A stretch of 36,558 bases of DNA from Cytophagaceae bacterium (GTDB taxonomy: Bacteria > Bacteroidota > Bacteroidia > Cytophagales > Flexibacteraceae), in contig JAIXQU010000168.1 of assembly GCA_027485575.1 (NCBI GenBank), forward strand, positions 1-36,558, given 5' to 3'. This document shows positions 1 to 36,558 of the stretch, piece after piece. Under the pieces are notes generated by a model. That model ran no database searches. It was not told the origin of the DNA and saw nothing but the letters and a program-made list of their open reading frames with translations. The position numbers and the translations under genes are program-made. Each line of letters begins with the position of its first letter. The first letter of the stretch is position 1.

Positions 1-1945
1 ATGTGCTTACAATCAGCGGAACACCAACAGCTTCCGGAACATTCAACTACAGCATTCCTTTAACAGGCGGTTGTAGTGCAGTGAATGCAACAGGAACAAT
101 TACGGTTACTCCTGCTAATACTGCAGCAGCGGCTTCGTCAACACCAACACTTTGTATCAACACTGCCTTAACGGCAATTACGCACACTACCACTGGCGCA
201 ACCGCTATTGGAGCGGCAACCGGACTTCCTGCTGGAGTTTCGGCTGCATGGGCTGCCAATACGATTACGATCAGCGGAACGCCAACAGCTTCCGGAACAT
301 TCAACTACAGCATTCCTTTAACAGGCGGTTGTGGTGCAGTGAATGCAACAGGAACAATTACGGTTACTCCAGCAAATACACCTGGAACGGCATCTTCTAC
401 GCCAACGCTTTGTATCAATACGGCGCTTACAGCCATCACCAGAACAACAACTGGCGCAACCGGCATCGGAGCTGCAACTGGCCTTCCAGCGGGTGTTACT
501 GCTGCATGGGCTGCTAACGTTATTACAATCAGCGGAACGCCAACTGCATCAGGAACATTTAACTACAGCATTCCTTTAACAGGAGGTTGTGGTGCAGTGA
601 ATGCTACTGGAACAATTACGGTTACTCCAGCTAATACACCTGGAACAGCATCTTCTACGCCAACGCTTTGTATCAATACTGCGCTTACTGCGATCACCAG
701 AACAACAACTGGCGCAACTGGCATCGGAGCTGCAACTGGTCTTCCAGCGGGTGTTACTGCTGCATGGGCTGCTAACGTTCTTACCATCAGTGGAACTCCA
801 ACTGCATCCGGAACATTCAACTACAGCATTCCTTTAACAGGCGGTTGTGGGGCGGTGAATGCAACGGGAACAATCACAGTTACTCCTGCTAATACACCTG
901 GAACAGCATCTTCTACGCCAACGCTTTGTATCAATACTGCGCTTACTGCCATCACCAGAACAACAACTGGCGCAACTGGCATCGGTGCAGCAACTGGTCT
1001 TCCGGCAGGTGTTACGGCTGCATGGGCCTCGAATGTGCTTACAATCAGTGGAACGCCATCGGCTTCCGGAACATTCAACTACAGCATTCCTTTGACAGGC
1101 GGTTGTGGTTCAGTGAATGCAACAGGGACTATTACAGTTACTACAAACAATACGGTTACTCTATCTTCTGCCGCTGGAACAAACGCACAAACAAGATGTA
1201 TCAACACAGCGATTACAAATATCACATATGCTACAACAACTGCAACAGGCGCTACATTCAGCGGTTTACCTGCAGGTGTTAATGGCAATTGGGCTGCGAA
1301 CGTTGCAACCATCAGCGGAACGCCAACAGTTTCTGGGACATTTAACTATACGGTTACTTTAACAGGAGGTTGTGGAGCAGTAACGGCAACCGGATCAATC
1401 ATTGTGACTCCTGCTAATACAGTTGCACTTTCTTCAGCTGCTGGAACAAACGCACAAACAAGATGTATCAACACCGCCATTTCAAACATCACATACAGCA
1501 CTACAACTGCAACCGGCGCAACATTCAGTGGATTACCTGCTGGTGTTTCAGGTGCCTGGGCTGGTAATGTTGCAACAATCAGTGGAACACCAACTGCATC
1601 AGGTACATTTAACTACACAGTTACTTTAACAGGCGGTTGTGGAGTAGCAACAGCAGCAGGGTCTATTGTTGTAACACCTAATAATACAGTTACGCTTACT
1701 TCTGCAGCTGGCACAAATGCACAAACAAGATGTATCAATACAGCCATTACGAATATCACATATGCCACAACTACTGCAACAGGCGCAACATTCAGCGGTT
1801 TACCTGCTGGTGTTTCTGGTGCCTGGGCATCAAACGTTGCAACCATCAGCGGAACGCCAACAGTTTCTGGTACATTTAACTACACAGTTACTTTGACAGG
1901 TGGTTGTAGTTCAGTAACTGCGAACGGAACCATCACCACCACCGA
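1..1945 (+). repeat. Tandem coding repeats, 258-bp then 267-bp units
   Basis: The TCAG(C/T)GGAAC motif recurs at 13, 271, 529, 787 and 1045 (steps of exactly 258 bp, 86 codons) and then at 1312, 1579 and 1846 (steps of exactly 267 bp, 89 codons). Units of the first kind are nearly identical in DNA. They contain [20 protein letters not shown] and [11 protein letters not shown]. The second kind is a diverged sister with RCINTAI and [11 protein letters not shown]. The array continues upstream of the window, so its copy number is unknown. Confidence 0.95.
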
Positions 1946-4900
1946 GCCAGGTTCAGGTACCTTTGCCTACTCAAATTATGGATTCTGTACATCTACAGGT
2001 GGCGCTCAGGCGGTTGCCTCATCGAACTTTAACCGTACGGGCTCGTATAGTTCCACAGCAGGACTTGTCATCAACGGAACAACTGGTGCAGTAACACCAT
2101 CAACCAGTACAGCAGGTGCTTATGTTGTAACCTACACCATTCCGGCTTCCGGAGGTTGTCCGGTTTATACTACGACGACGAACATGACCATCGACAGGGC
2201 AGGAAGCGGAACGATTGCCTATTCACCTTCTTCCATGTGTACCGGAACAGCTGGAACAGTATCACCTAATATTACAGGAGCCGGTGGGTCCGGAGCCTCC
2301 ACCTGGTTTGTTGGAGCACCAGGAACCATTACCATGAATGCAAGTGGGGTCATTACGCCATCAACCAGTACTCCTGATACATATACCATCACGTACAACA
2401 GAAGCTCGACCGGATTGTGTCCTGCTTATTCAAGTAATACGACGGTAACCATCAATGCTTCTCCAACCATCAGTTCTTCTACGCCTGGCTCACGCTGCGG
2501 AACAGGATCTGTTTTGTTGGGTGCCACATCCAGCACGGGTACGGTTTACTGGTGGGATAGCCCAACCGGCGGAACCAACCTGGCATCAGGTAATACATAC
2601 AATACACCGGCCATTACCGGAACAACAACCTACTATGCCGATCCCGTTACTGTAAATGGTTGTGTGGCTGCTACAAGAACAGCTGTAACGGCGACAGTAT
2701 TGCCAATTCCTACCATCACATCAACCACACCAGGTTCTGTTTGCGGTTCCGGAACGGTTTCTCTTTCAGCCACGGCCTCTGCAGGTACAATTAGCTGGTT
2801 TACGGCTGCTACTGGCGGAACTGCTGTTGCTACGGGCAATAGCTACAGTCCGACAATATCATCTACCACTACATATTACGTAGAAGCCACCAATGGGGGT
2901 TGTACTACAACCTCCCGGACAGCAGTTACCGGCACTGTAAAAACCATTCCAGGCATCACTTCAACAACACCTGGAGCCAATTGCGGTACCGGCACTGTTG
3001 CATTGTCTGCTTCTGCCTCTGCCGGAACCATCAGCTGGTACGCTGCAGCAACTGGCGGAACTGCACTTGCTACCGGAAACAATTTTACAACCCCAAGTAT
3101 CTCTACCACCACCAACTACTATGTAAGTGTGACGGATAATGGATGTACTTCTACCCCACGCACAATGGTAACGGCTACCATAAGCACCACACCTTCAGTG
3201 ATTTCGTTCCTTGCGGGTTCCCGTTGTGGCGCTGGTTCTGTAACCATGTCTGCCACACCATCTTCTGGTGCTACCTTAAGATGGTACACAGTATCTTCAG
3301 GAGGTTCTCCAATTGCGACAGGTAATATCAACACGGTAAACATCAGTGCCACAACTACTTATTATGTGCAGGCCTCTGTAGGTACTTGTCTGCAGCCAAG
3401 CCGGACTGCCATCAATGCCTTTGTCAATGCCATCCCGACAATTTCAGTTACAGCAAACTATTGCTCTATACCAGGATTTGCAGTTCTTACCGCAACAGCG
3501 GGTATGAATACTTACCTGTGGAATACCGGACAAGCTACCCCGGCCATCAGTGTGGACCAGGCGGGTGTGTACAGTGTAATTGGAACTACCGCAGCCGGTT
3601 GTTCTGATACTGCAACATTTGGAGTGGCCACTGAATTGGTGACAAACGGTTCTTTTAATGCCGGAAATACTGGCTTTACCACCAACTATACTTATGTAGC
3701 TGACCAGGCAGGTATTCAATCTGAAATGTATCCGGAAGGAACCTATGCCGTTGTACCAAATCCGAACTCAGTTCATACTGCTTTTTATGGACAGGACAGG
3801 AATGGCGGAAGTGGAAATATCCTGGTGGTAAACGGTTCCCCAGCACTTGGAGCAGCCGTTTGGAACCAGAACAGCACGGCAGTATTGCCTAATACCACGT
3901 ATTATTTCTCGGCATGGGCAATGAGTGTTGTAAATGGTAATAATGCCATCCTTCAGTTTTCCATCAACGGAAGTCAGGTAGGTACGATTGGTTACCTTCC
4001 AAATGGATTCACCAACAGTGCAGGACCTTATACCTGGGTTCGTTTTTACGGACAGTGGAATTCCGGACCGTCTACAACAGCCAATCTTTCCATTGTAAAT
4101 CTTAATACAATATTGGGAGGAAACGATTTTGCACTGGACGATATTTCTTTTGGAACCATGTCGCCTATTGAATTAAGCGCCAATCCGATAGTAAACAGTG
4201 GGACCTCTGTATGCCAGAACGACCCCATTGTATTAAGTGCCGGAGCAATTGGTGGTGCGAGTCCGTTCAGCTATGCATGGACAGGACCGAACGGGTTCAC
4301 GTCTACAAACGAAGATCCAATTGTCACTGCTACAGCCAGTTCTACAAACAATGGCACATACACCGTAGTAATCACTGATGGATTTGGATGTCAGGTAACA
4401 TCCAATATAGTGGTGTCGGTTTCTGCATTGCCTGCATTGCAGACAATATCAGCCGCTTCTCCGGCAGTTTGCTCGGGTGAATCCACCAATATCGTGTTGA
4501 GTTCTTCTGAAACCGGCGTGTATTATCAACTTCGGAACAATACAGGAGATGTGAATATCGGTAGTCTTATTGAAGGTACCGGAGGCTCGATTTCATTGCC
4601 TACGGGCGTGCTGCTTGCCAACACAACCTACAATGTTCTGGCAACCAAATTTCCAGCCAATTGTGACCTTGAAATGTCCGGCACTGTTACCGTAACCATT
4701 TCTGTGACACCGGAACTGAACATCACCAACCAGGCTGCCTGTTCCGGAACTGTGGATCTGACAGCTGCTTCGGTTACCGCAGGAAGCACAGGTTCCGGTA
4801 CATTGACATATTGGACAACGATTGCTGCTACAACTGCTGTTGCTACACCAGCGGCAGTAACTTCCGGAACGTATTTTATCAAGAGCACCAACGGTTCCTG

Positions 4901-7900
4901 CTTTGATATTGAGCAGGTTGTTGTTTCAATCAGTGCTACACCATCGGCAGCCTTTACCTATAGTTCGGCTTCCTATTGTACCTCCGGTCTTGACCCGATT
5001 GCAACGGTCACTGGAACAACCGGTGTGTTCTCCTCGGTTCCGGCAGGTCTGGTATTTGTGAATACCAACACAGGTGAAATCGATTTATCGGCTTCAACTC
5101 CGGGAACATACACTGTACGAAATACAGTAACACCAACCGGTGCTTGTGCCGCAGTATCGCAAACGCGAACAGTTACCATTACGGCGGCTCCTTTGGCTGG
5201 ATTTAATTATGTATCAAACGACCTCTGCCAAAGTGCCAATGCACTCAATGCATCACCAATCTTTGATCCTGGTGCTTCTGCAGGAACATTCAGCACATCT
5301 TCTGGTCTTTCGTTGAATTCATCGACTGGTGTAATTAACGTATCGGCTTCAACACCGGGCAATTACGCAGTCGTGAATACAAGAGGATCAACAGGAGGAT
5401 GTCCTGCCTTCAGAGACACCACCTTCCTGGACATCAACCCGTACATCTTTACAGGTGCGGTTTCATCCAGTGTTTCGGATGATGTGATATGTCTGAACGA
5501 AACCGTTGATCTGTATTCAAGTGCTACCTCATACGCAACCGTTTTGCTGAGGGAGAGATTTAATGGATCGATCAATAACTGGACAACTACCAATTCGTCT
5601 GTTGGTGGCACCCCGGCCAATGCTGCCTGGACATTAAGGGCTGATCAGTATGCGACAAACTCGCTTACCTTCCGTTCCAATGATCGGACACAGTTTTATA
5701 TGTCGAACAGCCAGGCGCAGGGTTCGGCGGGTACAACCAGTACCTTCCTGAAATCACCGGTGATGAATACCATTGGTTTCAGTACACTGAGCATGGACTT
5801 CTTCACATTCTATGATGATTTTGATGCATTGGATAATGCCAAAGTACAGGTATCTACCAACAATACCACCTGGACTGATTTGGTAACGTATACTACGGAC
5901 CAGGGAGCAGTCGCTGGATTTGCGAACCAGGTAGTGAATCTGAATGCCTACATTGGTCTTCCAACGGTTTATGTACGGTTTGTTTACACAGGGGCAAACG
6001 ACCGCTATTGGGCAATTGACAACGTAAGCATCACCGGAAATTCAACCAACTACACCTATGGCTGGTTATCTTCTCCGGCGGGTTTCTCATCGAATCTGCA
6101 GAATCCAACAGCCGTTGCACCAACTGTAAACACATTCTACACTGTAACAGCAACCAATGGTTACGGATGTTCGAATCCAAACAGTCCGGTTCCGGTAACG
6201 GTGAATCCGCTTCCTGTGGACAATGCAGGTGTTGATCAAGTGATTTGTGGTTCCGGAACGGTAAACCTTGGTGCGGCTGCTACTGCCGGCAATACGTTTG
6301 CCTGGTCTCCTGCCCTAACGCTGAGCGATGCAACCATTGCACAGCCAGTGGCAAGTCCTGTTTCTACTACGAATTATATCCTGACCGAAACCATTACGGC
6401 AACCGGTTGCTCGGATACCAATGCAGTGAAAGTAACGGTGAGTCCATTGCCGGTTATTATATCTACCACTCCGGGAGCTCGTTGCGGGACTGGTACTGTG
6501 GTTCTAAGTGCTTCGTCGTCCACCGGCACCATGAATTGGTTTGCCAATGCGGTCGGCGGTACGGCTCTTGGTTCGTCCGGTACTTTCACAACGCCTTCTA
6601 TTTCGGTGAACACGACCTATTATGTAGAGGCTACCTCTCCTACTTGTAATGCCTTGAACCGAACAGCCGTTCTGGCCAGCATCAATGCATCTCCTACCAT
6701 TGCATCTCAGGTTTCTCCAGCGGCAACCTACAGTCAGTTTGCCATCGCAACGGCGATGAGCGTGACGGCCAATGCTGGAAGCGGAACAATTACAGAATAC
6801 CAGTGGTTCTCCAATCCGACTGCTACCACAACGGGAGGCACTTCTATTTCAGGTGCCAATACCGACACCTACATTCCTTCGACAGCGGTTGTCGGAACCT
6901 TGTATTATTTCTGCGAGGTAACCAACAGCAACGGATGTACTGTAAGGTCAGCTGTTTCTGGTGCGATTCAGATACTTCTATCACCAGTGATAACCAATGT
7001 TACTGGTACCATTCCATTAGTAGCCGGTCAGTTGAATGCCACTGGATACAGGGGACAGAGTATCGCCATTAACGGTTCCAATTTTGCGAGCAATGCTACA
7101 GTATCTATAAATGGTGTGGCAGCGACCGTGACATTTGTCAACTCCGGATTATTAACCGTGATTGTAAACAATTCCGGTGTAAACAGCACAGGTAATCTGG
7201 TGGTCACCAATCCATCAAATGGCGCTTTAGTGAATCAGCCTTTCCAATACATTGGGTATATTACTACGGCAACGGGCTTTGATTTTCTTGCAACGTCTGC
7301 CTGGCTGGGCGGTACCGTTCCAACGGCCGGTTCTGATGTTACTTTCGGACACTCCAATACTGTGAATACAGCTGTCGGTGTGAACCTTAATAAGGTAACC
7401 GTTGCGACTGGTGGTGTTCTGACATTTGCAAATGTCAATTCAACCCTTACGGCGGTAGATCTGATCAACAAAGGAACTGTTACATTTAACAGTACAGGTA
7501 CACTGAATCTTTCCGGAACCATGATTCTGGATCCTACTGCAGTATTCAACGCCGGAAACGGAACAGTGGTGTACAACAAGGCAGGTGACCAGCAATTGTT
7601 TTCCGGACAGAGCGCGGTGGATTATAACAACCTGAGCCTGGCTGGATCCGGTAATAAAACGCTTCCTTTTGGTTCCGTAATGGAATCCAAAAATCTGGTA
7701 ATCAATGCGGGTGTTACCTTCAATCTGGCAGCCTCGAATTCTGATGTTAACCTGATGGGGGATCTCACCATTAACGGTACTGTTACACAGGGTACCAGTG
7801 ATTTCCACTTCATCGGAACAGCAAATCAGAGTATTTCGGTGATTGGAACAGGTACTGCAGTATTCAGTTCGATGAACGTAAACAAGCCTTCCGGAACATT

Positions 7901-9116
7901 GAATCTGTTAGATAATGTACAGGTGCAAGGTTCTCTGGTGATGATTTCCGGTAATATTAACACACAGACAAGTACTCTTGAAGTCGGGTCTGGTGTAACC
8001 AACAGAGGAACATTGAATCACGTCAGTGGTTATGTGAGTGGTAAAATGAAGCGCTGGTTTGCTTCGGCCACGAATAGTGGAAATGCCACCGGTTTATTCC
8101 CAATGGGTCAGGAGATTCTGGGATTCTGGAAAAACAGATTCCTGAGCATTGAATATACCTTGGCGCCTACGACGGGTGGTTCGGTAACTGTAGAATTTAT
8201 GCCGGTTTCCATGTTGTTTGGTGCCACGGGTACACAGTCTACTATTCCGGATATCTCTACCGGCGGTGCTGGCTTCGAAGTAGGCAAGTTCTCAGACGAC
8301 GGTTACTGGAAAGTAGATAACGAAGCCGGAACATTGATTGACGGTGAATATACCATCAAAGCAACTGGTGAAGATTTTGCACCTCTGGCAATTGTGAAAG
8401 AAAGCCTCACACTTGTAAAAAGGGTAAGCGGTGGAGACTGGTTCTGTCCTGGTACTCACCTGGCTCCGGTTGGTGATCTTATTACGACAACTCTCGGACG
8501 CTCTGGAGTGAGTGGTTATTCCAACTACGGATTTGCAGGTGAAATGGATGTTCCTTTGGCAATCGATTTGGCGGGAATTCAGGTAAACTGTACCGGATTG
8601 AGACCAAGCCTTTCCTGGACAACCGCAAGAGAAGTCGAAACACGTGGTTTCATCATACAGGAGTCAGCCGATGGCAAAAACTGGAATGACCTCGGAACTG
8701 TATCGGCAGCAAGGAATTCGACAGAAATGAAGAAATATACCTTCAGTCTGGATAACCTCAATCAGAATTCAAGTCAGGTTCGTCTGGTATTGGTAAACGA
8801 AAATGCCGAACGTCAGAATTTCAACAGCCTCAACATTCCGTGCGGAAGGGGCCTCATTAAATCTGACATCTCGGTTTATCCAAATCCAAACCAGGGAACG
8901 TTTGTTGTCGACCTTCAGCAGACCCGTGACGAGACACTCGAGATTAATGTCCTCAATATAATGGGCCAGAATGTGTACGGGAAATTGCATAATGCCAGCC
9001 GACACAGTAAAATCTCTATGGATTTACGCGGATTGCCAGCTGGAATGTACCGTATTGTGATATCCAGTACGACAGGTGAAAGTGCCACGCAAAATGTTAA
9101 AGTTGTAGTTAAATAA
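3..9116 (+). CDS. Giant T9SS-secreted adhesin-like protein, 5' end missing
   Basis: The reading frame is open at the window edge, so these 3037 residues are the C-terminal part of a longer protein; there is no real start codon here. Residues 1 to about 645 are Thr/Ser/Gly-rich tandem repeats of 86 and then 89 residues. Then come Ig-like repeats with a GxCGxG(T/S)V core (about 815-1140 and again near 2150), a jelly-roll/carbohydrate-binding-like segment (about 1213-1386, ending FALDDISFG), PKD/Ig-like segments, a MAM-like segment (about 1847-2015, with RFVYTG and WAIDNVSI), an IPT/TIG domain (about 2328-2416, IAINGSNF), a beta-helix-like stretch (about 2420-2690) and a type A sorting domain (about 2955-3037, starting [10 protein letters not shown], with GLPAGMYRI). 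The sorting domain predicts export across the outer membrane by the type IX system and anchoring or release at the surface. No enzyme domain is visible. Adhesion is inferred from the architecture. It stands alone; the next gene is 510 bp away. Confidence 0.9.
2449..3430 (+). repeat. CHU_C-like Ig repeats (four tandem units)
   Basis: Four consecutive units of about 80-85 residues begin near 2449, 2704, 2944 and 3187. Each has a CG(T/S/A)G(T/S)V core, a strand with a Trp (VYWW, ISWF, ISWY, LRWY), and a TTYYV or similar strand. A fifth, isolated unit lies near 6440-6690. The units are far more diverged than the 258-bp array, so they are older duplications. Confidence 0.8.
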
Positions 9117-9129
9117 ACGATGCTGAATT

Positions 9130-9227
9130 GGTATGGAAATGCATCGGACTTTGAAAGCTCAGAAATTCAACTTCCGGCTGGCATTTCCGTACCTGAAAAA
9201 AGAAAGCGTATCGTTGTCTTTCAGGTA
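9130..9227 (+). other. Two overlapping inverted repeats downstream of the giant gene
   Basis: GGTATGGAAATGC at 9130-9142 is complementary to GCATTTCCGTACC at 9181-9193 at 12 of 13 positions, and the exception is a G-U pair in RNA. A second perfect 9-bp stem joins TACCTGAAA (9190-9198) to TTTCAGGTA (9219-9227). The arms share TACC (9190-9193), so the full stems cannot both form. No T-tract follows. It begins 14 bases after the stop codon, so it may be a 3'-UTR structure or part of a non-coding RNA. Confidence 0.5.
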
Positions 9228-9263
9228 AAAACTTAAACCCGGATGATGCAATTGGATTTAAAT

Positions 9264-9335
9264 GATTGATTTTCTATGTTTTACAACCTCGCCTAAAACC
9301 TCTCCAGGATAGAGGTCTTAAGGTTAAAATCAATC
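9264..9335 (+). other. Nested stem-loop element
   Basis: Three stems are nested: GATTGATTTT (9264-9273) with AAAATCAATC (9326-9335), AACCT (9285-9289) with AGGTT (9321-9325), and ACCTCT (9298-9303) with AGAGGT (9311-9316) around a 7-base loop. On the right side the outer and middle arms directly abut, as in a bulged RNA hairpin. No coding frame explains it. Function unknown. Confidence 0.5.
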
Positions 9336-9380
9336 CTTTATCAACCAAAAGCTTTTTCTCTTGCGGAATTTGGGTTACAT

Positions 9381-9483
9381 AAAGTCCAAAAAGAATTTAC
9401 AATTTCTATTTTTAGTTGGACCTCATTCCAGTTTCTCCAGTGGAGAAATGACTAAGGCAAATTGTAAATTCAAATTAGACTTT
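9381..9483 (+). repeat. Long imperfect inverted repeat with central hairpin
   Basis: The 25-base arm at 9381-9405 matches the reverse complement of 9459-9483 at 21 of 25 positions, including an uninterrupted 13-base run (GAATTTACAATTT). In the 53 bases between the arms lies a perfect 7-bp hairpin, TTTCTCC-AGT-GGAGAAA (9432-9448). The shape fits a miniature mobile element with inverted termini or a structured RNA. I see no second copy in the window and no clear target-site duplication. Confidence 0.55.
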
Positions 9484-9507
9484 ATATAAACTGATACGTC
9501 TGAATTG

Positions 9508-9548
9508 AAATCCCTTGTGGCTTAATTGAGCTGCAAGGGATTTTTTTT
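9508..9548 (+). terminator. Rho-independent terminator
   Basis: A perfect 10-bp stem AAATCCCTTG (9508-9517) / CAAGGGATTT (9534-9543) is followed by a run of eight T (9541-9548). It lies 390 bases after the stop of the giant gene and 79 bases before the response regulator start, so it ends whatever transcript crosses the hairpin-rich region and insulates the regulator gene. Confidence 0.85.
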
Positions 9549-9551
9549 GTT

Positions 9552-9595
9552 TTCCAGAATTTGGAATAAAAACAGGGAAATAAAATTTTATTTCC
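9552..9595. promoter_or_regulatory. Tandem dyads upstream of the response regulator, likely operator
   Basis: 9576-9595 is a perfect 20-bp palindrome built from GGAAATAAAA and its complement. Just upstream, TTCCA (9552-9556) and TGGAA (9562-9566) form a second, short dyad. The palindrome ends 31 bases before the ATG at 9627. The position suits a repressor or autoregulatory binding site, or a 5'-UTR hairpin. No convincing Bacteroidota TTG/TAnnTTTG promoter pair was found beside it. Confidence 0.45.
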
Positions 9596-9626
9596 TAATA
9601 TTCACCCAAAAATCGGTTTACACGGA

Positions 9627-10979
9627 ATGTCCTACAAAATCTACATCATTGAAGACGACCCCTGGTATGGTGAATTGCTGAAGTATCAGCTTTCTATGAA
9701 TCCAGACTATGAAGTTTCCCTGTTTTCAAACGCAAAAGACGGGTTGGATGCCCTCTACAAAAAGCCAGATGTAGTTTGCATAGATTATTCCCTTCCGGAT
9801 ATGACAGGAGAAAAGCTGCTTCAGAAAATTAAAGCAGAGAACAATGCCATTCCTGTTGTTGTCATCAGTGGGCAGGAGCAAATATCAATTGCGGTAAACC
9901 TTTTAAAGGCTGGGGCAAGGGATTACATTGTAAAAGACGAAAACACCAAAGACCTGCTCTGGAATGCCATACTCAAAATAAGAGAAAACGCTGACCTAAA
10001 GCAGGAAGTTGAGGTTCTGAAGGAACAACTGGAGCAAAAATTCAGTTTCGAGAAAACCATCATCGGCCAAAGCCAGGCGCTAAAAAAGATTTTTTCGCTG
10101 GTAGAAAAAGCGACCCAATCCAATATTAATGTTTCAATAACCGGAGAAACCGGAACCGGGAAAGAACTGATTGCCAAAGCCATTCACTTCAATTCCGATA
10201 GAAAGAAAAAACCTTTTGTGGCGGTCAACATGGCGGCAATACCAAAAGAGCTGATTGAGAGTGAACTTTTTGGGCATGAAAAAGGAGCTTTCACCGGGGC
10301 AGCTGGCCAAAAAATCGGAAAGTTTGAAGAAGCCCAGGGTGGGACCTTGTTTCTGGATGAAATCTCCGAAATGGACCTTACGCTGCAGAGCAAAATTCTT
10401 CGGGTTTTACAGGAAAGAGAAGTAGTGAAAATTGGTGGAAACCAGACCACAAAGCTTGATATCCGCCTGCTTTCGGCAACACAAAAAAACCTGGCAGAAG
10501 AAGTAAAAAAAGGAACCTTTCGGGAAGATTTGTATTACCGGCTCATTGGTTTGCCCATCGACATTCCGCCATTGCGATCGAGAGGAAAAGACGTTTTGAT
10601 TCTTGCCCGTCATTTTGTGGATGAATTCTGCAAAGAAAATAAAATGAAGCACCTAACCTTCTCAGCAGCTTCCAAAGACAAACTTCTGGCCTATAATTTC
10701 CCGGGTAATGTACGGGAACTGAAAGCAATCATGGACCTTGCCGCAGTGCTAAGCGATGGCAAAGAAATTACCGATGGCGACATTAATTTTACAACCGTCC
10801 GCGGAGATGACCATTTTACCACGGAGGAAAAATCGCTCAGAGCGTATAGCTGCGACATCCTCAGTTTCTTTCTCAAAAAATACAACAACGATGTGGTAGA
10901 GGTAGCCCGCCGGTTGGATATTGGCAAAAGCACCATCTACAACATGCTAAAAAACAATGAAATAACACTCGAAAACTGA
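9627..10979 (+). CDS. Sigma54-dependent response regulator (NtrC family)
   Basis: This 450-residue DNA-binding regulator is phosphorylated by a histidine kinase or phosphotransfer domain and then activates sigma54 RNA polymerase. Residues 1-125 are a receiver domain with the acidic pair D10/D11, phosphoacceptor D53 (in CIDYSLPD), switch residue S81 and K103. A coiled linker follows (about 123-140). The AAA+ domain (about 145-380) has Walker A GETGTGKE (173-180), the sigma54-contacting GAFTGA loop (220-225) and Walker B LFLDE (241-245). The C-terminus (about 405-448) is a Fis-type helix-turn-helix with VARRLDIGKSTIYNML. All key residues are present and the length is normal. The hybrid kinase follows 88 bases downstream on the same strand, so the two are probably an operon and cognate partners. 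Target genes are not evident; I did not find a convincing -24/-12 promoter in the window. Confidence 0.95.
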   Translation: MSYKIYIIEDDPWYGELLKYQLSMNPDYEVSLFSNAKDGLDALYKKPDVVCIDYSLPDMTGEKLLQKIKAENNAIPVVVISGQEQISIAVNLLKAGARDYIVKDENTKDLLWNAILKIRENADLKQEVEVLKEQLEQKFSFEKTIIGQSQALKKIFSLVEKATQSNINVSITGETGTGKELIAKAIHFNSDRKKKPFVAVNMAAIPKELIESELFGHEKGAFTGAAGQKIGKFEEAQGGTLFLDEISEMDLTLQSKILRVLQEREVVKIGGNQTTKLDIRLLSATQKNLAEEVKKGTFREDLYYRLIGLPIDIPPLRSRGKDVLILARHFVDEFCKENKMKHLTFSAASKDKLLAYNFPGNVRELKAIMDLAAVLSDGKEITDGDINFTTVRGDDHFTTEEKSLRAYSCDILSFFLKKYNNDVVEVARRLDIGKSTIYNMLKNNEITLEN

Positions 10980-10980
10980 A

Positions 10981-11064
10981 ATGTACGACACCCCGACTGA
11001 AATAGAACGGATCCAAAGCCGGGACAAAGGTTCTGACCATGAAATATTTAAAGTGAGTTGGTAA
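10981..11064 (+). CDS. Possible 27-residue ORF in the regulator-kinase gap
   Basis: An ATG one base after the regulator stop opens a 27-codon frame (starting MYDTPTEIER) that ends with TAA four bases before the kinase ATG. It fills the gap almost exactly and is in the same frame as the kinase. It could be a leader or coupling peptide, a former N-terminal extension of the kinase cut off by the stop, or chance. No family is recognised. Confidence 0.2.
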   Translation: MYDTPTEIERIQSRDKGSDHEIFKVSW

Positions 11065-11067
11065 ACT

Positions 11068-14000
11068 ATGCATGACCAAGGATTTAGGTTTAGTCTGGAG
11101 GAATTCAATACACTCTTTCCCTTTTACCTGCATTTTGACAAAGGGCTTACCATACTTTCCGCTGGAAAATCGTTGGAAAAATTATTTCCTGATTTACCTG
11201 GAAAGCAACTCAAAGACTGTATTTCCATCAAAAGGCCAACACTTTTAAATCCTGATTTTGAATCCTTAAAAGGTTTGTCCGGACAACTGTTGGTTTGGCA
11301 TTGCGGCATTGATGATAAAATCACCCATTTCCGTGGTCAGCTAAAATGGATTGAAGCTGAAAATCAATTTCTCTTACTGGGTTCCCCATGGCTTGAATCG
11401 GTGGACCAATTGGTGGAAAAACAACTTTCCATCCTGGATTTCGCTTCCCACGACCCTTTGATTGATTTGCTTTATGTACTTAAAAATCAGGAGATTAATT
11501 CGAATGAACAGAAATATCTTTTAGAAAAAGTCAACAACCAGAAAAACGAACTGAAAGTATCTACAAAGGCCTTTCAGGAAATGTCTTTGTTTTCAATGGA
11601 GAACCCGGACCCAATGATCAGATTGGATGTTTTGGGGAATATTTTGCTGATGAATCCTGCTGCTCAAGCACTTCAGGAAATTAGCTATCAGGAAAAAAAA
11701 TATCCGATGGATGATTTCTGGAAAATGATTTGCCCCGAAATCGACAAAGAATCTGACAGATGGCTCGTAGAAGGCCAGGTGAATGATCAGACCTTTTCAT
11801 TTGTTTGCAAGTATCTTCCAGAGCCTGCATATTTCAATATTTATGGCCGGGACATCACCGTAGAAAAAGAGGGCCAGGAAGAGATTAAAAGACTCTCACT
11901 CGTAGCAAGTTCCAATGAAAACGGCGTTTTATTCACAGACCCGGATGGTAAAATCAACTGGGCAAACAACGGATTTTGCAACCTAACCGGCTATACGAAA
12001 GAGGAAATTCAAGGCAAAGCACCTATCGATTTGCTTCGGGGACCGTTAACAGACAAGGCAAGCCTGAAAGAAATAGTAGAAGCCTTTGAGGCTGGCAAAA
12101 ACTTCCTGGTCGAATTAATCAATTACAAAAAAAATGGAACTACATTTTGGAGCCGCTCTAAAGGTCAGGCTGTGTATAATGAGTCTGGGAGGTTGATTCA
12201 ATATTTCGCTCTTATTGAAGATATATCGCAGGAAAAAGCGCAGGAAGACCGACTTCGGATTCTTTCACTCATTGCAGAAGAAAATCTGAATGGTGTCTTG
12301 ATTACCGATGCCGATGGCCGCATTACCTGGGTCAATAAGGGGTTCACCAAAATGACAGGCTTCATGTTGGAAGAGGTCATTGGAAAAAAGCCGGGCCACT
12401 TTCTTCAGGGTCCGGAAACCAATCCGGAAACAGTCAGATATCTGTCAAACCAAATAAGAGAAGGATACCCCTTTATATGTGAAATCTTAAACTACAACAA
12501 AGCAAGTCAAAAGTATTGGCTTAGAATTCAAGGCCAGGCCATTCGAAACCAAAGAGGCAAAATTACAGGCTATTTTGCGCTGGAAGAAGACATTACCGTA
12601 GAGCGTGAAAACCAGGATGCCCTAAAGAAAAGTGACGAAAGATGGCAGTTTGCCCTGGAAGGGGCTGGAGATGGTGTTTGGGAATTCAATTTTCAAACAA
12701 GAGAGGTCTTTTTCTCCCAACAATATAAAAAAATGCTTGGATTTTCGGACGAGGATTTTCCGAATTTATATGAAGAATGGGAAAGCAGGGTACATCCGGA
12801 TGACAGATATATTCTGAAAGAAACAGAAAGAGATTACAGATCTGGTTTTGTTCAAAATCACCAACGGGAATTCAGAATGTTGTCGGCATCAGGTCAGTAT
12901 GTATGGATTTTGGACAGAGGTATGGTCGTAAGCCGGACTCCGGATGGAACACCTCTCAGAATCATTGGCACACATTCCGATATTACAGACCGAAAATTAA
13001 CCGAACAAGCACTTCAGTTTAAGGAAGAAAAGTACCGCAACATTCTGGCCAACATGCATCTTGGAATTCTGGAAGTGGACCCGGAAGAAAATATCCTGTA
13101 TGCCAATCAAAGTTTTTGTGAAATATCCGGATTTGAAGAATTGGAACTAATTGGCAGGAATGCCCGGTCCATGTTGGTCTCGGGAAAGACCGATGCTTTT
13201 ATGCAGAAGAAGACAAGTCTGCGTAAAAAAGGGAAGTCAGATGCTTATGAGATAGCCATAAAAAACAAAAGAGGAGAACTCCGTTGGTGGTTGGTATCTG
13301 GCGCACCAAGTTATAACGACAAGGGCGAATTGATTGGCTCTATTGGAATTCACCTTGACATAACAGAACAAAGAAAATTACAGGATGAATTGGTGGAGGC
13401 CAGGGAATTGGCCGAGGCTTCTTCAAAATCGAAAGAGGTATTTCTGACCAATATGAGCCATGAAATCCGAACGCCGATGCATGCCATTTCCGGTATGGCC
13501 GAATTACTTTCAAAAACAAAACTGATTTCCCGGCAAAGATTTTATCTGGAAATAATTCAATCTGCCTCAGAAAATATGCTTGTTATTTTGAACGATATTC
13601 TGGATTTATCAAAACTGGAAGCAAGCAAACTTACCCTGGAAAACATAGGGTTTGATATAAAACTTGTTTTAGAAAAAGCCATAGCGGTTATGCAACACAG
13701 GGCACATGAAAAAAGTCTGGTTCTGAAGTTGGAAAATATTGACTTTGGCATTTCACAAGTCTTGATTGGCGATCCCTTTCGTTTGAACCAAATCCTTTTT
13801 AACCTGATAAGCAATGCCATTAAGTTTACCGAAAGAGGTCAGATTTCAGTGGAATGCCACCTCAAAGAACAGACTGAAAACCGCCAGACTTTGGCTTTAA
13901 AAGTGGCCGATACCGGAATTGGAATGGACAAAGATTTCCTGGAACAGCTTTTTGAAAAATTCACCCAGGAACATCAATCTACGTCAAGAAAATTTGGTGG

Positions 14001-14925
14001 CACCGGCCTCGGCATGAATATAACAAAAGAGTTGGTTGAGCTAATGCATGGCCAGATTGAGGTTGAAAGTACAAAGGGAAAAGGTACAGCTTTTACCATC
14101 AGCATTCCTTTTGAAATAGGCCAGCACAAGGACCTTCCTGTATTGAAAAAAGAAGCCATTAATCCAGATATTTTCAATGGTTTGAAAATTCTTTTGGTTG
14201 ATGACAACGACATGAATCGCCTGGTTGCCAACACCATGCTTGAAAACCTGGGGGCAAAATGTGTGGAAGCCGTGAACGGAAAAGAAGCAGTTGAGTACAT
14301 GAAAAACAACAGTGCCGATCTTATTTTGATGGATATTCAAATGCCGGTAATGGATGGCATTGAAGCAACCAAATTGATAAAGAATCAACCGCACCACCAA
14401 ACGCCCATCATTGCTCTGACGGCCAATGCACTAAAATCAGACAATGAAAAGTACCTGAAAGCGGGTATGGAAGATTCGCTGCCAAAGCCATTTAGTGAAG
14501 ATGAGCTTATCAATCTCATATCCAAAGTTTTAACCAAAAACAAACCTGAAGTAAGAGTTGGCAATCAACCAAACGAAAGAACAGAAGTTCATTTGTACGA
14601 TTTAAGCTTTCTGGAAAAAATGGACCAGGGCAACAGAAGTTTTATTAACAAAATGTTGGAATTATTTCTGAATCAAACACCAACCATGCTCCTCCAAATG
14701 GAAAAAGCACTTCAAGAAAACGACCTGCAAACTATTTCAGATCTTGCACATAAAATGAAGCCCAGTCTGGATAATCTGGGTATTGTTTCATTAAAAGATG
14801 TGGTTCGAAACCTGGAAAAAGCCAATACGCAGCATATAGATTTAGACGAGATAAAACAATGGAATCAAACCTTATCCAAAACATTGAATCTGGTTTTTGA
14901 AAAGCTCAAATTGGAAATTCAATAG
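11068..14925 (+). CDS. HNOBA-PAS hybrid sensor histidine kinase with receiver and HPt
   Basis: A 1285-residue hybrid kinase with no membrane segment, so probably cytoplasmic. Residues 15-140 match the heme-NO-binding-associated (HNOBA) domain of soluble guanylate cyclases: LFPFYLHFD (16-24), SAGKSLEKLFPDL (31-43), KRP (55-57), RGQLKW (89-94), LLGSPW (103-108), ILDFASHD (122-129). A coiled-coil follows (about 145-170), then about five PAS domains to residue 775; the second and third carry LOV-like GP-T and NY-K signatures without the photoactive Cys. The kinase core has H798 (MSHEIRTPM), an N box (LISNAIKF) and G boxes (DTGIGM, GGTGLGM). A receiver with D1089 (LILMDIQMP) and an HPt with H1228 (LAHKMKPS) complete a phosphorelay. 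The sigma54 regulator just upstream is the likely final acceptor. The HNOBA domain suggests it works with a separate H-NOX sensor, which is not in this window. Confidence 0.95.
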   Translation: MHDQGFRFSLEEFNTLFPFYLHFDKGLTILSAGKSLEKLFPDLPGKQLKDCISIKRPTLLNPDFESLKGLSGQLLVWHCGIDDKITHFRGQLKWIEAENQFLLLGSPWLESVDQLVEKQLSILDFASHDPLIDLLYVLKNQEINSNEQKYLLEKVNNQKNELKVSTKAFQEMSLFSMENPDPMIRLDVLGNILLMNPAAQALQEISYQEKKYPMDDFWKMICPEIDKESDRWLVEGQVNDQTFSFVCKYLPEPAYFNIYGRDITVEKEGQEEIKRLSLVASSNENGVLFTDPDGKINWANNGFCNLTGYTKEEIQGKAPIDLLRGPLTDKASLKEIVEAFEAGKNFLVELINYKKNGTTFWSRSKGQAVYNESGRLIQYFALIEDISQEKAQEDRLRILSLIAEENLNGVLITDADGRITWVNKGFTKMTGFMLEEVIGKKPGHFLQGPETNPETVRYLSNQIREGYPFICEILNYNKASQKYWLRIQGQAIRNQRGKITGYFALEEDITVERENQDALKKSDERWQFALEGAGDGVWEFNFQTREVFFSQQYKKMLGFSDEDFPNLYEEWESRVHPDDRYILKETERDYRSGFVQNHQREFRMLSASGQYVWILDRGMVVSRTPDGTPLRIIGTHSDITDRKLTEQALQFKEEKYRNILANMHLGILEVDPEENILYANQSFCEISGFEELELIGRNARSMLVSGKTDAFMQKKTSLRKKGKSDAYEIAIKNKRGELRWWLVSGAPSYNDKGELIGSIGIHLDITEQRKLQDELVEARELAEASSKSKEVFLTNMSHEIRTPMHAISGMAELLSKTKLISRQRFYLEIIQSASENMLVILNDILDLSKLEASKLTLENIGFDIKLVLEKAIAVMQHRAHEKSLVLKLENIDFGISQVLIGDPFRLNQILFNLISNAIKFTERGQISVECHLKEQTENRQTLALKVADTGIGMDKDFLEQLFEKFTQEHQSTSRKFGGTGLGMNITKELVELMHGQIEVESTKGKGTAFTISIPFEIGQHKDLPVLKKEAINPDIFNGLKILLVDDNDMNRLVANTMLENLGAKCVEAVNGKEAVEYMKNNSADLILMDIQMPVMDGIEATKLIKNQPHHQTPIIALTANALKSDNEKYLKAGMEDSLPKPFSEDELINLISKVLTKNKPEVRVGNQPNERTEVHLYDLSFLEKMDQGNRSFINKMLELFLNQTPTMLLQMEKALQENDLQTISDLAHKMKPSLDNLGIVSLKDVVRNLEKANTQHIDLDEIKQWNQTLSKTLNLVFEKLKLEIQ

Positions 14926-14974
14926 GCAAAGGAAGTGTTGATTTGAAGACCCGGGGAAAAAGAAGGAAATGGTC

Positions 14975-14996
14975 AAAAAAAAAGGCCACCGCTTTT
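14975..14996 (-). terminator. Weak terminator after the photolyase operon
   Basis: Read on the minus strand just past the stop at 15002, AAAAG (14996-14992) pairs with CTTTT (14984-14980) around a GC-rich 7-base loop and leads into nine T. The stem is short, so the call is tentative; the convergent kinase gene ends at 14925. Confidence 0.3.
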
Positions 14997-15001
14997 GTTT
15001 C

Positions 15002-16477
15002 CTACAGCATTTCTAAAAACCCTTCCGCCTTTTCCAAATGACTCTTTTGTTTTTCCAATGTCATTTTATCAAAGGTCCCTACCAACATGCCCAGCCTTGG
15101 ATTGCTTAGGAAAAAATCACGGTGAACATGCATAAACCTCCAGAAAAGGCCATCCCAGATTTCCTGCCATGACCCTTTTTTAAAGTCGCTCATCTTTAAT
15201 AGATAATTGCTGCCGCTGATGTAGGGTTTGGTGGCCATCAAACCGCCGTCTGCAAACTGACTCATGCCATATACGTTGGGCACCATTACCCAGTCGTAGC
15301 TGTCGATAAACATTTCCATAAACCAGCGATAGACCTCATCCGGGTCAAATTCACAAAGCAACATGAAATTCCCAAGCACCATAAGTCGCTCTATATGATG
15401 GCAATAACCCGTTTCCAAAACCTTTTTGATTGTAACATCTATGGGTTCAATTCCAGTAGTACCTGTCCAGAAGCTTGCCGGAATTTTCCGCTTAAATCCC
15501 CAATAATTTCGGGTTCTTTCCTCGGTTCCTTTCAGTTGGTAAACAGCCCTTATGAACTCACGCCAACCCAAAATCTGGCGGATAAATCCTTCCAATGAGT
15601 TAAGTGGAATATCGTTGCCAGCAGAAAAATCCAGCGTTTCATTTAAGATTTCGTTAGGCGAAATCAAACCTACATTCATCATGGGTGTGAGAATGCTGTG
15701 GTGTAAAATGGTTTGGCCTTGCACCATGGCATCTTCATAAAGGCCAAATTCTGCAAATCGGTTTTTCAAAAAATCTGACAACCAGATTCTGCTTTCTTCA
15801 AATGTGCATGGATATAAAAAGTCTGGGTTTATCTGGCCATAGTTTCCGGAAAAATGAAGTTGCGTATATGAAATGGCTTCTTTATAAAAAGAATTGATGG
15901 CCAATGGACGTACGGTGGGTGGCTTCTTTTCTTTTGGATATTTCAGTCGGTTTTCAGCATCAAAAGTCCACTTCCCTCCTACTGGCTTTCCGTCGCTTTC
16001 AAGTAAAATTCTCCGCTTAGTCCTTTGGGTTTTATAGAAATCGGTCTGAAACATTTTCTTCTTATCCGCAAAATGAGAGAGAATTTCTTCCTCCGAATTT
16101 AAAAACATGGGGCTGGAGTGTTTTATGGCCACAACCTGATTTTGCAAAGAGGATTCAGCGATGCGCATTTCCAGCCAATTGTCAACCGTATCTACGTATT
16201 CAATAGACTTTATTCCAGCAGTTCTGAGATAAGAAATCAGGTTCCTGACATCCGAAATTGGATTCCCCGATTCAACGTAAACCACCTCAATTCCTTTGTC
16301 TTCAAGGTAGGTTTCATAAAACTTCATACTTGCCCGGTGAAAGGCAATCTTTTGTTTGTGGAAATTATATTGTTTGAAAAAAAGGAATTCTTCAACCAAA
16401 TAAATGCTTGAGCAATTGTCTAACAATACACTGTTTTCAAACAGCTGATGAGGAAATACGATTCCGGTTGATTTCAT
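15002..16477 (-). CDS. COG3046-type cryptochrome/photolyase lacking the Fe-S loop
   Basis: This 491-residue protein belongs to the bacterial cryptochrome / (6-4) photolyase lineage (DPRP, FeS-BCP; PhrB of Agrobacterium and CryB of Rhodobacter are the known members). An N-terminal alpha/beta domain (1 to about 130) starts [13 protein letters not shown]. The FAD-binding helical half has [60 protein letters not shown] and NPRLGML. In characterised members a Cys-rich insert (YC-GC, then ACPFN-LYW) follows MSDY and holds a 4Fe-4S cluster. Here MSDF runs almost straight into IWDGLFWRF with no Cys, and DPDEVYRW has Tyr where I expect the first ligand. The cluster is therefore probably absent. The start overlaps the DUF2256 stop (ATGA, 16474-16477), implying coupled translation. 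Repair substrate cannot be read from sequence. Confidence 0.88.
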
Positions 16478-16620
16478 TTTTTTGATTTTTCATTTCTGCA
16501 CTTTTCGCTGCAATATTTCACTTCATGCCAGACTTTTTCCCATTTCTTTCTCCAGGCAAACGGGCGCTGGCAAACCAGGCAGACCTTCTCGGGTAAATTT
16601 TGTTTTTTAACGTTTTTCAA
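16474..16620 (-). CDS. DUF2256 small zinc-ribbon-like protein
   Basis: A 48-residue protein containing [18 protein letters not shown] and then VKYCSEKC, the hallmark of DUF2256: two CxxC-type pairs (C14/C17 and C37/C41) suited to binding zinc. Members are commonly encoded beside photolyase/cryptochrome genes. The only usable start is TTG at 16620-16618, because an in-frame TAG lies two codons upstream, and this gives the usual family length. The stop TGA overlaps the ATG of the downstream photolyase. The gene is easily missed because of its size and start codon. Molecular function is unknown. Confidence 0.85.
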
Positions 16621-16625
16621 ATGCT

Positions 16626-16750
16626 ACGAAGATGTCAGGGCTACGCCCCTTTTTTATTTTGATATTTTCTGTTACAAAGATGTCAGGGCTACGCCCCTTT
16701 TGATTTTGCTTTTTTTGGGTTTACGGAGATGCCAGGGCTACGCTCCTTTT
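16626..16750. repeat. Three spaced copies of a 28-bp hairpin repeat
   Basis: Copies at 16626-16655, 16674-16701 and 16723-16750 share the core GATGTCAGGGCTACGCCCC followed by TTTT; the third has two base changes. Starts are 48 and 49 bases apart. AGGG and CCCT (or CTCC) within each copy can pair around the GCTACG loop. They fill the 153-base gap between the class I-like photolyase and DUF2256. On the plus strand each copy looks like a small hairpin plus T-run, but the flanking genes are on the minus strand. Confidence 0.85.
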
Positions 16751-16773
16751 GAAAAATTTCTTTGATGTTGTTT

Positions 16774-18249
16774 TCAAAGTCGGTTTTGGTTTTTATCAAA
16801 CTTGCTGTTTTTGGTGTGGGTCCTTATAATTCGCACATTTTCAGCTTTTACCAGTTCATCTTTTCGCAATTTCCAAAGCGCATCCACATTCTTCCGGAGT
16901 TCAGATTGTAAGTCAATAATGGGAAGTGGATAATCTCTGCCCAATTTAAAATTGTATAGCATAGCATCTATTTCCGTCATCAACCAGGGCTGATGTCGAA
17001 AGGCTATTGGCAAAGCGGAAAGCTCCGGTAACCACTGGGAAATAAACTCTGCTCCCGGGTCATGCTCCAAAGAATTTTTGACAGGATTATACACCCGAAT
17101 GGTATTGACACCGGTTGTTCCGGATTGCATTTGAAATTGGGGATAATGTATTCCAGGTTCATAATCTAAAAACAATTGTGCCAGAAAATGAGCCCCTTGT
17201 CGCCAATCCAAAAACAAATGATGGCTTAAAAATGAAACCAACATGGCCCGCATTCTGAAGTTAATCCAGCCTGTTTTTTCTAAACAACGCATACATGCAT
17301 CCACCATGGGAATTCCGGTGGTACCTGTTTTCCATGCCGTTAGCCAATTTTCATTTTCTACATAATCGAGTTTCGCATATCCTTTGTTGATGCATTCCGT
17401 TTCATAGCTGCAATCCATTTCAAATTTTTGAATAAAATGGCAATGCCAGTGTAATCTGGAGAGAAAACCCTGAAAAGGTCGTTTTACCCCGGGTTGTTGG
17501 AGTCTCAATTGGGTAGCGTGAAAAACCTGCCGGACAGAAATATTACCCCAGGCCAGATAAGGCGAAAGGCGGGCACAGGACTTTCTGCTTAGCAAAGGTT
17601 TGGAAATGTGTTTGTTGTAATTTTGGCCACGCTCACTTAGAAAAGAATCCAGATACTTCCAGGCATTCAATTCTCCGGAAGGCTGAAAGGAGGACGGATA
17701 TTTTAACAACGACTCCAAAAGTTCAGGTTGCAAAGGAAATGGATGCTCAAATGGCGTACATTCTGCGCTTTGGAATACATTTTTAATCACAGGAGCATTC
17801 ATTTTTTCATTCCATAATGCGTCCCATTTCACCCTGTTTTTCAGTCCCCGGACAACGCCATTATTTTGAAACTCCCTCCAGATAATGCCAGATTTTAAAA
17901 ACTTCTTTTTGAGTGCTTTGTCTCTGTCATAAGTGATTTTGATTCCGCTTTCCTGGTAACTGAAAATGCTTTTTACCTCAAATTTCTGAATCAAAAAATC
18001 AAAGACCTTTTCTGCATCCCCGTGAAATATCTTCACCTCTTTTCCAAATGGTAAGAGTATTTGATTCATCGCCAAAATAGAATGGAATTGAAACTGCAAA
18101 TGCCTCATTGAACAATCCGGATAAGCCAGGACAGAAGGTTCAAAAAGGAAAAGAATCAAATAGGGAATCCCTTCCGATTCAGCAGCTTGAAGTGCTTCGT
18201 GGTCTTGTGTGCGCAAGTCCCTTTTTAGCCAAACCAGATTAACAGGCAT
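16774..18249 (-). CDS. Class I-like photolyase/cryptochrome (FAD-binding)
   Basis: A flavoprotein of the DNA photolyase/cryptochrome superfamily, 491 residues from the chosen start. The N-terminal antenna-type Rossmann domain begins [17 protein letters not shown] and runs to about residue 130. The helical FAD domain (about 195-455) has [64 protein letters not shown] and [17 protein letters not shown]. In place of the canonical GGWQW-x-A segment it has [16 protein letters not shown], typical of a distinct subgroup whose repair activity I cannot name. I chose ATG at 18249: it lies two bases after the upstream stop and gives the canonical N-terminus. The longer frame (from 18291) would overlap the upstream gene by 40 bases and add 14 atypical residues. 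It probably acts on pyrimidine dimers or as a light sensor. Confidence 0.9.
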
Positions 18250-18251
18250 TT

Positions 18252-19352
18252 TCAATACGCCTTTTTTATTTCCTTTTCCAGCACTTTCCAATAGGCAAAA
18301 AATGAGGGGAAATAGCCTTTCACCTTTTCACTAATCCAATCTCTGCTTTCCTCAATTCCATTGTAATGTCTGTTTAAAGGATGCTCTTTGAAATAGATTT
18401 TTTCAGATTGACATTCACTTTTTAAAGCTTCAAAACTTCCCACAAAAACCTGTATATCAGGAATATTTTTACTCAGATTCAGCATAAAATCAAGACACTT
18501 ACTACTGATTGGATATTGTTGAAAAACTTCAGGTTCCAGCAATAAAATCCGGTTTCCAGGTTCGCCAGCGTGCCAAAGCGGGTCCAGATTGTAATAGTTA
18601 TAAATGAAACTTGGGAATTCAGGGTTGAAAGTCAAGGCTTGACTTTGTGGCAAAACGGTTTGGGCGTCAAACTTTGTCGTTCTCTTCAGTACCTCTGGAA
18701 TTCCCATGGATGCCAATTCCTCATAATCCGCATTCAAAAAACTATTTTGAAAAGGGGTATTTGTATAACGGCTAATGTTTTCCTGGTTGGCAAAGTACTT
18801 TTTTCCACTGTTGCTGCCGGCCACCCATTGCCAGCTGCAGGCATTGCTGGCCCAGTCACCGTCCAGCAAATGGTAGTACATCCATTTCGCAGGATTTTTC
18901 CAGTGAGACTGCCCGATGTTACAAGCCAGGGAAGCCGTGTACATCCGGCAATGGTTATGCATGTAGCCGGTGTCATACAATTTTTTTATGGCATTGTCAA
19001 TTCCCTGAATACCAGTCCTTCCATTTGGAATTTCAATTGGAGTTTCAAAGTTGGAAACCTTTTCCTGAGGATGCTTTATATCCAGATCAATGTCCTTTTC
19101 CTGCCAAACCCTTTGAAAATAATCCCGCCAGGCAAGCTCTTTTATAAAAGATTCAATTTGATTGAGTTCAAATCCCCTGTCTAAAACCGATTTCAGAACT
19201 TGCTTTGTACTGATTACACCTCTGGAAATATAAGGTGAAAGATAGGTTACATCTCCGTTGAGGTAGTTTCTGGTTTTGCCATATTTGATTGGATCTATGG
19301 CTTCAACCCGAGCCAGAATTTGGTTATAATCGGTTTCAAAAATCAATTTCAT
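18252..19352 (-). CDS. Photolyase-like FAD-binding protein with reversed domain order
   Basis: The 366-residue protein starts directly with the photolyase FAD-binding helical domain (about 10-215): [80 protein letters not shown] and RYTNTPFQN. The FAD-contacting segments (HN-RM, DGD-AxN, WQW) are kept. There is no N-terminal antenna domain. Instead a C-terminal segment (about 245-366) has alternating strands and helices ([28 protein letters not shown]) and ends [11 protein letters not shown], resembling part of a photolyase alpha/beta domain moved to the other end. Similar short proteins are, to my knowledge, common in Bacteroidota but uncharacterised. Its ATG overlaps the upstream stop (ATGA, 19349-19352) and its stop is two bases before the next photolyase start, so all are translated together. 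Confidence 0.85.
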
Positions 19353-19612
19353 ACCCGTTTGCTGATTTTATTCATCGCGATGCTTCTTTGCCTGCTACAC
19401 TTAAACCGCTCTATTTCAGGGTTCCGCTTCTTTTCATGTTTTTGACTCACACCTGAGTTCACCCGCTTTCTCCATAAGTTGAAACTGCTGCGCTTCAACG
19501 TCTTACGCATCAGGGCAATTACCTCCGATTCACTTAGACCAAACTGGGCTTTGATGGCGTCAAAACTGGTTCGGTCTTCCCAGGCCATTTCTATGATTCT
19601 GTCGGTGTCCAT
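19349..19612 (-). CDS. TIGR03643 / DUF2805 family protein
   Basis: An 87-residue basic protein with the family signature: IIEMAWEDRTSFDAI (6-20), QFGLSESEVIALMR (23-36), LKRSSFNLWRKRV (39-51) and a trailing QKHEKKR. The central part looks like a small helix-turn-helix (FGLSESEVIALM). The family is found next to photolyase genes in Bacteroidota and marine bacteria; its role is unknown. It is the first gene of the five-gene photolyase operon and overlaps the second by the ATGA sequence. A DNA- or RNA-binding regulator of the operon is an inference from the helix-turn-helix look only. Confidence 0.88.
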   Translation of the reverse strand: MDTDRIIEMAWEDRTSFDAIKAQFGLSESEVIALMRKTLKRSSFNLWRKRVNSGVSQKHEKKRNPEIERFKCSRQRSIAMNKISKRV

Positions 19613-19701
19613 TGTGATTTTTTATAAAATGAAGGAACAATCTTTCCCTCACCACTTTGTATAAATTATAATTTAAAACAAGGCTGCTTAAAGGTTGTTT
19701 T

Positions 19702-19730
19702 CAAATTAAGGAATTTTATTTCCAGAACAA
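19702..19730 (-). promoter_or_regulatory. Candidate promoter of the photolyase operon
   Basis: On the minus strand TTG (19730-19728) is followed after 18 bases by TTAATTTG (19709-19702), one base off the Bacteroidota -7 consensus TAnnTTTG, with near-consensus spacing. It would leave a leader of about 80-90 bases before the ATG at 19612. The region is AT-rich, so chance matches are likely. Confidence 0.3.
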
Positions 19731-19771
19731 CTGCCTCGTTTTGAAGTCATATTCTCAAACTATAGCATATT

Positions 19772-20797
19772 ATGAATTTAGCCCCCGCTTTTCTAAACCA
19801 TCATCGCCAGCAAGCCGATTCAGATGCCGATGCTTTGGTGAAAGCCATTTTTCAGGAAGGCACTCAAACTTCGTTGTATGCGGTTTTAAGTATGCCGGTT
19901 TCCGATTATGAAAATCTGGATAACAGTCCATTGAAACAGTTTCTGATGCAAAGCCTACCCAAGCCTGATTGGTTCAAACCTGAACTCATCAAAAAAGGAC
20001 AACGGGTTTTTGAAAAATATGCCTTGCCCATCATGACTTTGCTGGGCGGTTTGTCATTGCCATATTGCTATGCTGCTTCACCCGGGAACAAGGCCCTATA
20101 TCTGTCCGAAAAGATGCGGAAAAATCAGGGTAAACGACTGGCTGATACCGCAGATTTTATCATTGCCGTTTCCTCCCCTGGCCAATTGGATAAAAATTCA
20201 GATGGACACTTTCACATCAACAAAACCAGGTTGATTCATGCCATTGCCCGGTATTATATATTGAAAGGAAAAGACTGGGATATGGCCTGGGGTTTGCCCA
20301 TCAATCAGGAAGATATGGCTGGAACCAACCTTGCTTTTTCCTTTCTCATTTTGCGTGGACTTAAAAAAGCAGGATACCTCATTACCGATAGAGAAATGGA
20401 AAGTTTTACCAGTCTTTGGCGATACATTGGCTACCAACTTCATATTTCAACGGACCTGTTACCAGCCAACTACGCCGAAGCCATGGTTTTGGAACGAACC
20501 ATCCGAAATCGGCATTTTAAAAAATCTGATGAAGGAATTGCACTTACAAAAGAGTTGTTGGCATATTACAAATCCATGATTCCAGAAAAAGATGGCCAAT
20601 TCATAGATGCACAAGTCCGCTATTGGCTTGGAAAATCGGTGGCAGATTGTGTGGGTCTGGAGGCCAATCCAGCCAATGATAGAAAAGTTGAGGCCTTAAA
20701 TCTGGTTCAGGAAGCAACCAACTTTTTAAAAATAAAAGAGGGTGATTTTGCCAAAATGCTGCGAAACCATGCTACGATAAAGGCGAAAGTGGTGTGA
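19772..20797 (+). CDS. Lcp/MpaB-family (DUF2236) putative heme-dependent oxygenase
   Basis: A 341-residue protein of the MpaB / latex-clearing-protein (Lcp) superfamily, DUF2236. R122-x3-T126 (in KRLADTADF) and H156 (in TRLIHAIARYY) reproduce the Arg, Thr and proximal His of Streptomyces Lcp (R164, T168, H198) with identical spacing of 4 and 34 residues, so heme b binding is likely. NQEDMAGTNLAFSF (178-191) is another conserved family segment. There is no signal peptide, unlike secreted rubber-cleaving Lcp, so it is probably cytoplasmic and its substrate is unlikely to be rubber; the substrate is unknown. It is transcribed divergently from the photolyase operon across a 159-base gap and ends at its own terminator. 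Confidence 0.82.
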   Translation: MNLAPAFLNHHRQQADSDADALVKAIFQEGTQTSLYAVLSMPVSDYENLDNSPLKQFLMQSLPKPDWFKPELIKKGQRVFEKYALPIMTLLGGLSLPYCYAASPGNKALYLSEKMRKNQGKRLADTADFIIAVSSPGQLDKNSDGHFHINKTRLIHAIARYYILKGKDWDMAWGLPINQEDMAGTNLAFSFLILRGLKKAGYLITDREMESFTSLWRYIGYQLHISTDLLPANYAEAMVLERTIRNRHFKKSDEGIALTKELLAYYKSMIPEKDGQFIDAQVRYWLGKSVADCVGLEANPANDRKVEALNLVQEATNFLKIKEGDFAKMLRNHATIKAKVV

Positions 20798-20849
20798 TAA
20801 AGGATTTACAAACTGAAGTGCTTCAATCGTTTATATAAATGATTTGGAC

Positions 20850-20886
20850 GCCTGATTTTTCAAACCAAACAAATTCAGGCCTTTTT
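20850..20886 (+). terminator. Rho-independent terminator after the DUF2236 gene
   Basis: GCCTGA (20850-20855) pairs with TCAGGC (20875-20880), extended by three A-T pairs past one mismatch, and is followed by TTTTT (20882-20886). It lies 52 bases after the stop. Confidence 0.65.
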
Positions 20887-21079
20887 GAAGGTACAAACTT
20901 TTGAGGAACTGAAGCGGTTTTCCAGCACTACCAAAGTTGGAAACCAACAAAGTATTTTGATAAAATATCGGGAACCAGAGTACCACCCCTTAGGTCTGTT
21001 TGGCAAAAAAGGCAAGTATGATTTAGAAGTATGCTTCCATCAGCACCTGATTATTAATCCGACCAAATTAAAAAATTGA
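20885..21079 (+). CDS. Doubtful 64-residue ORF, possible gene remnant
   Basis: An open frame from a TTG at 20885 encodes 64 residues with ordinary-looking composition (FEELKRFSSTTKVGNQQ, then LGLFGKKGKYDLEVCFHQH). There is no ATG start, and the TTG lies in the T-run of the terminator just upstream, which argues against an independent gene. No family is recognised. It may be the tail of a decayed gene. The rest of 20798-21270 is AT-rich, with one 8-bp inverted repeat (CCTTTTAT 21138-21145 with ATAAAAGG 21162-21169) and nothing else I can support. Confidence 0.2.
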   Translation: MKVQTFEELKRFSSTTKVGNQQSILIKYREPEYHPLGLFGKKGKYDLEVCFHQHLIINPTKLKN

Positions 21080-21270
21080 AGCGAAATTGAACAACCAACA
21101 TACCTCGAAATCATTCAAATATTTTTAAAATGAAGAACCTTTTATCGTTTAAAAATGACATATAAAAGGGATAAAACTCAGGTTTGTCTTTTTCATTGTG
21201 TGCGTATAATCACTTATGGTTAATATAAATTTTTATAAAATTAAACTTCGTAAACTTTAAAGCAATTGAG

Positions 21271-21807
21271 ATGAAAGCAAAATTCAATTTTATGTTCATA
21301 AGTTTGGTAAAGCGGTTTCTGTTTTTGGCCTTGTTTTTTTTCTTTTGGTCAAATAATAGCCATTCGAGACACTCCACCAAACTATACGATTGGTCCCTTG
21401 GTTTTAGATTGGGCTATCCAACAGCGGTCTCCATCAAACATTATGTAAAACCAAATTTTTCTCTGGAAGGCATCACCGCTTTTCAAAGACAAAACCAGAA
21501 GGCAAGCTGGGTTCAGATTGCCCTGGCTGCGCAATACAATATGCCGATTAACAACTCAAGAAATTTCAATTGGTTTTTGGGGACAGGATTATCTGTGTAT
21601 AGATGGAATTGGAGTCAGGGATTTAACGGAGAAGCAAACCCAAAAACAGTTTTCGGGACCTTTGTTCAATTGGGATTTGATTACAAATTCAAAAAAGTGC
21701 CGATCAATTTAAGCCTGGATTGGATGCCTTATTATCAATTCACTGGGTACAACAATGGTTTGACGATTACTGGGGGTGCGGCAAGTATCCGTTATGTTTT
21801 TCAATGA
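21271..21807 (+). CDS. Outer-membrane beta-barrel protein
   Basis: A 178-residue exported protein. Residues 1 to about 32 are a signal peptide with a basic start and a long hydrophobic core (LFLALFFFFW). The mature part alternates short amphipathic strands and turns: WSLGFRLGYPTAVSIKHYV, FSLEGITAFQRQ, WVQIALAAQYNM, FNWFLGTGLSVYRWN, GTFVQLGFDYKF, INLSLDWMPYY and a final strand IRYVFQ with an aromatic near the end. This pattern fits an eight-stranded OmpW/PorT-like barrel of the Bacteroidota outer membrane. No catalytic motif is seen; transport or structural role unknown. It has its own leader of about 190 bases and converges on the cyclase gene. Confidence 0.8.
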   Translation: MKAKFNFMFISLVKRFLFLALFFFFWSNNSHSRHSTKLYDWSLGFRLGYPTAVSIKHYVKPNFSLEGITAFQRQNQKASWVQIALAAQYNMPINNSRNFNWFLGTGLSVYRWNWSQGFNGEANPKTVFGTFVQLGFDYKFKKVPINLSLDWMPYYQFTGYNNGLTITGGAASIRYVFQ

Positions 21808-21903
21808 TTATTTTCTAATTGAAAAGGTTCGAAATTTAAGTTCAGCCTTTAATAATTGAAATAAAATGGGTTTCAATGCGTGGGCTCGGGTTTCCCATGA
21901 AAT

Positions 21904-23838
21904 TTAAGCAGTTTCTATTGGCCCTTCCACAAAATACATGTCAATTTCGCCTTTGTTTTTGGCTTCAATTTTCCCTCTGTGCACACAGTTATATCTATCC
22001 TTTACAAGCTCATAGGTTCCCTGGCTGATGTTCACTTTACCCGGAACGCCTGAAGATTCCATTCTTGAGGCCGTATTAACGGTATCGCCCCAAATGTCAT
22101 AAGCGAACTTTTTAATCCCAACAATTCCGGCAACAATGGGTCCGGTATGAATCCCAAGCCTGATTTCAAAAAATGGAAGTCCTTTATCTGACTTTTCCTT
22201 CTTATTCTTTTCTATAAATGCAATGATTTCAAAACCTGCTTCAATCACGTCGAAATGATGGGTATTATTAGTGGCTGGAATTCCGCCTGCGCACATGTAA
22301 GCATCCCCAATGGTTTTGATTTTTTCCAATCTGTTTCTGGTTATAATCCGGTCAAATTCACTGAAGCAAAGGTTGATTTCAGCCACCAACTCTTCCGGAC
22401 TCAGGTTTTCACTTGCTTTGGTAAAGTTCTTAAAATCAGTAAATAGCACGCTAACCATGTCATAACTTTTTACCTTGGCAGTTCCGGTGGCTTTTAATTC
22501 TTCTGCGGTTTCGGCCGGGAGGATATTTTCCAACAGCTCATCGCTTCGCTTTTTCTCTTTGCTGATTTTGTTTCTTTGCACAAGAAAAACACCGGCAAAT
22601 AATAATACAATGGTAAATCCCCCAATAAATCCATTCCTAACCAATCTTTGGCGTTGAAGTTCCTTAACCTGAAGCTCCTTATCCTTGGTCAAAAGTCTTA
22701 TTTCTGATTCCTTTTTTTCAATGTCAAAATTGAACTGAAGCGTACCAAGTTTTTTATCTGTATTGATGTTGTAAATCGTGTCCTTAATTTCAAGAAGTAA
22801 ATTCTGGTATTTGAAGGCATTGGAAAAATCCTTTTCCTTAGAGTAGCCCTTTGTTAATCCTTCATAGGCATCTTTTGTCTCAGCAGTTGCTTTTAACGGA
22901 ATTGAAATTTCCAGGCATTTTAAGAATTTTTCTATCGCATCTTTAATCTCGTCCCTGGCAAGACAAACCTGTCCCCATCCCACCAGAGATTGAGTCATAT
23001 CGAGCTTGTTGCCCAGTTTCCTTGAAAACTCAAATGCTTCTTTATGCTTTTCGATGGCCAATGAATATTGTTTTTGCCTGGAATAAACCCGGCCAAGGTA
23101 ATTTAGGGCATAAGGTAGATCCTCCGTTCCATCAAAGGCTGAATGGGCCTCTTTTAAATATTTTAATGCGGAAACATCATCTTTCATTTTATAATAGGCT
23201 TCTCCAAGATTAACCGAAGCTGTCCCAATAAGATACTGGTTATTAATGGCATGGCTAAATTCATATGACCTTCGGAAATATTCAAGTGCCTTTTTATAGG
23301 TCGCTGATTTATTGAGATACACAGTCCCAATATTGTTCAGCGAGGTTACAATCCGGAGTGTATCATTGATGGATTCAGATATTTTGAGGGATTGCAAATC
23401 CAACTCAAGGGACTTGGCCTCATCGCCTTCATTAAAATAAACGGAGGCTTTGTTTCCCAGGATATTTGCTTCTCCCCTTTTATCCCCAATATCCCTGTAA
23501 ATGACTATGGCTTCGTCCCAAAACCGGATAGCATCAACGTACATGCCCTGAAGATAAGAAATAATACCCAAATTCTTTAAAGACAGAGCTTTACCTTGGG
23601 AAAAGTTTAATTTTTCAGATAGTTTTTTTGCTTCATTGGCAACCTGTATGGCAGAATCCGGCTTCAAATCAAAAAGTGATTTACTCAGCTGATTCAAAAA
23701 ATTCACCTTGGTTGTATCTGGCTTTGAGCTATTTATTAGCTTTCTCAGACTATCCTTCTCAGATGAAAAGGCGATAAATGAGAAGCCAATCCAAATCAAA
23801 AAAGAGATAGCAATTTTTTGGAATTTTCTAATTCTCAT
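21904..23838 (-). CDS. TPR-containing membrane class III adenylate cyclase
   Basis: A 644-residue protein predicted to make cAMP from ATP. The N-terminus (about 1-25) is a signal peptide. Residues about 40-370 are tandem TPR units (for example GKALSLKNLGIISYLQGMY, ANILGNKASVYFNEGD, IVTSLNNIGTVYLN, LPYALNYLGRVYSRQKQY), which would be periplasmic. A coiled region leads to one membrane helix (about 400-421, IVLLFAGVFLVQ), then the cyclase transducer element (LLENILPAETAEEL) and a cytoplasmic catalytic domain. Metal ligands D468 (LFTDF) and D512 (TIGDAYM) are 44 residues apart as in mammalian enzymes; K508 and D581 (YDIWG) are the adenine-selecting pair; N588 and R592 are the transition-state residues. 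All are present, so it should be an active adenylate cyclase controlled by ligand binding to the TPRs. The gene is preceded by the terminator at 23871. Confidence 0.92.
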   Translation of the reverse strand: MRIRKFQKIAISFLIWIGFSFIAFSSEKDSLRKLINSSKPDTTKVNFLNQLSKSLFDLKPDSAIQVANEAKKLSEKLNFSQGKALSLKNLGIISYLQGMYVDAIRFWDEAIVIYRDIGDKRGEANILGNKASVYFNEGDEAKSLELDLQSLKISESINDTLRIVTSLNNIGTVYLNKSATYKKALEYFRRSYEFSHAINNQYLIGTASVNLGEAYYKMKDDVSALKYLKEAHSAFDGTEDLPYALNYLGRVYSRQKQYSLAIEKHKEAFEFSRKLGNKLDMTQSLVGWGQVCLARDEIKDAIEKFLKCLEISIPLKATAETKDAYEGLTKGYSKEKDFSNAFKYQNLLLEIKDTIYNINTDKKLGTLQFNFDIEKKESEIRLLTKDKELQVKELQRQRLVRNGFIGGFTIVLLFAGVFLVQRNKISKEKKRSDELLENILPAETAEELKATGTAKVKSYDMVSVLFTDFKNFTKASENLSPEELVAEINLCFSEFDRIITRNRLEKIKTIGDAYMCAGGIPATNNTHHFDVIEAGFEIIAFIEKNKKEKSDKGLPFFEIRLGIHTGPIVAGIVGIKKFAYDIWGDTVNTASRMESSGVPGKVNISQGTYELVKDRYNCVHRGKIEAKNKGEIDMYFVEGPIETA

Positions 23839-23870
23839 TCAAGGTCTTCAATCGGAGGCCAATATAATTG

Positions 23871-23899
23871 AAAAAGCCATCCTTGTAAAGAATGGCTTT
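23871..23899 (-). terminator. Rho-independent terminator after the 3879-residue gene
   Basis: On the minus strand AAAGCCAT (23899-23892) pairs perfectly with ATGGCTTT (23880-23873), continuing into TTTTT. It starts 23 bases after the stop at 23922 and separates the giant gene from the cyclase gene. Confidence 0.82.
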
Positions 23900-23921
23900 A
23901 ATTTAAAGTGGAAACTGCTTT

Positions 23922-26900
23922 TTATTTTTCAACAACCAGTTTAATGGTTCTTGAAAAAGCACCTTGATTTTCAATTTTGACGAAGTAGATACCTTTCCTT
24001 AAATCCATAATGTCTATGGTCTTTTTGTAAATATCTTCCTTAACATCAATTCTATCCTGGTATACTTTTTTACCTAAAACATCGAAAATAGAAAGTGTGT
24101 ACTCTCCTTTTTCTATGGTGGAAAATTCGAAATTCACTTCCTTACTTGCAGGATTTGGATAAAGATTGACTTTTTCTTCCAATATAGAAGCCACAGGTTC
24201 AACCTCATCATCAGCAACAGTCCGGCAGGCAGAGTTCACACTAATAGCCAAGGACTTTGGTTGTGAAGCGCCACACAAATTGTTGGCTGTAACAGAAATC
24301 ATTGCCTTGGAAGAAGTTGAATTTTTGAAATTGACCTTAATCGAATTCGTACTTGAAGCAGACACAAATGTTGCCCCACCTGCGATGGTCCATGTGTAGC
24401 TGGTTGCACCAGAAACAGTTGGTGTGGAATAAGTAACTGAACTATTCGATTTACAAACCGAGGCACTTCCTGAAATGCTTGCTGGTGCGGTGAAAAGAGC
24501 ACTAACTGCCAGCGACTGACTTAATCCAGAACCACAGCCATTGTTAGCCCGAACCGTTATCGTACCCGAACCAGTGAATGAATTTCCATAATTGACAGAA
24601 ATACTATTTCCAGTTTGCGAACCAGAAATAGTGGCTCCTGCAGGGACAGTCCATGTATAAGAAGTGGCGCCTTCAATGGCTGGAATAGAGTAAATCTGTC
24701 CGGTTTTTCTACACAGATTCGTTGCAGAACCTGTGATTTCAGTGGGTTGGGCAGGTACTGAGCCAACGACTAAAGAACTTGAAGCACTGTTTCCACAATT
24801 GTTAGAACCAAACACCGAAACAGAACCGGAACTAAAGTTGGCAGGAAAGGTTATGGAAACTTTTCGAACAGCACTATCAACCGTCAAAGGATTTCCAGTG
24901 AGGCCAAAACCATTAGAAATGACAGCTCCCTGCGGGGCAGTCCAACGATATGAAGTGGCGTTTGGCATCTTTTCAATTTCATACAGTTTTGTTGTTCCAC
25001 CACAAACACCTACTCTTTGGTTTGTCGTGGAAGTGGTCGATAGAAATTTAGTATTTGCTGTTAGGAATCCAATGGCATATACGGTTCTTGAGCTGCTGGT
25101 TCCAAAACAATTGGATGCCCGAACCGAAATCCATGTGGCAATAAATCCGGCATCATATCTTATTGAAATCGAATTTGTTCCTTGCCCGGAAATGATGGTG
25201 GCATTTCCAAAACCAGTTAATTTCCAGGAATAATCGGTAGCTCCGGCAACTGCAGGAACCGTATAGGTTGTTGTTTGCGTACCGCAGACATTGTTTAAGC
25301 CCGAAATTGAAACCGGAGTTGCAGGGGCTGAACTTGTTTTAGACAAGGTTAATCTACTTTCACCACTTGTGCCACAGCTATTCACCGCTCTTACTGCAAT
25401 TGTTCCTCCATTAAAAGTTGTTCCAAAATTAACCGTAATTGAATTGGTAGTAGACGTTCCGGAAGCTCCAACTGGTAAAGTCCATTGGTAAGAATTTGCC
25501 CCGGCGACGGTTGCAATGCTGTAAATTATACCTGTTTGTGAAGAACAAACCAAAGTAGAACCTGAAATAGCACCCGGAGTTGCAGCTACGCTTCCTGAAT
25601 TGGTAATGGTAATGGAAGCCGTTTGGGTACAACCATTCGCAGACGTAACCAAAACAGAATAATTACCTGCAGCAAGATTGGTTGCTGTTTGGGTGGTTTG
25701 TCCTCCAGGTGACCAAAGGAAAGTATATGGTGAAACCCCGTTGGTTGGGTTGGCCGTAGCAGAGGCATTGGCAAGATTGCATGTGCTTCCTGTAACACCA
25801 ATAGCAACTGAAATTTGAGCGGGATTAACCAAATTCAAATTGGCATTGGTTGAACAGCCTCTTGCATCCGTTACGGTATAGGATTTGGCTCCTGATGTTT
25901 GATTTGCAAAAGCACCCGTTCCTGAATAGGGAGCCGTTCCGCCTGAAGCAATGATATTTACAGTAGCAGTTCCGCCAAAGCAAGCAATGCTTCCAGTGGC
26001 ATTTGCGGTCAATTGGGTAGGCTGTCCGATATTTCCGCTTACAACAAATGTACAACCTCTTGAATCACTGATTGTAAATGAATAAGGTCCGGCAGAAACT
26101 GTTTTCACACCAGCATTGGTGTATGGTGCTGTTCCGCCGTCTGGAGTGATGGTTACTGACGTAGTTCCGCCAAAACAAGCAATGGTGCCTTCAACTTTGG
26201 ATGCTGACAAGGCTGCAGGCTGTCCGATATCTCCACTCACAACAAATGTACAACCTCTTGAATCACTGATTGTAAACGAATAAGGTCCGGCAGAAACTGT
26301 TTTCACACCGGCATTGGTGTATGGTGCCGTTCCGCCGTCTGGAGTGATGGTTACTGTCGTGGTTCCTCCAAAACATGCAATGTTGCCTTCAACTTTGGAT
26401 GCTGATAAGGCTGCAGGCTCGTCGATATTTCCGCTCACAACAAATGTACAACCTCTTGAATCACTGATTGTGAACGAATAAGGTCCGGCTGAGACTGTTT
26501 TCACTCCTGCATTGGTATAAGGTGCCGTTCCGCCCTGTGGGGTGATGGTTACTGACGTTGTTCCTCCAAAGCAGGTAATAGTGCCTTCAACTTTGGATGC
26601 TGATAATTCAGCAGGCTCATCGATACTTCCGCTCACAACAAATGTACAACCTCTCGAATCACTGATTGTAAACGAATAAGGTCCGGCTGAAACTGTTTTC
26701 ACACCGGCATTGGTGTAGGGTGCAGTTCCACCCTCAGGGGTGATGGTTACTGTCGTAGTTCCTCCAAAACATGCAATGGTGCCTTCGACTTTGGATGCTG
26801 ATAAGGCTGCAGGCTCGTCGATATCTCCACTCACAACAATTGTGCAACCTCTTGAATCACTTATTGTAAATGAATAAGGTCCGGCTGAAACTGTTTTCAC

Positions 26901-29900
26901 ACCGGCATTGGAATAAGGTGCTGTTCCGCCATCCGGGGTGATGGTTACTGTCGTAGTTCCTCCAAAACAGGCAATGGTTCCTTCGATTTTGGATGCCGTT
27001 AAGGCTACAGGCTCGTCGATATTGCCACTCACAACTGTTGAACAACCATTGGCATCTGTGATTGTAAATGAATAAGGTCCGGCTGAAACTGTTTTCACAC
27101 CGGCATTGGTGTAAGGTGCTGTTCCACCGTCCGGGGTGATGGTTACTGTCGTGGTTCCTCCAAAACAGGCAATGGTTCCTTCAACTTTGGATGCCGTAAG
27201 TGGCGTCAATGGCTGGGTAATATTTCCAGAAACAATTGAACTACATCCCTTTGAATCGGTAATTGTAAAGGTATAAGCACCAGCTGCTCTTTTAAATATT
27301 CCGGTTCCGGAATAAGGTGCCGTTCCTCCGGTTGCCGAAACCGTAACCATTGAAGAATCGCCAAAACAGTTTATTTCTGTGGCAGTTGCAGTTGCTGCTG
27401 GACCAGCTTCAACCGTCAAAGAACCATTCCTATACAATAGGATGTAATTGGGAGGTGAGGCAACCTGAACCAGATTTGATGGACTGATTGTATAATTTCC
27501 TGCATCTAGAATGCTTGTTCCAAAAGCCTGGTTTTGTTCATTTCGCACAGTGAATTCAGGTCCACTCGAGAAAACATCAACTGTATCATCGTACTGATAA
27601 ATTTCATTTTTAGTAGTGTAAACTGGTTGAATACCTTTACAGTCCACAGATTTGTTTTCAGCGGTGATGGTCATGGTATCTGGCGCAATGGTCAGATTTC
27701 CAAGTCCGTAGGTGATTTCAAAATTATCTGAAAGCATTACTGCCGGAGCAATAAACCAATTTCCGACTTCAAGCCCGGAAACCATGTTCATTGAACGGTA
27801 ACCTCCAATAGAATCTCCCGGTTGTGCCTCAAAATCAAGTGAATCCAATACAACCACAAGGTCTTCGTTGCTATCATCATTGATGGTATTGCTGTTAACA
27901 GCCCTTTTACCATTCACCGCACGCTTTCCGTTGACTGCGCGTTTTCCATTAACTGCACGCTTTCCATTGGTTGCCAACAATTCGGTGTTAACCGCTCGCT
28001 TTCCATTCACGGCAGTTTTAGAATTTACAGCTCGTTTACCGTTAACCGCTCGTTTGCCATTCACAGCACGTTTTCCATTGACATCCACACCAGCCAATAA
28101 TGGAATGGTGTCGTTGTCCAAATCCAGGAAGTTTTCTGGCGCCAGCGGAATATAATATGTTGAATCAAAGGTCAATTCGCCATTCACGGCCCGCTTTCCA
28201 TTTACGGCCCGTTTGCCATTCACGGCTCTTTTTCCATTGAAAGCTGCAAACTCAGAAGCAAGAAAGCTTTTGCCTAAAAAGTCGGCTTCTCCCAGAGGAT
28301 TTCCGTTTACTGCTCTTTTTCCATTGACAAAAATGATGGTGTCTGAAAGAATAGACTGATGTTCTTCGCCAATATTCAGTAAAACATTGGTTCTTTCATT
28401 TTGGGGAACATTGGTAGAATCGTACTCATAAATGAATGGTATTGATTTTCCTTTTACCGGGTCTCCGTACACCAAACTTAAATTCTTAGGTGTAATCTTA
28501 AGTGGCATTTTGGAAACAGAAAGTATGCCATCCACAAAACTGTAGTTATACAATTGGGCTAAGGCAACAGAATTAGGATTGCTTAAATCGGTCACTGCAG
28601 AACTTGCCCTTCTGAAATACAATCCCACGTTACTTAAAGTTGTTGCATTGGTTGAAAAGGTAAGATCCGTCAATCCCAACTGACTGATGCTTAACCCTGT
28701 TTGAGCCAGAGTTTGTCCATCTACCGTGATATTAACTTCATAGTCAGGGATTGATTCGCCAAAACGCTTGGTGGCATTGTTAACCTGAACTACTACATTT
28801 CTCGATTGTTGAGACTGAATAAAAATTGAGTCTGAAATACCACCATCCGGACCTCCGATAGCCCTTGGATTATTTACCAAGGCAATGGGTGGATTTCCAA
28901 CAAAAGGTGGAATGGTTGCTACCAGCTGGGTTCCATTTGATGAAACTGTAACCGGATATGTTCCATATTGAAATGACAACAAAGTGCTGTCGGTAAAATA
29001 ATTTCCTGTAATTACCAATTGAATGGTATCCTGACCCGGAATCTTTGAAGAGTCGGAAAGGGCAAATCCACCTATCTGAGGAACAGGGTTAGAAAACTTA
29101 AACAAGGCAGAGTCTGCCTGTGCCAATCCAAATCCGGATTCTGGGTTGTAACCAGTTTGCTGGTCCATTTTAGCGGTGGATTGCTGCATCAGGGATTTCA
29201 TTTCATCCCCATTAAAACTGTTGTTGTTTTCGAATTTCTGCTTTCCTTCCAAAATCAAAGCTGCCATTCCCGCAGCATTTGGAGCTGCTGCAGATGTACC
29301 GAAGAAATTAGGTAAGTTATCTCCTTCCAAATCCGGGGAACCAAAATCAACACTGGTATTTCCGCCATTTGGCGCAATAATGTCGGGTTTCTGTAAATCT
29401 ATTCCTCTGTTTTTGTTTCCACCTCTGGAAGAAAAAGAAGCCACCTTAAAGTTTGAAGCTACGTAGTTTGGAGCTCCAAAAGTTGGTGTATTTGAATATA
29501 AAACAGCGCCTACTGTTATCGCTTTTGCGGAATTGGCATGCGCAATGATCGTTCCCGTTCCATTGTTGAATTCATTAATTGTGGCATTTCCACCCAAAAT
29601 GACATATTTGAATTTTAAGTTGGCTGTAGAGCCTGAGCGTCTGCTGATTACAAGATTTGCCCGAATAGGCGCAACTACAGAAAAGGCCAGAATTTCAATC
29701 GGATCGCCTTGAATATTGCTTCTGTTCAGTTTCAAAATGGTAGTATCTCCCTGATCACCTGTCAGATAAATATCCAAATCATTCAAAGCACCTTCGCCTT
29801 CACCTTGGGAATAGAAATCGTCATCCCATTGCAGTACTATCTGGAAATTGCCCTTTTCAAAACTTACATTCTGAAGATAATCGCCGCCGCTAAAATTATG

Positions 29901-32900
29901 TGCCTGGCCTTTAAATAAGGTTGGCGCAGCAGTTGGGTTGTATACTCCTTCATAGGATTTAGCTCCAAAGTTTCCGGCAGAAGTGAAATAGCTTACACCC
30001 TGATTGGCTACCTGAGTCACCGCATTTGCAACTACACCGTCCTTAAAAAATGGTTCTGTAAAATAGGTGATGTCATCTACAATGACCTTGCAGCCGGAGT
30101 CGGCCAGTTGCTTAATTCCCTTAGCAAAATTTCCGGCACTGATAAATCCTGTCCGGAACATCAATCCGGAGGCTGGTGCCACATCGTGAACAATCTGCGC
30201 CATTGCCCTTCCTTCATCGGTTGCTCTTCCAAACGGATATTCACCCAAAACCCTTACCGGATTAGGATATATGCTATTTCCGGAACCAGGTAAATCTCCA
30301 CGCTGTATGTCCAAAGTGGCCTGATCAGGTCCTGTTCTTGGTATTTTTGTGTTATAACTATCCGAAAGCACCCCTACTTTTACGCCTGCACCTTTGAGAT
30401 TCCAGCCTTTTCGGGCCTTATCTGAAGCTTGTGCTTTGTCACTTTGGTTAATAATTCCGGTTTCACCAATGAGTTGGGAATTATTCAAAGGAGGAAAACT
30501 AGGACGGGCAAAACTCAACAGGTTGTCCAAAGAATCCAGTTTTTTGAGTTTGGAAATCGGGAAGAATCCGGTGATAATTTTGCCTGTGTTGGGACCATTA
30601 TCTACAATATTTGTTAATCCAAACGCGGGTGTTTGAAGAAGGGCTAAAACCTGGCTATACAAGCCTTCAAGTGGGACAATATCCACCAATACCAACTTTT
30701 GTGCAGTTGGAGCACCTTCAGCCCCTACAATTACAAAAAGGGTTGAATTGCTCGTAGAATCAATCAATGAATTGGGGAACAAGTTCAGCTGGGTTAACTC
30801 AGTACCAATCACATTTGGAATGGTATCAACGATGGGTGGTTGATAAAACGGAATGATACAGTTTGCAAAACGAACATGTAGATTGGCTGTGTCCTGGCAA
30901 CCCAAAGCATCCACAACAAAATATTGATAATTTCCTGCAACCAGATTGGCTGTATCGCTACCCGTTACTGTATAAGGTGCAGTTCCACCAGAAATCAAAA
31001 GTCGAACGCTACCTGTTGTGGCTGTAGTTTCATTACAAACAGTTAATGTATCTGCTGAAGAAGTAGTAAGTTGAACTGTACAAGGAACGGAAAAAGAACA
31101 ACTGGAGCCAGTAACCACGGCTCCGGGAGCTACCCAATTTGAAGTTGGTCCATTTAATGCAAAGTTGCTTAGATTCCCAAAATTGTCATTTCCACTATCA
31201 TCTATCAAAAACATTATTTCCGGATTGGCTGCCGCGGCCAAACCTTGATTGAAATGATATGCTGCTACTAATCCTGCTTGAGGAATAATTTCGCAATTTA
31301 AGTTTGCCTGAATCTGTGTTTGAGTTCGACCTACGCTCCAGATCCTTAATTCATCCAAATCTCCTGAATATTCTAACTGAGGATTTTCCTGTGCTGATGC
31401 ACAAGGGCTTGAACCAATCATCAAAGGATGGACCGTGCCTATTTCAGTAGGAAGATTTAGTGAAATATCCAAAACACCATCTAAGTAGAGGTAGCCTATT
31501 CCATTAATGCGTGATAATGCCACATGGTGCCATTTATTATCATTAACTGAGATATTACCAACACCAGTTACATAATTTGTATTGACCGGATCCTGGTCAA
31601 ATTCAAGGTTAATCCTACCTTCTGATAAGCCAATAATCCAGAAATTTTCAGTTGTGCAGGATGGACCTCGTTTGCTTAAAATATATCCATTTGATTGTGA
31701 TGTTTTGATGTTAAGCTCAACGGTAAAATCTCCAGCACCAAAATCTCCGACAGAACTATTGGTAATGACGGCAAAGTCAATGGGTCCATCAAAGTTTAAG
31801 GCAGCAGCAGGAATTGTTGGAGGTGTACATGAAATGCCGGAAACTACAGCACCTGGGCCAGACCAGTTGGAAGTGGAGCCGATTAATTCAAAATTTGTGA
31901 GGTTCCCGTTATTGTTGTTTCCGCTTGCATCGGTTAATATGGTTTCAGTGGTATTGCCAGTTGCTGCAATGCCCTGATTGAAATGATAGGAAGCAACCAT
32001 TCCAGATTGAGCCGAAATTTCACAATTCAATTCGTTAATTATCTCAGTCGGAGTTTTGGCTAAATTAAAAATGCGGACTTCATCCATATCCCCCCTGAAA
32101 GTACTATCGTAGCTACTACCCAACTTCAAAGACAAGCTATTGGTTGGAGGTCCGGGAATACCATCCCAGCCACGGTTACCGACAGGCACGCCATCAACAT
32201 AAAGTATGCCGCCTGAGTTATCGACAGTGAAAGCTACATTATGCCAGTTCCCATCTGCAATAAAGCCGCCGTTCAAAGCACCATTTACGTCATTGTATGT
32301 GTCATCATAAATAAAGTTTTCAGTATCTTTAAAATACATTGCACGAACACTTCCATTCTCCATAAAAATGGTATAACCATTTCTTGAACCAGATAAATAC
32401 TTGTTCATCACACCCTGACTGCCGGTCGTTTTGGTTGTCTTTATCCAGCATGAAGCTGTTAAAGGGAATAAATTGAATGTAGATTCCCCGCCAAGATCAA
32501 CGTAATCATCCTGGCCATCAAAATTTAAAGAAGCACCTGCCGTAAAATCACAACCGCTGTTGGTAATGCCTGGGTTCCGATCATCACAGTCAGTATTGTT
32601 CAATACGAACCCTGATGGCTGGGTGCAGTTATAAACTGACTGATAAGGATATCCAAAACCATCTCCATCAATGTCCCGGTAATAAACATCACTTGGTGTT
32701 ACCGTCACATTTTGTGTACAGGTTGAGGTATTGCCTAAGGAATCCGCTGCAGTCCATGTAACGGTTGTTGTTCCAACCGGGAAGCAGGACGGTGCATCGT
32801 TTGTAAGAACAACCTGCCCGCAACCACCGGCTACGACAGGAAAAGGAGGGCCTACCACCAAAACACCAATGGCTTTGGATGGATCGTTCGTAAATCGTTG

Positions 32901-35561
32901 AGGCTGGCAGAAAAAATCTAAGGTTAATGATTGTGTCAAATAATAAACACCGGGTTCCGTTGGAGCGGTAAATGTTCCAGACTGGTATGTATTGGAATAG
33001 CCGTCCGAGATATTTGGTTCGCATTGCAGGGTTTGGAAAGTACCTCCAATCCCAATATAAGATTGTACCAGGCATGTGTTACAATATCCTGTTGCAAAAT
33101 CAAACGCAACTGACATTGTATAGTTCAGATTCACTGATGACCCCGGAGCGACCACCACAGAATTTCCCTTTCCATTGATGCTTACGCCTGTGTAGGTGAT
33201 GTTCCGGTCAATTTCTGAAATTACAGGAATGGAAGGAATAATAACCGGAGGTGTCAACACAACGCTGCAAGCTCCATTTACATTATCCTGGCAAAACGTA
33301 AGGCCAGTTGCACAGGTAATTACAGGCCCTGTACATCCGCATGATGTATTAAAAGTAGCTCCAGCATCTTTACCAGCACTCCAATTAGTATTCATGTAAT
33401 CAACCTCATTTACTTCTATGCAAGCTAGCATTGGATTATTTTTTGCATCGAAGTCCAAAAAATTCAGGTTGTTGCTATTCTTAATGTTCAAGCCTGTTAG
33501 CCCACTGTTGTTGCAATACAACCGGGTCAATAAATTAAGATTTGAAACATCCAGATTCGAAATATTATTGCTGTTACAGCTTAAATAGGTCAAATTAGGG
33601 TTGCCTGATACATTTAAACTCGATATGTTATTGCCGTTGCTATCAACATTCAACCGATCTAAATTGGTCAGATTTGAAATATTAATACTTGTCAGGTAGT
33701 TTTTTTGTAAATAAAGCTCATACAAGGAATTAAATGCAGAAACATCAATATTACTCAGATTATTAAAACTTAAATCCAGTGAAATGATGCCTGCAGGAAT
33801 CTGAACCCCAATTGAGGAAATTTGATTGTTGGATGCATTCAGCCCTCTTAAATTTGTAAATGCTTCAATACCAGTAATATCAACAATATCTCTTCCAGAA
33901 ACATTGATTGAGAAATCAACACTTGAGGCTTCTGAACATTGAATTTCACTGTCATCATTGGTATTGATGCTTGCATCATTCAACAAGGCACTTTTAAAAT
34001 TGACATCAGGAATAAATACGATGCATGGCAAATTGCCTATTGCATATTCTCCAAAAGAAGTAACATTCTGAACACCAATAGAAAAAGACTCATTGATAGA
34101 AGTGTTTAAAGGTTCGCTCCAGGTTGGGTCGTTGTATTGTTTCACAAGGGCGGTGGGCAGATCAAACCCTGGATCTTGTCCATCAATCGCCCAATTGAAA
34201 TACAAATCGCATTCAGAAAATGTAAGGCTTTGGTTTCTGATGGTCCAGTATTTGTTGACGCTTACCCCGGAACCAATTCCGGATGTGCCAATGTTAGGAT
34301 GGTCTCCTGCGTCTACCCGGACACTGACAAAACCTCCCACGGTAAAGCTTGGGTCCAGTCGTAAAAATCCAGCCCCATTATCGTCACCGATAGGAAATTC
34401 AATCTGACCGGGAGTTGAAATGAATCGTCTCAAATTTCCTTGTACAAAACTGGCAGAGCTTGCGCCTGTGATGGTAGCGCCATTATCGATGGTAAGTGTG
34501 TCGGCTTGGGTTATGATTTTTCCAGATAAAAAATTCAGGTTTCCGGTAATGGTTTGGGCACCTCCCATCAGGACCTGAACCTCATTGCTCAGCTCAAGAT
34601 TTTCAATTATCCCATTAAATCCATCCAATTGCTGGATAGATTCTGATTTCAGCATTTTTAACGTGCCGGCAATATTTCCTCCATTCGATATAACACCATT
34701 TGACTGGTAACCATTTGGAGCCTCAAGAATCGTTCCCGGGCTGACCTGAATCAATCCTGAATTCACAGTATTTCCATCTGTTACTCTCAATGTGCCTGAG
34801 GAAATAAAAATGTAATTCTGATTTTCGAAACCAATGTCGAAAGTGGATTTGCCGTTTGATAATTTCTGAATCACTCCCCCAAACTGGTTGGTGAAAACAT
34901 GGGCCCCGGAAGCCGTCATATTGTTGTTGCCAGAAATGGTCATGCTTCCACCATTGTTTAGGCTACAGGATATTCCCGTAAAAGAGATATTGCCGTCAGT
35001 CCAATTTATGGATCCGTTGGAATTGATGGTCAGAGAATCCTGAATTTCGGCATCACCATCTATTGTAAAAGTGCTGGCAGTAATGGTTGATATGGTTCCT
35101 GGTCCTTTGAGAGCTCCGTTAAAACTTAAATTCAGGTTTCCTCCATTACCAAAAGAAGCTTCTGCTCCTGAGAGCACCTGGAAACCGGCACCTCCAATAT
35201 TAACGGTACCCAAACAATTAAAATCTATTCCATTGCCATTCAGAATAATAACATCTGTAGCGGATGGAGTTAAAGTAGCTCCAGCTTCAATGGTGGTTTG
35301 GTCAATGGATACAGAAGTTGAAGTCGTTATATTATGACCTGTTTGTATGGTAATAAAGCCATCGGTGTAATCGGGGATTTTTGTTGCAGCAGCCCACCCA
35401 CAGTCGGTTTCTTCTTCCCAAATGCCAATGTTACTCCAACTCCCGGAAGAGGTTGTTCGGAAATTGCCTAAAGAAATACATGAATTTCGTGACCCTGTTT
35501 CAGCAAAAAGCCCTGAATAACTAAAAAATAAAATAGATAATAGTAAAATCCTGATTTTCAT
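23922..35561 (-). CDS. Giant multidomain T9SS surface protein with sedolisin-like protease
   Basis: A complete 3879-residue exported protein. Order, with approximate residues: signal peptide 1-20; beta-helix-like stretch 30-500; leucine-rich repeats 515-740 (LNASNNQISSIG type); HYR module split by an insert 745-955; MopE-like Asp-rich motif 957-1000 (DIDGDGFGYP); two LamG domains 1007-1160 and 1250-1410 (LNFDGQDDYVDL, LNFDGPIDF); subtilase-fold domain 1725-2160; IPT 2160-2250; MBG domains 2255-2730, interrupted by NGKRAV repeats 2412-2558; nine SprB repeats 2720-3325; about five Ig-like modules 3325-3780; type A sorting domain 3796-3879 (LYPNPASKEVNFEF). The protease has D1734 (VLSDSYN), N1864 (TSAGNFG) and S2090 (FGTSAAAP), but E1783 (DEGRAM) where subtilisins have His, as in sedolisin-type triads. 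Likely surface-anchored adhesin with peptidase activity. A terminator follows; the gene appears monocistronic. Confidence 0.93.
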   Translation of the reverse strand: MKIRILLLSILFFSYSGLFAETGSRNSCISLGNFRTTSSGSWSNIGIWEEETDCGWAAATKIPDYTDGFITIQTGHNITTSTSVSIDQTTIEAGATLTPSATDVIILNGNGIDFNCLGTVNIGGAGFQVLSGAEASFGNGGNLNLSFNGALKGPGTISTITASTFTIDGDAEIQDSLTINSNGSINWTDGNISFTGISCSLNNGGSMTISGNNNMTASGAHVFTNQFGGVIQKLSNGKSTFDIGFENQNYIFISSGTLRVTDGNTVNSGLIQVSPGTILEAPNGYQSNGVISNGGNIAGTLKMLKSESIQQLDGFNGIIENLELSNEVQVLMGGAQTITGNLNFLSGKIITQADTLTIDNGATITGASSASFVQGNLRRFISTPGQIEFPIGDDNGAGFLRLDPSFTVGGFVSVRVDAGDHPNIGTSGIGSGVSVNKYWTIRNQSLTFSECDLYFNWAIDGQDPGFDLPTALVKQYNDPTWSEPLNTSINESFSIGVQNVTSFGEYAIGNLPCIVFIPDVNFKSALLNDASINTNDDSEIQCSEASSVDFSINVSGRDIVDITGIEAFTNLRGLNASNNQISSIGVQIPAGIISLDLSFNNLSNIDVSAFNSLYELYLQKNYLTSINISNLTNLDRLNVDSNGNNISSLNVSGNPNLTYLSCNSNNISNLDVSNLNLLTRLYCNNSGLTGLNIKNSNNLNFLDFDAKNNPMLACIEVNEVDYMNTNWSAGKDAGATFNTSCGCTGPVITCATGLTFCQDNVNGACSVVLTPPVIIPSIPVISEIDRNITYTGVSINGKGNSVVVAPGSSVNLNYTMSVAFDFATGYCNTCLVQSYIGIGGTFQTLQCEPNISDGYSNTYQSGTFTAPTEPGVYYLTQSLTLDFFCQPQRFTNDPSKAIGVLVVGPPFPVVAGGCGQVVLTNDAPSCFPVGTTTVTWTAADSLGNTSTCTQNVTVTPSDVYYRDIDGDGFGYPYQSVYNCTQPSGFVLNNTDCDDRNPGITNSGCDFTAGASLNFDGQDDYVDLGGESTFNLFPLTASCWIKTTKTTGSQGVMNKYLSGSRNGYTIFMENGSVRAMYFKDTENFIYDDTYNDVNGALNGGFIADGNWHNVAFTVDNSGGILYVDGVPVGNRGWDGIPGPPTNSLSLKLGSSYDSTFRGDMDEVRIFNLAKTPTEIINELNCEISAQSGMVASYHFNQGIAATGNTTETILTDASGNNNNGNLTNFELIGSTSNWSGPGAVVSGISCTPPTIPAAALNFDGPIDFAVITNSSVGDFGAGDFTVELNIKTSQSNGYILSKRGPSCTTENFWIIGLSEGRINLEFDQDPVNTNYVTGVGNISVNDNKWHHVALSRINGIGYLYLDGVLDISLNLPTEIGTVHPLMIGSSPCASAQENPQLEYSGDLDELRIWSVGRTQTQIQANLNCEIIPQAGLVAAYHFNQGLAAAANPEIMFLIDDSGNDNFGNLSNFALNGPTSNWVAPGAVVTGSSCSFSVPCTVQLTTSSADTLTVCNETTATTGSVRLLISGGTAPYTVTGSDTANLVAGNYQYFVVDALGCQDTANLHVRFANCIIPFYQPPIVDTIPNVIGTELTQLNLFPNSLIDSTSNSTLFVIVGAEGAPTAQKLVLVDIVPLEGLYSQVLALLQTPAFGLTNIVDNGPNTGKIITGFFPISKLKKLDSLDNLLSFARPSFPPLNNSQLIGETGIINQSDKAQASDKARKGWNLKGAGVKVGVLSDSYNTKIPRTGPDQATLDIQRGDLPGSGNSIYPNPVRVLGEYPFGRATDEGRAMAQIVHDVAPASGLMFRTGFISAGNFAKGIKQLADSGCKVIVDDITYFTEPFFKDGVVANAVTQVANQGVSYFTSAGNFGAKSYEGVYNPTAAPTLFKGQAHNFSGGDYLQNVSFEKGNFQIVLQWDDDFYSQGEGEGALNDLDIYLTGDQGDTTILKLNRSNIQGDPIEILAFSVVAPIRANLVISRRSGSTANLKFKYVILGGNATINEFNNGTGTIIAHANSAKAITVGAVLYSNTPTFGAPNYVASNFKVASFSSRGGNKNRGIDLQKPDIIAPNGGNTSVDFGSPDLEGDNLPNFFGTSAAAPNAAGMAALILEGKQKFENNNSFNGDEMKSLMQQSTAKMDQQTGYNPESGFGLAQADSALFKFSNPVPQIGGFALSDSSKIPGQDTIQLVITGNYFTDSTLLSFQYGTYPVTVSSNGTQLVATIPPFVGNPPIALVNNPRAIGGPDGGISDSIFIQSQQSRNVVVQVNNATKRFGESIPDYEVNITVDGQTLAQTGLSISQLGLTDLTFSTNATTLSNVGLYFRRASSAVTDLSNPNSVALAQLYNYSFVDGILSVSKMPLKITPKNLSLVYGDPVKGKSIPFIYEYDSTNVPQNERTNVLLNIGEEHQSILSDTIIFVNGKRAVNGNPLGEADFLGKSFLASEFAAFNGKRAVNGKRAVNGKRAVNGELTFDSTYYIPLAPENFLDLDNDTIPLLAGVDVNGKRAVNGKRAVNGKRAVNSKTAVNGKRAVNTELLATNGKRAVNGKRAVNGKRAVNGKRAVNSNTINDDSNEDLVVVLDSLDFEAQPGDSIGGYRSMNMVSGLEVGNWFIAPAVMLSDNFEITYGLGNLTIAPDTMTITAENKSVDCKGIQPVYTTKNEIYQYDDTVDVFSSGPEFTVRNEQNQAFGTSILDAGNYTISPSNLVQVASPPNYILLYRNGSLTVEAGPAATATATEINCFGDSSMVTVSATGGTAPYSGTGIFKRAAGAYTFTITDSKGCSSIVSGNITQPLTPLTASKVEGTIACFGGTTTVTITPDGGTAPYTNAGVKTVSAGPYSFTITDANGCSTVVSGNIDEPVALTASKIEGTIACFGGTTTVTITPDGGTAPYSNAGVKTVSAGPYSFTISDSRGCTIVVSGDIDEPAALSASKVEGTIACFGGTTTVTITPEGGTAPYTNAGVKTVSAGPYSFTISDSRGCTFVVSGSIDEPAELSASKVEGTITCFGGTTSVTITPQGGTAPYTNAGVKTVSAGPYSFTISDSRGCTFVVSGNIDEPAALSASKVEGNIACFGGTTTVTITPDGGTAPYTNAGVKTVSAGPYSFTISDSRGCTFVVSGDIGQPAALSASKVEGTIACFGGTTSVTITPDGGTAPYTNAGVKTVSAGPYSFTISDSRGCTFVVSGNIGQPTQLTANATGSIACFGGTATVNIIASGGTAPYSGTGAFANQTSGAKSYTVTDARGCSTNANLNLVNPAQISVAIGVTGSTCNLANASATANPTNGVSPYTFLWSPGGQTTQTATNLAAGNYSVLVTSANGCTQTASITITNSGSVAATPGAISGSTLVCSSQTGIIYSIATVAGANSYQWTLPVGASGTSTTNSITVNFGTTFNGGTIAVRAVNSCGTSGESRLTLSKTSSAPATPVSISGLNNVCGTQTTTYTVPAVAGATDYSWKLTGFGNATIISGQGTNSISIRYDAGFIATWISVRASNCFGTSSSRTVYAIGFLTANTKFLSTTSTTNQRVGVCGGTTKLYEIEKMPNATSYRWTAPQGAVISNGFGLTGNPLTVDSAVRKVSITFPANFSSGSVSVFGSNNCGNSASSSLVVGSVPAQPTEITGSATNLCRKTGQIYSIPAIEGATSYTWTVPAGATISGSQTGNSISVNYGNSFTGSGTITVRANNGCGSGLSQSLAVSALFTAPASISGSASVCKSNSSVTYSTPTVSGATSYTWTIAGGATFVSASSTNSIKVNFKNSTSSKAMISVTANNLCGASQPKSLAISVNSACRTVADDEVEPVASILEEKVNLYPNPASKEVNFEFSTIEKGEYTLSIFDVLGKKVYQDRIDVKEDIYKKTIDIMDLRKGIYFVKIENQGAFSRTIKLVVEK
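25825..27400 (-). repeat. SprB repeat array, 198-bp units
   Basis: Eight of the nine SprB-type repeats lie here. The central six are nearly identical; the ACAACC of the repeated segment recurs at 26052, 26250 and 26448 and onward in exact 198-bp steps (66 residues). Each unit reads roughly CFGGTTTVTITPDGGTAPY, then VKTVSAGPYSFTI and GCT-VVSG-I-(E/Q)P. SprB repeats are known from the mobile gliding adhesin of Flavobacterium. High DNA identity implies recent expansion and potential copy-number change. Confidence 0.92.
27891..28328 (-). repeat. NGKRAV hexapeptide repeat array
   Basis: Inside an MBG-domain region the protein contains twelve KRAVN hexapeptide units and one KTAVN variant, in four clusters of 1, 3, 5 and 4 separated by ordinary sequence (for example NGKRAVNGKRAVNG). 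Each unit is 18 bases, but codons differ from unit to unit (Arg as AGA, AGG, CGG, CGC or CGT; Gly, Asn, Val and Ala also vary), so the peptide is conserved while the DNA has drifted. The repeats are strongly basic in an otherwise mostly Thr/Ser/Asp-rich protein. Function unknown. Confidence 0.9.
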
Positions 35562-35625
35562 AGATTTAAACTGGTTTTTTAATAAAATTAGGTTGACTAA
35601 AAAAAGTAAAAGTATTTGTGGTTGA

Positions 35626-35656
35626 TAAAGTTAGTCTTTTACAAAATTCTCAAAAA
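35626..35656 (-). promoter_or_regulatory. Candidate promoter of the 3879-residue gene
   Basis: On the minus strand TTTTTG (35656-35651) is followed after 17 bases by TAACTTTA (35633-35626), seven of eight matches to TAnnTTTG, with a leader of about 60 bases to the ATG at 35561. The match is approximate in an AT-rich region. Confidence 0.25.
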
Positions 35657-35659
35657 TGG

Positions 35660-36024
35660 ATTGGAAATTCAGAAAGGCTTGATTTGAAGTCAGCGTAGAA
35701 ATTATATGAAAAGCTAAGGGCATTGATTCTTGAAAATCAACTTCCATTTCTTTCATGTAAGTTTTACATCCGAAAACGATGGCAAAAATATTACATAATT
35801 AAAATTAAATCCTAAAAAATTGAAAAATATATCCAATTATTCAAAAACTGAAATATTGATCATCCCAAAATCAACTAAAACACCTTGTACCAATTCTCAA
35901 AAATAAAGCCATTTTTACAACTTCTATTTTGGCCACAGCTAACCCATTCGAAGTGATACACTCCGGTCTGAATATAAAATCTAAAAACATTTAACTATCC
36001 GATGTAATAACATCCAATTGTACC
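35660..36024. other. AT-rich divergent intergenic region
   Basis: Between the divergent giant gene and the acetyltransferase there are 463 non-coding bases in all. No frame of convincing length or composition is present. The one noticeable element is a short dyad GATGT-AATA-ACATC (36001-36014) ending 10 bases before the acetyltransferase ATG, which could be an operator or a start-proximal hairpin. Otherwise I see nothing. Confidence 0.4.
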
Positions 36025-36516
36025 ATGAAAATAACAGAAAAAACCACCATCAGACCCTATGTAGAAAAAGATGAAATGGATTGTCTTTTGGCATTTAAAA
36101 GTAATGTCCCCCAGTATTTTACAGAAGGGGAAGTACTTGACTTTCAAACTTTTCTCAAGAATGATATACAACCTACTTCCAAAGATTCTACCGGAGGTAT
36201 TTGCCAATATTTTGTTATTTTATTTCAACAGAAAATTGTGGGCTGTGGCGGATTTAGTGACAGATATAACAACCAAAAAATAACCCTTACCTGGGGATTA
36301 ATTCACAAAGACTTCCATAAAATGGGGCTGGGAAAAGCTTTACTTTTATATCGGTTAAATGAAATCAAAAGGATTTTTCCTGGCCTACCTGTATCTATTG
36401 ATACGACGCAGTTTTCTTATCCCTTTTTTGAAAAATTTGGATTTAACACAACCAAAATCACACTCGATTACTACACCAAAGGACTCGACAGATATGATAT
36501 GGTTCACCCTGCCTGA
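36025..36516 (+). CDS. GNAT-family N-acetyltransferase
   Basis: A 163-residue protein that would transfer an acetyl group from acetyl-CoA to an amine. The N-terminus TIRPYVEKDEMDCLLAF is the usual first strand and helix. The central strand KIVGCGGFSD precedes motif A: LTWGLIHKDFHKMGLGKALL, where HKMGLGKA is the Q/RxxGxG/A pyrophosphate-binding loop with His in place of the first Gln/Arg. The C-terminal part VSIDTTQFSYPFFEKFGF is motif B, with the common FFEKFGF ending. Length is normal and the gene is complete. The substrate cannot be predicted. It is divergent from the giant gene and has no partner inside the window. Confidence 0.9.
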   Translation: MKITEKTTIRPYVEKDEMDCLLAFKSNVPQYFTEGEVLDFQTFLKNDIQPTSKDSTGGICQYFVILFQQKIVGCGGFSDRYNNQKITLTWGLIHKDFHKMGLGKALLLYRLNEIKRIFPGLPVSIDTTQFSYPFFEKFGFNTTKITLDYYTKGLDRYDMVHPA

Positions 36517-36558
36517 TTCTCAGTAATGTAAGTTAACAGGCAATCCAGTTTTCGGCAC

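Follow-up and report, generated by a model that had tools for sequence, protein, structure and literature searches.

Most work on photolyases treats them as enzymes that act alone. One group of them, the NewPHL/SPL photolyases, was reportedly described by Emmerich et al. in 2020 and Xu et al. in 2021 and is said to repair CPD lesions in single-stranded DNA. In the available passages of the source, an inverted domain order has been reported for NewPHLs/SPLs (PMC13274461), and the accessible part of another report assigns prokaryotic (6-4) photolyases without an Fe-S cluster to a subgroup M, which includes Prochlorococcus PromaPL (PMC9178010). Photolyase genes can also be clustered: Synechococcus sp. 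PCC 7335 carries a UV-B-inducible two-photolyase operon that, according to the available text, is conserved only in Phormidesmis (PMC9649867). The cluster described here is similar to that operon, as far as its accessible description goes, in having several photolyase genes and overlapping reading frames, whereas the PCC 7335 operon consists of two genes of other photolyase classes and the same passages mention neither DUF2256 nor DUF2805.

We analyzed a stretch of 36,558 nucleotides (the window), in which a sequence-only reading had placed five genes of photolyase and small uncharacterized families at 15002-19612. Open reading frames and profile matches agree with this placement for all five genes, which are on the minus strand (Table 1). 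The same reading had proposed tight translational coupling. This is borne out by two ATGA overlaps (DUF2805/CPP, 19349-19352; DUF2256/PF04244, 16474-16477) and by a 2-nt gap between CPP and PHR1, whose ATG lies at 18249, but the fourth junction, between PHR1 and DUF2256, is a long gap with direct repeats that the reading does not mention; tight coupling is therefore limited to three of the four junctions. No further copies of these repeats were found anywhere else in the genome, and promoter- or terminator-like sites were about as frequent as in shuffled sequence.

Table 1. Features of the photolyase cluster in the window.
Feature	Position	Strand	Basis
TIGR03643/DUF2805 protein, 87 aa, first gene	19349..19612	-	ORF and profile match
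CPP, 366 aa, photolyase relative with inverted domain order	18252..19352	-	profile and predicted structure
PHR1, 491 aa, class-I-related flavoprotein whose CPD active site is substituted	16774..18249	-	profile, tree, residues
Gap, 153 nt, three direct repeats at 48/49-nt spacing	16621..16773	.	sequence
DUF2256 protein, 48 aa, TTG start, Cys-rich	16474..16620	-	ORF and profile match
(6-4)-type photolyase, PF04244/COG3046 type, without the four [4Fe-4S] cysteines	15002..16477	-	profile and residues
Intergenic, presumed promoter region between the operon and a divergently oriented MpaB-like oxygenase gene	19613..19771	.	

We examined 80 related loci, which were the best CPP matches and are thus biased towards the cluster and include near-duplicates; six families were counted. 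The five-gene order recurs across many Bacteroidota, often with a flavin reductase gene. Among the 50 informative loci, DUF2805 was present in 32, DUF2256 in 33, PF04244 in 32, flavin reductase in 26 and PHR1 in 17; the exact order of the window was seen in one, and most of the others carried an extra flavin reductase gene or lacked at least one of the five genes. Two adjacencies recurred beyond chance across the 80 loci. Counting the six families, 51 clusters contain DUF2805, and in 50 of them it lay directly upstream of CPP, the single exception (L121) having an SDR gene in between; DUF2256 was the next gene upstream of PF04244 in all 36 clusters with both, with a 4-nt overlap in 22 of them. 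The flavin reductase gene stood between PHR1 and DUF2256 in 8 of the 80 loci. Its loss from the genome of the window was considered and rejected, as a 248-bit homologue is present on another contig (C101); in the many clusters that hold it, and from elsewhere in this genome, this enzyme would keep the flavin reduced.

The product of the last gene matched DPRP (PF04244; E 3e-50) and the (6-4) photolyase of V. cholerae (E 1e-81), has the FAD domain in addition to PF04244, and retains the catalytic motifs. The four cysteines that bind the [4Fe-4S] cluster were all present in the Vibrio, Rhizobium and Acinetobacter enzymes and all absent from the window protein and from 46/46 cluster homologues (46 of the 48 PF04244 ORFs of the loci, after a length filter); a further check covered 10 more loci, out of the 49 PF04244 genes in a sample of 148 Bacteroidota genomes. 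One Bacteroidota genome (G094) has a four-cysteine PF04244 enzyme in the same cluster as DUF2256. Designation of the window's COG3046-type protein as an FeS-BCP was rejected because the four cysteines are absent. It is instead like subgroup M in family membership and missing cysteines, and it differs from that subgroup in adjoining DUF2256 and, often, CPP. We infer that it is an Fe-S-less prokaryotic (6-4) photolyase.

The DUF2256 protein encoded just upstream (PF10013; E 5e-22, 78.2 bits against a cut-off of 25) belongs to a family placed in the TRASH clan in the available passages of PMC4047054. Across the 148 genomes, DUF2256 and PF04244 were both present in 46, DUF2256 alone in 4 (G021 and G174, with weak matches in G049 and G118), PF04244 alone in 3 (G103, G117, G179) and neither in 95, giving a phi of 0.89 in a test that ignores shared ancestry. 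Photolyases in general (PF00875), used as a control, reached only 0.24 with DUF2256. In three families that include both carriers and non-carriers (f24, f26, f42), DUF2256 and PF04244 matched in 27/27 of the genomes listed; mismatches occurred in 1/5 and 2/15 in two further families (f23, f41), with one family left out (f34; mismatches G103 and, weakly, G118). This DUF2256-PF04244 link is the new part of our findings. Our literature search found no paper joining photolyases and DUF2256, none on TIGR03643 and none on COG4338, which we take to be the COG of DUF2256; DUF2256 and DUF2805 are each named in two papers, whose available passages make no link to photolyases.

One explanation of this pattern is a plain stress operon, in which genes for independent repair enzymes and unrelated small proteins are transcribed together because the light calls for all of them, the small proteins having no physical or mechanistic tie to the photolyases. 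Operon structure by itself predicts co-expression only, and rhodopsin correlates with both PF04244 (phi 0.49) and DUF2256 (phi 0.48); part of the co-occurrence is indeed due to light lifestyle and shared ancestry. However, the association persisted among rhodopsin-free genomes (phi 0.84), was not a property of photolyases in general, and extended beyond the operon: 21 of the 46 pairs lay within 5 kb and 25 did not, although in 18 of these 25 the two genes sit on separate contigs of a draft genome and may be closer than this suggests. We therefore regard the stress operon as a rather unlikely account. The sequence-only reading had named absence of these families from one another's company in other genomes as grounds for dropping its proposal; order and linkage do recur, and DUF2256 follows PF04244 through the 148 genomes, also when unlinked. 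A functional tie of the small proteins to the flavoproteins is thus supported, strongly so for DUF2256. Since DUF2256 is found mainly in genomes with the cluster's (6-4)-type photolyase, it is a candidate for an unrecognized helper of that enzyme.

The association is also seen outside Bacteroidota. Three of 14 control genomes carry PF04244, and two of these three, Caulobacter and Synechococcus elongatus, were the only control genomes with PF10013. The gene neighbourhoods read PF04244-DUF2256 in Rhizobium and PF04244-DUF2256-TIGR03643 in Acinetobacter, with TIGR03643 on the other strand. In two of the four plasmid neighbourhoods examined (Pantoea, Hirschia), no photolyase lay within 5 kb of DUF2256. 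The Cys-rich DUF2256 thus has four-cysteine enzymes as neighbours in Rhizobium and Acinetobacter and shares a cluster with one in G094, as would be expected of a factor that matures the Fe-S cluster in prokaryotic (6-4) photolyases. Yet it also directly adjoins enzymes that lack all four cysteines (0/47 with any, window and Bacteroidota homologues), and since it neighbours both kinds alike, we consider a role in Fe-S maturation scarcely credible. A point against the helper role itself is that SePhrB produced in E. coli is, in the available passages of PMC9178010, active as a (6-4) photolyase and contains FAD and Fe-S, and E. coli, one of the 14 control genomes, has no PF10013; DUF2256 is therefore dispensable for the basic activity of that homologue.

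In the reading that we prefer, DUF2256 is an accessory dedicated to PF04244 (6-4) photolyases. That it is needed in vivo, with or without Fe-S and from Bacteroidota to Proteobacteria and Cyanobacteria, is a proposal we hold tentatively, at a little under an even chance. DUF2256 would most likely be a small zinc-binding partner that contacts nucleic acid, rather than a cofactor-assembly factor, and might help the enzyme in the cell through lesion access, targeting or protection. If true, photolyases, usually regarded as self-sufficient single-chain enzymes, would have an obligate small partner, and the common orphan family DUF2256 would gain a possible function. A 48-residue family that follows one photolyase class, linked or not, offers a concrete and cheap test of accessory factors in light-driven repair.

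The operon as a whole probably serves photoreactivation, combining two photolyases, one for CPD and one for (6-4) lesions, with accessory factors. The putative CPD enzyme is CPP. Its profile search gave FAD_binding_7 (PF03441) alone, at residues 69-187. Its predicted structure (pLDDT 95.9) has a FAD domain at about 1-225, which aligns to photolyase FAD domains (residues 1-225; Z 15.8; 7ykn, 1iqr), followed by an alpha/beta domain at about 240-340. When this C-terminal domain was modelled alone (pLDDT 92.1) and re-aligned by structure, the top 13 rows came without exception from photolyases or cryptochromes, whose N-terminal domain provided the aligned part (Z 7.5 to 6.4; the highest was 8a1h, at residues 21-152, with Z 7.5 and an rmsd of 2.4 over 97), all with Z under 8 and with universal stress proteins close behind at Z 6.3; no Foldseek match was found at E<=0.001. 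Proof by sequence that this is the antenna domain was rejected: the highest hhalign probability was 8.5%, against the PHR1 N-terminal domain, with class I reference alignments of only 2 and 3 sequences, so the case for an antenna domain rests on predicted structure. By that structure, CPP is a reversed-order photolyase. This is not a new architecture, the inverted topology of NewPHL/SPL having already been published (available passages of PMC13274461).

Ten of the 12 CPD-photolyase residues checked are kept by CPP and are identical in 61/61 CPPs (E274, W277, N341, M345, W359, D372, D374, N378, W382 and W384, E. coli numbering). Of 84 candidates (4 relatives, 80 from the loci), the alignment (A2) includes 61; the other 23 were left out as near-duplicates, for odd lengths or for brevity, and one of them (L113) for an internal stop. 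These residues and the model suggest that CPP is a CPD photolyase of the inverted-topology kind. Like NewPHL/SPL, it has its FAD catalytic domain at the N-terminus and, in the model, no N-terminal antenna domain, its alpha/beta domain being C-terminal. Scored with the CPP profile, five FAD-first proteins from Alphaproteobacteria and Deinococcus, which we infer to be NewPHLs, reached 106-148 bits, compared to 67 for E. coli Phr; R342H is common to CPP and four of these five, as is loss of W306. In a FAD-first relative from Deinococcus, residues 301-395 match PF00875 weakly, below the cut-off (E 0.001). The C-terminal domain of CPP is not alignable by sequence to that of these five, and location in a (6-4) photolyase cluster sets CPP apart from NewPHL/SPL. 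In the tree, where these five stand in for NewPHLs, CPP forms its own clade (98/98) whose sister is not settled, on the side of the five NewPHL-like rows and the (6-4) enzymes and apart from class I, in a region where long branches meet. Full-length orthologues are patchy: 4 of 39 relatives have one, as do 14 of 148 genomes (an 82-residue match in G137 was excluded from the co-occurrence counts, hence 14 and not 15). A structure search of a viral library gave three matches at E<=0.001; two of these are annotated as photolyases and the third has no name.

The cluster would join CPD-type and (6-4)-type photolyases, whose architectures have both been described only recently, and in many genomes it also includes a flavin reductase. 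It had been suggested from the sequence that the products form a shared complex or regulatory circuit instead of three independent repair enzymes. Our results do not establish this: as CPP keeps most of a CPD active site and the PF04244 enzyme its catalytic motifs, co-expressed independent repair enzymes are at least as likely.

The third flavoprotein, PHR1, showed DNA_photolyase and FAD_binding_7 domains. At the class I CPD positions E274, W277, N341, M345 and W384, whose roles in the E. coli enzyme we assume from general knowledge, it has R, W, F, A and M; the substitutions are E274R, N341F, M345A, N378H, W382F and W384M. The same six positions are changed in 31 of 32 aligned PHR1 rows, the remaining row being an ordinary photolyase by its residues. 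Judged from these residues, most of the CPD active site is lost, and PHR1, a divergent flavoprotein, has probably given up standard CPD repair; it may serve in sensing or in repair of a different target.

An altered PHR1 site would fit a light-signalling cassette, in which PHR1 and perhaps CPP are blue-light sensors, DUF2805 is the DNA-binding output and DUF2256 a co-regulator. DUF2805 is the first gene of the operon, and its product, beyond matching DUF2805 (7e-35) and TIGR03643 (1e-33; 115.2 bits, NCBIfam cut-off 66.55), resembles sigma-70 region 4 weakly, below the cut-off (E 0.019). The putative sensor is nevertheless optional, present in 17 of the 50 informative loci compared to 32 for DUF2805 and 33 for DUF2256, and CPP retains most CPD residues; signalling is accordingly improbable as the cluster's function. 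The functional tie is also looser for DUF2805 than for DUF2256: its co-occurrence was less specific (phi 0.72, 148 genomes), and it occurred without PF04244 in 6 of the 43 genomes that hold it and on plasmids without an adjacent photolyase, a point in favour of unrelated genes in a stress operon. In our preferred reading, the small DUF2805 protein probably binds DNA and has a regulatory or assisting part in repair here, with other uses besides. No photolyase adjoined DUF2805 in any of the five plasmid stretches inspected from Vibrio, Pseudoalteromonas and Nostoc; in one of the five, a photolyase lay 1.4 kb off on the other strand.

The five minus-strand genes that the sequence-only reading had described as a tightly coupled operon, with three photolyase-fold proteins and two small families, are present as described, and their families were matched by profile. 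Two of the claimed junctions, between DUF2805 and CPP (the 366-aa FAD-first photolyase relative) and between DUF2256 and the PF04244 photolyase, are 4-nt ATGA overlaps, and a 2-nt gap separates CPP from PHR1 (the 491-aa class-I-related flavoprotein), as had been claimed. The PHR1/DUF2256 junction, absent from that reading, spans 153 nt and contains three direct repeats (48/49-nt spacing); a genome-wide search found no other copy of the repeat core. In 8 of 80 related loci, a flavin reductase gene occupies this slot. On one side of the operon, which is presumably co-transcribed, lies a divergent MpaB-like oxygenase gene, and on the other a convergent PAS-histidine-kinase gene.

Features of the photolyase operon, in order of transcription, with the repeats of the PHR1-DUF2256 gap
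Feature	Position	Strand	Remarks
DUF2805/TIGR03643	19349-19612	-	first gene; family match
CPP	18252-19352	-	second gene
PHR1	16774-18249 with ATG start	-	third gene; longer TTG start possible
Three direct repeats	16621-16773		core GATGTCAGGGCTACGCCCCTTTT; 48/49-nt spacing
DUF2256	16474-16620	-	fourth gene; family match
PF04244 photolyase	15002-16477	-	fifth gene; family match

An alignment of four CPP orthologues was scanned against genome contigs and relatives were confirmed at E<=1e-3, giving at least 560 stretches, ordinary photolyases among them, of which we used the best 80 (75 assigned to Bacteroidota by title). The gene-neighbourhood survey that the sequence-only reading had proposed finds DUF2805 and PF04244 in 32 each, DUF2256 in 33, a ~210-aa flavin reductase (PF01613) in 26 and PHR1 in 17 of the 50 loci with enough flank for profile searches; the 80 loci, as the best CPP matches with near-duplicates among them, are biased towards the cluster. 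Gene order is also conserved: across the 80 loci, with six families counted, the next gene upstream of CPP is DUF2805 in 50 of the 51 clusters having DUF2805, and that upstream of PF04244 is DUF2256 in all 36 clusters with both, 22 of which have the 4-nt overlap. Flavin reductase lies downstream of CPP, before or after PHR1, in 37 of the 40 clusters holding it and upstream of DUF2805 in the other 3; the window's cluster lacks it, and a homologue (248 bits) is found on another contig of the same genome. Among 39 genomes, made up of the window's own and its relatives, only 4 carry a full-length CPP. In one genome, a 37-aa frame matching the CPP C-terminus (locus L039, 6106-6219) is a gene remnant in a cluster that otherwise retains DUF2805, flavin reductase, DUF2256 and PF04244, and in another genome three photolyase-like genes are tightly grouped with flavin reductase and DUF2256 (locus L042, 3817-8674).

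We also examined a less biased sample of 148 genomes, evenly drawn from the phylum, in which DUF2805 occurs in 43, PF04244 in 49, DUF2256 in 50, full-length CPP in 14 (a further genome has a partial match), PF00875 in 112, flavin reductase in 24 and rhodopsin in 23. DUF2256 and PF04244 are closely associated (46 genomes with both, 4 with DUF2256 only, 2 of these being weak matches, 3 with PF04244 only and 95 with neither; phi 0.89), and DUF2805 and PF04244 somewhat less so (37, 6, 12 and 93, respectively; phi 0.72); these figures ignore shared ancestry, and p-values were therefore not relied on. Phi was 0.47 for flavin reductase versus PF04244, and 0.24 and 0.48 for the controls, DUF2256 versus PF00875 and versus rhodopsin; in rhodopsin-free genomes only, the DUF2256-PF04244 phi was 0.84. 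Within the mixed-state genome families f24, f26 and f42, the two agree in 27/27 listed genomes; mismatches occur in f23 (1/5) and f41 (2/15), and f34, with mismatches in genomes G103 and G118 (the latter weak), lies outside this tally. The pair lies within 5 kb in 21 of the 46 genomes, farther apart on the same contig in 7 and on different contigs in 18, all drafts, and DUF2805 and PF04244 are 5 kb or less apart in 9 of 37. All 14 genomes with full CPP contain both PF04244 and DUF2256, with CPP within 5 kb of PF04244 in 10/14, of DUF2256 in 10/14 and of DUF2805 in 7/12. We found no earlier account of this conserved cluster, above all of the DUF2256-PF04244 tie, in the open-licence literature searched. 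We propose that the cluster is a photoreactivation operon with two lesion-specific photolyases, in which PHR1 would be an optional divergent flavoprotein, flavin reductase an often-present member, and DUF2256 and DUF2805 two small accessory proteins, putative partners in the operon.

Among 14 well-known control genomes, PF04244 is present in Caulobacter, Synechococcus elongatus and Haloferax, and DUF2256 only in the first two. PF04244 adjoins DUF2256 on a Rhizobium plasmid; an Acinetobacter plasmid carries PF04244-DUF2256, then TIGR03643 on the opposite strand, and on a Vibrio plasmid a single SDR gene separates PF04244 from DUF2256, which is on the opposite strand. No photolyase lies within 5 kb of DUF2256 on the Pantoea and Hirschia plasmids (2 of the 4 DUF2256 plasmid matches inspected). 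DUF2805 is less specific, since no photolyase adjoins TIGR03643 on the five plasmids inspected (Vibrio, Pseudoalteromonas, Nostoc). One of these five, from Vibrio pelagius (L161, 822-4728), does have a photolyase at 1.4 kb and a flavin reductase at 3.0 kb from TIGR03643, both encoded on the other strand.

The closest solved relatives of the PF04244 protein are prokaryotic (6-4) photolyases (7ykn, PhrB, E 1e-81), an activity it would presumably share. It retains the His-His-x-x-Arg-Leu-Met motif and, by positions counted on the alignment, the Asp residues that correspond to PhrB D179 and D254, for which a Mg2+ role is suggested by Mg2+ binding at Caulobacter D178/D253 (PMC12082625). All four [4Fe-4S] cysteines are missing from this protein and from 46/46 cluster homologues; the proteins of Vibrio, Rhizobium and Acinetobacter have all four. 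Such absence is already known, Fe-S-less members being subgroup M in PMC9178010. Ten further Bacteroidota loci have none of the cysteines in 8 cases and all four in 2; of these two, genome G094 includes DUF2256 and DUF2805 in its cluster, and genome G117 is without DUF2256. DUF2256 might have been an Fe-S factor, but it adjoins both four-Cys and Cys-less enzymes, which makes this role unlikely.

The AlphaFold model of CPP (pLDDT 95.9) aligns over residues 1-225 to the FAD domains of photolyases (Z 15.8 for 7ykn and 1iqr). When modelled separately (pLDDT 92.1), the C-terminal part had no Foldseek match at E<=0.001; on structural re-alignment, its top 13 rows were all photolyases or cryptochromes, matched via their N-terminal domain (Z 7.5 to 6.4; best row 8a1h, residues 21-152, rmsd 2.4 over 97), by a small margin over universal stress proteins (from Z 6.3). 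This predicted structure supports a swapped domain order, with weak support from sequence. Ten of 12 catalytic or flavin-binding residues checked (E. coli photolyase numbering) are kept, identically in 61/61 CPPs; the exceptions, R342 to His and loss of W306, each recur in 4/5 FAD-first proteins of Alphaproteobacteria and Deinococcus, which the CPP profile scores above E. coli Phr. Reversed domain order is already known from NewPHL/SPL, photolyases of inverted topology that act on CPDs in single-stranded DNA (cited in PMC13274461). Taken together, this published topology and the residues, profile scores and structure indicate that CPP is most likely a further clade of the NewPHL/SPL class, its sister left unsettled by the tree. 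The C-terminal half of a Deinococcus plasmid FAD-first protein (L137, 2357-3730) weakly matches PF00875 (E 0.001), which may connect the swapped antenna domain to its family at the sequence level.

In the tree, PHR1 and a Nostoc protein form one branch (100/100) beside class I rows. Of 32 PHR1 rows, 31 carry R at position E274, F at N341, A at M345, H at N378 and M at W384 (E. coli numbering), with F, L or I in place of W382; by its residues, the other row resembles an ordinary photolyase. With these six positions substituted, PHR1 would not act as a standard CPD photolyase. A Nostoc plasmid protein (L139, 1817-3361) has the same R, F, A and M at E274, N341, M345 and W384, and may belong with PHR1 to a broader clade of photolyase-like proteins that lack the CPD active site.

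The window's genome also encodes a microbial rhodopsin (contig C156, 9244-9897), which makes an illuminated habitat probable.
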